Shown here: piece after piece, positions 1 to 64,000 of the stretch | Layout of the letters: the number at the start of each line of letters is the position of its first letter | How positions within the stretch are numbered: the stretch's first letter is position 1 | From: Rubeoparvulum massiliense | GTDB taxonomy: Bacteria > Bacillota > Bacilli > Rubeoparvulales > Rubeoparvulaceae | DNA length: 64,000 bases | Direction of reading: 5' to 3' | Assembly: GCF_001049895.1 (NCBI RefSeq) | Contig: NZ_CVPE01000006.1 | Coordinates: 530,957 to 594,956, forward strand | The notes under the pieces: model-generated | Told to the model about the DNA's origin: nothing | Database searches by the model: none | The model's input: the letters and a program-made list of their open reading frames with translations, nothing else | Made by a program: the position numbers and the translations under genes

Positions 1-17
1 TGCAAGCCTTTATCCAA

Positions 18-488
18 CTACTTACCGAAGGAGATCCTTCCCCTACTGAGGAAGCGTAAACCCATGTCATACCACCCATTGAATTGACCATTCTGACGAT
101 ACCAATAATAAGTAACAACGATGGTCGCAATGATCACACTTTGAATTGCAATCGCGATGAATAATCCCATCCCGACAATCCGAATCAGCTCAAGGAGGTA
201 GAATCCAAGTGCACCAGCAATTCCTGCGAGCTTCCTTGATGCTAGAACACGGCTTGCATAAGGATTCCAGCCTGTATGCGCACCACCCTTTTTATACCAA
301 TAATAGGTGAAGATCAGCGAAGCGATGATGGTGAGACTAGGTTCTTGGGCAATCCACCAAAATAGAAAGCCAATTGCGATTGCAACAGCAAGAATTCGCA
401 TGAGCTCGAGGAGCACACAGGATGAACCTATAATGAGGTTACGTAGGGCAGTGAGACGTTGATGAGTTGATGGCTGTTGTTGCGACAT
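18..488 (-). CDS. small membrane protein with internal duplication
   Basis: A 156-residue protein of unknown function. It is strongly hydrophobic and made of two similar halves: each has an LLEL(M/I)RI segment, a membrane stretch, a TYYWY(K/R) motif and then a G-W-N/Y-rich turn (about residues 26-80 and 97-150). This looks like a duplicated two-helix unit giving about four membrane segments. The ATG at 488 follows a strong AAGGAGGGG site. The gene to its right on the same strand encodes a related protein, so the two are probably an operon of paralogues. I do not recognise the family. Confidence 0.6.
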   Translation of the reverse strand: MSQQQPSTHQRLTALRNLIIGSSCVLLELMRILAVAIAIGFLFWWIAQEPSLTIIASLIFTYYWYKKGGAHTGWNPYASRVLASRKLAGIAGALGFYLLELIRIVGMGLFIAIAIQSVIIATIVVTYYWYRQNGQFNGWYDMGLRFLSRGRISFGK

Positions 489-531
489 TCGATCCCCTCC
501 TTATTCATCAGAACACGATTTACTAGTTCCA

Positions 532-936
532 TTATAGCCTTTTATAGTAGTTATTGGAATACCTGTTATTTTTATTACGGCTACGTGTACGGTACCACAT
601 TACTGTAAAAATAATGGCGGCTAAGGGTGGCATTCTGATCAGTACGGTTGTGAGAATGAACATTGCAAGAAAGCCAATTAGCTGAAGTAGATAAAAAGCA
701 ATCTTTACGAGGATTCCCCTTGCCTTACCCGCCAATACTTGCTCATCCCTTGATTGACTGATCCATTTTGGCTTCCAAGGCAGTGCATATTTAATGTAGA
801 GATAGAGCGTAAGGATGATTGCTAAGCTTATAAGTAGAAATGGGTATTCAATGCTCAGAGAAAAGATGAAGAATGAAGTAATAAGGACGAGAACGAAAAA
901 TACTAGATCCAATAATGCTGTCATTGCATTGTGCAA
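532..936 (-). CDS. small membrane protein, paralogue of its neighbour; 5' end possibly frameshifted
   Basis: An open frame of 134 residues from a TTG, hydrophobic, ending in a basic Asn/Tyr-rich tail. It shares the LLQLIGFLAMF...MWYR pattern with the neighbouring 156-residue protein, so the two are probably paralogues of unknown function. The TTG has no good ribosome binding site. A strong site (GGAGGGAG) with an ATG lies at 989, but that frame stops after 22 codons. One missing base near 961-970 would join MALSKQAS to the open frame (KYPSTTWDKLLHNAM...). The true start is therefore uncertain: a disrupted gene, a sequence error, or a weak TTG start. Confidence 0.5.
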   Translation of the reverse strand: MHNAMTALLDLVFFVLVLITSFFIFSLSIEYPFLLISLAIILTLYLYIKYALPWKPKWISQSRDEQVLAGKARGILVKIAFYLLQLIGFLAMFILTTVLIRMPPLAAIIFTVMWYRTRSRNKNNRYSNNYYKRL

Positions 937-1083
937 TAGCTTGTCCCAAGTAGTACTCGGATATTACTTGCTTGCTTACTCAATGCCATGCTATCTCCCT
1001 CCTTTCTACTTCTATCATATGGTTATTAGTATATTCTGTCAATTTTACTTTTAGTTACCATTCCATGGATTGGAGGCTTTTCC

Positions 1084-1551
1084 GTGAATTCTTATGTACA
1101 TGCCGTTATTCACCAATTAGAAGTCGCAAACCTTACCATTGATCAGATGATTTCTTTACTAGATCCTAAAGACTTTAACGTACGACTTGCTCAAAACAAG
1201 CGATCCCTTGGAGAATTAGTCAATCATCTTGTCCTCATCTACCATGCTGATCTTCTCATCGCTGATGGTGCATCTGAAACAGAGATGAATCAATTCTATG
1301 CACAGAGGAAGATCAATTCAATCGAAGAAATGCGATCCACGCTACATGCTGGATTCGAAGCATTGAAGGAAAGATATCGCGGTTATTCTAATGAACAATT
1401 AATGGAGCTGACAAGCTCTTACTGGGGTGTCTCCTATTCCCGATTTGAATGGTTTTTAGAAATCATTGCTCACATCTATCACCACCGTGGTCAATTGCAT
1501 ACTCTTCTCGTTAACCTGGGTACTGATCTACATATCTCACTATTTGAGTAG
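1084..1551 (+). CDS. DinB-family four-helix protein
   Basis: A 155-residue protein of the DinB/YfiT-like superfamily, whose members are four-helix bundles that often bind a metal through three histidines. Visible candidates are His48 in the first helix and His130 and His133/134 in the HIYHHRGQL motif near the C-terminus, which is the family's usual arrangement. Many members act as thiol (bacillithiol) transferases or are stress-linked, but the substrate cannot be read from the sequence. The start is GTG, with GGAGG nine bases upstream. It is transcribed away from the membrane-protein pair and appears to be a single gene. Confidence 0.75.
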   Translation: MNSYVHAVIHQLEVANLTIDQMISLLDPKDFNVRLAQNKRSLGELVNHLVLIYHADLLIADGASETEMNQFYAQRKINSIEEMRSTLHAGFEALKERYRGYSNEQLMELTSSYWGVSYSRFEWFLEIIAHIYHHRGQLHTLLVNLGTDLHISLFE

Positions 1552-1647
1552 TAAGAAAATCAGTCTTGAAGATAGCCTGTAGACAATCGATGGAAACAAC
1601 CGGTATAGAGACATGCTTAGCTGTTGTTTTTGCATCTATAGTCCCTT

Positions 1648-1675
1648 TTGTTCACAAATTCGTCAATGTTATAAT
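1648..1675 (+). promoter_or_regulatory. sigma-A-like promoter of the LRR lipoprotein
   Basis: TTGTTC and a perfect TATAAT are separated by 16 bases, 43 bases before the lipoprotein start codon. Confidence 0.5.
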
Positions 1676-1717
1676 TAGGAAGGTACCACAAAAACTTGTG
1701 AAAAAGTAGGTGATAAG

Positions 1718-2287
1718 ATGCAACGAATGAAGCTTAGCTGGACACTTCTTCTCCTAACCCTATTCCTCATTCCACTTGTTGCCTGTACCCAAGTTCCAGT
1801 TAATGAAGCTACCGTAATCCATATTTCCGACCCCTACTTAGAACAATTGGTTCGTGAACACCTGCAGATCGATGGCGAAATCACCAATAAGCATCTGCTT
1901 CAACTGGAACATCTGGAGTCCTGGGACCATCGTCCTGTTAAATCACTTAATGGACTACAATATGCGAAAAATCTAGAATGTATTATCCTTCCGTTTGCGC
2001 AAATTGATGATCTCACACCTTTAGAAAACCTACCCCATCTTCAAGCGATCCATTTAAAAGGCAACCTGATTGATGATATTGAGAGCCTTACTCTTATGCC
2101 TAATTTGAATTGGATCATTCTTGATCATAATCAGCTTGCGAACCTTTCTTCCCTTCGCGAGCTACAAGATCATCCCAACTTGCAGTATCTCTTTCTACGT
2201 GAGAATCCCCTTACCATGAATAAAAAGGAGTTAAAACAGGTCCAAGCTGATTTAGCCGTTGCTGGAATATATTTGTATCTTAATTAA
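1718..2287 (+). CDS. leucine-rich-repeat lipoprotein
   Basis: A 189-residue predicted lipoprotein. The N-terminus has a basic start, a leucine-rich core and a lipobox LVAC with the modified Cys at residue 23, so it should be anchored to the outer face of the membrane. From about residue 75 to 175 there are several leucine-rich repeats of the short internalin-like type (LE.L..L..I.L..N.I.D). The repeat domain suggests binding of a protein or sugar ligand, but no partner is visible. It has its own promoter and is followed by an unrelated gene. Confidence 0.65.
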   Translation: MQRMKLSWTLLLLTLFLIPLVACTQVPVNEATVIHISDPYLEQLVREHLQIDGEITNKHLLQLEHLESWDHRPVKSLNGLQYAKNLECIILPFAQIDDLTPLENLPHLQAIHLKGNLIDDIESLTLMPNLNWIILDHNQLANLSSLRELQDHPNLQYLFLRENPLTMNKKELKQVQADLAVAGIYLYLN

Positions 2288-2369
2288 GACAGCTGTATCT
2301 CTTTTAGTATGATTGCAATGGATAATTTCTCAACGTTCGGGAAGATTATGGGTGAAGGAGGTGTCAGCA

Positions 2370-2633
2370 ATGGCACGAATTGGTGTAGAAGAAAACCTCA
2401 CCCATGTTGAGGATGCATTAAGAGAACGGGGCTATGAAACAGTTCCTCTCCGCAATGAAGATGATTTTTATGGTTGTGATTGCTGTGTAGTCACTGGTCA
2501 GGATAGTAACCTGATGGGCATTCAAAATGTTAGTTTTGAAGGTTCCATCATTGACGCAAGTGGAATGAATGCCGAGGAAATCTGTCGCGAGGTTGATGAA
2601 CGCGTCAGTAACATGAACAACCGTCAGGGCTAA
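2370..2633 (+). CDS. ykuS: YkuS-like UPF0180 family protein
   Basis: An 87-residue acidic cytosolic protein starting MARIGVEENL and containing the family's two-part layout: an N-terminal segment on opening and closing (L...L...GYEVV) and a central CDCCVVTG(Q)D motif followed by IDASGM. It matches the UPF0180 family of small Bacillus proteins, whose function is unknown. The ATG at 2370 is chosen because AAGGAGGTG lies nine bases upstream; a longer in-frame opening upstream lacks a binding site. The stop codon lies inside the loop of the downstream terminator. Confidence 0.75.
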   Translation: MARIGVEENLTHVEDALRERGYETVPLRNEDDFYGCDCCVVTGQDSNLMGIQNVSFEGSIIDASGMNAEEICREVDERVSNMNNRQG

Positions 2634-2658
2634 GCACCTGACGGTTGTTTTTTATTTT
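2617..2658 (+). terminator. rho-independent terminator of ykuS
   Basis: A perfect 12-base stem (ACAACCGTCAGG with its complement), an 8-base loop and a T-rich tract. The ykuS stop codon sits in the loop. Confidence 0.85.
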
Positions 2659-2676
2659 CTAGCCACGCAGAAAGCT

Positions 2677-3351
2677 CTATTTCAAATCCTTCTTCGATAA
2701 GTACCAATCAATTACTTCTAGTGATGAATCTTGTGTCCGCTCATCTGCAGCTGCTGTTGTTTTAGGTGGTGGAACGATGACCTTATCACCTGGCTTCCAA
2801 TTAGCTCCGGTAACAACACCGTGTTGATCAGATGTTTTTAATGCGTCCAAGACGCGAAGAATCTCAGCCATATTACGACCCGTGGACATGGGGTAGTAAA
2901 TAATCGCCCGAACAACCTGCTTATCATCGATGAAGAAGACGGCACGTGTAGCTGCTGTATCGCTTTGCTCTGGCATGATCATACCGTATTTGCTTGCCAC
3001 CTTCATATTGAGGTCTGCAATGATGGGGAATTCAATGGTAACACCCATCTTCTCTTTAATATTACGTACCCAAGCAATGTGGGAGGTTACACTATCTACA
3101 CTTAAGCCAAGTAATTCTGTGTCACGCTTGCGTAATTCTGGGTAGATTTCTTGGAAAGCGATAAACTCTGTTGTACATACAGGGGTGAAATCAGCTGGGT
3201 GAGAGAATAGAATTAGCCACTTCCCTGCGTAATCGGATAATTTCTTCATGCCATGTGTGGTTATTGCATCAAATTGTGGTGCCTTTTGGCCAATCCGTGG
3301 CATTGCAAACGCTACTTCTTCTGTTCCTTGTTTTTCCATACCTTCTGTCAT
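2677..3351 (-). CDS. 1-Cys peroxiredoxin (Prx6-like)
   Basis: A 224-residue thiol peroxidase that should reduce hydrogen peroxide and organic peroxides. The peroxidatic motif HPADFTPVCTTE places the active Cys at residue 59; the conserved Arg follows in TAATRAVFFID. There is no second cysteine anywhere, so this is a 1-Cys enzyme of the Prx6 type with the long C-terminal extension (...NWKPGDKVIVPPP) usual in that group. The start at 3351 (MTEGMEK) is chosen because AAAAGGAG stands upstream; the longer opening lacks one. Its upstream region carries a small palindrome that may be an operator. It converges on ykuS. Confidence 0.9.
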   Translation of the reverse strand: MTEGMEKQGTEEVAFAMPRIGQKAPQFDAITTHGMKKLSDYAGKWLILFSHPADFTPVCTTEFIAFQEIYPELRKRDTELLGLSVDSVTSHIAWVRNIKEKMGVTIEFPIIADLNMKVASKYGMIMPEQSDTAATRAVFFIDDKQVVRAIIYYPMSTGRNMAEILRVLDALKTSDQHGVVTGANWKPGDKVIVPPPKTTAAADERTQDSSLEVIDWYLSKKDLK

Positions 3352-3474
3352 GCAAATCCACTCCTTTTCTTTTGTAAGCTTAACCAAGTATCAGGCAGAA
3401 CATCCTAGATATTCTCCAGGACATTGATTAAACATGAATTTAGGTCTGATTGATTGGTTGTAAAATTTATTACT

Positions 3475-3487
3475 TGTAATGGTTACA
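3475..3487. promoter_or_regulatory. small palindrome upstream of peroxiredoxin
   Basis: TGTAA-TGG-TTACA, a perfect 5-3-5 inverted repeat in the AT-rich region 124 bases upstream of the peroxiredoxin start. It does not match the PerR box; the binding protein is unknown. Confidence 0.3.
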
Positions 3488-3582
3488 TATTTATTATATC
3501 TTAAAATAATTTCTTGTCAATAATTATTATAATTTAATAATAGAAATAGATAACGCAAGATGAGATGAGTAGATCATCCTGC

Positions 3583-3930
3583 TCAAAGCGTATAACCTGC
3601 ATCATCTAAAGCATGTAGAACATCAGGATCATGATCCTCCTTGCGCCAGGCTGTAACTAAATCACCTTTTGCTGTGAGGACAATACCCCCAGTTCGTGAT
3701 ATGTATAGATACCTTTCACCATTCCACTGCCTTGCGATCAAAAGAGGTGTATTAAAGATGTTTTCAATCTCTTGCCACTGAAGGGAGCGCTCGACACATC
3801 GTTGCATCACATGATCGATGTCGTAGTAACCCCGTAGATGATAAATAGGTACATAGTCAATGATCTGCCCTACGCGGGGATAAAACTTTCCTTGATTGAT
3901 TGGGGACTGATAGATGATCCCTTCATCCAT
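3583..3930 (-). CDS. conserved hypothetical protein
   Basis: A 115-residue protein that I do not recognise. It is soluble, with no signal peptide or membrane segment. The middle contains DVDHVMQRCVERSLQWQEIE-like helical text followed by a beta-rich stretch (RYLYISRTGGIVLTAKGDLVTAWRKEDHD). The layout of a helix followed by strands ending in a VTAW motif is reminiscent of small RelE/PBECR-type nuclease folds, but that is only an impression. The start MDEGII is chosen for the AAGGAG site 10 bases upstream. It stands alone, with no antitoxin-like partner. Confidence 0.5.
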   Translation of the reverse strand: MDEGIIYQSPINQGKFYPRVGQIIDYVPIYHLRGYYDIDHVMQRCVERSLQWQEIENIFNTPLLIARQWNGERYLYISRTGGIVLTAKGDLVTAWRKEDHDPDVLHALDDAGYTL

Positions 3931-4090
3931 ATCCTTTCCACTCCTTAACAACCGAGACTAACGATGATCTTCTTCTAATTATTATGCCCTTTTCAGAAGT
4001 TGATGTGCAAGGAGGTAACCTGATATAGTCTTTAGACCACCAGCGGGCTATGTCGGTGCACCTAATAGATAAGATTGATCATTAAACATT

Positions 4091-4129
4091 AAAAAAACAC
4101 AAGGGAGTGTGTTGATCTACCCCCTTGTG
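4091..4129 (-). terminator. terminator of sodA
   Basis: On the minus strand an 8-base stem (CACAAGGG/CCCTTGTG) is followed by seven Ts, 43 bases after the sodA stop. Confidence 0.75.
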
Positions 4130-4171
4130 ACTCTTCGCTTCATATTCTATTCGACTTACAATATGCTTGCT

Positions 4172-4783
4172 TTACTTAGCAATCGCAGCTAAATAACGAC
4201 GATTTACCTCTGCCCAGTTCACAACATTCCACCATGCTGCAACGAAGTCAGGGCGACGATTTTGGTATTCTAAATAGTAGGCATGCTCCCACACATCCAC
4301 AACGAGAATTGGTGTTTTCCCTTGTGCGAGTGGTGTATCTTGATTGGAGGTACTCATTACTTCAAGCTTGTCTCCATTAACAACGAGCCAGCCCCAACCT
4401 GATCCAAACTGACCTGTCGCAGCCTTAGTCAGAGCTTCTTTAAGATTGGCAAGACGGCCAAAATCTCGCTCAATGGCTTGCGCAACCTCACCGCTTGGTT
4501 CACCGCCACCATCAGGACTCATAATGGACCAGTAAAGATTGTGTGCAAAGTAACCTCCACCATTATTACGCACGGTTGTGCGAATGGCTTCAGGAATTGC
4601 ATCAAGGTTGCTTAGAATCTCTTCAATAGATTTCGCTTGAAGATCTACATGACCTTCTAACGCTTCATTTAATTTATTTGTATAGTTTGCATGATGCTTC
4701 CCATAATGAATCTCCATCGTCCGAGCATCCAAATGTGGTTCCAAGGCATCAAAGGCATATGGTAGTTGTAGTTGAGTAAACAT
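4172..4783 (-). CDS. sodA: superoxide dismutase (Mn/Fe)
   Basis: A 203-residue cytosolic superoxide dismutase that converts superoxide to hydrogen peroxide and oxygen. The four metal ligands are visible: His26 (IHYGKHH), His81 (YFAHNLYW), and Asp163 with His167 ([12 protein letters not shown]). The length and the GSGWGWLVV and NQDTPL segments fit the manganese-preferring Bacillus type. The start (MFTQLQLPY) is set by AAAGGAG eight bases upstream; the longer open frame has no binding site. It is monocistronic, with a terminator behind it, and lies near a peroxiredoxin that could remove the peroxide it makes. Confidence 0.95.
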
Positions 4784-4981
4784 AGAACTTCTCCTTTCTA
4801 GTATTGAGTAGTAGTTTGGAATGGCTGGTAACCAATCCATATTTATCTTACATCATTGTCACCATTTTGTATATGTAAAACTATTTTTCCTTATGGAAAC
4901 TTAAACTCCCATTTTCTTCGTCTTCTTCTCTTTCTGGTACTTATTAACTTATCAAAAAGAGAACCTTTAGAGAGAACCTTT

Positions 4982-5019
4982 AAAAAAAGCGAAGGAAGCT
5001 ACATCTCCCTTCGCTTTTT
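4982..5019 (-). terminator. terminator of the thioredoxin-like gene, possibly bidirectional
   Basis: A 12-base stem (AAAAAGCGAAGG and its complement) flanked by A and T runs on both sides, about 35 bases after the stop of the redox protein. Confidence 0.75.
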
Positions 5020-5052
5020 GCGCATATTCCATTGCTCACCAGACTCAATCTC

Positions 5053-5292
5053 TTACCGATGTTGAGATATCAACTGCTTAACTTCTTCAACGGACAAGAC
5101 TTTTCCAGTGCTTACTACCTGATCATTGATGACCAAGGCTGGTGTGCTCATCACTCCGTATTTCATGATGGCACCAAGATCCTCTACCTTCTCAACGGTA
5201 GCATCTAGTTCTATGGCATGTACCGCATCGCAGGTATTTCGCTCAAGTTGTTTACATTTTTTACAGCCTGTTCCTAGTACTTTGATCTCCAT
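5053..5292 (-). CDS. small thioredoxin-like redox protein
   Basis: A 79-residue protein of the glutaredoxin/thioredoxin-like redox-active disulfide group (TM0996/MTH895 type). The redox motif GTGCKKC places the two cysteines at residues 10 and 13, and the cis-proline motif MSTPALVIND follows. It is encoded directly after the permease and ArsR-type regulator, an association common in bacteria, so it probably works with the permease on a metalloid or thiol-bound substrate. The internal ATG at 5292 is preferred because AGGAG lies eight bases before it, while the first ATG is too close. Confidence 0.8.
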   Translation of the reverse strand: MEIKVLGTGCKKCKQLERNTCDAVHAIELDATVEKVEDLGAIMKYGVMSTPALVINDQVVSTGKVLSVEEVKQLISQHR

Positions 5293-5325
5293 CTTCATCG
5301 CTCCTATTTCGTATTAATGATTAAC

Positions 5326-6273
5326 CTAGATTATCCAGTTGAAAAGATAGCCAATTATCATGATGCCCACTGTTACTGTTCCCACAAAGGCGGCAATCAG
5401 CTTGGGCTTGATCACCTTACGTAGCAGGATCACTTCTGGCAGGGAAAGAGCTGTGATGGCCATCATAAACGAAAGTGCTGTTCCCGGTGCTACTCCCTTA
5501 TTCATCAACGCCTCGATGATGGGGAGTGAACCGACAGCATTGGAATAGAGGGGTACTCCAATGATGGTGGCAAAGGGTACAGCCAACCAGTTCTCTTCAC
5601 CTGCATAACGAACCAATAATTCCTCTGGTGCATAACCATGGATCCAAGCACCAATGCCGATCCCAATGAGAAGGTAGAGCCAGATTTTTTTCACTGTATC
5701 CGCAACATTCTGCCAAGCATCGTGCAGACGCTCCCTTTGGCTCAGTTGGGCAATCGTTGATTCCCCCATCTGAATCTGATACACATAGGCTTCAATCTGA
5801 TCCTCCATCTTCAACTTGCCTAGGAACCAACCTGCCACCATGGCTAGCACAACACCAAAGAGAATGTATAAAGTAGCGATCTGCCCGCCAAACATGGAGA
5901 AGAGTAGAACTAAGGAAATCTCGTTCACAATCGGCGAGCTGATCAAGAAGGTTAAAGTGATGGACAAAGGAATTCCCGCTTCAACAAAGCCAATAAATAA
6001 TGGCACCGTGGAGCAAGAGCAAAATGGTGAAACTACACCGAGTAAAGCAGCCAGAACAATCCCGAAAAACAGTCGCTTTCCCTGTAGCCATAACTTCACT
6101 TTTTCTGGTGGAAAATAGCTACGTAGGTATGAGATGATGAAAATCATCACGATCAGTAAAAAGAGAATTTTTACCGTGTCATAAATAAAGAAATGGATGG
6201 CACCACCTAAGCGTGTCTCCACCGAGAGTCCCAATAGTTGCGTAACAATCCACGTCGCCAATTGTTCAAACAT
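5326..6273 (-). CDS. permease of the DUF318/ArsP-like family
   Basis: A 315-residue integral membrane protein with about eight hydrophobic segments arranged as two blocks around a hydrophilic middle. The first block carries PFCSCSTVPLF, and the second GVPLYSNAVGSLPIIEAL, the paired signatures of the COG0701 permease family (YraQ/ArsP). Some relatives export organic arsenicals; the substrate here is unproven. It sits between an ArsR-type regulator and a small thioredoxin, so metalloid or thiol-linked efflux is a fair guess. The start could be the GTG three codons upstream; neither has a strong binding site. Confidence 0.8.
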   Translation of the reverse strand: MFEQLATWIVTQLLGLSVETRLGGAIHFFIYDTVKILFLLIVMIFIISYLRSYFPPEKVKLWLQGKRLFFGIVLAALLGVVSPFCSCSTVPLFIGFVEAGIPLSITLTFLISSPIVNEISLVLLFSMFGGQIATLYILFGVVLAMVAGWFLGKLKMEDQIEAYVYQIQMGESTIAQLSQRERLHDAWQNVADTVKKIWLYLLIGIGIGAWIHGYAPEELLVRYAGEENWLAVPFATIIGVPLYSNAVGSLPIIEALMNKGVAPGTALSFMMAITALSLPEVILLRKVIKPKLIAAFVGTVTVGIMIIGYLFNWII

Positions 6274-6335
6274 TATGATCACACTTTCTCTTGAGAATGG
6301 GATAATTCAACCTAGATGGTGAACCCTAGAATTAA

Positions 6336-6671
6336 TTATTCCTTCGATTCAACACCACCCTCATCTAGCTCTTCGAGGATATGACAGACAAGATGATAAA
6401 AAGAGCTTTCTGGATTGAGGGAATAGTGAATCCATTGACCATTACGTCGTTCCTGGACAATCTCCAGATCCTTTAGCTTCCGAAGGTGCTGACTAATGGC
6501 TGGTTGGCTCATTTGAAAGCGCGGAACCAGTTCACAGACACAGTATTCACGTTGCCGTAGCAAATGTAGAATCTGCAGCCTTGTCTTATCCCCTAACAAT
6601 TTGACCACAGGAGCCAACTGATTCAATTTCGCTTCATTCATGCGTTGCTCCACCACCATCATGCTCATCAC
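6336..6671 (-). CDS. ArsR-family metal/metalloid-responsive repressor
   Basis: A 111-residue winged-helix repressor. The recognition helix MSQPAISQHLRKLKDL is clear, and a Cys-Val-Cys pair (EYCVCEL, about residues 44-46) is placed as in ArsR, where it binds As(III) or Sb(III) and releases DNA. It heads an apparent operon with the permease and the thioredoxin-like gene. A 7-base-arm palindrome just upstream is the likely self-operator. Several start codons lie close together behind AAAGGGAAG, so the exact start within residues 1-5 is uncertain. Confidence 0.85.
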   Translation of the reverse strand: MMSMMVVEQRMNEAKLNQLAPVVKLLGDKTRLQILHLLRQREYCVCELVPRFQMSQPAISQHLRKLKDLEIVQERRNGQWIHYSLNPESSFYHLVCHILEELDEGGVESKE

Positions 6672-6689
6672 TTCCCTTTCAGGTATTAG

Positions 6690-6711
6690 TATATAACTAT
6701 ATGCTTATATA
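6690..6711. promoter_or_regulatory. candidate ArsR operator
   Basis: TATATAA and TTATATA form an inverted repeat with an 8-base centre, 19 bases upstream of the arsR-like gene. Size and AT composition fit ArsR-family operators. Confidence 0.5.
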
Positions 6712-6769
6712 ATGCAATCATTATTTTTGCTAAGCATCATGGCTAGCCAATCGCCTAATCAAATCTTCT

Positions 6770-7105
6770 CTATCCTAGCTTGTCCCCTTTTTTCACGGAA
6801 CGTTCAGGAGTAATGAGAACGACGCCTTGCTCTGAATAGATACCAAGAACCAGTACCTCAGAGATAAAATTGGCAACCTGTCGTGGAGGAAAATTAACAA
6901 CACCAAGTACCTGACGACCAATCAGCTCTTCTCGTGTATAGCATTCAGTAATCTGTGCGCTGGACTGTTTTACACCAATCTCTTCCCCAAAATCCACCCA
7001 TAATTGGTATGCAGGCTTTCTTGCCTTTGGAAACTCTTCTACACGTAGAATTTCGCCAACTCGAATATCTAGCTTCAAGAAGTCCTCAAATGTGGGCATG
7101 TTCAT
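6770..7105 (-). CDS. csaA: CsaA-like tRNA-binding chaperone
   Basis: A 111-residue protein of the EMAP-II/OB-fold tRNA-binding family. The text LDIRVGEI...VEEFPKARKPAYQLWVDFG...GVKQSSAQIT...GRQVLGVVNFPPRQVANFISEVLVLG matches CsaA along its whole length, and the size equals the Bacillus protein. CsaA binds tRNA and can assist protein secretion. The start at 7105 is set by GGGAG eight bases upstream; an earlier in-frame ATG has no binding site. It appears monocistronic. Confidence 0.9.
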   Translation of the reverse strand: MNMPTFEDFLKLDIRVGEILRVEEFPKARKPAYQLWVDFGEEIGVKQSSAQITECYTREELIGRQVLGVVNFPPRQVANFISEVLVLGIYSEQGVVLITPERSVKKGDKLG

Positions 7106-7199
7106 ATGGACAACTCCCATTGGTTTCGTTATTCCTAATTATACCCATACATGCACTTAGTGTAAATCCACATACAGCCATGAACAAGTATCCAAGCAT

Positions 7200-7227
7200 A
7201 CACCTCGAGAATTCATACCATATAGTA
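7200..7227 (+). promoter_or_regulatory. sigma-K-like promoter
   Basis: CATATAGTA fits the sigma-K -10 pattern CATA-N3-TA, and an AC dinucleotide lies 17 bases upstream, as in the -35 element. It precedes the first spore-appendage-like gene by about 50 bases. The overlapping CATACCATA also fits the -10 pattern. Confidence 0.4.
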
Positions 7228-7278
7228 AGGCTAACACGCTGCCTGACAGACATCTAAAAAGAGGAAAGGAATGATAAG

Positions 7279-7641
7279 ATGGGTATCAATTGCTGTTGCT
7301 GTCCCCCATTTGAAACACCTATTTACTTTAACGATAGCTTCTGCCGCTATTTCAATGTAGCTTGTGGAACAACCTTGTATGAGGTTTGGGCTGCTGATGT
7401 AGGTATTGTTGAACCATTTGGTAGCATTGTTCTCTATAATGAGGGAAATTGTGCAATTACACTCTACCTTAATAGCTCAGGAAGTAGTACCGCTACTATT
7501 CAACCAGGGGATTCTTTTTCTGGCACTTTCAACAGTCTATTTCGCGTTCAAATTAGCTGTGCTAGTGATGGTACATCTCCATCCCGTTGTAAGGGGCGAG
7601 TTTGTATTGATCTTCATTATCGTCGTACTTCTACCACTTAA
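7279..7641 (+). CDS. endospore appendage (Ena/DUF3992-like) subunit
   Basis: A 120-residue cysteine-rich protein with no signal peptide. It begins MGINCCCCPPF (Cys5-8) and then has a beta-rich domain: GSIVLYNEGNCAITLYLNSS...IQPGDSFSGTFNSLFRVQISC...KGRVCIDLHYR. This order, with a Cys-rich N-terminal connector, a PG-S turn, and a closing C-I-(x)2-HYR strand, resembles the DUF3992 subunits of Bacillus endospore appendages, which polymerise through disulfides between the connector and neighbouring subunits. There are ten cysteines. It is followed 48 bases later by a second Cys-rich gene. The assignment is by pattern, not alignment. Confidence 0.65.
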   Translation: MGINCCCCPPFETPIYFNDSFCRYFNVACGTTLYEVWAADVGIVEPFGSIVLYNEGNCAITLYLNSSGSSTATIQPGDSFSGTFNSLFRVQISCASDGTSPSRCKGRVCIDLHYRRTSTT

Positions 7642-7689
7642 TAGTTCGATAAACTCCAACAAAGAATCAAAAAATTGAAGGTGATACCA

Positions 7690-8271
7690 ATGAAGATGCA
7701 TGGTTGCTGTCCTCCCTTTGAAAAACCTAATATACCAGGTGGCTTTTGTCCCTGCTGTGCTCGAGCATTAGCTGAGATCCTACGAAGGATCATTACCTCT
7801 CCCAATAATGCCATCGACATCCGTACCACATCACAGACCAGTTCAGGTAAGCTGCTTGATGTAATACCAAAGGCCATCCGACAAAATGTTTTATTGGAAG
7901 TTGATCGTAATGGTACACAGCAAATCGTGAATTTATGCGAGGTGGTAACGATTGGTGATGCCAAAGGAGGAACTGCTGGTGGTACCGCTGTACGTGACGT
8001 GTCCTTTACGGGAATTAATGCAACCAATTGTGGTTGCTGTGAACAGGCCTTAACCAATCTATTTCAACAATTACAAGGTAGAACCTTCGATGTTTTAACC
8101 ACCAGCCCACAAACGGATAATAGTTTCAATGTAGTCTCCATTCTTGCCATCACAAATGGAGTGGTGAAGATCAATACTGGTGGTCAAGGTAATCCTGTTC
8201 CACGCATCGTCTCCCTATGTCACGTTGTCTCATTAGAAGATATTACACCACCGCTACCACCATCAGTGTAA
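7690..8271 (+). CDS. cysteine-rich two-repeat protein, candidate spore appendage or coat partner
   Basis: A 193-residue protein made of two diverged copies of one domain. Copy one has CPCC (Cys20, 22, 23) and a single Cys83 in IVNLCEVVTI; copy two has CGCC (Cys114, 116, 117) and Cys177 in IVSLCHVVSL. The spacing from the last Cys of CxCC to the single Cys is exactly 60 residues in both. Each copy also shows an F/I-D-(I/V)-x-TTS segment. Its N-terminus, MKMHGCCPPFE, echoes that of the Ena-like protein just upstream, so the two are probably co-transcribed and co-assembled. I do not recognise the family. The ATG at 7690 is chosen for AAGGTG six bases before it. Confidence 0.6.
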   Translation: MKMHGCCPPFEKPNIPGGFCPCCARALAEILRRIITSPNNAIDIRTTSQTSSGKLLDVIPKAIRQNVLLEVDRNGTQQIVNLCEVVTIGDAKGGTAGGTAVRDVSFTGINATNCGCCEQALTNLFQQLQGRTFDVLTTSPQTDNSFNVVSILAITNGVVKINTGGQGNPVPRIVSLCHVVSLEDITPPLPPSV

Positions 8272-8273
8272 AC

Positions 8274-8633
8274 TCACTCTTCTTCACAGTCATCCAAATG
8301 ATCAAGTCGATAATGGATACTAAGACAATACTTGCCTCGGTACGTTCCACTTCCATCTGTACAATGAACACACACTTTTCTGAGATTTCGGATGGTGAAG
8401 GAGCGGGTGTTCTTAAGAGGAACGGAGAAACAAACCTCCTCACGGTAGGTCTGCTCGATACGAACAATCAAGCTTTCACATTTCCCTTCATCATAGTAAA
8501 TCGATACTGTTCCAGACGTGATAAAGTGTGGTTCGGCCTCCCATAGCACTGTCTCTTCAGGTGTGGTCATAACGAAATTTCCGCAAAACTGATCACCCAC
8601 ACCTGAGGAGATAAATATATCACCATGCTCCAA
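8274..8633 (-). CDS. second endospore appendage (Ena/DUF3992-like) subunit
   Basis: A 119-residue protein with the same architecture as the first Ena-like protein but on the opposite strand: DQFCGNF, then SGTVSIYYDEGKCESLIVRIEQ, a hydrophobic core VPLKNTRSFTIRNLRKVCVHC, and the closing RGKYCLSIHYRL. There are seven cysteines and a Cys-containing acidic tail. The N-terminal connector is shorter and lacks the CCCC cluster, so it may be a minor or capping subunit. The start is TTG, with GGGGG seven bases upstream. Its stop lies two bases from that of the facing two-repeat gene. Confidence 0.6.
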   Translation of the reverse strand: MEHGDIFISSGVGDQFCGNFVMTTPEETVLWEAEPHFITSGTVSIYYDEGKCESLIVRIEQTYREEVCFSVPLKNTRSFTIRNLRKVCVHCTDGSGTYRGKYCLSIHYRLDHLDDCEEE

Positions 8634-8710
8634 ATAAACTGCCCCCTTTACATACCACTAAGAAGATAGATCATCTTACCCTAGTAATATGTCTAAAGTC
8701 TATGGAAGGT

Positions 8711-9280
8711 TCATAGCTGAGGATATAATCGATTAATCTGGGTCAATGAATCAATGGTAAGTTGGACAAGTAGGGGAAAATCCGGGATCTGCAGCTCACC
8801 AATTTTCCGCTGGAAGGAGCATTGAAATTCTACAGAAAACTGCTTCTTCTGAAGCCCATACGGATAAGAGAGGATAGGAACGATCAAGAGTCTGCCATCC
8901 CAAAGCTGTTCCAGCATGGTCACAACCGGTGGTATAAACCGTTCAGGATCGAAGATGGTACAGCGATAAGCAATGATCAGCTCACATCCGAGCTCCTCCA
9001 CCGCTTGGAGTTCAAGGATCTCCCCTGCCAATTCATGCAAGGGAGCACGTAAGCTGATCTGGGCTACAACGTTCCCCTTAAGCTGAGGCGTCTCTTCATC
9101 AACAGCTTGGCTCGTCTCGTGATCCCTTTCCTGGAATCCCATGATAAATTCACGTTCAAGGGTAGCGAGATCCACAAGATCACGACGCTGCGTGACTAGA
9201 ATTGCCCCAGCAAAGTCCTTTTCATACAGAGCGCCTTCTAATACGGTTTTAAGATTGTCATAAATGGTGGGATCAAACAT
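8711..9280 (-). CDS. hypothetical protein
   Basis: A 189-residue soluble protein that I do not recognise. It is mixed alpha/beta, with no signal peptide, membrane segment or obvious catalytic motif. The first third is acidic and helical (NLKTVLEGALYEKDF...LATLEREF), and the last third is rich in hydrophobic strands. The start at 9280 (MFDPTIY) has AAAAGGAG seven bases upstream; the longer open frame has no site. It lies between the Ena-like cluster and the divergent regulator, so a spore-related role is possible but unsupported. Confidence 0.5.
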   Translation of the reverse strand: MFDPTIYDNLKTVLEGALYEKDFAGAILVTQRRDLVDLATLEREFIMGFQERDHETSQAVDEETPQLKGNVVAQISLRAPLHELAGEILELQAVEELGCELIIAYRCTIFDPERFIPPVVTMLEQLWDGRLLIVPILSYPYGLQKKQFSVEFQCSFQRKIGELQIPDFPLLVQLTIDSLTQINRLYPQL

Positions 9281-9426
9281 CTTTAAGCTCCTTTTTTGCA
9301 AAATGTCCAAGTTATCGTCAAATAATATTCCATTCTTTCTCAACATGAACCACTGAAATCAGTATACACTACAAAAATGAAAGGACCGTCATTCGGTTGA
9401 GTTGGTTCGTGTTAGGAGGAGTATTG

Positions 9427-10107
9427 GTGGCCATCGATATTCGAGACCATATTGAACAGTTTACCATTTTTCAAGAATTACCTGAACAAACGGTTCATGA
9501 GCTCTTAGAACATGCTTACATTCGGGAATATAAAAAGGGCGAGATGCTTTACCACGCTGGACAATTGCGAGATCGCATCTTCTTCTCTATCAACGGCTAT
9601 GTAAGGCAAGAACGTATCAGCCTTGAGGGAAATATTCATACCACCTTCTACATGAAACCCTATAGCATGTTCCCATACGCTGGTCTATTTGAAGATAAGC
9701 TCTACTCATTTTCCTGTCTCGCCATGACCAATGTTACCACCTTTTACATACCTAGAAATAAGTTTGAGGAGATGATCTCGCAAAACGCCATGGCCTTGAT
9801 CAACATTATTAAGGTGCTAAATCAGACAATTATTCATGTGGAGCGCCGTGTCCGTTATGTGAATCATCCTTTAGCATCTGAGCGAGTACGACGTCTACTT
9901 GCCTATTTAATACGTTTAATCGGTGAAAAAAAGGATGAGTATATTATTATTCCTTGTCCTATTACGACACAGGATTTAGCATATATGTCCGGTACAACGA
10001 GGGAGACTGTCAGCCATAATCTCCATGAATATATGAATCGAGGGCTAATCTGCATGAACTCTAAGGTGATTACCATTAAAGTTCCCAGCTTTTTCGATGT
10101 GGATTAA
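9427..10107 (+). CDS. arcR: Crp/Fnr-family regulator, probably ArcR
   Basis: A 226-residue transcription factor with an N-terminal cyclic-nucleotide-binding-like barrel (about residues 10-125), a long dimer helix, and a C-terminal helix-turn-helix (TTQDLAYMSGTTRETVSHNL). There is no N-terminal Cys cluster, so it does not sense oxygen through FNR-type iron-sulfur binding. It converges on arcC at the end of the arginine deiminase operon, the position and family of ArcR, which activates arc genes under anaerobiosis in Bacillus. GTG at 9427 is preferred because AGGAGG lies seven bases before it. I could not find a clear TGTGA-N6-TCACA site upstream of arcA. Confidence 0.75.
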   Translation: MAIDIRDHIEQFTIFQELPEQTVHELLEHAYIREYKKGEMLYHAGQLRDRIFFSINGYVRQERISLEGNIHTTFYMKPYSMFPYAGLFEDKLYSFSCLAMTNVTTFYIPRNKFEEMISQNAMALINIIKVLNQTIIHVERRVRYVNHPLASERVRRLLAYLIRLIGEKKDEYIIIPCPITTQDLAYMSGTTRETVSHNLHEYMNRGLICMNSKVITIKVPSFFDVD

Positions 10108-10145
10108 CGACTCATGAATGTGAATCATCCCATATTAATGTGTAG

Positions 10146-10177
10146 AAAAAGGAAGAATGCCATGGCACTCTTCCTTT
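10146..10177. terminator. bidirectional terminator between arcR and arcC
   Basis: A near-perfect palindrome: AAAGGAAGA..TGCC pairs with its complement around a 2-base centre, flanked by A and T runs. It sits between two converging genes. Confidence 0.7.
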
Positions 10178-10186
10178 ATTATTCAT

Positions 10187-11137
10187 CTATTCATGAATGA
10201 CCAGTGTTCCTGCATTACCTTGGATCGCATCGAAGGCTCGCTCAAGGGAGGTAATAATCGCCTTGCGTCCTGGCTTGGACATCGCAAAACTCATCGCTGC
10301 TTTCACCTTAGGTAGCATGCTTCCTGGGGCAAAATGGCCTTCCTCCATCAAGCGTTGCATTTCAGTGGTCGACACCTTGGACAGCTCCTGTTGATTAGGC
10401 TTATTAAAGTTGATGGCAACCCGTTCAACCGCTGTGAGGATAAGAAGGATATCTGCATCCACAAGCTCAGCCAACTTCTCTGCACCAAGGTCCTTATCGA
10501 TCACGGCTTCCACCCCATGCAGATCACCTTTTTCATCTTGAATAACAGGGATTCCTCCACCACCTACGGCAATCACAATAAACCCAGATTGAACCAAGTG
10601 ATGAAGCATATTTCCTTCCACGATGGTCTGGGGAATGGGCGATGGTACAACACGGCGCCATCCACGTCCAGCATCCTCCTTAAAGGTATACCCTGTCTCA
10701 TCAGCGATTCGCTTCGCTTCCTCTTCCGTATAGAATGGTCCCACTGGCTTTGTCGGATTGGTAAAGGCGGGATCCTGCGGATCAACAATGGATTGTGAGA
10801 TAATGGAAGCTACCGTCTTTTGAATATCTGCCTGCCGCATTACATTCCCAACGGCTTGTTGGAGCCAATAGCCAATCTCCCCTTGACTCATAGCGCCGCA
10901 AGTATCGAACGGCATAGCTGGTGTCTTGTCCGTCTTGGCTGCCTCTTGCTGTAGCATAATGTTTCCAACCTGTGGTCCATTACCATGCGCTACAACAATT
11001 TCATGTCCTGCTTGAATGATTTGTAATAACTGCTGTGCAGTACGGAAGCAAGCTTCTTGCTGAGCTTTCGCTGTTGCTTCATTGCCGATCTGAATGGCGT
11101 TACCACCGAGGGCAATGACAATACGTTGTTGTTCCAT
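10187..11137 (-). CDS. arcC: carbamate kinase
   Basis: A 316-residue enzyme of the amino acid kinase fold that makes ATP from carbamoyl phosphate and ADP, the energy-yielding last step of the arginine deiminase pathway. The N-terminal ALGGNAI loop, VAHGNGPQVGNI, and the IAVGGGGIPV and DILLILTAVE segments are typical of the family, as is the length. It is the last gene of the arcA-arcB-arcD-arcC operon, with a GAGGAGG site before the ATG and a shared terminator after it. Confidence 0.95.
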   Translation of the reverse strand: MEQQRIVIALGGNAIQIGNEATAKAQQEACFRTAQQLLQIIQAGHEIVVAHGNGPQVGNIMLQQEAAKTDKTPAMPFDTCGAMSQGEIGYWLQQAVGNVMRQADIQKTVASIISQSIVDPQDPAFTNPTKPVGPFYTEEEAKRIADETGYTFKEDAGRGWRRVVPSPIPQTIVEGNMLHHLVQSGFIVIAVGGGGIPVIQDEKGDLHGVEAVIDKDLGAEKLAELVDADILLILTAVERVAINFNKPNQQELSKVSTTEMQRLMEEGHFAPGSMLPKVKAAMSFAMSKPGRKAIITSLERAFDAIQGNAGTLVIHE

Positions 11138-11177
11138 CCTTCTACCTCCTCTGTTGAATAACCTTTACTCATGATGA

Positions 11178-12596
11178 CTAAGGAGCAATTTGTCCTGTTG
11201 ATAGCAGGTAGATTGCCCAGGCAGCTGCCGCAACTAGCAGGATTGCAATCACAAGCTCCATGGGCTGAAATAACTTTTTCTGATACTCATGTTTGGCACG
11301 CCAGTAGAAAAAGATACCAGGTGCATAGAGTATCATCACCATCAGTAGATATTCCAGTCCTGCTGCATAGACAAGCCATATGGCATAGAGCGTTGCTACA
11401 ATTCCTAGGAAGAGATCCCTTCCCCTTGACTCCTTGGGCTTATAGGCCTCCCCTGTCGCTGAAAGCTTCAATTGATAGAGGGCCGAGAACAAGTAGGGAA
11501 TAAGGATGGCAGTCCCTGACATAAAGTATAAGGCTTGGTAGGTCGATTGTGCAAACAAAACAAGGACTAAAAATGTTTGAATTAGCAAGGAAGTTAACCA
11601 AAGTGAGCTTAGTGGACTCCCATTCTTATTCTCCCGCTTTAACCATTTGGGGAATACTTCATCCTTCGCTGCGACAAAAGGGATCTCTGCGGCTAATAGG
11701 GTCCAGCCCAAGAAGGCCCCCAGTAAGGAGATGACCAAGCCTATATTGATGATGGCAGCACCCCAAGAGCCTACCACGCTCTCCATCACATAAGCCATGG
11801 AAGGATTGCTTAAGGCCGCTAAATCAGGCTGGGTCATTATGCCAAGGGAGAATAAGGAGATGAGCACATAGATGATCAAGGTGCTGATTAAGCCGATCAC
11901 CGTAGCTCGTCCCACATCACGACGCTCCTTGGCTCGGCCAGAAAGAACCACAGCTCCTTCCACACCAATAAAAACCCAGAGGGTCACGAGCATGGTACTG
12001 GCCACCTGATCCTTCACCGTCTTCCAGTCGAATGTAGGACCACCCCAAAAGTTAAAGGTGAACTTGTCCACATTGAAGGCGAGAATCACAAAGATAATAA
12101 ATAAAAGGATGGGAACCAATTTGGCAATGGTAGTGATCATATTAACTATAGAGGCTTGACGAATCCCGCTTAGAACCAACGAATGGACGACCCAAAGAAG
12201 GACAGAAGCTCCAATAACAGATGCAAGGTTATTCCCCTCACCAAAGATGGGAAAGAAATAGGCTAAGGCTCCAAAGAGTAAGGTAAGATAGGCAACGTTA
12301 CCTAACCATGCTGAGAGCCAATACCCCCAAGCACTGTTAAATCCTAGAAATTCACCAAAGCCTGCACGGGCGTAACTATAAACACCTCCATCCAGTTCTG
12401 GCTTGCGGATGGCGAGATTTTGATAAGAAAGGGCAAGGGCGATCATTCCAATACCCGTGATCACCCAACCGATAATTACTGCTCCACTATTGGCTCCAGC
12501 AGCCATGTCACTGGGGAGGTTGAAGGCTCCACCACCGATCATGGAACCGATAACCAGCGCTGTTAGGGCTGCTAAGCCAAGTTTTTTCTCTTGCAT
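11178..12596 (-). CDS. arcD: arginine/ornithine antiporter of the APC family
   Basis: A 472-residue membrane transporter with about 12 hydrophobic segments. The N-terminal [12 protein letters not shown] motif is the substrate-binding signature of the APC superfamily's basic amino acid/polyamine antiporters, and the overall text matches the arginine:ornithine exchangers of arc operons. It should bring in arginine in exchange for ornithine made by ArcB, so the pathway needs no net energy for transport. It lies between arcB and arcC on the same strand. AGGTG precedes the ATG. Confidence 0.9.
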
Positions 12597-12644
12597 ATGT
12601 TCACCTCACTCAAATCACGATGATGTATACATATTTTTACCTTT

Positions 12645-13637
12645 TTATTGTAAGGTCAGAGCCATAACCGCTTTGATCGTATGCATCCGATTCTCCGCCT
12701 GATCAAAGACCACCGAGTGATGGCTACGGAATACCTCGTCGCTTACCTCCATCTCCTTTAAGCCCCATTTTTCATAGACCTCTTTACCAACCTGGGTTTC
12801 AAGATCGTGGAAGGCTGGTAGGCAATGGAGGAAGATACTCTCTGTTTTGCCCGTCCGCCGGAAGAGATCCATGGTGACTTGATACGGCTTGAGGAGCTGG
12901 ATCCGTTCTTCAAACTTATCCTCTTCACCCATGGAGACCCACACGTCGGTATAGATGGCATCTGCGCCAACTACAGCATTCTGGATATCCTCAGTGATCT
13001 CGATGATGGCCCCGGTCTCCTGTGCTACATTCTTACAATATTGGACCAGCTCATCATCTGGCACTAAGTGACTGGGAGCTGCGATAACAAAATGAAGTCC
13101 CATCTTCGCGGATCCCACCATGAGACTGTTGGCCATATTATTTCGACCGTCTCCACAATAGACGAGCTTCACACCCTTTAAGCGGCCTAGCTTTTCTTGA
13201 ATGGTTAAGAAATCAGCTAGAATCTGGGTTGGATGATATTTATCAGTTAGACCATTCCAAACTGGCACACCTGCATACTTAGCTAGCAACTCGACGGTTT
13301 CATGCTTAAAGCCACGGAACTCGATCCCATCAAACATCCGACCCAATACCTTGGCTGTATCTTCCACCGATTCTTTCTTTCCAAGCTGAATATCGCCCTT
13401 TCCTAAATACTCTGGATGGGCACCTAAATCGATACAAGCTACGGTAAAGGCAGTACGAGTCCGTGTGGAAGGCTTTTCAAAAATGAGGGCAATATTCTTC
13501 CCCTCAAGGACACGGTGAGGGACACCCGCATATTTCAGATCCTTATAATTCTTAGCGGTCTCTAACATAAACTGTATCTCTGCAGGTGTAAAATCCCGCA
13601 AGGTTAAAAAATGTCGATTCTTTAGGTTAAATGGCAT
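12645..13637 (-). CDS. arcB: ornithine carbamoyltransferase, catabolic
   Basis: A 330-residue enzyme that in this setting splits citrulline with phosphate to ornithine and carbamoyl phosphate. The carbamoyl-phosphate motif [12 protein letters not shown], the [11 protein letters not shown] segment, and the ornithine-side motif [10 protein letters not shown] are all present. Its place between arcA and arcD marks it as the catabolic enzyme rather than biosynthetic ArgF. AAAGGAG precedes the ATG. The two end motifs and the length are intact, so it should be active. Confidence 0.95.
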
Positions 13638-13687
13638 TGATGTTGCTCCTTTACTTTATTTTTTGTTGATCAGCCTTAGTATTTTCC

Positions 13688-14920
13688 TTAGAGATCCTTC
13701 CGAACAAGGGGCATGCTCATGCAACGAGGACCACCACGACCCCGAGCGAGCTCAGAGCTTTGGACTTCGATCACTTCTAACCCATGCTGGCGCAGGAGCT
13801 CATTGGAGACATAGTTCCGATCATAGGTGACTACCACACCAGGAGCGATGGCTAGTGTATTGGAGCCATCATTCCACTGTTCTCGCTCGGAGGCGATTGG
13901 ATCTCCTCCACCACAGGGGATCAACACCACTTCACTCTTTCCGAGTACAGCCTTTAATGTATCGATTAGATTATGCGTAGTTGTGATTTTCACACTCTCT
14001 TGATCCTCGCCAGGCTCGAGAATATAGATATTCATCTCCCCAGCAGGTCCTAAGATGGCTGGATGGATCGTGAACTTGTCTACGTCCACCATGGTGAAAA
14101 CCGTATCCAAATGCATGAATGCCCGCTTCTTCGGGATCTCAATAGCCAACACCTTCTTAAAGCCTGAGTTCTTCTGAAAGAGGCTGATAGCAAGACGTTC
14201 AATGGCTTGTGCTGTTGTTCGTTCACTGATTCCGATGGCAACAATCTCATTACCCAATACGAGCTCATCTCCACCTTCAATGGAAAAACGATAGTCGCGA
14301 TCAATCCAGACTGGAATTTCATGACTACTAAAGCGCGGATGGTATTTAATGATGTATTCCATAAAGAGGGATTCACGTCGTCTCGCAGGCTTACTCATCC
14401 GATTGATGGTTAAGCCTGAACCAATGGTGGCTGCTGGATCCCTTGTGAAATAGAGATTGGGCATGGGATCCAGGTAAAACGGATAGATATCCTCCAGCAT
14501 TTCGTATAAATGCATTTTTCGATTCTTCGGGATCTCCTTTTTACGGATGCCAGCCATCAAGGTCTCCACCATCTTTTCATTGGAGAGAGAGAGCAGATAT
14601 TCCTTCAGATCTTCTTCTACGTGCTGGATATTGGATTTTGATTCCTTCAAGATCTCTTCGACAAACTGAACTCGTACTTCTTCCTTATGCAATGCTTCCG
14701 CAGCGAGCTTCTCTAAATAGAGGACCTCGATTCCACGATTTTGCAAGGTTTTCGCAAAGTAGTCATGCTCTTTCTGAACCGCAGGAAGATACGGAATATC
14801 GTCAAAGAGTAGGCGTTCGAGAAAATCAGGTGTTAAATTCTCTAATTCCTTACCAGGTCGGTGAAGCAGAACAGATTGAAGCTCTCCAATCTCTGAGGTT
14901 ACATGTAAAGGATGTTTCAT
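13688..14920 (-). CDS. arcA: arginine deiminase
   Basis: A 410-residue enzyme converting arginine to citrulline and ammonia, first step of the pathway. It has the N-terminal [18 protein letters not shown], the [10 protein letters not shown] substrate motif, the EGGDELVLG motif, [10 protein letters not shown], and the C-terminal [15 protein letters not shown], whose Cys is the nucleophile. The length matches the family. It is first in the operon; the ATG at 14920 has AGGAGG eight bases upstream, better than the TTG before it. Ammonia released here also raises pH, which may matter in acid stress. Confidence 0.97.
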
Positions 14921-15036
14921 CAATCTTGCCTCCTATCATTCAATTTATTACTCACTTCGCTATGACTTAGCATGGACAGAATTGGTGATTCCATGTGTAT
15001 TTTGCGAACGGTAATGGTTGCCTATTCATTATTATC

Positions 15037-16164
15037 TTATGTGCGTACGAATTGTTCATGTTCCTCATCCCCTCCACGTTCTTCATGACTATTCTTTCCT
15101 GACGATCTATGGATCATCCCTAGATAAAAGAGAAAAATTAGCAGTTCTAAAACAAGACCGAGGGTACTCCAAGTTATGGTACTGAATTGATAAAGTCGGA
15201 TGGTATCTGGAAAAAGGAGGAGTGCCAATAGGCTTCCTAAGAAAGCCATGGGACCTGTTACTACTTGGCGATTGATGCCCAAGATTAAGGAACAAAGTCT
15301 GCTGAGCGCCCACACATTGAGCGCTAGTTTGGCAAAGTAGGTCGGCATCCAGACTGCAACCATAAAGAGATCCATCCGATCAAGAAAATCCGTTAAATGA
15401 ATTTGTCTCACCATTAAGTATGTGCTATAGAGCACATCACGAAGGATCGGGACACCCAAGGTCAGGAGATTGGTAAGGAAGATGATGAGGACGAAGAAAA
15501 GACCTAGCCCAAGACTAAACAAGGTAAGGCGCCGAATCGATGCGCGCTTGTCAACATAAGGTATGAGGAGTAGAGCAATGAGCCACTCGCTAAATGAAGA
15601 TAAAGCGAGGAAAGTACCTTTTAATAGACCTGGTACCTGTTCCTGCCGTAAGAGTGGCAAGAGGTTCGCAGGGTCGATTTGATTCCATGTGAAGAGAGGA
15701 GAGAAGATTAAGATCAAAAAAACAATGGGAAAGAAAAGATCTGTAAATCGTGCAACCACCTCGAGTCCACCATGGGCTAAGTAGATGATACTCAATGTAG
15801 CTAAGACAAGGATGACAGCTGTAGGGGTCTTCGGTAAGAGCGCTATGTTTATAAAAAATGAAAACGTTTGTAGGTCCTTGGCGAAGATGATGAGAAAGAA
15901 AATAAGAAATAAAATAGCTACCCCTTTCTCTGCACCTCCTGGGACATGCTCTTGAGAAAAGGGGATGAATTCCTTGCGATGATGCAATCGTCGAAATAAT
16001 AGAAGCACCATCAACCATCCTACTGGCCAGAGGAGAAAAGGGATATACCAATAGGCATTACCTGCATTTACTACAAAAGGTTGAATGCCAAAGGCGATCA
16101 TGATCGCACTGAAAAAGTTCATCACCAAAATTGTATACTGTGATCCTGAGATTTGCTCCTTCAA
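15037..16164 (-). CDS. spore germination receptor permease subunit (GerB family)
   Basis: A 375-residue membrane protein with about ten hydrophobic segments and the APC-like fold of GerAB/GerKB, the subunit that binds the germinant in the spore inner membrane. The N-terminal ISGSQYTILVMNFFSAI stretch and the repeated loops fit the family. The TTG at 16164 is chosen because it overlaps the stop of the preceding small gene (TTGA) and has AGGTGG seven bases upstream, suggesting coupled translation. It is the last gene of the operon; no other permease subunit is present. Confidence 0.85.
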   Translation of the reverse strand: MKEQISGSQYTILVMNFFSAIMIAFGIQPFVVNAGNAYWYIPFLLWPVGWLMVLLLFRRLHHRKEFIPFSQEHVPGGAEKGVAILFLIFFLIIFAKDLQTFSFFINIALLPKTPTAVILVLATLSIIYLAHGGLEVVARFTDLFFPIVFLILIFSPLFTWNQIDPANLLPLLRQEQVPGLLKGTFLALSSFSEWLIALLLIPYVDKRASIRRLTLFSLGLGLFFVLIIFLTNLLTLGVPILRDVLYSTYLMVRQIHLTDFLDRMDLFMVAVWMPTYFAKLALNVWALSRLCSLILGINRQVVTGPMAFLGSLLALLLFPDTIRLYQFSTITWSTLGLVLELLIFLFYLGMIHRSSGKNSHEERGGDEEHEQFVRT

Positions 16165-16376
16165 GGGATGACCACCTTTCTTGTCCACCAGCCGAAGGTT
16201 TCGTTCCCTAGCTCGATAATTCCAGTCCAGCGATAATCTAGATCATAGAGTAAGGACATCCCGATTAAAAGAATGAGAAACCCATAATAGATTCTTCTTT
16301 CTCTGTCATGAGCGCGCATGCGTTTTCTCTCGATTATGGTATAGAAGCAACCAAAAATGATCATCCAATAGGTCAT
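16161..16376 (-). CDS. small membrane protein of the germination operon
   Basis: A 71-residue protein with two hydrophobic segments (MTYWMIIFGCFYTII and IYYGFLILLIGMSLLY) separated by a strongly basic loop (ERKRMRAHDRERR). It lies between the GerC-type and GerB-type genes, 20 bases after gerC and overlapping gerB by 4 bases, so it is clearly part of the operon. Some germinant receptor operons carry a short fourth (D) membrane subunit; this may be one. The ATG at 16376 has GGAG upstream; the longer opening only shadows gerC. Confidence 0.65.
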   Translation of the reverse strand: MTYWMIIFGCFYTIIERKRMRAHDRERRIYYGFLILLIGMSLLYDLDYRWTGIIELGNETFGWWTRKVVIP

Positions 16377-16396
16377 GCAATCACTCCGTCCTGGTG

Positions 16397-17551
16397 CTAT
16401 TCCGCTGATTCTTCCACGAACCCAACACGGTCGATATTCACCTTCACCACGATCCGTAAGTCCGTATCCGCTAATCCCTTGGGCCATTCTGCCTTTACTT
16501 CTTCCCAGTAGCTTGGCTCATGCTCTGCCAAAAGCTTGCCTACACCTAGTACATCAAGTCCTTCTTGTTGGCTCACCATCCAGACGTTTTCCACCATTCG
16601 ATTAATATGGCGATGAACTCCTTCTTGCATATATCGATAGCTATCATCCTTATTCAGCTGATGACGTAACTCATTGTCTTGAATGATCGCCTTCATCGCT
16701 AATTGTAGGGTTAATTCTGGTTTCCCATTCACCAACTGGATCCGAGGCTTCATTCGTTGTTCGGTGATGAGGAGGCTAAGATTACCCTTTCCAGGAAATG
16801 AAAATGTAACGGTCCGGTTTATCATACCTTTCATGAGCCAGCGGATCCCTTCCGTCTCCTCGTTCTTAGTGAAGCGGATGAGCCGATCCTGCTTAAACAA
16901 TGCATATCGTTCAATTACCACTTCCCCTTTTACTCGTTCGCCCTCATCACCCTTCTGTAAGCCGCGGATCACAGGAATTACAGGATCCTTCCCCTTGGAA
17001 CGTAATTCCTGCAATACCTGTCTTACTCGCACTCCAATGTCCATTTTCGCTATCTCACGAAAGGCTTCGGCGGGAAACATCTCCATGTGCGGAGAACTCT
17101 CGAGCACTTTCAAGGCATCGCCTTCTGTGATCAGGATATAGGCATTAATCCGTGAATCTGGCGTACGGAGAATGACATCCATCGCTTCACTAAAACCCTT
17201 TTTTGCAAGCCCTTCGCCCACTAAGACCACGCGACGGTGAGCAAAATTGAGCTGACGAGACATACGCTCCTGCAGAATCGATTTCGCTTCACGGATGGTA
17301 CGTCCATTGGCAGTATCCACATAGTAAGGCTTCCCGCCACCACCTGTCCCACCTCCTCCACCTGAAGCACCTCCCATGGCACCAGGTAAAGGAATCTGTA
17401 CACCCACCTGATACCGCATCCCCTTCTCCTTCCCTTGATCGAAGGAGGTCCCTAGTACAATGGCAAGGTCATTGATCTCTGTCCGATCCCAGCAGCCACT
17501 CAATAAAGGCAGAATTAGTAGAACGAAGCCAATTTGCAGTCGCTTGCACAA
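16397..17551 (-). CDS. spore germination lipoprotein (GerC family)
   Basis: A 384-residue protein of the Ger(x)C family. It has a lipoprotein signal with lipobox LSGC at about residue 20, followed by WDRTEINDLAIVLGTSFDQG, the standard family start. A Gly-rich tract at about residues 58-73 interrupts the first strand set and seems an addition. It should be lipid-anchored to the spore inner membrane and complete the germinant receptor. The start is TTG, two bases after the gerA stop, with GAAGGGAAG upstream. Confidence 0.9.
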   Translation of the reverse strand: MCKRLQIGFVLLILPLLSGCWDRTEINDLAIVLGTSFDQGKEKGMRYQVGVQIPLPGAMGGASGGGGGTGGGGKPYYVDTANGRTIREAKSILQERMSRQLNFAHRRVVLVGEGLAKKGFSEAMDVILRTPDSRINAYILITEGDALKVLESSPHMEMFPAEAFREIAKMDIGVRVRQVLQELRSKGKDPVIPVIRGLQKGDEGERVKGEVVIERYALFKQDRLIRFTKNEETEGIRWLMKGMINRTVTFSFPGKGNLSLLITEQRMKPRIQLVNGKPELTLQLAMKAIIQDNELRHQLNKDDSYRYMQEGVHRHINRMVENVWMVSQQEGLDVLGVGKLLAEHEPSYWEEVKAEWPKGLADTDLRIVVKVNIDRVGFVEESAE

Positions 17552-17553
17552 GG

Positions 17554-19119
17554 TTACTCTTCCCTTCTACTTAAGTGTTCTGTGAATTGTTTGGGTCGGT
17601 ACTTCATGGACCACCATGGTGCCCGAATAAAGAGATCCTTCCAGTCACGGAGAGAAAAAGGTGTAACTGGCGCGAGGTAAGGTACCCCAAAGGAACGGAG
17701 CTTGCAAAGATGGGCTGCTAAAAAGACAGTGCCGACAATAATCCCATAAAGACCAACAACAGCAGCTAGAATCATCATGGGAAAACGCAGAAGACGAAAG
17801 GGAATCGCTGCATTGAAACGTGGAATAATAAAGGAGGCGATCCCAGTAATGGAGACGATAATCACAATGGGTGCAGAGACAATTCCTGCATCCACCGCTG
17901 CAGTACCAATCACTAGAGCACCAAGAATACTCACTGCCGAGCCAATGGTACGTGGTAGTCGTAACCCCGCCTCTCGTAAGGCCTCAAAGGCAATTTCCAT
18001 AATTAAGGCTTCAACAAATGCAGGAAATGGGATAGCCTCCCGGCTTGCTGCAATACTCCCTAACAAGCTGGTAGGAATCAAATCTTGATGGTAGGTAGAG
18101 ATGGCAATATAAAGCGCTGGAAGATAAAGAGAAAAAAACAAAAAAAGATAACGAATCCAGCGAAGAAAGATGGAGATAAAAAAACGTTCATAGTAATCTT
18201 CACTGGATTGAATCAACTGCCAGAAGCTAATGGGGAGAATCAAGGCAAATGGCGTTCCATCAACCAAGATCGCAATCCGGCCTTCCAGCAGATTCGCAGC
18301 AACCGTATCAGGACGTTCTGTATTCTGAATCTGTGGGAAAAATGTCCAGCTAGAATCCTCAATGAGTTCCTCAATATATCCACTCTCGAGTATGCCATCG
18401 ATCTTGATTTTATTTAGACGGACTTGAACCTCTTTCAGTACCTCTTCATCGACGATCCCCTCCATATAAACAAGGGTCAAAATGGTTTGCGTCTGCTCTC
18501 CGGCCTTCATCACCAGCATTTTTAATCGATGAGAACGAATCTTGCGACGAATCATCGATGTATTGGTTCGCAGATTCTCTGTAAAACCCTCACGTGGTCC
18601 ACGGATTACTGACTCAGTCTCAGGTTCAGCAATAGAACGAAAATCCCAGCCTTTGGCATCAATGACCAAAGCTTTCTCAAAGCCATCAATAAAGAGGAGC
18701 GTGCTTCCTTCCATCACCTTAGTAACAGCATCCTTCATTCGCTCCACTTCAGCCAGCTGTACATTGGCGATAATTGATGTTTTTAGCTCCTCGAAGCTTA
18801 AACATTGCTCCTGCTGATTGGTCCATGTTAAGACCTGAAAGATTGAAGCAAACTGAATACTTTTCGCATCGATAAATCCATCTACATAGAGTAAAAAGGC
18901 GTCACGATGATTCACCTCGAGTGGTCGAAAAACCACATCTGAGCAATCTTTAAATACTCCCTTAAGAAACTCCTGATTCTCATGGACATCACAGGAGATA
19001 GGCTGATCCAACTCCTTTTCATCGTACTCGCCCTGATCCTTATGAGACTCTTGATCACGGTGATCTCCTAGCCGATTCAGCTTCTCCTGCCTGCGTCTTC
19101 TCCGATGGATTTTCATCAT
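17554..19119 (-). CDS. spore germination receptor subunit (GerA family)
   Basis: A 521-residue protein with a long hydrophilic N-terminal region, starting with a basic HRRRRRQEK stretch, and a C-terminal membrane part with about five segments, as in GerAA/GerKA. Family segments such as AILVDGTPFALILPISFWQL, PALYIAISTYHQDLIP and PFPAFVEALIMEIAFEALREAGLRLPR are present. It is first in the operon gerA-gerC-small-gerB, which together would form one germinant receptor. The germinant cannot be inferred. No convincing sigma-G promoter was seen in the short upstream gap. Confidence 0.93.
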   Translation of the reverse strand: MMKIHRRRRRQEKLNRLGDHRDQESHKDQGEYDEKELDQPISCDVHENQEFLKGVFKDCSDVVFRPLEVNHRDAFLLYVDGFIDAKSIQFASIFQVLTWTNQQEQCLSFEELKTSIIANVQLAEVERMKDAVTKVMEGSTLLFIDGFEKALVIDAKGWDFRSIAEPETESVIRGPREGFTENLRTNTSMIRRKIRSHRLKMLVMKAGEQTQTILTLVYMEGIVDEEVLKEVQVRLNKIKIDGILESGYIEELIEDSSWTFFPQIQNTERPDTVAANLLEGRIAILVDGTPFALILPISFWQLIQSSEDYYERFFISIFLRWIRYLFLFFSLYLPALYIAISTYHQDLIPTSLLGSIAASREAIPFPAFVEALIMEIAFEALREAGLRLPRTIGSAVSILGALVIGTAAVDAGIVSAPIVIIVSITGIASFIIPRFNAAIPFRLLRFPMMILAAVVGLYGIIVGTVFLAAHLCKLRSFGVPYLAPVTPFSLRDWKDLFIRAPWWSMKYRPKQFTEHLSRREE

Positions 19120-19183
19120 CTCTACCCTCTCATCTCATTGATTCATGTCTTGTTAGTGTGACGCAAGAAATGCCTAAATATAC

Positions 19184-19218
19184 AAAAAGCGTCTACCTCA
19201 GCTGAGGTAGACGCTTTT
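19184..19218 (-). terminator. terminator of the bacilliredoxin gene
   Basis: An almost uninterrupted palindrome with 14-15 paired bases (AAAAGCGTCTACCTC and its complement) around CAGCTG, ending in Ts on both strands. It lies 10 bases after the gene and can act both ways. Confidence 0.9.
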
Positions 19219-19228
19219 CTATTGATAT

Positions 19229-19672
19229 TCACTTCACTTCACAATGCTGTTGAAAGGCTGCTGTTAACTGCTGCTGAATCGAAGAAATATCCGCACCTTC
19301 GATTTGATGGCGTTCAAGCATAAAGACGAGTTGACCATCCTTTAGCAAGGCCATGGATGGTGATGATGGGGGATAATCAGTAAAGTATTCCCGTGCCCGT
19401 TCCGTTGCTTCCTTATCCTGACCAGCAAACACTGTGGTCATACGATCTGGACGAGGAGAGCCTTGAACCGCTTGAATCGCTGCCGGACGGGCTAAGCCAC
19501 CTGCACAACCACATACGGAGTTCACCATAACCAAAGTCGTTCCACTTTGGGGCAATATCTGATCTACCTCTTCAGGTGTACGTAATTCCTGGAAGCCCGC
19601 GTGGACTAACTCATCTCGCATCGGTTGGATATATTGATTCATATACTCTTCATAGGTCTGAAATAGATTCAT
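19229..19672 (-). CDS. bacilliredoxin (YphP/YqiW family)
   Basis: A 147-residue cytosolic protein of the BrxA/BrxB family, which removes bacillithiol from mixed disulfides on proteins. The active-site motif is MVNSVCGCAGGLARPA, with the CGC pair at about residues 53-55; the SPSMALLKDG and ERHQIEG segments and the length also match. Its presence implies that the cell makes bacillithiol. GGAGG precedes the ATG. It follows the sco1 gene on the same strand by 26 bases and may be co-transcribed with it. Confidence 0.92.
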   Translation of the reverse strand: MNLFQTYEEYMNQYIQPMRDELVHAGFQELRTPEEVDQILPQSGTTLVMVNSVCGCAGGLARPAAIQAVQGSPRPDRMTTVFAGQDKEATERAREYFTDYPPSSPSMALLKDGQLVFMLERHQIEGADISSIQQQLTAAFQQHCEVK

Positions 19673-19698
19673 CCATTATACCTCCCATTCTTCTTTCA

Positions 19699-20310
19699 TC
19701 ATTTGGAAACCAATTGGAGCATATCCAGATAGATCACATCCAGATCCATCTCATCAGCCATTCCGTAGATTTTGACCACCTTTCGCTCCTGATCCAGTAG
19801 ATACATCTTTGTAGAATGAAGATAATAGCCTTCCCCTTGATCTTGAGCATAAAAATTGAAGGCTTGCAATGCTTTCTCCGTCTCCGCTTCCGTACCACTC
19901 CAGAAGCTCCAGCCCTGAAAATCTACGTTAAAATTTTGCGCATACTGATGTAATTGCTTAGGTGTATCACGTTCTGGATCCATGGTAATGGTGATAAACT
20001 GCACTTCTTTTCCGAAGTATCCTGCCTCTTGCAGGCGCTTCTGGAGAAAAAACTGATTGGCTGTGGTGGCTGGGCAGATATCCGGGCAATGAATATAAAT
20101 AAATGTGAGTAAGCGAATAGTTCCATCTGTCTCACTGAGGCGAACCTCGTCGCCAAAGGAGTTCGTCATGATTAATTCAGGAATGGGAGGAACAGACGGC
20201 CCCCACTGGATCATGGTAGCCAAAACCACAGCACTTAAAACCACGACTACGAGGGTGATCATCATCAATTGCTTCTTCTGCTGCGATGAGAGTGATGCCA
20301 CTGCATTCAC
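19699..20310 (-). CDS. Sco1/SenC-family copper chaperone for cytochrome oxidase
   Basis: A 203-residue protein with one N-terminal membrane anchor (about residues 14-33) and an external thioredoxin-like domain. Copper and redox ligands are visible: the CxxxC motif in IHCPDICPATT and a distal histidine in YYLHSTKMYLL. Sco proteins deliver copper to, or reduce, the CuA site of oxidase subunit II. Its place at the end of the cta cluster fits that role. AGGTGA precedes the ATG. Confidence 0.92.
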   Translation of the reverse strand: MNAVASLSSQQKKQLMMITLVVVVLSAVVLATMIQWGPSVPPIPELIMTNSFGDEVRLSETDGTIRLLTFIYIHCPDICPATTANQFFLQKRLQEAGYFGKEVQFITITMDPERDTPKQLHQYAQNFNVDFQGWSFWSGTEAETEKALQAFNFYAQDQGEGYYLHSTKMYLLDQERKVVKIYGMADEMDLDVIYLDMLQLVSK

Positions 20311-20324
20311 CTGCTTTCAAGCGC

Positions 20325-21293
20325 TTAGAACATACTATCCAGGATGATGGTCATAAAGATAACGGATAAATAGATAATGGAATATCGGAACATCTTCGTT
20401 GCCCAGCGAACATCCTCTTCATGACTCTGGTGACGTAAGCCCTTCAAAGCCATACCAATATAGATTGCACCTAAAGCCACTGCCACGCTTAAGTAGATCC
20501 ACCCTGCTGATCCAAGGAAATAGAGAAGCAGGGAGACAGGCACCATCGTAATGGTATAGGCAAAAATCTGGCGCTTCGTCATGGCAAAGCCTGCAACTAC
20601 TGGTAACATCGGAACCTGAACACGACGGTACTCCTCACAGCGCCGCATGGCTAAGGCGAGAAAATGGGCCGGCTGCCAGAGAAACATGAAGATAAAGAAG
20701 GTCCATGATGTGATATCTAGCTGATTGGCCACAGCCACATAGCCAACAAGGGGAGGCATGGCTCCAGAGATACCACCAATTACCGTATTCAAGGTGGTCG
20801 TACGTTTTGTCCAAGCTGTATAAATGAGGACATAGACGATTAAACCCACTAGAGCTAAAATCGCAGCTAGGATATTCACAGCAAGCCCGAGAATGGTCTC
20901 ACCGATTATGGCTAGCGAAAGACCAAAGATCGTGCCAGCTCGTGGACTGATCCGTCCATTGGTAATGGCACGCGTCTTTGTCCGCTCCATGAAACGATCA
21001 ATGTCACGATCATAAACATTATTCAAGGTGGTTCCACCTGCAATGACCGCAGCGATTCCGATAAAGGTCCAGAAAAGTAATAATGAATTGCTACCAAGTA
21101 ATGTGGTCCCTCCCACCTTCACAGCCAACATATAACCTGCAAGAACACCTAGTAAATTACCATAAACCAAGCCTGGTTTGGTCAGGTTATAGTACTCCTT
21201 CCAACGGGGGATATCCAACTGCGTCATTGATAGATCCTCTTCGGCTTCAACCATACGATCCATTGGTTCATCCACTTGCACGATCCGCTCCAA
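20325..21293 (-). CDS. ctaB: protoheme IX farnesyltransferase (heme O synthase)
   Basis: A 322-residue UbiA-type membrane prenyltransferase that adds farnesyl to heme B to make heme O. It has the two Asp-rich motifs, NNVYDRDIDRFMERT and the second near FLWQPAHFLALAMRR, and about nine hydrophobic segments. The TTG at 21293 is chosen because AGGAGG lies seven bases upstream; this puts the start inside the last 26 bases of ctaA, suggesting translational coupling. It follows ctaA in the same direction, whereas the two genes are divergent in B. subtilis. Confidence 0.93.
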   Translation of the reverse strand: MERIVQVDEPMDRMVEAEEDLSMTQLDIPRWKEYYNLTKPGLVYGNLLGVLAGYMLAVKVGGTTLLGSNSLLLFWTFIGIAAVIAGGTTLNNVYDRDIDRFMERTKTRAITNGRISPRAGTIFGLSLAIIGETILGLAVNILAAILALVGLIVYVLIYTAWTKRTTTLNTVIGGISGAMPPLVGYVAVANQLDITSWTFFIFMFLWQPAHFLALAMRRCEEYRRVQVPMLPVVAGFAMTKRQIFAYTITMVPVSLLLYFLGSAGWIYLSVAVALGAIYIGMALKGLRHQSHEEDVRWATKMFRYSIIYLSVIFMTIILDSMF

Positions 21294-22179
21294 TTTGTAA
21301 CCTCCTTTCTGTGTAGACGGCTGTTCCCACAATCCAGCCACTGATTAGTAGACTTAGCGAGGCAAAAAGCATATGCATGGACGAAACAAAGACTGCTAAT
21401 TGCGTCGTACTACTAATAATTCCTAAGAGAGTATCGATACCCACAAGGGTAAACATGAGATATGATAAGCGTCTACTATATCCTAATTGCTTTTCATAAA
21501 AAATGAGATAGCCTGCTGACACGAGCAGTGCAACTGCAAACATACCGTGGATGAGGTAGAGCACTTCTGCCAATTGTGAAGATTCAAACAGGATACGATC
21601 ATAGGGCACCCCAAAGTGAAGATGACTTGCCCGTGAATGTTTAAAAAAGGCCCCTAAGAAAATCTCTCCATATAAGGCGAGGAAGAAAGTAACAGCCGCA
21701 CGTCGATAAGGCTTCCTAAGATGCCAAACCCGTTCTGGAATCCCATCAAGCTGAGGACGTTTTAATGCTACCGTGAGCCAAACTAGGCTGGAAAGCAGTG
21801 CCAAGGAGATGACCACATCTAGGGTACTAAAGCCTGCTGGTGTACCCAGCATCGTGTTCAATCCTCCTACCAATGCTTGTGTTAGGAGTAACACCAAGGA
21901 GGCAAGGGCTAATTGACCGATGGACTTTTCATGGGGTTCCCTTCTCCGCCAAGCAAGAATCGCATTCGCTAGGATGAGAAAACCTAGTACAGCCACACCC
22001 AAGCGATGTATATATTCAATCATCACTAGTGGATCTGTTAAATCTGGAATATATGAACCATTACATCGTGGCCAATCGGAACCACATGCTTCTCCTGCGC
22101 CTGTAGCAACGACAAGATTCCCTAAGGCCAACACGACGATGGTAAAGATGGTAGTAAATAAAGAAAAGCGGTGGCGCAT
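21268..22179 (-). CDS. ctaA: heme A synthase
   Basis: A 303-residue membrane protein with eight hydrophobic segments that oxidises heme O to heme A. Features of the Bacillus-type CtaA are visible: the external Cys pair in GEACGSDWPRCNG near residue 35, and the heme-ligand histidines in EYIHRLGV, the FFKHSRASHLHFG loop, and the LIHGMFA and SMHMLFA segments. The ATG at 22179 has AAGGAG eight bases upstream. Its 3' end overlaps ctaB by 26 bases. Together they supply heme A to the caa3 oxidase encoded upstream. Confidence 0.93.
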   Translation of the reverse strand: MRHRFSLFTTIFTIVVLALGNLVVATGAGEACGSDWPRCNGSYIPDLTDPLVMIEYIHRLGVAVLGFLILANAILAWRRREPHEKSIGQLALASLVLLLTQALVGGLNTMLGTPAGFSTLDVVISLALLSSLVWLTVALKRPQLDGIPERVWHLRKPYRRAAVTFFLALYGEIFLGAFFKHSRASHLHFGVPYDRILFESSQLAEVLYLIHGMFAVALLVSAGYLIFYEKQLGYSRRLSYLMFTLVGIDTLLGIISSTTQLAVFVSSMHMLFASLSLLISGWIVGTAVYTERRLQIGADRASG

Positions 22180-22267
22180 AAGCAATTCTCCTTTAAACTC
22201 GATTCTAACGTTGAAATGATTCTACTGTTGAATTGATTCACGATATAAATCTATGCCAATTGACCAC

Positions 22268-23185
22268 TTAGCCAATCTGATTTCCGAGGTTACTAGAAAG
22301 AACATGCTGTTCTGCTTCACGTTCCTTCGCCTTTTCATTCTTCATCCAGTGATAGAAGGTATAACCAAGAAAGATACCATACATTAATTCTTGCATAATT
22401 TTCATAATTGTTCCACCCAATTGTTGATCATGAATGGGGGGAAAAATTGCAAAGTAATCTGGTCCAGAAACTTGAGAAACAGCCAGCAATGTCGTGTCAG
22501 GAACACAATAACCAAGCGCTGTCATCCACATATCAGGATTCGCATAGACATCGTACAATGTATAATCAGCAAAGATGATCAATGCACACGCAGGTGTCAT
22601 AAGAATACCATCGATGACAAGATAGACAATCTTACGCAGATGAGATAAGCGTTTATCATCCTTCATGGGTGTCACAATAGGCCACCACATTAAATACGCG
22701 GTAACAAATAAGAGAATGATATAAAACGTGTGTAGCGAATAATTGGTCATCACCGTATCGAGTACGATGGGCACATGATAGAGTGAAAAGAAACCATTAA
22801 AAAGTAAGATGGAGATCATTGGCTTAGCAAAAAAACGAAATAAGGTGCCAAATCCCTTGATGCTCAGCATTTTTTCAAACATCCAGGTTGGTGTACCGAT
22901 GATGAGCAATGGTGGTACGACGAGGTATAAGAGTGCCATCTGACTCATATGAGCACTAAAGATCAAATGGGCCAACAGATCCAGGGGACTTCCCTGGGCA
23001 ATATAGAAGACAAGCAAGCCTGATAAAAAGTACAGCACTTGACGAAGGGGGTATGGCTCTTGTTGCAGTTCTTTTGGGCGCAAGGGTCCAACAAAGGCTA
23101 GGTAGATACCTGCAATAATTAACGTAGAAATAATGACATAAGGACTCCATAAATCTGCCACGGTGAAAAGATCGAAATTCGGCAT
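22268..23185 (-). CDS. ctaG: cytochrome c oxidase assembly factor CtaG
   Basis: A 305-residue multi-pass membrane protein of the caa3-type CtaG family, needed for making active caa3 oxidase and thought to act in copper insertion. About seven hydrophobic segments are visible, with the family stretches FSAHMSQMALLYLVVPPLLIIGTP and the C-terminal DQQLGGTIMKIMQELMYG. It follows ctaF in the same operon. GGGAGGG precedes the ATG. The last residues are charged and probably cytosolic. Confidence 0.9.
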   Translation of the reverse strand: MPNFDLFTVADLWSPYVIISTLIIAGIYLAFVGPLRPKELQQEPYPLRQVLYFLSGLLVFYIAQGSPLDLLAHLIFSAHMSQMALLYLVVPPLLIIGTPTWMFEKMLSIKGFGTLFRFFAKPMISILLFNGFFSLYHVPIVLDTVMTNYSLHTFYIILLFVTAYLMWWPIVTPMKDDKRLSHLRKIVYLVIDGILMTPACALIIFADYTLYDVYANPDMWMTALGYCVPDTTLLAVSQVSGPDYFAIFPPIHDQQLGGTIMKIMQELMYGIFLGYTFYHWMKNEKAKEREAEQHVLSSNLGNQIG

Positions 23186-23253
23186 GCTACACCCTCCCTT
23201 TGTGAAAGAAGGTTACAGTCGCCCATGGTAAGCAGCGCCTGTAACCTCATTGT

Positions 23254-23583
23254 TTACCACCAGATTAAATAGACTAAGACGATAATTGTGACGAGCGCTA
23301 CAAAGAAGCCGCTAAACATAAAAGCAGCGCCAAAGCTATGCTCATGATCCTTTTGCTCCAAGTGCATCCAGATATAAAGCTGGAATGATGCTTGGATAAT
23401 CGCTAAGGCGATTAGAAACACCATCAGTGCAAACGTGGACATTAATCCCTGCTCCACAGCTACGAAAGCGATCACAGTTAAGAATATGGATAGAATGAAT
23501 GTCCATAGATGCTTCATGGTCGCTTCTTTAATTTCACGCTTTTGCCGTTGCTCTGCAATGGATTGATTCATTTGCCCTTCCAT
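23254..23583 (-). CDS. ctaF: caa3 oxidase subunit IV
   Basis: A 109-residue protein with three membrane helices after a charged N-terminus, matching the COX IV-like small subunit of Bacillus caa3 oxidase (prokaryotic cytochrome C oxidase subunit IV family). The WMHLEQKDHEHSF loop is characteristic. It starts three bases after the ctaE stop, so it is co-translated with the core subunits. It stabilises the complex rather than binding redox centres. Confidence 0.9.
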   Translation of the reverse strand: MEGQMNQSIAEQRQKREIKEATMKHLWTFILSIFLTVIAFVAVEQGLMSTFALMVFLIALAIIQASFQLYIWMHLEQKDHEHSFGAAFMFSGFFVALVTIIVLVYLIWW

Positions 23584-23586
23584 GAC

Positions 23587-24210
23587 CTATCCCACCTTTC
23601 CTAGCAAATAGACAAGGGTGAAGATAAAGACCCAAATGACGTCAACAAAGTGCCAGTATAAGCTAGCCACATAATATTTCGGTGCGGTATACTCATCAAC
23701 TGGACGCTTACGGTTCCGAATCACGAGAGCGAGAATCCACGTGGCACCGAACAGTACGTGGGCACCATGGAGGCCTAGTAATGAATAGAAAGAAGATCCG
23801 AAAGCACTGGTTGTAAAGCCTAAACCTGCATTGACATAGTGATAGAACTCATAGATTTCTAGCGCTAAGAAGGAATAACCAAGGAATGCGGTTAAGGTAA
23901 ACCAACGATTCATCGCTTGGGTATTACCCTTATGCATATTGAGAATTCCTAATACGCTGGTTAAGCTACTGGTTAATAGAATGGCTGTAGCAAGGAAGGT
24001 TAACGGTAGCTCAAAGAGCTCCTTCCCCGTAGGTCCATAATTGGTGTGATTACGAAGTGCGAGATATGCACCAAAGAAGGTGGCAAAGAGCACCACGTCA
24101 CTTGCTAGATAGATCCACATCCCGAGAATCTTATTGCGACCTTCTAGGGTAGCCTTTTCTAATGCATGTGTTCTTTGCTCAGGTTGGATTGCTACTGCTT
24201 CTGTATTCAT
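23587..24210 (-). CDS. ctaE: caa3 oxidase subunit III
   Basis: A 207-residue membrane protein of the COX3 family with five hydrophobic segments, the short bacterial caa3 form. It has ATFFGAYLALR, the LGLHGAHVLFGATWI motif and the closing YWHFVDVIWVFIFTLVYL. The ATG overlaps the ctaD stop by one base (TAATG), a sign of translational coupling. Subunit III supports long-term activity of subunit I. Confidence 0.96.
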   Translation of the reverse strand: MNTEAVAIQPEQRTHALEKATLEGRNKILGMWIYLASDVVLFATFFGAYLALRNHTNYGPTGKELFELPLTFLATAILLTSSLTSVLGILNMHKGNTQAMNRWFTLTAFLGYSFLALEIYEFYHYVNAGLGFTTSAFGSSFYSLLGLHGAHVLFGATWILALVIRNRKRPVDEYTAPKYYVASLYWHFVDVIWVFIFTLVYLLGKVG

Positions 24211-26051
24211 TATCGTCCTTGCCCCCCTTCATTCAACTCTTCCGGGCTCAGATGGTGACCGTGGTCATCCTTCAGAGAGCGGAAGGTCATGGTGAGGAAA
24301 GTGAGAACCAATCCAGCAATCGCTACAGCAAACTGATGGAAGATGAAGCCAAACCCAGAGATAAATAAGCCAATGGAGATAATCATAGGCAAAATTGAGT
24401 TGTTAGGCATATGGACCTCACCTAATGGCTCCGCTGGTGTTAGGCTCTTATTGCCTGCCCGTTTTTCTAACCACCAATTATCCTGTCCCTTCACCAATGG
24501 AGATTGGGCGAAGTTATAGAATGGTGGTGGTGAAGAGAGCGCCCACTCCATAGAACGTCCATCCTCCCAAGCATCTGCAGGTGCTTTTTTCTTTTTCGCT
24601 GTGCTATAGACGATATTAATAACCAGGAGTGTAACCCCAATGGCCATCAGGATGGTTCCAATGGTACTTACAAAGTTACCTGTGTCTAAGCCTTGATCTG
24701 GTAAATAGGTATGGTTCCGACGTGGCATTCCCCATAGACCGAGGAAGTGCTGAATTAAGAAAGTCATGTGGAAACCAATAAAGAAGATAACAAAGAAGAT
24801 TTTGCCTAAAAGCTCGTTTAAATAGTATCCAAACATCTTCGGCCACCAGTAGAAGATCGCTGAGAAGATGGCGAAGACAACACCACCAATTAACACGTAG
24901 TGAAAGTGTGCTACCACGAAATAGCTATCATGGAACTGATAATCCGCACCTGGTACAGAGAGCATAACCCCTGTTACCCCACCCATTACGAATGTAGGGA
25001 TAAAGGCAAGGGCGAAAAGATTGGCCGTGGTGAAGCGGATTTGTCCACCCCAGAGGGTGAAGAGCCAGTTGAACACCTTAATCCCTGTTGGCACCGCAAT
25101 CGCCATGGTAGCGATAGCAAAAATGGCATTGGCCACTGGTCCCATCCCAACTGTAAACATATGGTGAACCCACACCATGAAGCCAAGAAAGCCGATCAGC
25201 ATCGTTGCAAAGACCATGGAATGGTAACCAAAAAGACGCTTACGTGAGAAGGTTGGGATCACTTCCGAGAAGATACCAAAGGCTGGTAACACCAAGAGAT
25301 ATACCTCCGGGTGACCAAAAATCCAGAAAATATGTTGATAGAGGATGACGTTACCTCCACGATTCACATCGAAGAAAGCAGAATTGAAGATTGAATCGTA
25401 CATCAGCATAAAGAGTCCAGCCGTTAATGCTGGGAACGCAAAGAGAATCAGTCCAGAAGAGACAAATGCTGTCCAAACAAACATTGGCATCCGCATGAGA
25501 CTCATGCCTGGAGCACGCATATTTAAAATCGTAACGAGAAAGTTTATAGCTGACATCAAGGTTCCAAAGCCAGAGATCTGTAAGCCCAAGACATAGAAGT
25601 TGGTACCCCAATGTCCTGGCTCATAGGAGATGGCTATGGGAACATAGGAGGTCCAGCCTGCCTCAGGTGCAGTCCCAAAAAACCAGCTAATGTTTAGCAA
25701 AACTCCACCAAAGAGAAAGAGCCAGAAGCCTAGAGCATTCAAAAATGGAAAAGCAACGTCACGGGCACCGATTTGTAAAGGTATCATATAGTTCATAAAG
25801 CCAAAGAGGATTGGCGTCGCTGCAAGGAAAAGCATGGTGGTTCCATGCATGGAAAACAATTGGTTAAAGGTTGAAGAATCTACGAAATCAAAGAGCGGAT
25901 ACATGAGCTGAATCCGCATCAGCAACGCTTCTATACCTGCAAGGGCAAAGAAGAAGAAACCAGCTAAGAAGTACATGATTCCTATTTTTTTATGATCTAC
26001 TGTGGTAAGCCAATCCCACAGTCCCGATCTCTTATTCGCAAGCGTCGTCAC
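24210..26051 (-). CDS. ctaD: caa3 oxidase subunit I
   Basis: A 613-residue catalytic subunit with about 14 hydrophobic segments. Heme A and heme a3/CuB ligands are in place: HGTTMLF for low-spin heme, WIFGHPEVYLLVLP with the His-Tyr crosslink pair, VWVHHMFTVG for CuB, and FHYVLIGG for the other hemes. It reduces oxygen to water and pumps protons. The start is GTG with GAGGAGG seven bases upstream. It lies second in ctaC-ctaD-ctaE-ctaF-ctaG. Confidence 0.97.
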   Translation of the reverse strand: MTTLANKRSGLWDWLTTVDHKKIGIMYFLAGFFFFALAGIEALLMRIQLMYPLFDFVDSSTFNQLFSMHGTTMLFLAATPILFGFMNYMIPLQIGARDVAFPFLNALGFWLFLFGGVLLNISWFFGTAPEAGWTSYVPIAISYEPGHWGTNFYVLGLQISGFGTLMSAINFLVTILNMRAPGMSLMRMPMFVWTAFVSSGLILFAFPALTAGLFMLMYDSIFNSAFFDVNRGGNVILYQHIFWIFGHPEVYLLVLPAFGIFSEVIPTFSRKRLFGYHSMVFATMLIGFLGFMVWVHHMFTVGMGPVANAIFAIATMAIAVPTGIKVFNWLFTLWGGQIRFTTANLFALAFIPTFVMGGVTGVMLSVPGADYQFHDSYFVVAHFHYVLIGGVVFAIFSAIFYWWPKMFGYYLNELLGKIFFVIFFIGFHMTFLIQHFLGLWGMPRRNHTYLPDQGLDTGNFVSTIGTILMAIGVTLLVINIVYSTAKKKKAPADAWEDGRSMEWALSSPPPFYNFAQSPLVKGQDNWWLEKRAGNKSLTPAEPLGEVHMPNNSILPMIISIGLFISGFGFIFHQFAVAIAGLVLTFLTMTFRSLKDDHGHHLSPEELNEGGQGR

Positions 26052-26088
26052 GTTGAAACCTCCTCATCCTGTATATTTGTTTCATCGC

Positions 26089-27108
26089 TTATTCTGCGAA
26101 TTTCAAGGAACTTAAGTATTCAACCAACGCATCCACTTCTTGGTCCGTTAGTGGATTAATGATCATTTGATTGCCTGGCTTCATTCCTTGCGGATCCTTG
26201 ATCCATTCAGCCAAGCGTTCCTTGTTAAAATCGAACAGACCGGCTACTGTTTGGCGTTCACCATAGTAAGCCAAGTTCGGAAATGGTCCTTTTTGTTCTG
26301 CATCAATGGCATGACAAGCTATACAATTTTGGGCAAAGAGTTGTTCACCCTCTTGAGCCAATGGTGTCACGGGCTGTGGTGCAGGCTGCTTCATCTTCGC
26401 AACCCATTGTTCATATTCATCCTGTGGTAAAGCAATTACCTTAAAGTCCATGAAGGTATGGGATGGTCCACAGAACTCAGCACATTTCCCTTTATAAACA
26501 CCAGGCTCTTCAGCATGTAACCAAGTGATATTCTTGTTCTCCCCATTCTGACCAGTTGGATTGGTATCGATCTTTCCACCAAGTCCTGGTACCCAGAAGG
26601 AGTGAATCACATCAGCTGATGCCACCTCAATGGGAACCTTTTCTCCTACAGGAATCACCAAGTCTGATGAAGTGACTAAGCCATATTCTGTGTATTCAAA
26701 TTCCCACCAGAATTGATGGGCTGTCACCTTGATTTTCGGTTCACCTACATCTTGGGCGAGGAAGAATACGTTCTTCACCGTTGGAATCGCAAGGATGATT
26801 AATAGAATGATTGGAATCGCAGTCCAAATAAACTCTAACTTTGCGCTTCCCTCTACTTGCTTTGGAATAGAATTATCGCCTGGCTTAGCACGGAAACGGA
26901 TAAGTACATAAACAAAGATAATGACAACAACCGATACAACGAATAACATAATGCCAATGCTCAGCTTTATGAGTGAGTATTGGGAATCTGCTGCATCACC
27001 CTTTGGCTGCAGAGTACTCAAGTTCTCCTGTCCACAACCAGTTGCTAGTATGGTGAGAAGCAGAAGAAGTGGAACTAATCGTATGGCGAAACGCCAACCT
27101 CTCTTCAT
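26089..27108 (-). CDS. ctaC: caa3 oxidase subunit II with fused cytochrome c
   Basis: A 339-residue lipoprotein (lipobox LATGC near residue 22) with two membrane helices, an external cupredoxin domain and a C-terminal cytochrome c domain. CuA ligands are visible in VIHSFWVPGLGGKID and YKGKCAEFCGPSHTFMDFKV, and heme c is bound at CIACH near residue 249. The cytochrome fusion marks it as caa3-type. GGGGG stands eight bases before the ATG at 27108. First gene of the operon; its upstream region carries TGTGAA boxes. Confidence 0.97.
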   Translation of the reverse strand: MKRGWRFAIRLVPLLLLLTILATGCGQENLSTLQPKGDAADSQYSLIKLSIGIMLFVVSVVVIIFVYVLIRFRAKPGDNSIPKQVEGSAKLEFIWTAIPIILLIILAIPTVKNVFFLAQDVGEPKIKVTAHQFWWEFEYTEYGLVTSSDLVIPVGEKVPIEVASADVIHSFWVPGLGGKIDTNPTGQNGENKNITWLHAEEPGVYKGKCAEFCGPSHTFMDFKVIALPQDEYEQWVAKMKQPAPQPVTPLAQEGEQLFAQNCIACHAIDAEQKGPFPNLAYYGERQTVAGLFDFNKERLAEWIKDPQGMKPGNQMIINPLTDQEVDALVEYLSSLKFAE

Positions 27109-27479
27109 CTCATCAACCCCCACTTTCATCCTAGTTTCTTCTTGAAGTCGTTAAGAGGAAAAAAGCGTTTACATTTTACTCCCCTTTATGTAAGTACAAC
27201 TACGATATCTTGGAAGACGGAGTAGTGTAGTGGTTTTTACGGATTCTTATCATTGTGAACCCGCTGATTAACAGTCGTCCTCCTGATTTTTATCACACAC
27301 CTTCCATGATTTTCAGTGCATAAAGCACTTAGCTACCAACAATATACCATAACCATAGTATTTATGTAATTATTTTTGCTCTCACGATTCTTTGAACAAT
27401 GTGTGAATTTATTTGAAAACCTCGTGAATCCTATGTGTCACAAAGGTTAATTAATTGTGACGTATTTGTGAATTTTAGC
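27109..27479. promoter_or_regulatory. ctaC upstream region with repeated TGTGAA-like boxes
   Basis: No gene is seen in this stretch. Five boxes in the same orientation occur at 27252 (ATTGTGAAC), 27402 (TGTGAAT), 27421 (CTCGTGAAT), 27454 (ATTGTGACG) and 27465 (TTTGTGAAT). The last is identical to the ResD-box core that I recall for Bacillus, and resDE is in this window. A 7-base inverted repeat (GTCACAA and TTGTGAC, 11 bases apart) spans 27437-27461. Confidence 0.45.
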
Positions 27480-27518
27480 AAAAAAAAGAGAAGCAGAGCC
27501 TAAGCTACTGCTTCTCTT
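27480..27518 (-). terminator. terminator of the amino-acid permease operon
   Basis: On the minus strand a perfect 11-base stem (AAGAGAAGCAG and complement) with an 11-base loop is followed by a run of Ts, about 90 bases after the permease stop. Confidence 0.85.
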
Positions 27519-27608
27519 CATACAAGTCTCTTCTTCTATAAAATCTAGTAGGAATAGATGTGCTCGTAAGTGATTCAAGTGAGGAGGTGAATGAATCGAT
27601 TCATGAAC

Positions 27609-28271
27609 TTAACTTAACTTTTCAGTCACCAGTCTACGCTCCATGTATTGAACCACCTGAGATAATACTAAAGTCATAATCAAGTAGAGTGCTGCAACAG
27701 GTAAATATGCCTCCCAAGTTACCATATAGCTTCCAGATACCACTTTACCTGCCATCATTAATTCTGCTACAGAAATACTCATCAACAAGGATGAATCCTT
27801 CAATAAAGCGATAAACTCATTACCCAATGGTGGAAGAATTCTTCGGAATGCTTGTGGAAGAATGACAAATTTCATCGCCTGACTATGATTTAACCCTAAG
27901 GAACGTGCTGCTTCCATCTGACCACGGTCGATTGATTGTATGCCACCACGAAAAATCTCTGCAATATATGCTGCACTATTCAGAGAGAGCGCAACAACCC
28001 CTGAAATCATCGCACCTAGCGAATGTCCAAAAATACTAGGAATGAGTGCCGCATGGATGATCATGATCTGCACCAATAGTGGCGTCCCACGGATGAAATC
28101 CACATAGATATAAGCAGGAACACGTAACCAACGTGACTTTGACATCCGTGCTAGACCTAAGAACAATCCTAAAATTGAACCAATGAGAATGGCAATCGCT
28201 GTGATCTTAAGCGTCGTCAACGCACCTTGTAAAAAAATATTCCGATATTCAAAGATGATTTCCCAATTCAT
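27609..28271 (-). CDS. polar amino-acid ABC transporter permease
   Basis: A 220-residue inner-membrane permease of the HisM/GlnP family with about five hydrophobic segments. The coupling-loop motif EAARSLGLNHSQAMKFVILPQAFRRILPPLGNEFI is present; this is where an ATPase subunit would dock. It follows the binding-protein gene by 52 bases. A terminator comes straight after it and no ATPase gene is nearby, so an ATPase encoded elsewhere must serve it. Confidence 0.93.
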   Translation of the reverse strand: MNWEIIFEYRNIFLQGALTTLKITAIAILIGSILGLFLGLARMSKSRWLRVPAYIYVDFIRGTPLLVQIMIIHAALIPSIFGHSLGAMISGVVALSLNSAAYIAEIFRGGIQSIDRGQMEAARSLGLNHSQAMKFVILPQAFRRILPPLGNEFIALLKDSSLLMSISVAELMMAGKVVSGSYMVTWEAYLPVAALYLIMTLVLSQVVQYMERRLVTEKLS

Positions 28272-28323
28272 AGTCTGACCTTCTTCCTACCTTTAACTTA
28301 CTAAACTCGGGTATTAATTCACT

Positions 28324-29160
28324 CTATTTCGCTGCTGTACCAAAATAGCTTTCATAAATTGTATCGTAAGTTCCATTCTCTTTAATGATTTGTAAGCCTT
28401 GATTTAATTTATCCAGTAATTCTTGGTCTCCTTTTTTCACTACTAAACCATACTCTTCTGTCTCCATCGTCTCATCTTCAATGAGCTCCAGCTTATAGTT
28501 GGGATTGTTCTTTAGGAAATGAAGCACCACTGCATTATCAGCTACCACTGCATCCACTTCACCGTTCACCAAGTCCATCAAAGCAAGAGGTACTGTATCA
28601 TAGCGGTGAATCTGTTTGCTATCTTGTCCGAAAGCTTCACTTACTACGATGTCACCCGTAGAAGTAATCAGTACACCAATCTCTTTATCCTTTAAATCTT
28701 GTAGGGTTTTAACGGAAGTACCTTCTGGAACTACAATAAACTGTTCTGCAACAAAGTACGATTCTGTGAAATCAAAACTCTGTTTCCTTTGTTCCGTAAT
28801 GGTAACTCCTGAAGCGAGAAGATCTGACTCACCATTATTAAGTCCTACGAAAATACTATCCCAAGCTGTATTTTTAAACTCAACCTGAATCCCTACTGCT
28901 TCTGCAATCGCCTTCGTTATGTCCATATCAAAGCCTTGTACTTCTCCTTTGTCATCGACCCATTCAAATGGTGCGAAAGCAGCATTGGTTCCAACAACAT
29001 AAGCCTTATCAACATTTTCTACTTGCTTCCCATCTTGCGTCTCAGAGCCCTGTGCAGCATCATTTCCTTGAGGAGCTGGAGTACTACTATCTGTTCCACA
29101 GCCTGTCAACCCAATAACTACTACAATCATGAGTGCTAAAACAAAATTGATCTTCTTCAT
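28324..29160 (-). CDS. amino-acid ABC transporter substrate-binding lipoprotein
   Basis: A 278-residue lipoprotein of solute-binding family 3. The lipobox LTGC at residues 18-21 is followed by a Gln/Asp-rich linker to about residue 50, then the folded domain with NAAFAPFEWVDDKGEVQGFDMDI and the DLLASGVTITEQR segment typical of polar amino-acid binders. It should capture an amino acid outside the membrane. An ArgR-like palindrome in its promoter makes arginine or ornithine a possible ligand, but this is inference. GGGAGGG precedes the ATG. Confidence 0.93.
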   Translation of the reverse strand: MKKINFVLALMIVVVIGLTGCGTDSSTPAPQGNDAAQGSETQDGKQVENVDKAYVVGTNAAFAPFEWVDDKGEVQGFDMDITKAIAEAVGIQVEFKNTAWDSIFVGLNNGESDLLASGVTITEQRKQSFDFTESYFVAEQFIVVPEGTSVKTLQDLKDKEIGVLITSTGDIVVSEAFGQDSKQIHRYDTVPLALMDLVNGEVDAVVADNAVVLHFLKNNPNYKLELIEDETMETEEYGLVVKKGDQELLDKLNQGLQIIKENGTYDTIYESYFGTAAK

Positions 29161-29283
29161 TAATGATTCCCTCCCATGTAATACCTTGCTTTTCGGAGCA
29201 GCATGTTCACAGAAAGCTCTGCATTTTCAATTTCTCTTTCACCTTCTATATGTTTCCGAAAAGTCGTTCGTATATATTTATTA

Positions 29284-29311
29284 ATTATATGTAATATTTA
29301 TGTATAGTCAA
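29284..29311 (-). promoter_or_regulatory. strong sigma-A promoter of the binding-protein operon
   Basis: On the minus strand TTGACT and a perfect TATAAT are separated by 16 bases, about 125 bases upstream of the start codon. Confidence 0.75.
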
Positions 29312-29333
29312 GCATAAAAATAAATTTTTATGC
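29312..29333. promoter_or_regulatory. palindrome abutting the -35 box, possibly an ArgR/AhrC site
   Basis: GCATAAAAA and TTTTTATGC form a perfect 9-base inverted repeat with a 4-base centre, touching the -35 box. AT-rich centres with TGCAT-like ends resemble ARG boxes. The assignment is tentative. Confidence 0.4.
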
Positions 29334-29363
29334 ATTATTTTTAAAAAACATTCATTACATAGC

Positions 29364-29392
29364 AAAAAGACTCCGTTTAAACTGGAGTCTTT
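29364..29392 (-). terminator. terminator of coaW
   Basis: A 9-base stem (AAAGACTCC and complement) with a 9-base loop, followed on the minus strand by TTTTT, 31 bases after the stop. Confidence 0.8.
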
Positions 29393-29422
29393 CGGTATCA
29401 GTCTTAACTAACTATGTATATA

Positions 29423-30238
29423 CTATTCACAATGTAAAGCGTTTTCACCAATTATAATGCTTCCCATTGCCCCGGAATAAGGTGCATGAGGAAGAAATGA
29501 TATGGGAAACTGTAGTAAAGTACCGATTATCCGTAGACGTTCTTGAACCAATGGCTCCGAGATGGGAGAACCAGCCATAATAATCTGTTTCACATTATAG
29601 GTTTTGGCCGCTTGAATCGCTAGTAGTGCGTTGGTCTCTAGTACTAGCTGAAAGATAGCAGAAGCAATATCCTCAGGAGCATGCTCCCCTAGCTTACCGA
29701 AATTCGCAGCTGTCATCTCTCGGAGTAATGGAGAATCTACATCAGGATAAAGATCCCCCACCATTAAATCAAGATGGCTACGATTCCCGGCACGAGCCAT
29801 CTTCGCTAAGATATCAAACTCCTTCACACCTAGCATTAGCTCCCCTAAGCCAAGGAGTGTTCCTCCCCCTACTGCAGTTCCCGTAACGCGTTGAGATTGA
29901 TCAGGCGTCACATAGAAGATCGAAGTCCCCGTACCTAAGCTGACTAAAACAAAGGACTGATCAAAGCGCTGGTCTTCCTTGACAAAATAGCGAGCCCCCG
30001 CACAAAAGCTGGTCATTTCAGGTGTAATAATCATCTTACTGATAAAATGCTCGTCCAAAATCTTCGAAACTAGCTTTGCACCACATCCTGTTGCATAAAT
30101 TGCTTCAGGCTGAGCAAGATCAAGATGCTGATGGAGCAGGGGAAGTTCACTGGAAGAAAAGGATGAAAAAGTCGGAACCCCTTGCTCTAGGGCTACCACC
30201 TTCACCAGTGAACCTCCTGCATCGATGCCAATTTTCAC
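29423..30238 (-). CDS. coaW: type II pantothenate kinase
   Basis: A 271-residue enzyme that phosphorylates pantothenate in the first step of coenzyme A synthesis. It is of the ASKHA fold type II family: KIGIDAGGSLVKVV at the N-terminus for phosphate binding, the VSLGTGTSIFYV motif, TAVGGGTLLGLGELMLG, and IIMAGSPISEP near the C-terminus. The length matches bacterial CoaW. GTG at 30238 is preferred, with GGAAGGA nine bases upstream. It lies 55 bases after an MFS gene and ends in a terminator. Confidence 0.9.
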   Translation of the reverse strand: MKIGIDAGGSLVKVVALEQGVPTFSSFSSSELPLLHQHLDLAQPEAIYATGCGAKLVSKILDEHFISKMIITPEMTSFCAGARYFVKEDQRFDQSFVLVSLGTGTSIFYVTPDQSQRVTGTAVGGGTLLGLGELMLGVKEFDILAKMARAGNRSHLDLMVGDLYPDVDSPLLREMTAANFGKLGEHAPEDIASAIFQLVLETNALLAIQAAKTYNVKQIIMAGSPISEPLVQERLRIIGTLLQFPISFLPHAPYSGAMGSIIIGENALHCE

Positions 30239-30293
30239 ATGCCACAGTCCTTCCAAGTAGTATCACTTCTTACAGAAGCTTAGCACTTTTCAA

Positions 30294-31610
30294 CTACAAC
30301 TGTAAAGAAGAGGAAGTGCTCGTAGTGCTCAGTGCTTCTTCGTTGGAGGCGTCCTGACGTCCCTTCTCCACATCAACAAAAGCTAAGAGAATCATGCCTA
30401 ATAGGATAAAAATGAAAACAGGAATAATCCCATAACGTGTATCTCCCATCAATACACCTACATAACCAAAGAGAAATGGACCGAAAATGGCTGAGAACTT
30501 GGAAGAGATCCCGAAGAATCCAAAAAACTCGGTATAACGCCCCTTCGGGATCATACTTCCATAAATAGAACGACTTAACGCTTGTGCACCGCCTTGAACT
30601 AAGCCTACGAGGGCAGCCAGAATATAAAAATGGAGTGCACTGGTCATAAAGAAACCTAATGCCACAATCAACACATAGACCCAGAGTGCAATATAAAGTG
30701 CATGCTTCGCTGAGATACGCTGTGCTAACCAGCCAAATAAAAAGGAGCAAGGAATTCCTATCACCTGGGTGATTAATAAAGCAGCGATTAAGTCATTACC
30801 TCCGATGCCAATGGAGCTACCGTAGGCACTGGCCATGCGAATGATCGTAGCGATCCCATCGTTAAACAGCCAGAAAGCGAGAAGGAAGATGAATAATTGC
30901 TTAAATTTTCGGATTTCTTTAAATGTCTGAATCACACGAGAAAATGCAAATGTAAGGGCAGGAGTATCACGAGTACGATCAATATTTTCATTCGGTTCCT
31001 CCTGGACATGGCGAAATATTGGGATTGCAAAGAGGAACCACCAGATTCCAACGGAGGCAAAGCTAAGCTGTGTAGCCACCTGTTGGTTGGGCAGACCAAA
31101 CCATTGATACTTCATGATCATTAGAAGATTGATCAGTAAGAGCAGTCCGCCACCAATATACCCCATGGCATAGCCTTTCGTAGAGACCGCGTCCATCTTC
31201 CCAGGCGGGGCTACACTCGGTAAAAAAGCATCATAGAACACATTCCCACCTGCAAAGCCAATGGAGCCCAATACCATCAAAATGGAGGCGAGTAAATAAT
31301 CCCCTTCACCAACCAACGCTAATGCAAGACTGGAAATAATCCCTAACCCGGCAAAGGTAAATAAAAAACGCCGTTTACTATTGGATACATCAGCGATCAC
31401 ACCTAGGATTGGTGCTAGCACCGCAACGATCAGCATGGCGATGGTCTGTGTATAAGCCCAATAGGATGTGGCTACCACTTTATCCAATCCTTTTGCAGCC
31501 ACATTGCTATAGTATACCGGTAACACAGCCGCCATAATCGTTGTTGCAAAAGCTGAATTAGCCCAATCATACATTGTCCAACCAAAAATAGCCTTTTTAT
31601 TCTTTTCCAT
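30294..31610 (-). CDS. MFS transporter of the UMF1/Atg22-like family
   Basis: A 438-residue transporter with 12 predicted membrane segments. It starts GWTMYDWANSAFATTIMAAVLPVYYS, the signature of the UMF1 (Atg22-like) branch of the major facilitator superfamily; GGLLLLINLLM and SFLFGWLAQRISAK also fit. Relatives export amino acids from vacuoles in yeast, but bacterial substrates are unknown. The tail is Ser/Thr-rich. AGGAGG precedes the ATG. It could be co-transcribed with coaW. Confidence 0.85.
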   Translation of the reverse strand: MEKNKKAIFGWTMYDWANSAFATTIMAAVLPVYYSNVAAKGLDKVVATSYWAYTQTIAMLIVAVLAPILGVIADVSNSKRRFLFTFAGLGIISSLALALVGEGDYLLASILMVLGSIGFAGGNVFYDAFLPSVAPPGKMDAVSTKGYAMGYIGGGLLLLINLLMIMKYQWFGLPNQQVATQLSFASVGIWWFLFAIPIFRHVQEEPNENIDRTRDTPALTFAFSRVIQTFKEIRKFKQLFIFLLAFWLFNDGIATIIRMASAYGSSIGIGGNDLIAALLITQVIGIPCSFLFGWLAQRISAKHALYIALWVYVLIVALGFFMTSALHFYILAALVGLVQGGAQALSRSIYGSMIPKGRYTEFFGFFGISSKFSAIFGPFLFGYVGVLMGDTRYGIIPVFIFILLGMILLAFVDVEKGRQDASNEEALSTTSTSSSLQL

Positions 31611-31803
31611 AGTCCCTCCTAATAAGGTTTGATTTCAGAAGCTTGACACTACTGACTCTACGTCTCTCACAACTCTGCTCTGCCATAAGTTGCGGCTAAG
31701 CTTCTTTATCCCAAATATACCAAATTATCGGGGTGTATGGATAAATTTTTTATCTATTCAACATATTCCATATGTATTCTTTACGATTTCTACACCATCG
31801 ATG

Positions 31804-32490
<687 letters not shown>

Positions 32491-32545
32491 CTACTCCATC
32501 CATATCAATTGGGTGAAACTCCATCTGAAGCTAATCTACTCTATC

Positions 32546-32821
32546 CTAGGGTAGTGGTACCTTGATCGTCTGTCCAGGGTGAATAATGCCACTATCTAAA
32601 TGATTAAAATCTGCGATTAGGTAGACGATGTCCATCACATTTTTCTTATGAAACTGATTCGCATCAGAAGCAATCTCCCAGAGTGTATCCCCCTGCTCGA
32701 TGACCACCTCATAAAAATCTTGCTCCTCTTGAGACGAACTTGCAAAGACCATATTCATCATGAAGACGTAAGAAAATGCCATGATTAATAGAATCACAAA
32801 TCGACGATTCTTCTTCTTCAT
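32546..32821 (-). CDS. yneA: SOS cell-division suppressor YneA
   Basis: A 91-residue protein with an N-terminal membrane anchor (about residues 8-27) and an external LysM domain ([19 protein letters not shown]...[13 protein letters not shown]). YneA delays cell division during DNA damage. It is divergent from lexA with three LexA-box-like sites between them, so it should be induced by RecA-driven LexA cleavage. GGAGGGG stands before the ATG at 32821. Confidence 0.93.
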
Positions 32822-32832
32822 TATAACCCCTC

Positions 32833-32846
32833 CGTACATATGTTCT
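32833..32846. promoter_or_regulatory. LexA box 1 (12 of 14)
   Basis: CGTACATATGTTCT matches the Bacillus SOS box CGAACRNRYGTTYG at 12 of 14 positions and lies 12 bases upstream of the yneA start. Confidence 0.6.
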
Positions 32847-32862
32847 TATTTATACCTTAACA

Positions 32863-32876
32863 AGAACATCTGTTCC
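32863..32876. promoter_or_regulatory. LexA box 2 (11 of 14)
   Basis: AGAACATCTGTTCC matches 11 of 14 SOS-box positions. Confidence 0.5.
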
Positions 32877-32891
32877 TGTCAAGAGAAAAAA

Positions 32892-32905
32892 CGAACGAAC
32901 GTTTG
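32892..32905. promoter_or_regulatory. LexA box 3 (perfect match)
   Basis: CGAACGAACGTTTG fits the Bacillus SOS box CGAACRNRYGTTYG at all 14 positions, 62 bases upstream of lexA. Confidence 0.9.
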
Positions 32906-32966
32906 CCTTTATGGTCTTCATTTGGTATACTTAAGCCATGAGAGTACATGGGAAGGAAGTGTAATG

Positions 32967-33593
32967 ATGAAACAACTTTCCAAGCGTCAGCAAGCCATAT
33001 TTGACTTTATCAAGGACGAAGTTCGGCAGAAGGGTTATCCTCCTTCCGTTCGAGAGATTGGTGAAGCTGTAGGGCTCGCTTCATCCTCTACAGTACATGG
33101 CCATCTCGCACGCTTAGAGAAGAAGGGCTTGATCCGTCGTGACCCCACGAAGCCTCGTGCCATTGAGATTTTAGAACAGGATATAAGCAATCAAGTGATT
33201 CCTTTTCAGCATGGAATGGTTTCGGTGCCCATCGTTGGTAAAGTAACTGCAGGTCAACCTATTACGGCAGTAGAGAATATTGAAGAGTTCTTTCCCTTAC
33301 CAGAAAATATGGTGAACGCTGATAATGTGTTTATGCTTGTGGTACAAGGAGAGTCTATGATCGAGGCAGGTATCTATGATGGGGATTATGTCATTGTTCG
33401 TCAACAGCATGTTGCTGATAATGGCGATATTGTCGTTGCCATGACAGAAGATGATGAAGCAACGGTTAAACGCTTCTTTAAAGAAGCCTCTTACATACGT
33501 CTAGAGCCTGAAAACTCCACAATGGAACCGATCATTTTGCCTAATGTTACGATTTTGGGTAAAGTCATTGGGGTATTTCGTCGCTTTGATTAA
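32967..33593 (+). CDS. lexA: LexA SOS repressor
   Basis: A 208-residue repressor with an N-terminal winged helix ([51 protein letters not shown]) and a C-terminal self-cleaving protease domain. The Ala-Gly cleavage site is in [11 protein letters not shown], the catalytic Ser in [14 protein letters not shown], and the catalytic Lys in EATVKRFF. All are intact. Of two adjacent ATGs, the second (MKQLSKRQQ) has the better spacing from AGGAAG. A strong hairpin follows the stop. Confidence 0.97.
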
Positions 33594-33652
33594 TTTGCTG
33601 TTTTTTTATCTCCTTATCAATATGGTATGTCCTAGTAAAATACTTCATGATA

Positions 33653-33708
33653 AAAAAAGGGGCTGTCCAGAAAGTCGGTTTTGATTGACTTCCTGGTGCC
33701 CCTTTTTT
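33653..33708. terminator. bidirectional terminator between lexA and the small ORF
   Basis: A long stem: AAAAAAGGGGC pairs with GCCCCTTTTTT at the base, and CCAGaAAGTC with GACTTcCTGG above it. A and T runs on both sides fit two converging genes. Confidence 0.85.
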
Positions 33709-33722
33709 ATGACAAGATATCA

Positions 33723-33854
33723 TTAATTCTCTTCATCATCGTACAGTTCTAATTCTTTCATGACGAGAACATATTCATAATATGCCTTCATCGCTCCATA
33801 ATACTCCTGCAGATACCGATAATAGTCATTCATCTCTTCATAGCGCTCGTTCAT
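33723..33854 (-). CDS. 43-residue tyrosine-rich acidic protein
   Basis: An open frame encoding MNERYEEMNDYYRYL... and ending ELYDDEEN. Ten of its 43 residues are Tyr and about a quarter are Asp or Glu. A textbook ribosome binding site (AAAAGGAGG) precedes the ATG, and the frame ends 15 bases from a strong terminator, so it looks like a genuine short gene that length cut-offs would miss. It is entirely helical in appearance and has no membrane segment. I do not recognise it. It lies between lexA (convergent) and resE (same strand). Confidence 0.6.
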   Translation of the reverse strand: MNERYEEMNDYYRYLQEYYGAMKAYYEYVLVMKELELYDDEEN

Positions 33855-33919
33855 GAGAAGCCTCCTTTTCCGTACCATTTGCTTTAGTCTATGCGCTGGC
33901 TCGGAAAAGTGTTATTTGC

Positions 33920-35773
33920 CTATGCTTCTTTATCAACTTTATCTTCTTTAGCAATTGGGAGACGAATAATGAAGGAGGTGCCTTCATTCTCCTGACTATA
34001 CACTGTGATCTGACCACGGTGACCTTCAACGATATGTTTAACGATGGCCAGCCCGAGGCCAGTTCCGCCCTTCTTACCACGTGTTCTTGCCTTATCTGCC
34101 TTATAGAACCGTTCAAAGACAAAGGGTAGATCCTCAAGAGGGATCCCTTGACCTGTATCCTTCACAATGAGAAGAAGCTCCTCATCGACCTCTTTTACGG
34201 TAAGTGTAACAGTTCCTCCAGGATTGGTATGACGGAGAGCATTATCAATTAGGTTGGTCAATACCTGTTCCATCCGATCAGGATCCAATTTATACTCCTG
34301 ATCATGTACATTGGGATCGATATCCTCTTCCAATTGGATCTCTTTGCTTTTGGCCATCCCAGTAAATTTCTTTAATGCACGTTGTGATAAAAGATCTAAA
34401 CGAACCATCTCTTGATGTAATTGGAGGTGACCTGATTGCATTCGAGCTAGGTCAAGTAGTTCATTAACGAGACGGCCCATCCGTAAGCTTTCATCGTAAA
34501 TGATTTGCATGATCTCACGTTGCTCTTCAGGTGAGGAAGCCACATGGTCTAAAATCGCTTCGCTATATCCTTGAAGCATGGAGATGGGTGTACGTAATTC
34601 ATGGGAAACATTTGCGACAAAATCGTTCCTTAACTTATCTAATTTTCTCTCCTCGGTAAGGTCACGCATTACCGCAACCACACCACGTACCTGCGATTGA
34701 TCATAGAGTGGAGAGAAAACAATGGACCAATCACGACCACGTAACTGAATATCTGAAGTGAGCTGCTCTTCTTTTTGGAGCACTTCATTGAATAGATCCT
34801 GTAAGGGTTCTGGTAAATCAAGATAGGTGATCTGTTCCAGATGGGTCGTACCGTTTTTCTGGAGGCTCCATAGCTCTAGTTCACGCATGGCAGGCTTATT
34901 GATAAGAACCACCTCACCATGGCGGTTAATGGTCACCACACCATCCACCATACTGTCGATGATGCTGTATACTTGCTCCTTTTCATGCTGCAGTGCTTGA
35001 ATAGAGTCATCCAATTGTCGAGACATACGGTTGAATGCCTTGGCCAACCGACCAATTTCATCTGTAGTAAGGATGGGAATCTCTTTCTGAGGCCATTTTC
35101 CTTCCGCTAATTGGTTGGCGGCATTCCCCATTTGAATCAATGGCTTCGTCACCCTTGATGATAAATAGAGTGCAAAAATCGTTGTCATTATAATACCGAA
35201 GGTTGCTGCGTAGATAATAAGTCTTGTGGTATTCCTCTCTGTCTCCTGTAATTCCGTTAAGGATTGCATCATAAACAAAGCCTTTACGCCATCGTGGGAA
35301 TAGTAGGGATAGCCAACCACAAGCATATCGATAAAATCTTTACTATTATAAGTCCCATCTGTCTCCTTGATGGCTCCTTGCCGTAAAAACGGTTCACGGC
35401 TGACGAAGGTTTTACCTGCAAAGACAGAATGTAACTGTGGATGTTGCAAAATTTGCTTTGAATTAATCCCATGCTCTAAGTTCAACGGATGGGATTCAAA
35501 TTCCACTTCCCCATCAGGGCTAATCACTAAAAGAGACATGTCAAAAGCCTGGACAATATCCATGGCCACCTGATAGGTGACTTCCTCGTGATCATTCATT
35601 TCAAGTAATGCTGTAATCCGCTGTGCCATACGAGAAAGGTCATTGGACTGCTTCTCAGTAAAATAAGAGTCAAAGAATTGAACCAATAAAAGACTTAGGA
35701 TCAAAAGAACGATGGCTACCAGTCCAATAATAGTTGCCCACAGCTTACCAACGACGCTACGCCACAACTTCAC
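33920..35773 (-). CDS. resE: sensor histidine kinase ResE
   Basis: A 617-residue membrane kinase. Order: N-terminal membrane helix, external sensing domain (about 35-180), second helix, HAMP (about 195-250), PAS (about 262-370), dimer/phospho-acceptor region with His in SHELRTPISM, and the C-terminal ATPase with the N, G1 (DTGQGIP) and G2 (KGGTGLGLAIVKHIV) boxes. The N-terminus (KLWRSVVGKLW) and its position after resD and resABC identify it as ResE, partner of ResD in response to low oxygen and nitric oxide. GTG at 35773, one base after the resD stop. Confidence 0.93.
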   Translation of the reverse strand: MKLWRSVVGKLWATIIGLVAIVLLILSLLLVQFFDSYFTEKQSNDLSRMAQRITALLEMNDHEEVTYQVAMDIVQAFDMSLLVISPDGEVEFESHPLNLEHGINSKQILQHPQLHSVFAGKTFVSREPFLRQGAIKETDGTYNSKDFIDMLVVGYPYYSHDGVKALFMMQSLTELQETERNTTRLIIYAATFGIIMTTIFALYLSSRVTKPLIQMGNAANQLAEGKWPQKEIPILTTDEIGRLAKAFNRMSRQLDDSIQALQHEKEQVYSIIDSMVDGVVTINRHGEVVLINKPAMRELELWSLQKNGTTHLEQITYLDLPEPLQDLFNEVLQKEEQLTSDIQLRGRDWSIVFSPLYDQSQVRGVVAVMRDLTEERKLDKLRNDFVANVSHELRTPISMLQGYSEAILDHVASSPEEQREIMQIIYDESLRMGRLVNELLDLARMQSGHLQLHQEMVRLDLLSQRALKKFTGMAKSKEIQLEEDIDPNVHDQEYKLDPDRMEQVLTNLIDNALRHTNPGGTVTLTVKEVDEELLLIVKDTGQGIPLEDLPFVFERFYKADKARTRGKKGGTGLGLAIVKHIVEGHRGQITVYSQENEGTSFIIRLPIAKEDKVDKEA

Positions 35774-35774
35774 C

Positions 35775-36500
35775 TTATTTCGGCACCTCGAGTTTATACC
35801 CAATTCCCCAAATGGTCTTGATCATATTGGCTGCCTCTGGGGAATGACGGTTTAGTTTTTCCCGTAGCCGCTTAATATGCGTATCCACTGTACGTAGATC
35901 ACCAAAAAACTCGTAGTGCCATACATCCTTCAATAATTGCTCCCGAGTAAAGACCTTATCTGGTGATTGGGCTAAATAATAGAGTAAGTCATACTCTTTT
36001 GGAGTAAGGTTAATCTCTACATCGTTGACCAGTACTTGATGGGCATCATGATTGATCGTTAGCTGTGAAAAGACGATTTCCGACTTCGTACTCATCTCTG
36101 TATTTAAGAAGGCCGTAGCTGAAGAACGGCGTAGGAGTGCCTTCACACGATAGACTACTTCACGCGGACTGAATGGCTTGATAACATAGTCATCTGTACC
36201 CACCTCAAAGCCTTGCACACGATTAGCCTCTTCACCTCTAGCTGTGAGCATGATGATCGGTGTTGATTTTTTTAACCGTAATGCTTCACACACCTCAATG
36301 CCATCCATGCCTGGCAACATCAAATCAAGCAGAATAAGATCATAGTCGTTATCCAACGCCATCTGTAGGGCGCTCTCTCCATCCTCTGCTTCATCGATGG
36401 CATAGTTTTCTCGTTCTAAATACATACGAAGTAACCGCCGAATACGCTCTTCATCATCTACTACTAAGATCTTCGCTTCTTCGTTTTGCACATTGGACAT
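35775..36500 (-). CDS. resD: response regulator ResD
   Basis: A 241-residue OmpR-family regulator with a receiver domain (DDEERIRRLL acid pocket; phospho-acceptor Asp in DLILLDLMLPGMDG; conserved Lys in VIKPFSPREV) and a C-terminal winged helix (LTPKEYDLLYYLAQ...VDTHIKRLREKL). It controls oxygen-limited respiration and cytochrome genes in Bacillus. Its possible targets in this window, ctaC and resA, both carry TGTGAA boxes. GAGGTG precedes the ATG at 36500. Confidence 0.95.
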   Translation of the reverse strand: MSNVQNEEAKILVVDDEERIRRLLRMYLERENYAIDEAEDGESALQMALDNDYDLILLDLMLPGMDGIEVCEALRLKKSTPIIMLTARGEEANRVQGFEVGTDDYVIKPFSPREVVYRVKALLRRSSATAFLNTEMSTKSEIVFSQLTINHDAHQVLVNDVEINLTPKEYDLLYYLAQSPDKVFTREQLLKDVWHYEFFGDLRTVDTHIKRLREKLNRHSPEAANMIKTIWGIGYKLEVPK

Positions 36501-36602
36501 GGACTTCACCTCATAATATCTGTCATTTCATTAAAGAGCAGATGCCAAATCACCCATCTATCTCTATGGCGTAAGTAGCCTCCACTGTTATAATTATATC
36601 GT

Positions 36603-37799
36603 TTATGCATAGGAATGCAAACCTACGATTACAAGATTTACAAAGACTAAGGTGATCATGACGATAATAAAGCCAAGCACTGCGAGCCAAGCAGATTTCT
36701 CGCCTTGCCAGCCCCGAGAGAGGCGTAGATGTAAGTAAACACTATAGAAAAGCCAGGTAATTAAGGCCCAAACCTCCTTAGGATCCCAGCCCCAAAAACG
36801 GCCCCATGCTTCATGGGCCCAAATCATGGCAAAGAGGAGGGCACCCAATGTATAGACAGGGAATCCAATGGCGATGGCGCGATAGCTAATCTCATCGACC
36901 AGATCTGCATCGGTCTTAAGCATCCATTGTCGCATGACTGCTCCTAAGCGTTTCCGCGCAATGAGCCGGAGAAGAAGATAGAGAATAATCCCGCTGAGAA
37001 ATGACCAAACAATGGTATTAAATTTCACAGCTGCTTTGACCCCTTGCATCCATGTAGGAATATTGAACCAAGGTTGCATCGCTCCTTCCGTGACCAGAAC
37101 ACCATCATAGGGGCCAGCAAGGGCAGGTTTGTTATAAGTCATCGTTGCCCCGTTCTCCAGTTGAAAATTAGCCTCATAGCCTGTGGCATTAAAATAGAGA
37201 CCTGTAATAATATAACCAACCAGCATGAATACAATGAGTAGAACCCCTTCTAAGGTACGATTAGAGCGTGTGGGCTTATCCTGCGGAACTTGACTAATCA
37301 AATACCAGATTCCTGCTGCGCATCCTACAGCAAATAGCCCTTGTCCTAATGCGGCCGTGCTTACATGGATGGGTAACCAATAGCTTTGTAGCGCTGGTAT
37401 GAGAACAGGAATCTCTGATGGGAACATGGATGCATAGGCTTGAATAATGATCACCAAAGGAAGAGCAAAGGCTCCTGTAAAAGCTTTACGATAAATGACA
37501 AAGATAATGATGAACCCAAGAGCGATACTAAATGATAAAAACGTCATAAACTCAAACATATTACTAACTGGGAAGTGACCACCTGCAATGGTACGAACAA
37601 TAATATAAAGTAAATGAGAAGCCACAGCGATCACTGTGATCACAAAGCCTATCTTAGCCCATTTGGCTCGTTGCTCTACTCTTTCCTCTTGTTTTTTTCT
37701 AGCTGTCACACTTAACAGAAAGCTAAACATGGCAAGCATGTAGAGGAGAAATGAGGTAAAGAGGGCATTATCGCTAAGGCGGATTAAAGTCTCATTCAT
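36603..37799 (-). CDS. resC: cytochrome c biogenesis protein ResC (CcsA)
   Basis: A 398-residue membrane protein with about eight to nine hydrophobic segments. It has the tryptophan-rich heme-handling motif WGRFWGWDPKEVWALITWL and the conserved histidines of CcsA family proteins. With ResB it forms the System II synthase that carries heme out and attaches it to cytochrome c. It overlaps the resB stop by 4 bases (ATGA), as expected for subunits made together. Confidence 0.95.
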   Translation of the reverse strand: MNETLIRLSDNALFTSFLLYMLAMFSFLLSVTARKKQEERVEQRAKWAKIGFVITVIAVASHLLYIIVRTIAGGHFPVSNMFEFMTFLSFSIALGFIIIFVIYRKAFTGAFALPLVIIIQAYASMFPSEIPVLIPALQSYWLPIHVSTAALGQGLFAVGCAAGIWYLISQVPQDKPTRSNRTLEGVLLIVFMLVGYIITGLYFNATGYEANFQLENGATMTYNKPALAGPYDGVLVTEGAMQPWFNIPTWMQGVKAAVKFNTIVWSFLSGIILYLLLRLIARKRLGAVMRQWMLKTDADLVDEISYRAIAIGFPVYTLGALLFAMIWAHEAWGRFWGWDPKEVWALITWLFYSVYLHLRLSRGWQGEKSAWLAVLGFIIVMITLVFVNLVIVGLHSYA

Positions 37800-39439
37800 T
37801 CTTGCTTACCTCCTCGTTCAATGTTTAATGGATCAAATGGTAGCTTCGCTTTCGTAAGTAGATCCTCTACTTCCCGACGGAAACCAAACCAATTTTTATT
37901 GGTGAAACCTGCTAAATAGATTTGGCCATCCTGTAGCTGTAACCAAATCCGCCGATGCTGCCAGTAAAAGCCCATAATAAGCCCTACCATAACGAGGGTA
38001 GCACCAACCACTACGAAGGGAATCCGCTTATCAATTCTAATCTTTAACCCTGTCATCCATTCCACATCCGGCTTATGCTGAGTGATAGCATATCGTGGCG
38101 TATCGATCAAACTGATAAAAGGACCGGGTTCATTCGTTACCATGATCACTTCACCCTCAGGTCGGTCAGGTGTGGTCAACTGGAGGATGAAGAGCGGATT
38201 ATTGGGATATGGGGACACCGTCTTTGGAATCCCATCGGAAATCACATAGTCAGGAAAATATTTTAGTAGTTTAAGCGATACCTGGTCATTCACCTTAATG
38301 ACCTCTTGTGGATTGTACAAGGAGAGTGAAAACTGGCCGATGGATTGCTCTGTTTCACCATCAAGAATTTCCAGGTTATATGCCTCGATATATTGCTGAT
38401 AGCTACTTTGATAGATGATGAGATCCTCATATTTTAACGGGTGATTCACCTCAATAGGTTCCTCCATGACGGGCTGTAGCGCCTTCATATCCCCAGGAAT
38501 CGGTGCATAATAGAGCGTAGCATCGGTCTGATAGGCCTTTGCAATGGTACTCGGATTCACATTAGGTAGTTCTTCTGGAAGTTCATCAGGTTGATAGAAT
38601 TCCAAGGAAAATTGATTGTTCTGAAGATAGTAATCGGTACCTGGAATCGCTTTGACCTCCCCTTTGCGTAACCACATTCCTTCATCTAAATAGAAGCCAG
38701 GAATGACACCGAGCAATACACCAACCAAAAAGATGATCAGACCCACATGATTCACATAAGGACCCCATCGACTAAAACGATTCTTCTCTGCGAGTAAGGC
38801 ACCCTCATCTTCGCGAATCCGATACCCTTTTTTTCGTAATTGCTCCTTCGCAGCCGTAAGGAGTTCTAACCCTTCTTCTGTAGTAACAGGTGAGGATGCT
38901 GCAATTCTTTGACGCTGAAGAAAAAGCACATGGCGCCGTGGTCGCTGCTTATTCAAAGCCTTATAGAGCGGAATCATCCGATCCAGACTACAAATAATCA
39001 ATGAGATACCAATCATCAGAAGAATGGCTACATACCACCAAGAGTCATATAAGTCATGGAATCCTAAGAAATAGTAAATATCACCGATGACGCCATAGGT
39101 TTCACCATAGAAGGTCTCTGCCACTTGCCCTGGCTTGAGATACTGCTCCTGTGGCAAAATCGTTCCAATAATGGAAGCTACTAGTGCGATAATAATGAGA
39201 TAGACGGCAATCTTCACCGAGGAGAAAAAATTCCAAATGTGATCTACCACAGTTCTTTTATGTACCTGAGACCTACGTGCTCGCCCCTCGTAACGCATCT
39301 CCTTACGTAAGAGATCCATGGAGAATTGATCATTCTCCTGTTCCGCTACGAGTGGCTTACCACAAGCTTCACAAAGAATAGTACCCGGTGGATTAAAGTG
39401 GCCGCATTCGCATTTCTCGGATGAGCTTTCATGATTCAA
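37796..39439 (-). CDS. resB: cytochrome c biogenesis protein ResB
   Basis: A 547-residue membrane protein of the ResB/Ccs1 family with about four membrane segments (FFSSVKIAVYLIIIALVASIIGTILP, YVAILLMIGISLIICSL, and two further on) and a large external domain between the third and fourth. It is System II partner of ResC. Unusually it has an N-terminal zinc-ribbon-like CxC-(11)-CxxC segment (KCECGHFNPPGTILCEACGK). The start is uncertain: TTG at 39439 has GGAGG eight bases upstream, while GTG at 39448 is too close to it. Confidence 0.92.
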   Translation of the reverse strand: MNHESSSEKCECGHFNPPGTILCEACGKPLVAEQENDQFSMDLLRKEMRYEGRARRSQVHKRTVVDHIWNFFSSVKIAVYLIIIALVASIIGTILPQEQYLKPGQVAETFYGETYGVIGDIYYFLGFHDLYDSWWYVAILLMIGISLIICSLDRMIPLYKALNKQRPRRHVLFLQRQRIAASSPVTTEEGLELLTAAKEQLRKKGYRIREDEGALLAEKNRFSRWGPYVNHVGLIIFLVGVLLGVIPGFYLDEGMWLRKGEVKAIPGTDYYLQNNQFSLEFYQPDELPEELPNVNPSTIAKAYQTDATLYYAPIPGDMKALQPVMEEPIEVNHPLKYEDLIIYQSSYQQYIEAYNLEILDGETEQSIGQFSLSLYNPQEVIKVNDQVSLKLLKYFPDYVISDGIPKTVSPYPNNPLFILQLTTPDRPEGEVIMVTNEPGPFISLIDTPRYAITQHKPDVEWMTGLKIRIDKRIPFVVVGATLVMVGLIMGFYWQHRRIWLQLQDGQIYLAGFTNKNWFGFRREVEDLLTKAKLPFDPLNIERGGKQE

Positions 39440-39455
39440 CTTATACACCTCCAGC

Positions 39456-39974
39456 TTACGGCTTAATCCTTTCTAAATCTCGCATTACATCATCAACACT
39501 GGTATAAACCGTGACCAATTTGTCAATGACGATTCCATCTGAATCTATTAAAAAAGAGGTAGGAATGGGACCGATTTCGTATAATTGTGTCACCGCACGG
39601 TGCTCATCATGGAGGATGGGAAACTGCACAGGTACCTGTGTGAGAAACTGTTTGATTTCAAACGGCGTACCCCCAATATGAACACCGACGATGACGATAT
39701 CTTCATCCTTCATCTGTTGGTATGCTTCATTAAGATAGGGCATCTCTAATTCGCAGGGCTCGCACCACCAGCCCCAAAAATTGAGAAGTACCCCCTTACC
39801 TTGTAAATCTTCAATGGAGACCGCTTCCCCATCAATGGTCATCAAGGTAAAAGCAGGAGCAGGCTCCCCTAATGCCACTCCTTTTTCTTTGGCAAAATAA
39901 AATTGATAGAAGGTAAATCCAATGGCGATGGTCAGTAAAATGAGTATCAGCGCTCTTGCAGTTTTATTAACCAT
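39456..39974 (-). CDS. resA: thiol-disulfide oxidoreductase ResA
   Basis: A 172-residue protein with a single N-terminal membrane anchor and an external thioredoxin-fold domain. The active site is FWGWWCEPCELEMP (CxxC), with a cis-Pro loop in IGPIPTSFLID, as in ResA. It reduces the heme-binding cysteines of apo-cytochrome c before ResBC attaches heme. GAGGAG precedes the ATG at 39974. It starts the resABCDE run. Confidence 0.93.
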   Translation of the reverse strand: MVNKTARALILILLTIAIGFTFYQFYFAKEKGVALGEPAPAFTLMTIDGEAVSIEDLQGKGVLLNFWGWWCEPCELEMPYLNEAYQQMKDEDIVIVGVHIGGTPFEIKQFLTQVPVQFPILHDEHRAVTQLYEIGPIPTSFLIDSDGIVIDKLVTVYTSVDDVMRDLERIKP

Positions 39975-40033
39975 ACCTTCTCTCCTCATTAATAAGGTTT
40001 CTATTATCTAAATAGGTTTAACATTCTACCTCC

Positions 40034-40077
40034 ATTATAATTGTTTAATAAATTGTGACCAGTTTTAAAGTGTGAAC
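40034..40077 (-). promoter_or_regulatory. resA promoter with TGTGAA-like boxes
   Basis: On the minus strand a perfect TATAAT (40034-40039) has no good -35 box. ATTGTGACC (40052) and AGTGTGAAC (40069) in plus orientation cover and flank the -35 position, which would suit activation by ResD. Confidence 0.4.
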
Positions 40078-40080
40078 AAA

Positions 40081-40809
40081 TTATGAACGCGCTTCCAAGA
40101 GATTTTTTAACTGTGAAATCTCCGCTGGAGTGAGCTGACGATAGGCTCCTTTTTCCACACCCTCTAAGCTAAGAAAGCCTAGTTTCACACGGGTTAGCTG
40201 GAGCACTGGATGACCGATAGCCTTACACATCCGGCGCACCTGACGATTTCGTCCTTCATGAATGGTTAACGATAATAGAGCTTCACTCTTTACCTTGTCC
40301 ACATGGAGTAGTTCTGCTTGCGCTGGTGCTGTCATTCCATCTTCTAACAGGATGCCACGACGAAGATGCTCTAGCTTCCCTTCTGAGGGTATTCCCTTAA
40401 CCAATGCATGATAGACCTTGTCCAATTCAAAACGAGGATGCATCACCCGATAGGCCAGATCCCCATCGTTACTAACAAGCAATAGGCCCTCCGTCTCGAA
40501 ATCCAGCCGTCCAATGGGATAGACACGCTGAGGTACCTGCTGAAAAAATTGAGAGACACATGGGCGCCCCTGAGGATCATCCATGGTTGTTACGACACCG
40601 CTTGGTTTATTAAAAAGAAAGGTGACTAGTCTTTCCTGCGTAATAGCTTTGCCATCCACCATGATCTCATCACGGTCTGGATCCACTAGTTCACCCATTT
40701 CTAGTACGATTTTTCCATTCAGTTTCACGCGACCCTGCCGGATCATCTCTTCTGCTTTTCTTCTTGATGCAATGCCAGCATGGGCTATCACTTTTTGTAA
40801 TCGTTCCAT
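40081..40809 (-). CDS. rluB: rRNA pseudouridine synthase RluB
   Basis: A 242-residue enzyme with an N-terminal S4 RNA-binding domain (MERLQKVIAHAGIASRRKAEEMIRQGRVKLNG) and an RsuA/RluB-type catalytic domain. The catalytic Asp is in YPIGRLDFETEGLLLVSNDGDLA. It should make a pseudouridine in 23S rRNA. Its position between spmB and resA is that of the Bacillus gene. AGGTG precedes the ATG at 40809. Confidence 0.93.
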   Translation of the reverse strand: MERLQKVIAHAGIASRRKAEEMIRQGRVKLNGKIVLEMGELVDPDRDEIMVDGKAITQERLVTFLFNKPSGVVTTMDDPQGRPCVSQFFQQVPQRVYPIGRLDFETEGLLLVSNDGDLAYRVMHPRFELDKVYHALVKGIPSEGKLEHLRRGILLEDGMTAPAQAELLHVDKVKSEALLSLTIHEGRNRQVRRMCKAIGHPVLQLTRVKLGFLSLEGVEKGAYRQLTPAEISQLKNLLEARS

Positions 40810-40881
40810 CTGTCTCACCTCTCGTATCATCATACATGGAACAAGGATTCAGCACAAGAATAGAGTACCCAGTGGGGTACT

Positions 40882-41415
40882 CTATCCAAACATCAGCATG
40901 GTGATGGTTATCGCAGCGAGGAAACCTGCAAGATCGGCGATTAAGCCAACCTGAAGGGCATAGCGAACATGACGAACGCCCACCGCACCAAAATAGACCG
41001 TTAGGATGTATAACGTCGTATCTGTACTACCTTGAATGACGGAAGCCATACGGCCGATCAGTGAATCTGGACCATGTTGGGCGATCAAATCAGTCATCAT
41101 CGCTAATGACCCAGAGCCAGAGAGAGGTCGAAGGATGGCCAGTGGCAAGACATCGGGAGGAACCTGAAAAAACTGAAGGAGTGGAACGAATGGCATTAAA
41201 ATCAAATCCATTGCCCCAGATGCCCGAAAGATCTGAATGGCAACCAGCATCCCTACTAAAGGAGGCATGATCTGCACCGCCATGCGAAAGCCTTCCCCTG
41301 CTCCCTCAATAAATGTGGAAAAGAGCGGAACCTTCTTCCAATAGCCAAGAAGGAGAATGGTAGAGAGTAGAAGGGGAATGGACCACTGAGAAAGGAGGTT
41401 CATTACCTGATTCAT
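40882..41415 (-). CDS. spmB: spore maturation protein SpmB
   Basis: A 177-residue membrane protein with about five hydrophobic segments and the nucleoside-recognition (Gate) domain text MPPLVGMLVAIQIFRASGAMD and ALLRPLSGSGSLAMMTDLI-like motif (ILRPLSGSGSLAMM). It acts with SpmA in dehydrating the spore core during maturation. It follows spmA by 13 bases. AGGAGGG precedes the ATG. Confidence 0.95.
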   Translation of the reverse strand: MNQVMNLLSQWSIPLLLSTILLLGYWKKVPLFSTFIEGAGEGFRMAVQIMPPLVGMLVAIQIFRASGAMDLILMPFVPLLQFFQVPPDVLPLAILRPLSGSGSLAMMTDLIAQHGPDSLIGRMASVIQGSTDTTLYILTVYFGAVGVRHVRYALQVGLIADLAGFLAAITITMLMFG

Positions 41416-41428
41416 TCAAAGCCCTCCT

Positions 41429-42016
41429 CTATGGACTTCTCCAGTTTTTCCTGCGAAAGTGCCGATCAACGAGGATGGCAACCAGCGTTGAGCATGTGGT
41501 GGCAATAATAGCAGGGGCCACAATTTCAGTAGCAGCAAAGGAGCCATATTGGAGACGTACACCAATGACCATAAGCGGCACAAGTGTCAAACTAGCAGTA
41601 TTGATGGCTACAAGTGTACACATGGCCGGTGAGGCTGTCTCTTTATCCTTATTGAGGGATTGGAGCGCTTCCATCGCCTTGATCCCCATGGGCGTGGCAG
41701 CATTACCAAGGCCAAGGAGATTAGCGGTCATATTGGATACGATATAGCCCATGGCTGGATGATTAGCAGGGATGGAGGGAAAGATCCGATGTAGCAAGGG
41801 ACGCATCCATGCACCAAGCTTCTGAATCATCCCAGCCACCTCTGCGATCTTCATCATCCCTAACCAAAAGATTAAGAAGCCTGCCAAGGTTAAACTCAAT
41901 GTGACCCCTTGTTGAGCCCCCGCAAATAGCGCTTGATTTACCTCTTCCATCCTTCCATTCACTCCAGCAACTACCACACCGATTACAATCAATAGCATCC
42001 AGATTAGATTGATCAT
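41429..42016 (-). CDS. spmA: spore maturation protein SpmA
   Basis: A 195-residue membrane protein with about five segments and the Gate domain (LTLAGFLIFWLGMMKIAEVAG), plus the GLGNAATPMGIKAMEALQ motif. The length equals that of the Bacillus protein. The ATG at 42016 overlaps the dacB stop by 4 bases (ATGA) and follows GGGGGG, so the longer open frame is not used. Confidence 0.95.
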   Translation of the reverse strand: MINLIWMLLIVIGVVVAGVNGRMEEVNQALFAGAQQGVTLSLTLAGFLIFWLGMMKIAEVAGMIQKLGAWMRPLLHRIFPSIPANHPAMGYIVSNMTANLLGLGNAATPMGIKAMEALQSLNKDKETASPAMCTLVAINTASLTLVPLMVIGVRLQYGSFAATEIVAPAIIATTCSTLVAILVDRHFRRKNWRSP

Positions 42017-43194
42017 CGTTTTCCCCCCACAGTCACAAAAGAAACGCGGAAGAACGAACGCCACCATACATCAACCCAATTCCTCTCTTTCACATCACTG
42101 ATGCTTGCAGCATCTGTTTCCGCTCCACGCCATACTGGAATTTGCCCAACGCTCCTCCCTTGGAGCTTGATCTGAAGAATGCCCACTTGATCAAAGCTCG
42201 CCTCCCTAGTCTTTTGATCAAAGGGAACAAAATGATAGGAGATGGCTCCTTCTTCTTCAGGTAGTAAAGGATAACGAAAGGTAGTGGTTATCTTAGCATC
42301 TGCTGGTAAGAGAAAGCCTTGCTCGATGGAAAGCTGAGAGAGATTGGTTTCAGGTTCCACTAAGGTATACATTTGATAGTTGGCAAAGCCATAATCATAA
42401 AATGCTGCATGATCCCGCCAGTCATCTCCATCAGCGAGGGTAACCACCCCTAACTGAAGACCATTCCGTTCCGCAGCGGTGATTAAAGTTCGACCTGCTT
42501 GCGTCGTAAAACCAGTTTTTACGCCGATGGTTCCATCATAACGGTAGAGCATGCGATTCTTATTAATCCAGACTCGGTTGTATGATTCCCCCTCATAGGG
42601 TGCCTCCTTACGTACGGTACCCACAATTTTACGAAAGGTCTCATTCTTCATGGCATAACTGGTCAGAAGTGCCAGATCACGTGCCGTTGAATAGTGATTG
42701 GGTGCTTCTAAGCCATGGGGGTTACTTAATTGTGTATCCCGCATTCCTAGCTCACGGGCTTTCTCATTCATCAGGATGGCAAAGCCCTCCACAGAGCCAC
42801 CGATATGCTCTGCAATGGCTACCGCTGCATCATTTCCTGAGATTAGCATGAGCCCATAGAGCATATCTTCAAGGGTTAAGCTCTCATTCAATCGTAGATA
42901 AATGGAGGAGCCCTCCATGCCATAGGCATTCTCACTGGTTGTTACCTTATCCTGAAGATTGCCATGCTCAATAGCAATGATTGCGGTCATCACCTTGGTT
43001 ACACTAGCGATGCTCCGCTGTTCGTCTACATTATCCTCATAGAGAATCCGACCGCTAGTTAGCTCGAACAAGATCGCTGCTTTTGCAGAATGACTTGGTG
43101 GTTCTGGTACGGCCTTTACCTCCAGCATGCTATAACGAAATAGATTAAGAATCAATACCACCATGACCATCCTAAGGATCCGTCCCCACATCAT
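42013..43194 (-). CDS. dacB: sporulation D-Ala-D-Ala carboxypeptidase (DacB type)
   Basis: A 393-residue low-molecular-weight penicillin-binding protein. It has an N-terminal signal anchor and the three active-site motifs SVTK (nucleophile Ser), SGNDAAVA and KTGFT, then a C-terminal beta domain. The dacB-spmA-spmB order matches the Bacillus operon in which this enzyme adjusts crosslinking of spore cortex peptidoglycan. Two ATGs are adjacent at the start; the first at 43194 has AAGGGG eight bases upstream. Confidence 0.93.
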   Translation of the reverse strand: MMWGRILRMVMVVLILNLFRYSMLEVKAVPEPPSHSAKAAILFELTSGRILYEDNVDEQRSIASVTKVMTAIIAIEHGNLQDKVTTSENAYGMEGSSIYLRLNESLTLEDMLYGLMLISGNDAAVAIAEHIGGSVEGFAILMNEKARELGMRDTQLSNPHGLEAPNHYSTARDLALLTSYAMKNETFRKIVGTVRKEAPYEGESYNRVWINKNRMLYRYDGTIGVKTGFTTQAGRTLITAAERNGLQLGVVTLADGDDWRDHAAFYDYGFANYQMYTLVEPETNLSQLSIEQGFLLPADAKITTTFRYPLLPEEEGAISYHFVPFDQKTREASFDQVGILQIKLQGRSVGQIPVWRGAETDAASISDVKERNWVDVWWRSFFRVSFVTVGGKR

Positions 43195-43248
43195 GTTTAC
43201 CACCCCTTTGCTTGTACATTCCATATATATGCAGCTTGTCTTTGAGTA

Positions 43249-43287
43249 TGAAAAAAAGCACATCCCCCTTTTTAGGAGGATGTGCTT
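43249..43287 (-). terminator. terminator after scpB
   Basis: On the minus strand AGCACATCC pairs with GGATGTGCT around an 11-base loop, followed by seven Ts. The scpB stop lies inside the stem-loop. Confidence 0.85.
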
Positions 43288-43868
43288 GCTGAATCATCAT
43301 CTAACATTTGTAATAATCGTGCCTTCTCTTCTTCAAAACGCTCATCATCAAGGATGGTCTCGGGTAGTGGTGGTAAATCCTCCAATCGTGAGAGGCCAAA
43401 GTAATCGAGGAACTGACGGCTGGTCCCATAGAGAATGGGTCGCCCACTCCCCTCTTGTCGCCCCACTTCTTCAATCAGTTCCTTGGCAACTAGCGTCTGA
43501 ATGGCTCGCTCTGATTTCACACCGCGAATCTCTTCGATCTCTGGACGGGTGATGGGCTGACGATAGGCGACGATGGCTAGCGTCTCTAAAGCGGCCTGAG
43601 AGAGTGTACTGGTATGGGGCGACTCTGCCAGCTTCTTGAAATACGGATAGTGATCAGGACGCGTCGTCAATTGAAAGGTATGGGCGAGCTGGACGATCTG
43701 TAAGCCTCGACCCTCACGATCAAAATCGGCTTGGAGGTCATAGATTAGATCGATAACCATCTCCTCCTCTAGCTCTAAAATATGGGCGAGCTCCTTCGCT
43801 TCCATCCCTTCATCCCCACTGACGAAGAGCAAGCCTTCCATCACCGCTTTGATTTCTTGAACTTCCAT
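43272..43868 (-). CDS. scpB: segregation and condensation protein ScpB
   Basis: A 198-residue protein with two winged-helix domains (about 5-75 and 85-160); the second contains [29 protein letters not shown], the family signature. ScpB dimers bind ScpA and the SMC ATPase to compact and segregate the chromosome. It begins directly after scpA and ends in a terminator. Confidence 0.95.
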
Positions 43869-44618
43869 CTACGCTCTCCCCTCTCTCCAATTGGGATTCA
43901 GTTGAATTTCAATATCCGAAAATAAATAGGATTGCTTACATTGAATCTGCTGCAGCTTCATGAGCTCTAAGAGCGAGATAAAGGTAACAACCACATGGGA
44001 GCGATAACAACCCTCGGCAAATAATTGGGAAAAGAGGATATGATCTTCTGTGCGAAGCATCTGTAATATTTCTTCGCTCCGTTCCCGCACCGAGATCTCT
44101 TCCCGTTGAATCTCCACAACAGGCTCTGGTGCTTCCACCCGCATTAAGACATTGCGAAAAGCCTCAAGTAAGTGATAAACCGTCACATTGGCTACTGGAT
44201 TCGGTTGCTCCCCATCTACCCATTGAGAAAGATCCATGGGAGGACGTGTGAAAATTTGACTGCGCTCACCTTCACGTTCTTGCAGGAGACGCGCTGCTTC
44301 CTTAAATTTTTTATACTCAAGTAAGCGCTGAACTAGCTCATCCCGAGGGTCCCCAGTCTCATCAAGCTCTTCAGCCTGGGAAAGCTCAGGCTTCGGAAGG
44401 AGCATCTTACTCTTTATGGCAAGTAATGTAGCTGCCATGACCAGAAACTCACTGGTCACATCCAATTGTAGATCCCGCATCTGCTCTAAGGACTCAAGAT
44501 ATTGTGCCGTGATTTGGGCAATGGGGATATCGTAGATATCCACTTCGGCTTTTTCAATGAGATGGAGGAGTAAGTCTAATGGACCTTCAAATGCTGATAA
44601 CTTCACAACGACAGCCAT
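43869..44618 (-). CDS. scpA: segregation and condensation protein ScpA
   Basis: A 249-residue kleisin. The N-terminal VKLSAFEGPLDLLLHLIEKAEVDIYDIPIAQI segment binds the SMC neck, an acidic middle links to ScpB, and the C-terminal winged helix (ILFSQLFAEGCYRSHVVVTFISLLELMKLQQI) binds the SMC cap. Length is typical. TTAGGAGG stands before the ATG. It starts two bases before the stop of the M50 protease gene's region ends, so the three genes may share a transcript. Confidence 0.95.
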   Translation of the reverse strand: MAVVVKLSAFEGPLDLLLHLIEKAEVDIYDIPIAQITAQYLESLEQMRDLQLDVTSEFLVMAATLLAIKSKMLLPKPELSQAEELDETGDPRDELVQRLLEYKKFKEAARLLQEREGERSQIFTRPPMDLSQWVDGEQPNPVANVTVYHLLEAFRNVLMRVEAPEPVVEIQREEISVRERSEEILQMLRTEDHILFSQLFAEGCYRSHVVVTFISLLELMKLQQIQCKQSYLFSDIEIQLNPNWREGRA

Positions 44619-44619
44619 T

Positions 44620-45276
44620 CTACATGCCTCCTAACTTCATCACAAAATCCATCACCCACAGTAGTGGCCGCCCCAGTAAAAACTCCCGTAGCGGATCGAT
44701 GAAGACGATGAGTAACAGGATGAATGGTCCATATTGCTGATAGTGCTGTAATTTCCAATCATAACGTAGTGGTAATAAGCTATGTAACACCTTTGAACCA
44801 TCAAGGGGAGCGACAGGCAACATATTAAATACGAAGAGTGCTGTATTGATCATAATGGAATACCAGACAATGTATGTGAATAAAGCTTGTATTGAATGAT
44901 CGCCATAGGTTATGATCCACGTGCTCATAGATGTTTGCGAAAAAATAATGGCAAAGAGGATAGCCAGGATCAGATTGGAGATGGGACCTGCAAGGGAAAC
45001 CAGGAGGATGCCTCGGCGGATATTACCGCGAAATCGACTGGGATTGGTTGGTACAGGCTTCGCCCAACCGAAAGGGCCAAAAAGGATCATCAACAACCCC
45101 AAGGGATCCACATGGGCAATGGGGTTCAAGGTCAATCGACCCGCCATCAAGGCAGTGCGATCACCAAGACGTGTTGCTACAAACGCATGAGCCCATTCAT
45201 GAATGGTGAAGGCAAGCGTAAAGGCTACAACACGAAATAATAAGGATTCAAGATCAAAATGAAAGAAGGATGACAT
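44620..45276 (-). CDS. site-2-type M50 metalloprotease
   Basis: A 218-residue membrane protease with about five hydrophobic segments. The zinc-binding HEWAH motif is in the first helix (FTIHEWAHAFVA), and the third ligand Asp lies in APLDGSKVLHSLLP. The GW(A)KPVPTNP loop is typical of the FtsH-like/YwhC branch. Its substrate is unknown. AGGTG precedes the ATG at 45276. It is upstream of scpA on the same strand, an arrangement seen in Firmicutes. Confidence 0.88.
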   Translation of the reverse strand: MSSFFHFDLESLLFRVVAFTLAFTIHEWAHAFVATRLGDRTALMAGRLTLNPIAHVDPLGLLMILFGPFGWAKPVPTNPSRFRGNIRRGILLVSLAGPISNLILAILFAIIFSQTSMSTWIITYGDHSIQALFTYIVWYSIMINTALFVFNMLPVAPLDGSKVLHSLLPLRYDWKLQHYQQYGPFILLLIVFIDPLREFLLGRPLLWVMDFVMKLGGM

Positions 45277-45427
45277 CGTTTCACCTGTTTCCAATTAAAA
45301 GATATCAAGCTATAATAAGTAGAAACCTGTTGACGATTATACCATATCCCACACCTGTCAACCAGTTCACTTCTTACTATCATTGTAAGAATCTAAATCT
45401 GTGGAATATTTTCAAAGGAGATTACTA

Positions 45428-46012
45428 ATGCTAACCGATATGATTGATTCAATTACCAACTGGCTTGTTGATGTAGGCTCATGGGGATTATTTATCATCG
45501 CCTTCATGGAGTCTTCTTTCTTCCCCATTCCTCCCGATGTATTTCAGATCGCCCTCTCCTTACTTCATATGGAGAAGGCTCTCTGGTACGGTTTGGTGGT
45601 AACCATCGGTAGTGTGCTCGGCAGTATTTTGGGCTTCTATATTGGGAAATGGGCTGGCCGTCCCTTACTTCATCGCTTCTTTAAGGAAGCCACAGTCAAC
45701 CGTGTTGAGGAATTGTTCCAGAAGTATGGTGCCGTAGCCATCCTGATTGCAGCGGTTACACCCATTCCCTATAAGGTCTTTACTATCGCTGCAGGAGTAT
45801 TTGAGATCCGTCTTTTCTCCTTACTTTTCTGGTCCGCTATCGGGCGGGGTGCACGCTTCATGTTTAGTGGTGTCATGATCTATTACTTTGGACAAGCGGG
45901 AATCGACTTTATTAAAGCCAATATGGATTGGGTCTCCATCCTTATCGCTTTAGTGCTGGTCGTTATTTATATCGTCTACATCATTGTGAAACGGAAACGC
46001 AGTGTTTCATAA
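45428..46012 (+). CDS. DedA-family membrane protein
   Basis: A 194-residue protein of the DedA/SNARE-associated family, with two membrane half-loops and about four helices. Visible family motifs are FMESSFFPIPPDV, GSVLGSILGFYIGKWAGR, and AVTPIPYKVFTIAAGVFEI. Members are thought to flip undecaprenyl phosphate or phospholipids. AAAGGAG is seven bases before the ATG at 45428. It is followed closely by a potassium transporter gene on the same strand. Confidence 0.88.
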   Translation: MLTDMIDSITNWLVDVGSWGLFIIAFMESSFFPIPPDVFQIALSLLHMEKALWYGLVVTIGSVLGSILGFYIGKWAGRPLLHRFFKEATVNRVEELFQKYGAVAILIAAVTPIPYKVFTIAAGVFEIRLFSLLFWSAIGRGARFMFSGVMIYYFGQAGIDFIKANMDWVSILIALVLVVIYIVYIIVKRKRSVS

Positions 46013-46046
46013 CTACATATTCTTCAAAGGGAAGAGGGTTATTTTT

Positions 46047-47405
46047 ATGCGTGACATCCGTGGTAAAATCCGATTTTCATCCTACCAAGTCATCGTAATA
46101 AGCTATTTTGTGGCAACAATCTTAGGTACCCTGCTCTTGAAACTTCCCTTCGCCATTGAATCAGGCATCCACCTCTCTTGGTTGGATGCATTATTTACTT
46201 CCATGAGTGCCATTAGTGTAACAGGACTCACCACCGTCACCATTGCTGATACCTTTACCCCATTTGGCGTGCTAATCATCATGGTTCTTATTCAATTCGG
46301 AGGGATCGGCTTGATGACGCTGGGCACCTTCATCTGGTTACTCCTCGGTGAGAAGATCGGGCTCAGAGAGCGCAAATTGATGATGATCGACCATAATCGG
46401 AATGATCTAGCTGGGTTAGTACGAGTAATGCGGTTTGTCCTTTTCTTCTCTCTGACCATTGAATTGGTGGCTGGACTCATCTTCGGCACATATCTCTGGT
46501 TGAAAAACCCCTATGAGGCATGGTATGGCGCCTACTTTCATGGGATTTTCCATGGAATCTCTGCCTTTACCAATACAGGCTTTGATATCTTTGGGAATAG
46601 CTCCTTAATTAATTTTCGAAGTGATTCCTTCTTTACAGCCCTGACCATGCTCTTAATTGTCATGGGTGGACTCGGCTTTCCAGTCTTATTAGAGCTGAAG
46701 GCGTATCTCACTTCAGAGCATCGTCATCATTTCCGTTTCTCATTATATACGAAGGTAACTACCCTCGTCTTTACTACCATTATGATTATCGGTGCAATAA
46801 GCATCTTTTTATTAGAACGAACTCACATCTTCGCAGACGTAAGCAGTTGGAAGGCACTCTATGATTCCTTATTCTATTCTGTCACAGCGCGTAACGCAGG
46901 GTTCTCTATCAGTGATGTCTCTCAGTTCTCCACGTCGACACTCTTTTTCCTATCCATCCTCATGTTTATTGGAGCTAGCCCTTCTAGTGTCGGCGGTGGG
47001 ATTCGTACCACTACACTCTTTGTGATCCTCCTAACGATCTTACAATATGCTCGTGGTGAGCGGGAGATCAATATCTTTGGACGGCGCATCGCCCATGATG
47101 ATATCATCAAGAGCTTTGTCGTCTTCGCTACTGCCATCATTCTTACTGGTACCATGATCATTCTGGTGGATAGCATCGAGCTTCATCAGCATTCCCTCGT
47201 AGAGGTGATCTTTGAAGTGACCTCCGCCTTTGGTACCACCGGCTTAAGCATGGGAATTACGGCTGAACTAGCCCCATTGAGCAAGATTCTGCTCATCATC
47301 ACCATGTTCATCGGACGGATCGGTATCGTCTCCTTCCTCCTCTTCTTCGCCCACGAGAAGCCCCGTTCTTATCATTATCCAGAGGAGCGGTTGATTATAG
47401 GGTGA
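46047..47405 (+). CDS. Trk/Ktr-type potassium uptake channel subunit
   Basis: A 452-residue membrane protein of the KtrB/TrkH superfamily. Four pore-loop repeats, each with a filter glycine, are visible: SAISVTGLTTV, SAFTNTGFDIFG, SVTARNAGFSISD and TSAFGTTGLSMG. It should take up potassium, driven by membrane potential with or without sodium. KtrB-type channels need a cytosolic gating ring (KtrA), and none is encoded in this window. GAAGAGGG stands upstream of the ATG; it starts 34 bases after the DedA gene. Confidence 0.9.
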   Translation: MRDIRGKIRFSSYQVIVISYFVATILGTLLLKLPFAIESGIHLSWLDALFTSMSAISVTGLTTVTIADTFTPFGVLIIMVLIQFGGIGLMTLGTFIWLLLGEKIGLRERKLMMIDHNRNDLAGLVRVMRFVLFFSLTIELVAGLIFGTYLWLKNPYEAWYGAYFHGIFHGISAFTNTGFDIFGNSSLINFRSDSFFTALTMLLIVMGGLGFPVLLELKAYLTSEHRHHFRFSLYTKVTTLVFTTIMIIGAISIFLLERTHIFADVSSWKALYDSLFYSVTARNAGFSISDVSQFSTSTLFFLSILMFIGASPSSVGGGIRTTTLFVILLTILQYARGEREINIFGRRIAHDDIIKSFVVFATAIILTGTMIILVDSIELHQHSLVEVIFEVTSAFGTTGLSMGITAELAPLSKILLIITMFIGRIGIVSFLLFFAHEKPRSYHYPEERLIIG

Positions 47406-47740
47406 GGAAAATGCTGTTAAAAACGAATAAGAGAAGTGGTATTATGCCCTTAAATAACGGGGCGTATTTACAGTGAATCAATAAAAGTGTTTATGAAATC
47501 ATTTTTTTACCCATAATATTTCAGAATAATTACCCCGTCTTTGCTACCATCCTGTTTAGCTATATGCTTTCTTATTTAATCACGATACTCTATCTTTTTT
47601 CCTTTTCCGATCTTCGGAATATATAGTGGAAATACTGTTTGAATAACTCAATAACACTTTAACAACACATCATAATATTTGGTGGAATAGGGATTTTAAT
47701 GAGAAAATGATTGTAATATTTTTTCTATATGTTAATATAT
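47406..47740. other. AT-rich intergenic region
   Basis: No gene is seen. It marks the change from housekeeping genes to an accessory region. A short imperfect stem (GCCC/GGGC) near 47442-47468 has no T run, so I do not call it a terminator. Confidence 0.5.
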
Positions 47741-47742
47741 AG

Positions 47743-47762
47743 TTAGTTAGTCAAATAACTAA
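47743..47762. promoter_or_regulatory. TetR-type operator before the regulator gene
   Basis: TTAGTTA and TAACTAA form an inverted repeat with a 6-base centre, ending 14 bases before the ATG and just after a TAATAT-like -10 box. Position fits autorepression. Confidence 0.6.
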
Positions 47763-47776
47763 ATGGCGGTGAAAAA

Positions 47777-48361
47777 ATGGCAAAACCAAATGTGATAAGT
47801 AAGGGCGATTTAATTAAATGTGCAAAAAAGTGTTTGGTTGATAAAGGTATTGAAAAATTCACATTAAGAGCAGTGGCTGAAACGGCAGGAGTTACACAAG
47901 GTACAATCTATTACCATTTTAGAACGAAGGAACAGTTGTTAGTCGATATTGTGCAAGATATTTGTGAATCAAGTTGGCACGAAATATCTCAAAGTAATGA
48001 AGCTGTGATTGAGCAAGCTCTTGCATCTGCTAAAAGTCGTTGTTCATATGATTCGTATTTTCATAAATTATTTTTCTCATTAGTTGCTTCAAGTTTTAAT
48101 AATGAAAAAATCAAAGGTAAACTTAGCGAAATTATTATGATAGAAAACAAGGCTCTAACTGGTAATTTAACTAAATTGTGGACAGAATCACCGATAGAAG
48201 GAGTTTCACTTGAGACATGGGGAATTTTCTTAAATGCTCTTGTTGACGGATTGGCATTACAGGCATTATTACAAAAAGATTTTCCAATTGAAAAAACATA
48301 CAAGGAATTTGAGCAATTCGTTAGCGCCCTTAATAATTTGAAAAGTAAGGTGAGCGAATAA
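47777..48361 (+). CDS. TetR-family transcriptional repressor
   Basis: A 194-residue regulator with an N-terminal helix-turn-helix (FTLRAVAETAGVTQGTIYYHFRTKEQLL) and a helical ligand domain. It uses more AT-rich codons than the genes to its left. It overlaps the next gene by one base (TAATG), so it almost certainly controls that small membrane protein together with itself through the palindrome upstream. The ligand is unknown. Confidence 0.88.
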   Translation: MAKPNVISKGDLIKCAKKCLVDKGIEKFTLRAVAETAGVTQGTIYYHFRTKEQLLVDIVQDICESSWHEISQSNEAVIEQALASAKSRCSYDSYFHKLFFSLVASSFNNEKIKGKLSEIIMIENKALTGNLTKLWTESPIEGVSLETWGIFLNALVDGLALQALLQKDFPIEKTYKEFEQFVSALNNLKSKVSE

Positions 48362-48762
48362 TGAAAGGTTATTTATTCACGGCAATATGGGGTGTTTTAG
48401 TGTGGTTCTTTGCCACATTATTTTTTAGGCTTTTTGGGGAATACGTTCTCTTCAGTCCAGTTACAAATGAGTTTGTTTTCAGCATTTTCTTATTATTAGT
48501 TGGAACAGCAGTTTTACTGTGGGGTGTTACATATATGTATTTATTATTCGATAAAACAAACAATGCACCATTAAAGTTCGGGGTAATTGGTACTATTATT
48601 GGTTTAGCGTTGGACACATTTTCTATATCTAATCACCATATGGTTTTTCCAAAATTAGATGAATCACAGGTTATTGCTTTTACAACATGGATGTCTTTTG
48701 CATATGCGTTATATTTATTTATACCTTTAATGTTTAATCGAAAACAGGGTCAGAGTAATTAG
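48361..48762 (+). CDS. four-helix small membrane protein regulated by TetR
   Basis: A 133-residue protein with four predicted membrane segments (about 3-25, 38-62, 73-90 and 105-126). It resembles the DUF5367-type small membrane proteins often paired with TetR regulators, but I would not assign a function. It shares a stop/start overlap with the regulator, so the two are co-transcribed. Such pairs often handle toxic lipophilic compounds; this is inference. Confidence 0.7.
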   Translation: MKGYLFTAIWGVLVWFFATLFFRLFGEYVLFSPVTNEFVFSIFLLLVGTAVLLWGVTYMYLLFDKTNNAPLKFGVIGTIIGLALDTFSISNHHMVFPKLDESQVIAFTTWMSFAYALYLFIPLMFNRKQGQSN

Positions 48763-48880
48763 CTAATCGCGTTCTTATTCAAGTAAAAGGACATTGAGGA
48801 AATATGGATTCATAAGAGAAAAATTCTAACACAATTTTTGCAACATTCAAAATTCAAACGTTATCTAAGAAAGGCTAAAT

Positions 48881-49114
48881 AACCTGAACGGCTTATTATT
48901 TCTACCCGACTTTATAGTAACAGAACCACCACAAGAAAATGAAATCGATATGATGCTTAAAGTGGAAATTGTCAATCCACCAGCATACTGTCCTGAATGT
49001 CTCTTTGGCACATTATACAAACCTGGTTCACAAAAGTAATTAATTATGGATCTGCCCATTCATTCAAAGCGCGTAGGCTTACAATTGAATCGAAGACGTT
49101 TTTTATTAGATTAG
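48881..49114 (+). pseudogene. remnant of an ISL3-family transposase (N-terminus)
   Basis: In one reading frame the translation gives LLFLPDFIVTEPPQENEIDMM...VNPPAYCPECLFGTLYKPGSQK, an internal stop, then LIMDLPIHSKRVGLQLNRRRFLL and a second stop. This is the zinc-finger N-terminus of ISL3-family transposases (CPEC...LYKHGS..Q..MDLPIHGKRV.L...RRR). The rest of the element is missing. It lies just before the end of the first CRISPR array. Confidence 0.7.
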
Positions 49115-49136
49115 AATGAACTGATAGATAAGTAGG

Positions 49137-49632
49137 ATTTGAGTACCTTATAGTTACGATACAAACTAAAGCAAATCGGTCTGGGATTCTCGATTCTACT
49201 TGAGTTTCAATTCCTCATAGTTACGATACAAACCACGATGCACTCACCTGGTATTTGACCGCCATCTCCTGTTTCAATTTCTCATAGTTACGATACAAAC
49301 TAGACAAACCAGAAGTCTCAGCCCCTATGATCACGTGTTTCAATTCCTCATAGTTACGATACAAACAAAATATACGAGTATCTTGTACAAGTAGATTAGG
49401 AAGTTTCAATTCCTCATAGTTACGATACAAACGATGGCCGTTGCGAGAAATGTGGACAGCCCTTAGATAGTTTCAATTCCTCATAGTTACGATACAAACA
49501 AGGGACACCACACAAGGTATACCAGTTTTTGAAAGAGTTTCAATTCCTCATAGTTACGATACAAACTGTATCCTTATCCAAAAAACTGTATCGTTTTTTT
49601 CCGTTTCAATTCCTCATAGTTACGATACAAAC
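49137..49632 (-). CRISPR. CRISPR array 1, 8 repeats, 7 spacers
   Basis: On the plus strand the 30-base repeat begins GTTTCAATTCCTC and ends ACGATACAAAC. Repeats start at 49137 (degenerate), 49204, 49271, 49337, 49403, 49470, 49537 and 49603, with spacers of 36-37 bases. Read on the minus strand the repeat ends ATTGAAAC, the 8-base tag usual for type I-B crRNA, so transcription should run leftward from the leader at 49633. The repeat at 49271 has one base change, and the leftmost is decayed, as expected at the old, leader-distal end. No cas genes adjoin it. Confidence 0.95.
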
Positions 49633-49820
49633 CCATAAAAGCCCTGATAAATCAAGATTCTCCTCAAATACAATATAGTCAATCTTCCCTTTGCAAGCAA
49701 CCTAGATATAATAACAAAAATGCGCTACACCTTGTTACGCTTGGTTTTTTCTAAATTATAATTAAAAATTCAATGTCGTCGATCTCTAGGGTTTACTACG
49801 CTACTCCCGATCGACGACAT
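49633..49820 (-). promoter_or_regulatory. leader of CRISPR array 1
   Basis: AT-rich segment directly flanking the last repeat. It is a close match to the sequence flanking array 2, especially in the first 60-70 bases, and it ends in an inverted repeat (GTCGTCGATC...GATCGACGAC) at 49775-49818. Confidence 0.8.
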
Positions 49821-50057
49821 GGTGTCAAATAATCTTTAGTTTCATATTAAAGTAGAATGTACGCTAATTTCCTTACTTTGTGGGATAAATCATCAGCAAA
49901 CATATCATTGATGCTTATGCTCTTGTAACCATTGATATCGATGTAAGAAATTTATTGCTCTTCTTCTTTATTATTACGAAAAACTTATTTTCAATCATAT
50001 CCATATCAGCTTCCCCTTGAGCCTTAGTCATTCTTATTACCAGACTTAATAATCCGT
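49821..50057. other. intergenic region after the ABC exporter
   Basis: I see no convincing gene. A short frame read leftward at 49915-50030 gives a lysine-rich peptide but lacks a start, a binding site and family resemblance. Confidence 0.4.
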
Positions 50058-51623
50058 TTAGAAAAAATTGGCTGTGCAGACCTTGTGATATAAGCGACCT
50101 GCTATAATAAGAAGAATTACAGAAGAAACCCAAAGCGTTGGCATGAGTGGGAAAGCTAGAAACCAATTGAGCATTACTGGAACAGCTACAGCAATCATAC
50201 AGAGTAGACTAGATGCAATGACAGGGATGCTCTGTTTGACAACCATCATTTCATTGTCCCATTCATAATTGGGGTACCTTAGGTTCAAGAAAATGCCAAT
50301 CACTATGGTAAAGAGTGAATAGGCTATTGGTACGAATAGCAAGCTTATCATCTGCCATGCTTCCATTTTTATGCGTGCTGTTATTGACAGAACGGCAATG
50401 ATATAGGCGAAACCATGTAAAGTGAGATTGACGGCAAGTTTACTGTTCAAAATGGTTTTCACTGATACTGGGGAGCTTTGCAAAATCCAGATGTTTTTTC
50501 CTTCTAAAGAAATGGAGGATGCAGCTGGGTTGCTCAATGACAGCAACATACTAACCATAATTGGCGCATACTGCCCAAGAAATCTGTTCATATCCTCCAT
50601 GCCAGTATATTCGCCCAATTCTTCAGGAGATATAAGAAGCAATAAGATGCTGAAAACACACAACATAACTACACCAAGCCCAGTGTTCAATACATACATA
50701 TATGAACTGAAAAAGCGTCCCCACTCTTTTTGATATAACGCTTGAAGGCTTGAGCGCTGTTTTAGACTTTCTTTCCTTCTGACAGTGTGTTGTACGCTGG
50801 AAGTGACGAAAAAATTGATTCGGCCATACTTCGCTCCGATTACTTTGATAAAAATGAAAAAGGTGATTGTAGATATAATGATAAAGCTGCCCATACTAAT
50901 CAGCATATGCTGATTCGCATTTGAAAGAAACCATTTTGATAAAGGGTACATACTGCTTATTTGCCCTGCGAGCATTGAACCAAGATTGCCAGGCTCATGT
51001 CCCGATTGCATGCTAGAGAATCCAAAATATCCAACCATTCCGAGGGCTACGAACGAGAATATCAAAGAGAATAGGGTCTTCTTTTTGAACCTTGATGAAA
51101 CAACAACGATCAGCACTCCTATCACCGCCGCAATCGACATGGGAATAAGGGGAACAAAGAATACGGCGATGAAATAGAGAAGCAGATGTGGAATATTCAG
51201 TGGAGAGTTTAGTATCCAAACAATTCCCCCTGGCACCATAAAGACAAAAGAAATAACAAGGTTTAGGAGATACATAAACAAAAACTTACTACTGATAATG
51301 TCGCTAGCCTTAATCGGAAGCGCGGATAGCATATCATAATCCTTGCTACCAAAGAGAATGCCATTGGAGCGGAACATGGTCAGAAGTAAGATGAGGAAGC
51401 TGGATATGGCAACCATATAGGCTGGAATTAGCTTCTCCTCTCCCATCTGAACCAATGTAGTTGCAGTCAGTATGTTATAAGTACAAAGGAACAGTACCAT
51501 TGTCAAAACGCCCAATCCGACAATGACAGCCGTATTCCTTTTCTTGCTCTCTGGTTCTAATATCTCATTGGCGGAAAAATAATTAAGTAATTGCGTCCTC
51601 AACAAGAGTCCTGTTATACTCAT
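50058..51623 (-). CDS. ABC-2-type exporter membrane subunit
   Basis: A 521-residue membrane protein with about 12 hydrophobic segments, in two blocks of six. It has the long external and internal loops usual for large ABC-2 permeases of Firmicutes (FGSKDYDMLSALPIKASDIISSKF and SSISLEGKNIWILQSSPVSVKTILNSKL). It overlaps the ATPase gene by 4 bases, so the two form an exporter. The substrate is unknown; antimicrobial peptide or lipid-like compounds are typical. Expression should follow the TetR gene upstream. Confidence 0.88.
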   Translation of the reverse strand: MSITGLLLRTQLLNYFSANEILEPESKKRNTAVIVGLGVLTMVLFLCTYNILTATTLVQMGEEKLIPAYMVAISSFLILLLTMFRSNGILFGSKDYDMLSALPIKASDIISSKFLFMYLLNLVISFVFMVPGGIVWILNSPLNIPHLLLYFIAVFFVPLIPMSIAAVIGVLIVVVSSRFKKKTLFSLIFSFVALGMVGYFGFSSMQSGHEPGNLGSMLAGQISSMYPLSKWFLSNANQHMLISMGSFIIISTITFFIFIKVIGAKYGRINFFVTSSVQHTVRRKESLKQRSSLQALYQKEWGRFFSSYMYVLNTGLGVVMLCVFSILLLLISPEELGEYTGMEDMNRFLGQYAPIMVSMLLSLSNPAASSISLEGKNIWILQSSPVSVKTILNSKLAVNLTLHGFAYIIAVLSITARIKMEAWQMISLLFVPIAYSLFTIVIGIFLNLRYPNYEWDNEMMVVKQSIPVIASSLLCMIAVAVPVMLNWFLAFPLMPTLWVSSVILLIIAGRLYHKVCTANFF

Positions 51624-52330
51624 GCTTCCTGCACCTCCATAAAGAATGCTTCCAAGGAGCGATTCCCTTTCACATTCTCTGTAAGCCCACTAGCGATCAG
51701 CTTCCCTTCCTTGATAATCGCAATCTTATTGCAAAGCTTTTCTGCAACATCAAGAATATGAGTGGAAAAAAAGATCGCTCCTCCGCTAGACACACATTCT
51801 TGCATAATCTGTTTCAGCGTAAAAGCACCTTTCGGATCAAGTCCGACAAAAGGTTCGTCCAATATTAAGAGCTTTGGAGAATGCGTCATGGCTGCAATAA
51901 TTGCGGTCCGTTGCTTCATACCATGCGAGTAGGAAGAAATGATATGACGCAGGCTAGGGGTCATTTCAAAAAGATCTCCATATTTCTGAATTCTCGATTT
52001 CCGCTCAGAAGTTGAGACATCATACAGATCAGCAATAAAGTTGATGTATTGATACCCCGTTAGGTGTTCGTATAAGTCGGGATTATCAGGGATATAGGCG
52101 AGCAAGGATTTACAAGCGATCGGCTCCTTTTTGATGGAATGACCATCAATGAAAATTTCTCCACCTTCAAAGTCATGGATTCCAACTACTGCTTTGATCG
52201 TTGATGTTTTTCCAGAACCGTTTGCTCCGATAAAGCCAAAAATATCGCCAGCCTTGATCGAAATACTTAGATTGTCAACCGCCTTTTTTGTACCGTTGTA
52301 AACTTTCGTAAGGTTTTTTATTTCTAACAT
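51620..52330 (-). CDS. ABC exporter ATPase
   Basis: A 236-residue nucleotide-binding subunit. The Walker A motif (GANGSGKTSTI), the Q-loop, the signature SYSHGMKQR, Walker B (LLILDEPFVGLD) and the H-loop (STH) are intact. It powers the permease encoded next. AAGGAGG is before the ATG, and a TGACA-TAA-TGTCA operator lies just upstream. Confidence 0.95.
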   Translation of the reverse strand: MLEIKNLTKVYNGTKKAVDNLSISIKAGDIFGFIGANGSGKTSTIKAVVGIHDFEGGEIFIDGHSIKKEPIACKSLLAYIPDNPDLYEHLTGYQYINFIADLYDVSTSERKSRIQKYGDLFEMTPSLRHIISSYSHGMKQRTAIIAAMTHSPKLLILDEPFVGLDPKGAFTLKQIMQECVSSGGAIFFSTHILDVAEKLCNKIAIIKEGKLIASGLTENVKGNRSLEAFFMEVQEA

Positions 52331-52347
52331 CCATACTCCTCCTTTAC

Positions 52348-52360
52348 TGACATAATGTCA
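52348..52360. promoter_or_regulatory. TetR operator copy 1
   Basis: TGACA-TAA-TGTCA between a TATACT -10-like box and the ribosome binding site of the ABC ATPase gene; the perfect arms extend to ACTGACAT/ATGTCAGT. Confidence 0.65.
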
Positions 52361-52379
52361 GTTAAATAGTATAAAAATT

Positions 52380-52399
52380 ACGATAGTCCAGACTATCGT
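52380..52399. repeat. inverted repeat upstream of the ABC exporter
   Basis: ACGATAGTC and GACTATCGT, nine-base perfect arms separated by two bases. It may be a second operator or the end of a lost element. Confidence 0.6.
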
Positions 52400-52403
52400 C
52401 TAA

Positions 52404-52460
52404 AACATTTCATGAACAATTCTCCACCCATGCTAACACTTAGAAGTGGGAGACTTCTTT
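52404..52460 (-). mobile_element. possible relic of an IS200/IS605 element end
   Basis: On the minus strand the stretch has nested short hairpins (GAAGT...ACTTC; CACTT-CTA-AGTG) and ends with TTCATGAA, like the structured right ends found after tnpB genes. No transposase text remains. This is tentative. Confidence 0.3.
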
Positions 52461-52477
52461 CCGATGTTCAGCTGAAT

Positions 52478-52490
52478 TGACAAGTTGTCA
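52478..52490. promoter_or_regulatory. TetR operator copy 2
   Basis: TGACA-AGT-TGTCA, the same 5-3-5 pattern as the other two copies, 43 bases after the TetR gene stop. Confidence 0.6.
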
Positions 52491-52532
52491 GTTTAAGAGA
52501 TAAGAATACACAATGACATGCTGTTCATTGGT

Positions 52533-53156
52533 TTATCTATTCGTAAAAATTGGTGTTTCTACACCTAATACACGTTCCAATAATTCCTTATAAGCGGTTA
52601 CATATTGAATAAGTTGTTCAATTTCCATAGGCAAAGCCTTAACATCATTGGCTACAAAGACATAGCCTGTCATTAAAAAGGCTGCTGTTTCCAGTGGATA
52701 TGTTACATGAAAAACACCTTCTGCAATACCTTGCTCAATGATATGCGAAAAGTAAGATGTAACCATATTGGAGAATCTATGTGAGAAGCGATCCATCATG
52801 TAGTGATTCTGTTCAAGGTCAACATTCTTTTGCAACTCAATCATTTCTTTTGTAATGGTATCCGGTGAAATCATTGTAGCATCAATGAAAGAACGAACTT
52901 TTTCAAGTGCAGATTTCTCTTCGTCATATGAAATGGCTGATAAACGACGGAGCAAAGGTTCTGAATATTTTTCAACTAAGCAGTATAGAATATCCTCCTT
53001 GTTTTCGAAATGGTAATAGAGTAAACCACGAGATATTTTTACTTCATCAATAATATCCTGTGTTGTCGTGTTCAAAAAACCTTTTTCTGCAAACAATCGG
53101 AGTGCTGCTTCCATAATTTCTGCTCTGCGAACCTCCGGATCTTTCACATCACGCAT
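52533..53156 (-). CDS. TetR-family repressor of the ABC exporter
   Basis: A 207-residue TetR-type regulator with the helix-turn-helix NTTTQDIIDEVKISRGLLYYHFENKEDIL. Start at 53156 (MRDVKDPEVRR) because AGGAGGGG stands before it; the longer frame reads through the upstream operator. Three TGACA-N3-TGTCA sites flank it and the exporter genes, so it most likely represses itself and the exporter. The inducing compound is unknown. Confidence 0.9.
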   Translation of the reverse strand: MRDVKDPEVRRAEIMEAALRLFAEKGFLNTTTQDIIDEVKISRGLLYYHFENKEDILYCLVEKYSEPLLRRLSAISYDEEKSALEKVRSFIDATMISPDTITKEMIELQKNVDLEQNHYMMDRFSHRFSNMVTSYFSHIIEQGIAEGVFHVTYPLETAAFLMTGYVFVANDVKALPMEIEQLIQYVTAYKELLERVLGVETPIFTNR

Positions 53157-53470
53157 ACGATCTCCCCTCCTAATAAGGAGCATATCGTTTAACTGACAGA
53201 TTGTCAATTCATTTCATTATTACCTGCTCCCTATGAAATAGATGCTTTCAGTGTGAGAGTGAGAGGAAGCACTCTATCTTGGAAGTCATAGCTTCAAGCG
53301 CAACCTGATCTTAAAGTGTTAAAGACCTGACCCTGGAGTGTTCACTTTTCAATGTCACAAGATAACGCCACAAGTAATTCCTGCTTATCCGGCGTCTCAT
53401 GCAATACGATTATTAAAATTTTGTTTGTTGTAAAGAGGATGAGATTGCCAGATATTGTACTACTATTGTT
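53157..53470. other. intergenic region left of array 2
   Basis: Contains a TetR operator at its left edge but no gene that I can support. Its GC-richer middle part looks like decayed coding sequence, with no family recognised. Confidence 0.4.
53194..53206. promoter_or_regulatory. TetR operator copy 3
   Basis: TGACA-GAT-TGTCA, 37 bases upstream of the TetR gene start; same 5-3-5 layout as copies 1 and 2. Confidence 0.65.
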
Positions 53471-55045
53471 GCAAAGTAAGCTTCATAGTTACGATACAAA
53501 CAGCAATTTCACCTATGAACAAGCTAAAGACAATTCTGTTTCAATTCCTCATAATTACGATACAAACTTCAACTTCCTTACTCCCCACACTGCGGAAAAT
53601 ACACCGTTTCAATTCCTCATAGTTACGATACAAACTTTTTCGGGGGGGGATCGGTAAAACAGAAGTTGCTATGTTTCAATTCCTCATAGTTACGATACAA
53701 ACACAATTAATCCAATGGACAAGGCACATTTAATAGCTTGTTTCAATTCCTCATAGTTACGATACAAACCATCACAGTAGCCACATACAGCAGATACGAT
53801 ACGACTTGTTTCAATTCCTCATAGTTACGATACAAACTTCTGACCGGGGGGGTGGTCAATTTCTGACCATGAAGTTTCAATTCCTCATAGTTACGATACA
53901 AACCGCTTCCGCTTCCGCCCATGACCTTATGGGAGGTCAGTTTCAATTCCTCATAGTTACGATACAAACCAATGGGCATGGTCCCATAGGTCTCCTTCCC
54001 CAACTTGTTTCAATTCCTCATAGTTACGATACAAACATGTTTTTGGATATGGTATTGGATATGCTACCTCTAGTTTCAATTCCTCATAGTTACGATACAA
54101 ACGCTGCAAGGACGGTTGCAATACTTGGATAGTTATATGTTTCAATTCCTCATAGTTACGATACAAACTTACTTTGTGCCCCGGTTGGTGTCTCCACCGT
54201 AACACCGTTTCAATTCCTCATAGTTACGATACAAACCTCGATTTTCATTCATTACTCACCCCCTTTCCCACCGGTTTCAATTCCTCATAGTTACGATACA
54301 AACTGATATAGACGACTCCCTTGTTAGGGAGCGAAAAGCGAGGTTTCAATTCCTCATAGTTACGATACAAACCAAAATACGATGTGGAGTTAGGCAGTAT
54401 CGTAGTTCTGTTTCAATTCCTCATAGTTACGATACAAACGTTCTTCCTTGACGAGCGCGTTCGCGCTTAGCTCTGTGTTTCAATTCCTCATAGTTACGAT
54501 ACAAACCGTTTATGCAATCGCAGACATACCCTTCACCATCCCTAGTTTCAATTCCTCATAGTTACGATACAAACTCAGAAGAGTTCATTCGAACAAAGGT
54601 AGAAATGCTGGAAGAGTTTCAATTCCTCATAGTTACGATACAAACGCTTCCGAACCATCCTTTTTCCATGCTTTTTGCGATGTTTCAATTCCTCATAGTT
54701 ACGATACAAACGGCACCAGAAAATTCTTTGGAGGTGCAAGCTAATGTGTTTCAATTCCTCATAGTTACGATACAAACTTGATTTGGTACGGTGTTAGGTG
54801 GGTTCTTCGATTTGCGTTTCAATTCCTCATAGTTACGATACAAACAGGTTTGTCTATTCATATACCGTTTATCAGTGAATAGGTTTCAATTCCTCATAGT
54901 TACGATACAAACGCTTCTAGTAGATTTTCTCCACTCTTGATGAGCCAACGTTTCAATTCCTCATAGTTACGATACAAACTCATCGTTGGCGATAAGGATC
55001 AAGTACTTGCAGAGGGTTTCAATTCCTCATAGTTACGATACAAAC
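53471..55045 (-). CRISPR. CRISPR array 2, 24 repeats, 23 spacers
   Basis: Same 30-base repeat as array 1. Repeats begin at 53471 (degenerate; only the last 20 bases kept), 53538 (one change), 53606, 53673, 53740, 53808, 53874, 53940, 54007, 54073, 54139, 54207, 54274, 54343, 54410, 54477, 54545, 54616, 54682, 54748, 54816, 54883, 54950 and 55016. Spacers are 36-39 bases except one of 41 (54575-54615). The leader is at the right, next to cas6. All spacers differ, and none is shared with array 1 by eye. Transcription on the minus strand gives the AUUGAAAC crRNA tag. Confidence 0.97.
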
Positions 55046-55235
55046 CCATGAAAAACCCTAATAAATCAACATTCTCTTCAAATACAATATAGTCAATTCT
55101 TCCTTTGAAAGCAACCCAACGCGAAATACATAATCATGCTAACCCTTGATATGCTTGGTTTTATCTCGATTTTACTAATAAAATACAATGTCGTCGATCT
55201 CCGGGGTTTACTACGCTACTCCCGATCGACGACAA
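55046..55235 (-). promoter_or_regulatory. leader of CRISPR array 2
   Basis: Fills nearly the entire gap between array 2 and cas6. It is closely similar to the leader of array 1, including the inverted repeat GTCGTCGATC...GATCGACGAC at 55190-55233, which lies 145 bases from the array edge versus 143 at array 1. Confidence 0.85.
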
Positions 55236-55247
55236 GGTGAAAAGGTA

Positions 55248-55991
55248 TTAAAGAATCTCAAACATACCGAATCCTTGAGGGTTTTTAGCACCTATCCCCA
55301 CATCATATAAGAATTGTAATGTATCGAATGAACTCTCAATCGTATACTGCCCCATCCAGCCTGTTAAATACAAATTCTTATACTTTGTTACAACACGATC
55401 CTTCATGGTCACCTTCTGTGGTGTGATTTTCATTCTCCCATCAGGTTGGCGATGGTAATAGGCCATATATTTTTTATAAAAATTCTGTTCAATCATATCT
55501 GAAAAGTGACTATCAAAAGGTGAGATAAATTGAGTCTTCTGAACACCTTCTACATTCTCAAAGGTACTATAGATGGTTAAAGGTGACAGCATTCTAATTT
55601 CGTATTTGTCTTGTTCCAACGCCGTTAGCTGACTCGTCGCTACTTCCTCAATAATGATAGGCTGACCCCATAGCTGAAGATTTTGTCCTAATACAAAGCG
55701 ATTGGATAAGTCTTCAATCAGTTCATTAACTACACAAGAGATCGATAGCTCCACACGCTCTAAAAATTGAATCTGTTTCTCCTTTTTTAAAATGCGATAG
55801 GAACCTTCTAAACGACTAAAGGTAAAGAGTTTATAAACCCGTTTTTCATAAACAAAACCAATCTCATGCAAAAAATGTGCTAAATCAAAATCCTGAATTG
55901 AACGATAAAAGAACCCTTGAACAATTTCGTGATAATGAATTGGCAATGTGAGTTGACCATGTTGTGGTCGAAAAGTGATCTTTAAACGCAT
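55248..55991 (-). CDS. cas6: Cas6 crRNA-processing endoribonuclease
   Basis: A 247-residue RAMP-type RNase that cuts the repeat to leave the AUUGAAAC tag. The tandem ferredoxin-like folds and the C-terminal Gly-rich loop GIGAKNPQGFGMFEIL are visible; a histidine near the N-terminus (HYHEIVQGFFYRSI) is a candidate catalytic residue. Unusually it is the last gene of the operon, after cas2, beside the leader. The start at 55991 is the ATG after GTGGAGA; others upstream are possible. Confidence 0.9.
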   Translation of the reverse strand: MRLKITFRPQHGQLTLPIHYHEIVQGFFYRSIQDFDLAHFLHEIGFVYEKRVYKLFTFSRLEGSYRILKKEKQIQFLERVELSISCVVNELIEDLSNRFVLGQNLQLWGQPIIIEEVATSQLTALEQDKYEIRMLSPLTIYSTFENVEGVQKTQFISPFDSHFSDMIEQNFYKKYMAYYHRQPDGRMKITPQKVTMKDRVVTKYKNLYLTGWMGQYTIESSFDTLQFLYDVGIGAKNPQGFGMFEIL

Positions 55992-56005
55992 TCTCCACAT
56001 CCTCT

Positions 56006-56269
56006 TCAAAGAATATTATCTTCTCCACCTTTTCTCAGACCCATTTCAATCCGATCTGAATATTTCTTCGTCCGAAAGGTATAGATAATCACAGAATCAT
56101 ATTCTGGATCCATCAGATTTTCTAGCTCCATTTTTAATTTAACATAATTGGCTTGTGAGATTTCACCCTCAAGTACTGAGTTCTGTACCCAGTATAAATA
56201 CTTCCTAGCAATTTTCAAAGCTTTAGCAACACGTTTCTGCTCAAAATCATAGACCAAAATAACGAACAT
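56006..56269 (-). CDS. cas2: Cas2
   Basis: An 87-residue ferredoxin-fold protein, MFVILVYDFEQKRVAKALKIARKYLYWVQNSVLEGEIS, which forms the core of the spacer-integration complex with Cas1. The conserved Asp follows the first strand (VYD). GGAGGGG precedes the ATG. Gene order and length are standard. Confidence 0.96.
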   Translation of the reverse strand: MFVILVYDFEQKRVAKALKIARKYLYWVQNSVLEGEISQANYVKLKMELENLMDPEYDSVIIYTFRTKKYSDRIEMGLRKGGEDNIL

Positions 56270-56281
56270 CGCTCTCCCCTC

Positions 56282-57289
56282 CTACCATCGTGAAGAATAG
56301 GGCTGATACTCTTTTTCACCTAGAATTTGCTTCTGAACCTTATACAACTCCAGTCGAATTAACCGACGATAGGAAATTGCTCTTCCAAGCTGACGATGTT
56401 GAATTGTTGTTTTCAATCTCTGATCAAATTCCTGAATGAACTTCCGGCGACCGCTCTCTGACAAAATGATCCCTTCTAAATGCCCGTCAAAGTCCTTCTT
56501 CGTTAGCATTCGCTTATTAATTAATGTAAAGATAAGGCGATCTACTAGCAATGGTTTAAAAATCTCTGCCACATCTAAATTTAATGAGAAGCGACGAAAG
56601 TTGGTCGCATGGAGAAAACCAATTCGTGGATCTAAATAGGTCTTATAGATTTCGCTTAGCACAATAGTATAGCATATGGAATTTCCAAAGCTGATCATTG
56701 CATTTAAGCGATTTAAAGGAGGACGTCTAGAACGTTTTTCAAATATAAAATCCGGATTAAAATTCAAAATCGGATCAAACATTGCATAATAGGATTCCCG
56801 TGCATTCCCTTCTAAGGCCATCAGATCATTGATGGTATCCCATTCTTTTAAGCGCTCCTGAATCGATTGTAAAGACTGAATCGTCTCTTTAACCTGCTCC
56901 CGATCCTGCTTTACCCGACTTTGATAATATTTTAATACCTGGGTCATCTGAATGATCGAACCTTCAACAAACTTTCGTGCCAAGTGTAAGCGTCTTTGAT
57001 CATCCAAATAGGTCTCTGCCTGTTTCAATATCACATGACCTGAATTCAAATGTTCTCGGGGGTAAAAAGTCCCCGTATAATAACCATAATAATTATAAAA
57101 GTGGATGCAAACCTCCTTTTGTGACATCAATTCTAAAAACTTCTTGGTCATATTTACTTCACCAAAAATATAGATATCATTGATATCCTCAATCGGAAGA
57201 ACACGCTTGCCTTCGTTGGTTTCAAATCGAATGGTGTTATCTTGACGGACCAACTCACCATTATTGAAAAAATATAAGGTTTTTTTCAT
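56282..57289 (-). CDS. cas1: Cas1 integrase
   Basis: A 335-residue Cas1 of the type I-B group. The beta-rich N-terminal domain is followed by the helical catalytic domain; the metal ligands are expected at the Glu in ALEGNARESYYAMF, the His in IGFLHATNFRRFSLNLDVAEIFKP, and the Asp/Glu of that same segment. It integrates new spacers at the leader. Its ATG overlaps the cas4 stop by 4 bases. Confidence 0.97.
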   Translation of the reverse strand: MKKTLYFFNNGELVRQDNTIRFETNEGKRVLPIEDINDIYIFGEVNMTKKFLELMSQKEVCIHFYNYYGYYTGTFYPREHLNSGHVILKQAETYLDDQRRLHLARKFVEGSIIQMTQVLKYYQSRVKQDREQVKETIQSLQSIQERLKEWDTINDLMALEGNARESYYAMFDPILNFNPDFIFEKRSRRPPLNRLNAMISFGNSICYTIVLSEIYKTYLDPRIGFLHATNFRRFSLNLDVAEIFKPLLVDRLIFTLINKRMLTKKDFDGHLEGIILSESGRRKFIQEFDQRLKTTIQHRQLGRAISYRRLIRLELYKVQKQILGEKEYQPYSSRW

Positions 57290-57804
57290 GATTCCACTTC
57301 CTCCGCATAACAGTATTCACGGTAGGCACATTGACGGCAAAAACTGATCTTCTTTGCTGGGGGTGGTGTCGGTAAATAAAATATCTTTAAAATATTTTGG
57401 ATCGCTTCCTCTAATACACGTTTATCTTCTTCATTCCATTCCACTCTTTCAACCTTTTTCTCTTGTGGAAAGAGTAACTCACCCTTGGCTTCGACCCCCA
57501 TCTTCTTTAATGTATCAATGTAATGGAATAATTGATAATACGCACTCTTTTTATAGCGTGATGACTTCTTCACCTCACCGATATATAATGTCTCTCCTTC
57601 TTTGCGAAGACGATCTACCTTAATATTTCCGATTAAAATCTCCTTTTTATTCCGCTGGTAGCGATGTTCAGCAAGAAAACGACCGATCTCCACATTCTCA
57701 TCCTCTTGATCGGATGCGATTTGATGCTTCAAGAGCCACACTTCCCTGGGACAAATAAAGTAATACCAGATATCCGTTCCCGATACGTCCATCATAATGC
57801 CCAT
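57286..57804 (-). CDS. cas4: Cas4 exonuclease
   Basis: A 172-residue RecB-type nuclease with the four cysteines of an iron-sulfur cluster: one near the N-terminus (FICPREVWL) and three in FCRQCAYREYCY at the end. The nuclease core IKVDRLRKEGETLYIGEVKKSS is present. Cas4 trims prespacers and helps choose those with a PAM. It overlaps the cas3 end by 13 bases. The exact start among the first few codons is uncertain. Confidence 0.93.
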   Translation of the reverse strand: MGIMMDVSGTDIWYYFICPREVWLLKHQIASDQEDENVEIGRFLAEHRYQRNKKEILIGNIKVDRLRKEGETLYIGEVKKSSRYKKSAYYQLFHYIDTLKKMGVEAKGELLFPQEKKVERVEWNEEDKRVLEEAIQNILKIFYLPTPPPAKKISFCRQCAYREYCYAEEVES

Positions 57805-60287
57805 GCTCCCACATCCTCTTGACTTCGAATAATCCCCACATCAGCCTGATAGTATTGGTCAAGATAATCATGCCGAAGATGAATCATTCTCGTCCGTGAA
57901 AACTCATCATCGACAAGATTGCGAACAAGACGAAGTGGAACAGAGATCACATATTGGCGTAAACGATTTTTAATTTGAATCCGATTCATAAAACGCTTTT
58001 TATAATCGGTTTCATAGATAACGTCCGTCAGATACCTTTGCCAGATTATTTTTGCTTCTTCATCGACCTCCACAAATGTGTCCACCATCATGGTGTTTTC
58101 AGGGATGAGGCAAAAATCCGACACCAGTGACTGACTTGTCTTATCCTGCTGATGAAAACGCAAATGTAACATCGCATCTAAAATCTCTGCTGAATCATCA
58201 CTCTGCTTCTGCAAACGTAATTGTGTATAATACTGCTGAATAAGCTGAATGAACTGGTGCTCAGAAACCGTATCCGTAGGTAAGATGGATTTTGCAATAT
58301 GGGTATGGATACCCCGATAAACCAAAATTGACTCTAGTTTACCATTTCTCGCAATAGGAGTGACTCGAACCTCGCCAAGTTCGCCCTGGCGATTCAGCTT
58401 CCCATGTCGATTACAACGACCCGCTGCTTGAATAATCGAATCAATGGGACCTAGGTCGCGATACACGATATCAAAATCGAAATCCACCCCTGCTTCCACC
58501 ACTTGCGTGGAAATCACCATCACCTTCGTGGATTTCTCCTCCCTTTTTTTCAATGCATCGTTAATCTGTTGGATCCGCTTCTTTCTCTCTAACGGGATGA
58601 TATTGGTAGATAGATAATAGACTTGGTAATCTCGCTCATCTAACCAGCTTTTCAATTTGTTATACACTTGAATGGAACTGGCAATTGTATTGAAGATGGC
58701 TAAGTAATTCTTTCCATCTTGAAACTGGTCCATCAATAATTGAACCCATTCATCCACCTCATAATAGGGATGGACATCATCTGTAACCAATGTAAGCGAA
58801 ACCCGTTCGACTTCTTGAAAAAAGTCAATAGCTGCAACCTGATCATCTTCAAGTAGTTCTACGGTCTCTCCTGTTTCGAAGATCAAAGGTTGTGTCGCTG
58901 TCAACAAAATGAATTTACAGCCAAATAATCGACCCATTTGTGAAAGAACACTACGTAATAATGGCCAATATTCAACAGGAATATTCTGAATCTCATCTAA
59001 GATCACAATACTACCTGCAATCTGATGAAATTTCTTTAATACCTTATTTTCATAACCAATCAATGTATAGAAAAGTTGGATAAATGTTGTGATAATCATT
59101 TCCGACTCCCAACTTTCTGTTAAGAGAAAGGCTTGATTTAAAGGTAAATCTTCATGCTCTTGTCGATACTGAATCGTTGACAGATGGTGATGCTTCATCA
59201 CATAGCGATGACGATTGGCTTCAAAGTCATGTAATTGCTCTAACAACTTGATAATTTCTTGTTCATTCTGGTCGATGATACTAGTGAACGGTAGCGCATA
59301 GATGATCCGTGGAAGATAACCATATTTCGCTTGCAACTCATTCCGCCATTTACAAGCAACCGCAAGGGAAAGGAAGGTTTTTCCTGAACCTGTTGGAGCA
59401 GTCAACGTAAAAAGATCATGAGAATCAAGCAGAGATGGCTGTGCTTCGAGCTTCTTCATCACCGTATCATAGATACGATTTCTCCAGCCATTCGTCCCTA
59501 CTCGTATTGCTGTATCAAAGGTATGCTCGCGATATTCATCCACCAATGTAGCTGGGATCTCTAAGCGTGCTGGTAAGGGGATATTGGCAGCTGAATATTT
59601 ATCCGCCTGCAATAAAATGGAGTAGAGCAGTAGCAGATAATAGTAACTATCTTGAATGATGGGATCGCCTTTTTTAGCACCCTTCTTCAGTAGATAGTGT
59701 TCTCTGTTCAATTCATCCATCACTGCTACCCAATCCTCAGCAAATTCCTGTAGAATCGTCTTACTCTCAATTCCTAACAATGCTAGCAGTCCTTGATAAT
59801 CATCAAGAATCACCTGGCTATGCACTTGAAGATCTTCGATTTGTGCTTCTAAAATCCGTACTCGTGGCTTTAATATAGCTGTGACATCATCATCTAAAAT
59901 CGAACGCTTCGAAACTACATCATCGCCAACGATTCGCAAATTCCCATGATGATGTAAGATCACAACATAGACCAATAGCGGAGCATAAGGTAGTTTCGTT
60001 TTTTCATTTTGTAGTAAACGAGATAGGATAAACGCACCAAACAGGGCAGAAATAAATGAATGATGTTGAAGCTTATTTTGGTCTTCTTGTTCGCTTAAAT
60101 AGGTTTGAAAATATGATGTGTACTTCCCGAAATCATGAGTTAGTGCAGCCACTCGACTAATCAATTCGAGTTCAGAACGATAGGGTAGACTTACAGGAAG
60201 GTTTTTATAGACTAAATGAGTCTGATCAAACACTTCTTGTAGATGAATACGAAGCTCCTTTTCAGGATCATTATGGGACAGATACAT
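57792..60287 (-). CDS. cas3: Cas3 nuclease-helicase
   Basis: An 831-residue protein with an N-terminal HD nuclease domain (ALTHDFGKYTSYFQTY and SFISALFGAF, then HHHGN) and a C-terminal SF2 helicase. Walker A is LTAPTGSGKTFLSLA, the DExH-like box is VILDEIQNIP, and motif III/VI (LLTATQP; QAAGRCNRHG) are intact. It degrades the DNA marked by Cascade. It comes after a strong hairpin that separates it from cas5. Confidence 0.96.
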   Translation of the reverse strand: MYLSHNDPEKELRIHLQEVFDQTHLVYKNLPVSLPYRSELELISRVAALTHDFGKYTSYFQTYLSEQEDQNKLQHHSFISALFGAFILSRLLQNEKTKLPYAPLLVYVVILHHHGNLRIVGDDVVSKRSILDDDVTAILKPRVRILEAQIEDLQVHSQVILDDYQGLLALLGIESKTILQEFAEDWVAVMDELNREHYLLKKGAKKGDPIIQDSYYYLLLLYSILLQADKYSAANIPLPARLEIPATLVDEYREHTFDTAIRVGTNGWRNRIYDTVMKKLEAQPSLLDSHDLFTLTAPTGSGKTFLSLAVACKWRNELQAKYGYLPRIIYALPFTSIIDQNEQEIIKLLEQLHDFEANRHRYVMKHHHLSTIQYRQEHEDLPLNQAFLLTESWESEMIITTFIQLFYTLIGYENKVLKKFHQIAGSIVILDEIQNIPVEYWPLLRSVLSQMGRLFGCKFILLTATQPLIFETGETVELLEDDQVAAIDFFQEVERVSLTLVTDDVHPYYEVDEWVQLLMDQFQDGKNYLAIFNTIASSIQVYNKLKSWLDERDYQVYYLSTNIIPLERKKRIQQINDALKKREEKSTKVMVISTQVVEAGVDFDFDIVYRDLGPIDSIIQAAGRCNRHGKLNRQGELGEVRVTPIARNGKLESILVYRGIHTHIAKSILPTDTVSEHQFIQLIQQYYTQLRLQKQSDDSAEILDAMLHLRFHQQDKTSQSLVSDFCLIPENTMMVDTFVEVDEEAKIIWQRYLTDVIYETDYKKRFMNRIQIKNRLRQYVISVPLRLVRNLVDDEFSRTRMIHLRHDYLDQYYQADVGIIRSQEDVGAWAL

Positions 60288-60305
60288 GAACGATCACGCT
60301 CCTCC

Positions 60306-60335
60306 ATAAAAGCAGCGGCAAATCTGCCGCTGCTT
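60306..60335 (-). terminator. hairpin between cas5 and cas3, possible attenuator
   Basis: A perfect 12-base stem (AAAAGCAGCGGC and its complement) with a 6-base loop, directly after the cas5 stop. On the minus strand it is followed by four Ts only, so termination may be partial. Confidence 0.7.
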
Positions 60336-60336
60336 T

Positions 60337-61080
60337 TTACATCATGATCAAATTATCCACCGATTGATCGGTATATTTCACCGTATAGTAAGGTATTGTT
60401 GGTACCACTGTGATTCGATTCTCCACTTCCATTAAATAGCGTTCCGTTTCAACAATCGCGCGCTCTTGATTAAAGGATCGTGTCATCCATTCCTTAACAA
60501 ATCGTAAGGAAGGATTGATTTCCAGCGACCGCGCTTGGATCGCATGAATAGGAATCACAGTAGAAAATCTCACCTTCTCCTGCTTCGCCTGCTGCACCTG
60601 AGCAGGAACTTCTTCGACAAACTGAAGTGTACTCAATAACTCACTAATCCCCATGTATGGTGGATAGACCGACGCCTTTTTTAGTAATTTGTCTTTCAAA
60701 CGTTCAGAGATGACTTGATCCTCATGCCAAAAATAAAGCCGATACACCAGTTGATTATAACCCAATCCTGGTAACACAAATTCAACAGGAATTTGTGTAT
60801 GTCCTTTGACACCATTTACATCTGATTTTACTGATTTTACGAAGAGATAGTTAACGGTTTGTGTCATTTTACGAATGGGTGTTTGGATGGATACAGCGAT
60901 ATGACAATGATCTGGAGAAAACAGTTCATAGTAACTTTCTTTTTCATAACCGAGAACACCCGCGATCATGCCTGCAATGGTTGTACGACTTGGAAAAGCA
61001 TATGATAATGAGGAAGAATTGGTATCCAGCTTACGAAAATGGGCCATTTTCCCGATCCAATCAAATACGAGTAGTTTCAT
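60337..61080 (-). CDS. cas5: Cas5 Cascade subunit
   Basis: A 247-residue RAMP protein of the type I-B Cas5 group. It starts MKLLVFDWIGKMAHFRKLDTNSSSLSYAFPSRTTIAGMIAGVLG, the family's N-terminal signature. Cas5 holds the 5' tag of crRNA within Cascade. The ATG at 61080 has AAGGGA eight bases upstream. It follows cas7 by 12 bases and ends just before the intra-operon hairpin. Confidence 0.93.
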   Translation of the reverse strand: MKLLVFDWIGKMAHFRKLDTNSSSLSYAFPSRTTIAGMIAGVLGYEKESYYELFSPDHCHIAVSIQTPIRKMTQTVNYLFVKSVKSDVNGVKGHTQIPVEFVLPGLGYNQLVYRLYFWHEDQVISERLKDKLLKKASVYPPYMGISELLSTLQFVEEVPAQVQQAKQEKVRFSTVIPIHAIQARSLEINPSLRFVKEWMTRSFNQERAIVETERYLMEVENRITVVPTIPYYTVKYTDQSVDNLIMM

Positions 61081-61092
61081 TGTGATCATCCC

Positions 61093-62031
61093 TTATCGTA
61101 AAAAGGAAAGCTTGGATTGTAGTGAATCTGGTAAAAGCTCCTTCAATGGAGCAACTTTCTCACCGCTTATCAGATTTAAATTGGAATCCTGCCATACATG
61201 AAGTGTCTTAATCTCTTGTTCGTGTGCTTGTAACTTTTGAACGAGGGGTTCAATATGTAACTTCACTTCTGTAATACTCCGTAATCCTTCAGTTGTCTCC
61301 AATTCCACCAAGTCACGTAAATCGCCGATTAAAAAGTCGGGTGTTGTATATTCAACCCGTAAGTATAACCGTGGATATTGTCCCACCTTACTCCTTGTCG
61401 CATTGAGAGGAATCGCTTTAACTATCGCTTCGTCTAATGCCTGTAAATCTGACTCAGATAGGCGCGTATGTTGAGCGCGATAACCGCTTACAATTCCATG
61501 AAACGCTAAAAAAGAGTAGTAAACACGGTAATCCTTACCGATCGCACCGCCATCATTCCGATCATCGGAGCCAAAATGAGAAGTAATACTCGCTGATTCA
61601 ACGAGATTCACCTTATTCAAGGAGTAACCCCAGTTGAATTGGACTGGTCCTGTGAATGTCAAGGAACTTCCTTTACTCTCAAGGGATTTGATCGGCATGG
61701 TGGCACCGAACAAGCGAACATCGATTAATTGATCTAACATCCAAGCTTGTTCATCCTGCGTCAATTTATTAAGATTTACCTTCCCCTCTTTATTATCAAA
61801 TAGCCGTTTAATTCGTTCGGTGGCATTCACCGTCTCACCATCTACTTTGCCAACAAAAATAGGGTACCCTTTCTGCTCATAGTAGTCACGGAGATACCGC
61901 TTCAAGCGAACATCGCTGACTAAGTTAATGGAGCGCTCATAATCCATCCGTGGGCGATTTTCATCATCCACATCACCATTAGGATTAGTTAATTTCGCGT
62001 CATAGAGAAAAAGAAGATCACTGTTGTTCAT
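61093..62031 (-). CDS. cas7: Cas7 Cascade backbone (Csh2)
   Basis: A 312-residue RAMP-fold protein. The N-terminal LLFLYDAKLTNPNGDVDDENRPRMDYE is the mark of Cas7/Csh2. Several copies line the crRNA in Cascade and also bind target DNA. The ATG at 62031 has GGGGG eight bases before it; the gene overlaps the 3' end of cas8b by 14 bases. Confidence 0.96.
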   Translation of the reverse strand: MNNSDLLFLYDAKLTNPNGDVDDENRPRMDYERSINLVSDVRLKRYLRDYYEQKGYPIFVGKVDGETVNATERIKRLFDNKEGKVNLNKLTQDEQAWMLDQLIDVRLFGATMPIKSLESKGSSLTFTGPVQFNWGYSLNKVNLVESASITSHFGSDDRNDGGAIGKDYRVYYSFLAFHGIVSGYRAQHTRLSESDLQALDEAIVKAIPLNATRSKVGQYPRLYLRVEYTTPDFLIGDLRDLVELETTEGLRSITEVKLHIEPLVQKLQAHEQEIKTLHVWQDSNLNLISGEKVAPLKELLPDSLQSKLSFLR

Positions 62032-63964
62032 CACTTATTTCCCCCTTTACCTTGCCCTTATTTAGTAAGGTTTTCGTCCCAAATGCATAACCGGATAAAA
62101 GATAGAAGACATTCTCTCGATCAGAGAGTGACCAAGCAGGCAAAGCTTCATCAAAGAGTCGCTTATGTTCAGCATAGATTAACTCATTCGTTGCATTTAA
62201 CCGTTTATATTGGCGTAGTTTCTCAAAAACATCGTTGGACAGCATCTGCAACTTTACTCGATTCATCCCATGGAAATTAATCTTATTCAGAATGGGTTTA
62301 TTGCTGATACTAACCTGTGGAAGCGGAGAGGATTCATGCTGTTTCGTCACTTGGGCTGCCCCTACCTTTGCGATTAACATTCCTAGTAGAAAGAGGGCAC
62401 TCTGCGCTTGATTAAAGGCCATCTCCTCCATATAACGGACGATCACATCGTCTTGTAATTCATAATCCACGTCTTCTTCCCCTCCTTTATCTAAAAGTTC
62501 TAGCTCTCTTACCATCTTTAGCAATAATTGCGCTTTCAACATGTCATAAACAAGTAAAAGATCATTGGTTGCTACAGGAGCTTTTTTGATCTGAAACATA
62601 TCGTATTGTTCAAAGCGATGCACTTTTGCTAACTGGATAAATTGTTGAATTAACCACGAATACGACAAGGTTTTACCGGTTAATAAACTCTCATAGAGCA
62701 AGAGGATTTTACGTTTTTCTACACTTTCGTTCTTCTCAACTTTCATCGGGATCATATAGTAGAGTTGATTTAAACCGAGGTTCCAATTGCCTAACCCAAA
62801 TGAGTGCTCCCCAACCTCTTTCATCGTTTCAAACTTGTGGATTATGGCTTTCAGATGATTCAAGGGAACATTGGCTATGAATTTATTCACTTTGAATGAA
62901 GCTTGTGCTTTTGTATAGAATAAAAAATTGAGTGATAGCTGGTTATCAATAGCTTCATAGTGAAGATACTCCTCAACTTCACGCTCTAGTTTTTCCGCCA
63001 CTTTTAGGGTTTGGGCCGTATAGACATAGTCCATGATATGTTGACTAAATTCATCAAATGGGACATCGTCAGCCTTAAAATCAAAGAGAAACTCTGGAAT
63101 AATATAGCAAGGTAGTGAAATAAATCTCGTATTAAAATAACGATGGATATAAGCTTCGCCAACCATAATCGCCTGATATGCATCTTTTCCAATTGCCATA
63201 TTCTTCGTATAGTTCTTCTCCTCTAGATTAGAGGCAAAGTTCACTTTATCTGTAATATAATATTTAAATTTCAACTTGGTCGTATTACCGGTGATCCAAT
63301 CTTCCTGATTCGTTATGGAGCAAATTCCACGTTGTTCTTCGGCAAAAACACTATTCTTCTCTTGAAGAATCAATCTCTTGTACTCCGCTTGTGAAACGAG
63401 CAATTCTCCATTGATGGCCAATGAATAAATTACAACATCTCCCGCTGGAATATGGTGTTCTTCAGTCAGATAGACTTCAAATTGCTTGACAACTTCATTA
63501 ATCGCCTTTTTATTATCTTGTTCAGAACGTTCGCACCCAAAAAGACAGGGATTTAAAAGATACTGATACCTTTTATCTGCGGCTTTTGTTACACCTAAAT
63601 CCTCAAAAAACAGCTGTTGAACTTGCTGTAGTGCGTCATAAGATGGGTCATGCTGATCCCAGATTTCCAGTAGATTCGTAATGGTTTGACTAAATAAGTA
63701 TCCCAGATTCCGAGCCAAGACTGTACCATACCATTGCGGACTATTACTTCCATCCGCTGAACCGAGATATAAGTAATCTGTGTATGAGCGGGATGTTAAT
63801 TGATAGGGCTTCACGTTGAACTTTTTAGTGTTCGTATCAAAGTCAAGAACGACGACATACTCTTCCTTCTTTGGGGAAACCGGAAGTGGGATAGCCAAAC
63901 CTGTTAGAACAGAGGAATTATGTAACAAGTAATATGAACCCAGATCATAAACGGTTTGAATCAA
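62018..63964 (-). CDS. cas8b: Cas8b large subunit (Csh1-type)
   Basis: A 648-residue protein that matches the Csh1/Cas8b kind of large subunit, which finds the PAM and recruits Cas3. It has no recognised enzymatic motif; two Cys pairs (LLNPCLFGCERS and GICSIT) might bind zinc. Together with Csh2-type cas7, Cas5 and Cas3 it makes the system type I-B. The start is likely TTG at 63964 (AGGAGG seven bases before it), with GTG two codons earlier as an alternative. Confidence 0.85.
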   Translation of the reverse strand: MIQTVYDLGSYYLLHNSSVLTGLAIPLPVSPKKEEYVVVLDFDTNTKKFNVKPYQLTSRSYTDYLYLGSADGSNSPQWYGTVLARNLGYLFSQTITNLLEIWDQHDPSYDALQQVQQLFFEDLGVTKAADKRYQYLLNPCLFGCERSEQDNKKAINEVVKQFEVYLTEEHHIPAGDVVIYSLAINGELLVSQAEYKRLILQEKNSVFAEEQRGICSITNQEDWITGNTTKLKFKYYITDKVNFASNLEEKNYTKNMAIGKDAYQAIMVGEAYIHRYFNTRFISLPCYIIPEFLFDFKADDVPFDEFSQHIMDYVYTAQTLKVAEKLEREVEEYLHYEAIDNQLSLNFLFYTKAQASFKVNKFIANVPLNHLKAIIHKFETMKEVGEHSFGLGNWNLGLNQLYYMIPMKVEKNESVEKRKILLLYESLLTGKTLSYSWLIQQFIQLAKVHRFEQYDMFQIKKAPVATNDLLLVYDMLKAQLLLKMVRELELLDKGGEEDVDYELQDDVIVRYMEEMAFNQAQSALFLLGMLIAKVGAAQVTKQHESSPLPQVSISNKPILNKINFHGMNRVKLQMLSNDVFEKLRQYKRLNATNELIYAEHKRLFDEALPAWSLSDRENVFYLLSGYAFGTKTLLNKGKVKGEISDEQQ

Positions 63965-64000
63965 GAGCACACCTCCTCCTCATAAAATCCTCAGTATGTT

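Follow-up and report, generated by a model that had tools for sequence, protein, structure and literature searches.

In S-ENA fibres, disulfide staples run from Cys10 and Cys11 of a subunit to Cys109 and Cys24 of subunits in an adjacent turn (PMC8619143). The S-ENA fibre is anchored by Ena1C, the gene for which adjoins ena1B in the opposite orientation (PMC12921279). L-ENA is assembled from the tether ExsL, the fibre protein Ena3A, and the tip protein L-BclA, and L-BclA carries a CC connector (PMC11952670); fibre connectors point toward the spore (PMC12921279). The tip proteins of S-ENA are partly known, and the 2026 paper on Ena1C names no coat receptor for the S-ENA anchor (PMC12921279). Sigma-K control of the ena genes has been proposed for B. 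paranthracis, and a 2021 review considered ena clusters to be unique to the B. cereus group (PMC8619143). The locus analysed here belongs to Rubeoparvulum massiliense, a host that is only distantly related to Bacillus cereus. Most likely, a set of three genes in this organism builds, anchors, and tips hair-like spore fibres, and we consider it reasonably probable that the set represents a self-contained Ena (PF13157) module made up of a fibre, an end-ring anchor, and a CxCC tip.

The three genes lie side by side in the window, i.e., the whole 64-kb stretch of DNA that was analysed (Table 1); the Ena proteins are referred to here by the first coordinates of their genes and the product of the 7690 gene as the CxCC protein. 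An earlier note on this DNA had described two small Cys-rich proteins on opposite strands with HYR-type ends, one of them with an N-terminal CCCC connector, and both open reading frames were confirmed. The 7279 protein begins with MGINCCCCPPFE, which holds the CCCC connector, and ends in CIDLHYRR, while the 8274 gene has a TTG start preceded by a AAAGGGGG ribosome site and encodes a protein ending in CLSIHYRLDHLDDCEEE. The cysteine fractions of these proteins (0.083 and 0.058, respectively) compare with a median of 0.006 and a maximum of 0.019 among the 45 window ORFs of at least 200 aa. The third Cys-rich gene, reported to lie between the two, is indeed present and belongs to the module; its start was corrected from the mechanical TTG at 7675 to the ATG at 7690, since a GAAGGTGA ribosome site precedes the latter. 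This gene is situated 48 bp downstream of the 7279 gene and is convergent with the 8274 gene, the two stop codons being 2 bp apart. Both SpoIVA and CotE are encoded in the host genome, indicating that the host is a spore former, and its nearest relatives among the genomes compared share only its class. On one side of the cluster, a single string of genes at 5053-6671 (- strand) encodes an ArsR-type regulator, a permease, and a thioredoxin-like small protein and resembles metal/metalloid resistance sets. Positions 9397-14500 hold the gene set of the arginine deiminase pathway (Crp/Fnr regulator, carbamate kinase, amino-acid antiporter, ornithine carbamoyltransferase, and an apparent arginine deiminase).

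Table 1. Features of the Ena locus in the window (feature, coordinates, strand, and description)
Fibre-subunit gene (very probable role)	7279-7641	+	120 aa, 10 Cys, PF13157 match
CxCC-barrel protein gene	7690-8271	+	193 aa; candidate tip protein
Connector-less Ena gene	8274-8633	-	119 aa, 7 Cys, acidic C-terminal tail; candidate anchor ring
Sigma-K-type promoter motif	7200-7227	+	AC-N17-CATATAGTA; its end lies 51 bp upstream of the fibre gene

Both Ena proteins matched PF13157 (Enas, formerly DUF3992) in Pfam far above the cut-off of 22 bits, with 79.5 bits (2.5e-22) for the 7279 protein and 68.4 bits (6.6e-19) for the 8274 protein. The suggested DUF3992 profile search thus upheld the likeness to endospore appendages that had been proposed for the pair. 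The family was detected in 14 of 300 sampled Bacilli, in 5 of the 398 genomes sampled across the phylum, and in none of 14 control genomes, and because it is this rare, the match is specific and not due to chance. No match to DUF4183, the F-ENA family, was found among the module genes in the Pfam scan. About 300 kb away, the host genome contains a second Ena locus (L048, G000:C6:834000-848000, positions 6669-9013) with two further Ena proteins, one of which has a Lys/Cys-rich N-terminal extension; the pair lies beside a divergent collagen-like gene, and a SPOCS-domain gene follows downstream. Among the other Ena loci, L047 has five near-identical tandem Ena genes (4027-6599, + strand) near recombinase and transposase genes, and L043 (4593-5879, - strand) encodes a 428-aa protein in which an Ena domain is followed by apparent YVTN-type beta-propeller repeats, possibly a fibre-tip adhesin.

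When a profile built from six Ena proteins of the window and of Anoxybacillus was searched against solved structures, 9t3p (4e-8), 7a02 (1.5e-4), and 9i0y (0.0027) were found. In this alignment, Cys24 and Cys109 of Ena1B correspond to Cys22 and Cys109 of the 7279 protein, and Cys5-8 of the latter line up with Cys10/11 of Ena1B. Since the 7279 protein has a connector CC together with equivalents of Cys24 and Cys109, the combination expected of an S-ENA fibre subunit, the whole S-ENA stapling scheme is present. Judged by its sequence, the 7279 protein is very probably a fibre subunit and, because all of the S-ENA stapling cysteines are conserved, the stalk is probably S-ENA-like. The suggestion of a distinct fibre type was not borne out for this reason; what sets the locus apart is its anchor and its third protein. 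It might also be argued that fibres have been lost and that the locus encodes Ena-fold coat proteins cross-linked into a surface layer only, as PF13157 domains are also parts of coat proteins and the second Ena locus of the host could supply fibres. However, the 7279 protein keeps every stapling cysteine at nearly the same spacing (14 residues from the CCCC connector to Cys22, against 13 from Cys11 to Cys24 in Ena1B), and we regard such a loss as improbable.

Promoters recognised by sigma-K follow an established consensus. The motif upstream of the 7279 gene is a perfect match to AC-N16/17-CATANNNTA, 1 of 4 such matches on both strands of the window. Across the Ena loci, the full sigma-K-type motif is found upstream of 7 of 47 Ena genes compared to 3 of 189 control ORFs from the same loci, a contrast that is only indicative because many of the 47 genes are operon internal and some are near-identical copies. 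The motif also precedes the CxCC gene in Anoxybacillus. The presence of such a motif argues against expression in growing cells only.

The 8274 protein was modelled with confidence as an eight-strand jelly roll (pLDDT 81). With this model, Foldseek returned the nonameric ring of Ena1C (9t3p) as the best match (7.9e-8), along with the fibres of Ena2A (4.1e-7), Ena3A (2.4e-6), and Ena1B (2.5e-6); the solved Ena structures matched were 9t3p, 9i0y, 8pdz, and 7a02, so the jelly-roll fold that the earlier note had put forward for checking was recovered. Similarity to Ena1C does not by itself assign an anchor role, because the best PDB sequence match of the 7279 protein is also 9t3p (Ena1C). Rather, the 8274 protein keeps both sockets (Cys17 and Cys103) and has no connector, the 16 residues before Cys17 containing neither Cys nor Pro, and with the sockets kept and the connector absent, an end-ring subunit is expected rather than a stalk subunit. 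The lumenal Cys142 of Ena1C (Cys109 in Ena1B) has its counterpart in Cys103, and the 8274 gene, like ena1C, is oriented opposite to a neighbouring fibre gene, being convergent with the CxCC gene between them. The inter-chain cysteines of Ena1C, Cys148 and Cys154, are not conserved: Arg109 occupies the Cys148 position (HYR versus TYC), as derived from an alignment that assumes a 16-residue tag in chain 9t3p_A, and Cys116 is the only cysteine near the C-terminus. The N-terminal linker of Ena1C, which is rich in Cys and Pro and about 33 residues long, likewise has no equivalent in the 8274 protein, nor does this protein carry the N-terminal CotZ domain of ExsL, since the NCBIfam model CotZ_rel matched the Ena part only (E 0.009). 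Neither CotZ nor BMQ_0737, on which the 8274 protein might dock, was detected in the host genome. A tblastn search of plasmids with this protein gave no match. A bare Ena protein with a similar acidic tail adjoins a fibre Ena in genome G133 (L038).

The trio of genes recurs in six of nine Anoxybacillus genomes, with clusters in A. mongoliensis, A. tengchongensis, and A. flavithermus (L063-L065); the Ena genes are reciprocal best matches of those in the window, and the CxCC homologue is clear. Reciprocal best matches were used because the deep forks in the tree of Ena domains are mostly open. By this measure, the 7279 protein pairs with a 112-aa Ena protein (34% identity), and the 8274 protein pairs with a 289-aa fusion (36% identity, 8e-17) of an Ena domain to a domain of the BMQ_0737 type (NF052457, 118.6 bits against a cut-off of 71). 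Of 41 genomes from the Anoxybacillus family, 11 encode such Ena/BMQ_0737 fusions (L102-L106, L063-L065, and L107-L111), and six of the 11 have the full trio. In B. megaterium spores, BMQ_0737 is a protein of the outermost layers (PMC4656864), and the ENA papers cited here make no mention of a tether with this architecture. The counterparts of the 8274 gene in other Bacilli are CotZ-Ena fusions (NF040827, up to 358 bits), the architecture of ExsL, the known L-ENA tether. In L034 and L036, genes for CotZ-Ena, Ena, and BclA are adjacent, an order that by analogy is that of tether, fibre, and tip in L-ENA. Because fusions to BMQ_0737-type and CotZ domains recur, the Ena partners of fibre genes repeatedly carry coat-binding parts, and this comparative argument for a putative anchor is stronger than the one from structural similarity. 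Another gene, 8711-9346 (- strand; no Pfam match), adjoins the Ena cluster both in the window and in Anoxybacillus; it was rejected as a module member, being found in 59 of 151 Bacilli and far commoner than Ena.

These comparisons also bear on whether the two Ena proteins might simply co-polymerise as stalk subunits in the manner of Ena1A and Ena1B, with the CxCC protein as an unrelated coat protein. Both Ena proteins do share the fold family and the Cys24 and Cys109 positions. However, the 8274 protein does not have the connector that is the source of the axial stalk links (PMC8619143), its closest relatives are coat-protein fusions, and the trio has been retained in a second family, all of which makes co-polymerisation quite unlikely. 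The role that we favour for the 8274 protein, with moderate confidence, is that of an anchor, in which it would form an Ena ring and hold the fibre. The description of this protein as a cap or minor subunit was therefore close, but the evidence favours a ring on the spore side over a distal cap.

The CxCC protein matched no family in Pfam or NCBIfam, and sequence searches of NCBIfam, PHROGs, and the PDB returned nothing usable. It contains two internal repeats (4e-7), each with CxCC at its start and a Cys near its end, and these may resemble the repeats of B. subtilis CotB. Two barrels, each of a helix and five strands, were predicted with modest confidence (pLDDT 68, pTM 0.74), for which the Foldseek matches were all weak and to small barrels in tandem, among them the tandem Tudor domain of 53BP1 (E 0.012), and the barrel fold class is thus a hint only. 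The connector of this protein, CCPPFEKP, compares with CCPPFETP in the 7279 protein, a match reached by 4 of 5000 shuffles in which the cysteines were kept fixed. That a CxCC connector always mirrors the Ena connector of its own genome holds in the window and fails in Anoxybacillus, where the connector CCCAP fits the CCPD of its own Ena no better than it fits those of others. Eight of 399 Bacilli encode a CxCC protein, and four of the eight also have Ena (Fisher p 2e-4, a value to be read with caution because the query came partly from Ena genomes). The gene lies beside Ena genes in the window, in Anoxybacillus, and in G175, and CxCC proteins also occur in four Ena-less genomes (G008, G163, G182, and G201).

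Collagen-like proteins of Peribacillus alkalitolerans and of a Bacillales MAG end in a C-terminal head formed by the double CxCC domain, and CxCC relatives in L066 and L067 carry collagen repeats. The 7690 protein itself has, according to Pfam, neither collagen repeats nor a BclA/C1q head of the kind that would identify it with L-BclA. Since connectors point toward the spore, the sockets left free on a fibre look away from it, and the distal end would suit a protein that has a connector and lacks the Ena fold. We tentatively suggest that the CxCC protein is the tip, an assignment that falls slightly short of an even chance. Alternatively, the CxCC protein would link ring and coat, with its connector in the anchor ring and the Cys-rich barrels cross-linked into the coat, or act as a structural coat protein, leaving the fibre and anchor roles unchanged. 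The 8274 protein has neither a linker nor a coat domain, so another part must join it to the coat; neither CotZ nor BMQ_0737 was detected, and the CxCC proteins of Ena-less genomes imply that the domain also acts at the coat surface independently of Ena. Nevertheless, Anoxybacillus keeps its CxCC protein even though the anchor there already has an outer-coat domain, and the C-terminal end of collagen-like proteins, where CxCC is found, is the outward end in BclA-type proteins. A linking role is thus rather unlikely.

Under the favoured reading of fibre, anchor, and tip, the module would be expressed in the mother cell during late sporulation. The 7279 protein would polymerise into an S-ENA-like disulfide-stapled pilus, in which neighbouring jelly rolls would join sideways and the CC connector would plug into the Cys24 and Cys109 positions of the preceding turn. 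With sockets and no connector, the 8274 protein could not extend the stalk; its end ring would instead receive the first fibre subunits and secure the fibre on the coat of the spore, as Ena1C and ExsL do in B. cereus. The 7690 protein would insert its copied connector into the free distal sockets, and its CxCC barrels would form the tip in the place of L-BclA.

The Anoxybacillus genes point to how the spore coat holds Ena fibres, since the Ena/BMQ_0737 fusion names a specific outer-coat layer as a docking site, and the CxCC protein becomes a candidate tip or link. It is possible, if still doubtful, that these loci represent a third mode of Ena fibre construction, apart from S-ENA with Ena1C and from L-ENA with ExsL and L-BclA, in which an Ena ring, either grafted onto a BMQ_0737-type outer-coat protein or bare in hosts without one, would be combined with a tip from a hitherto undescribed family of tandem CxCC barrels held by a copied connector. 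The Anoxybacillus cluster has all three genes and an adjoining homologue of the 8711 gene; it differs in the fusion of its anchor-like Ena to the BMQ_0737-type domain and in its gene orientations, the CxCC gene being convergent with the fusion gene and not downstream of the fibre gene. F-ENA, whose DUF4183 fibres belong to a different protein family, also has distinct proteins for the anchor and the tip of its spore fibres. With the ena1A-ena1B-ena1C locus of Bacillus cereus/paranthracis (7a02 and 9t3p), the window shares the jelly-roll fibre subunit, the CC connector, the Cys24/Cys109 sockets, and a nearby ena1C-like gene in the opposite orientation. In contrast to that locus, the host has one fibre gene instead of two, a CxCC gene in between, and an anchor-like subunit without the Cys/Pro-rich linker and the Cys at the Cys148 position. 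Compared to the L-ENA genes exsL, l-bclA, and ena3A (8pdz), the host has a putative tether without a CotZ domain and a tip candidate without collagen repeats or a BclA/C1q head, yet the logic of tether, fibre, and tip is shared, and L-ENA is the closest parallel to the window.
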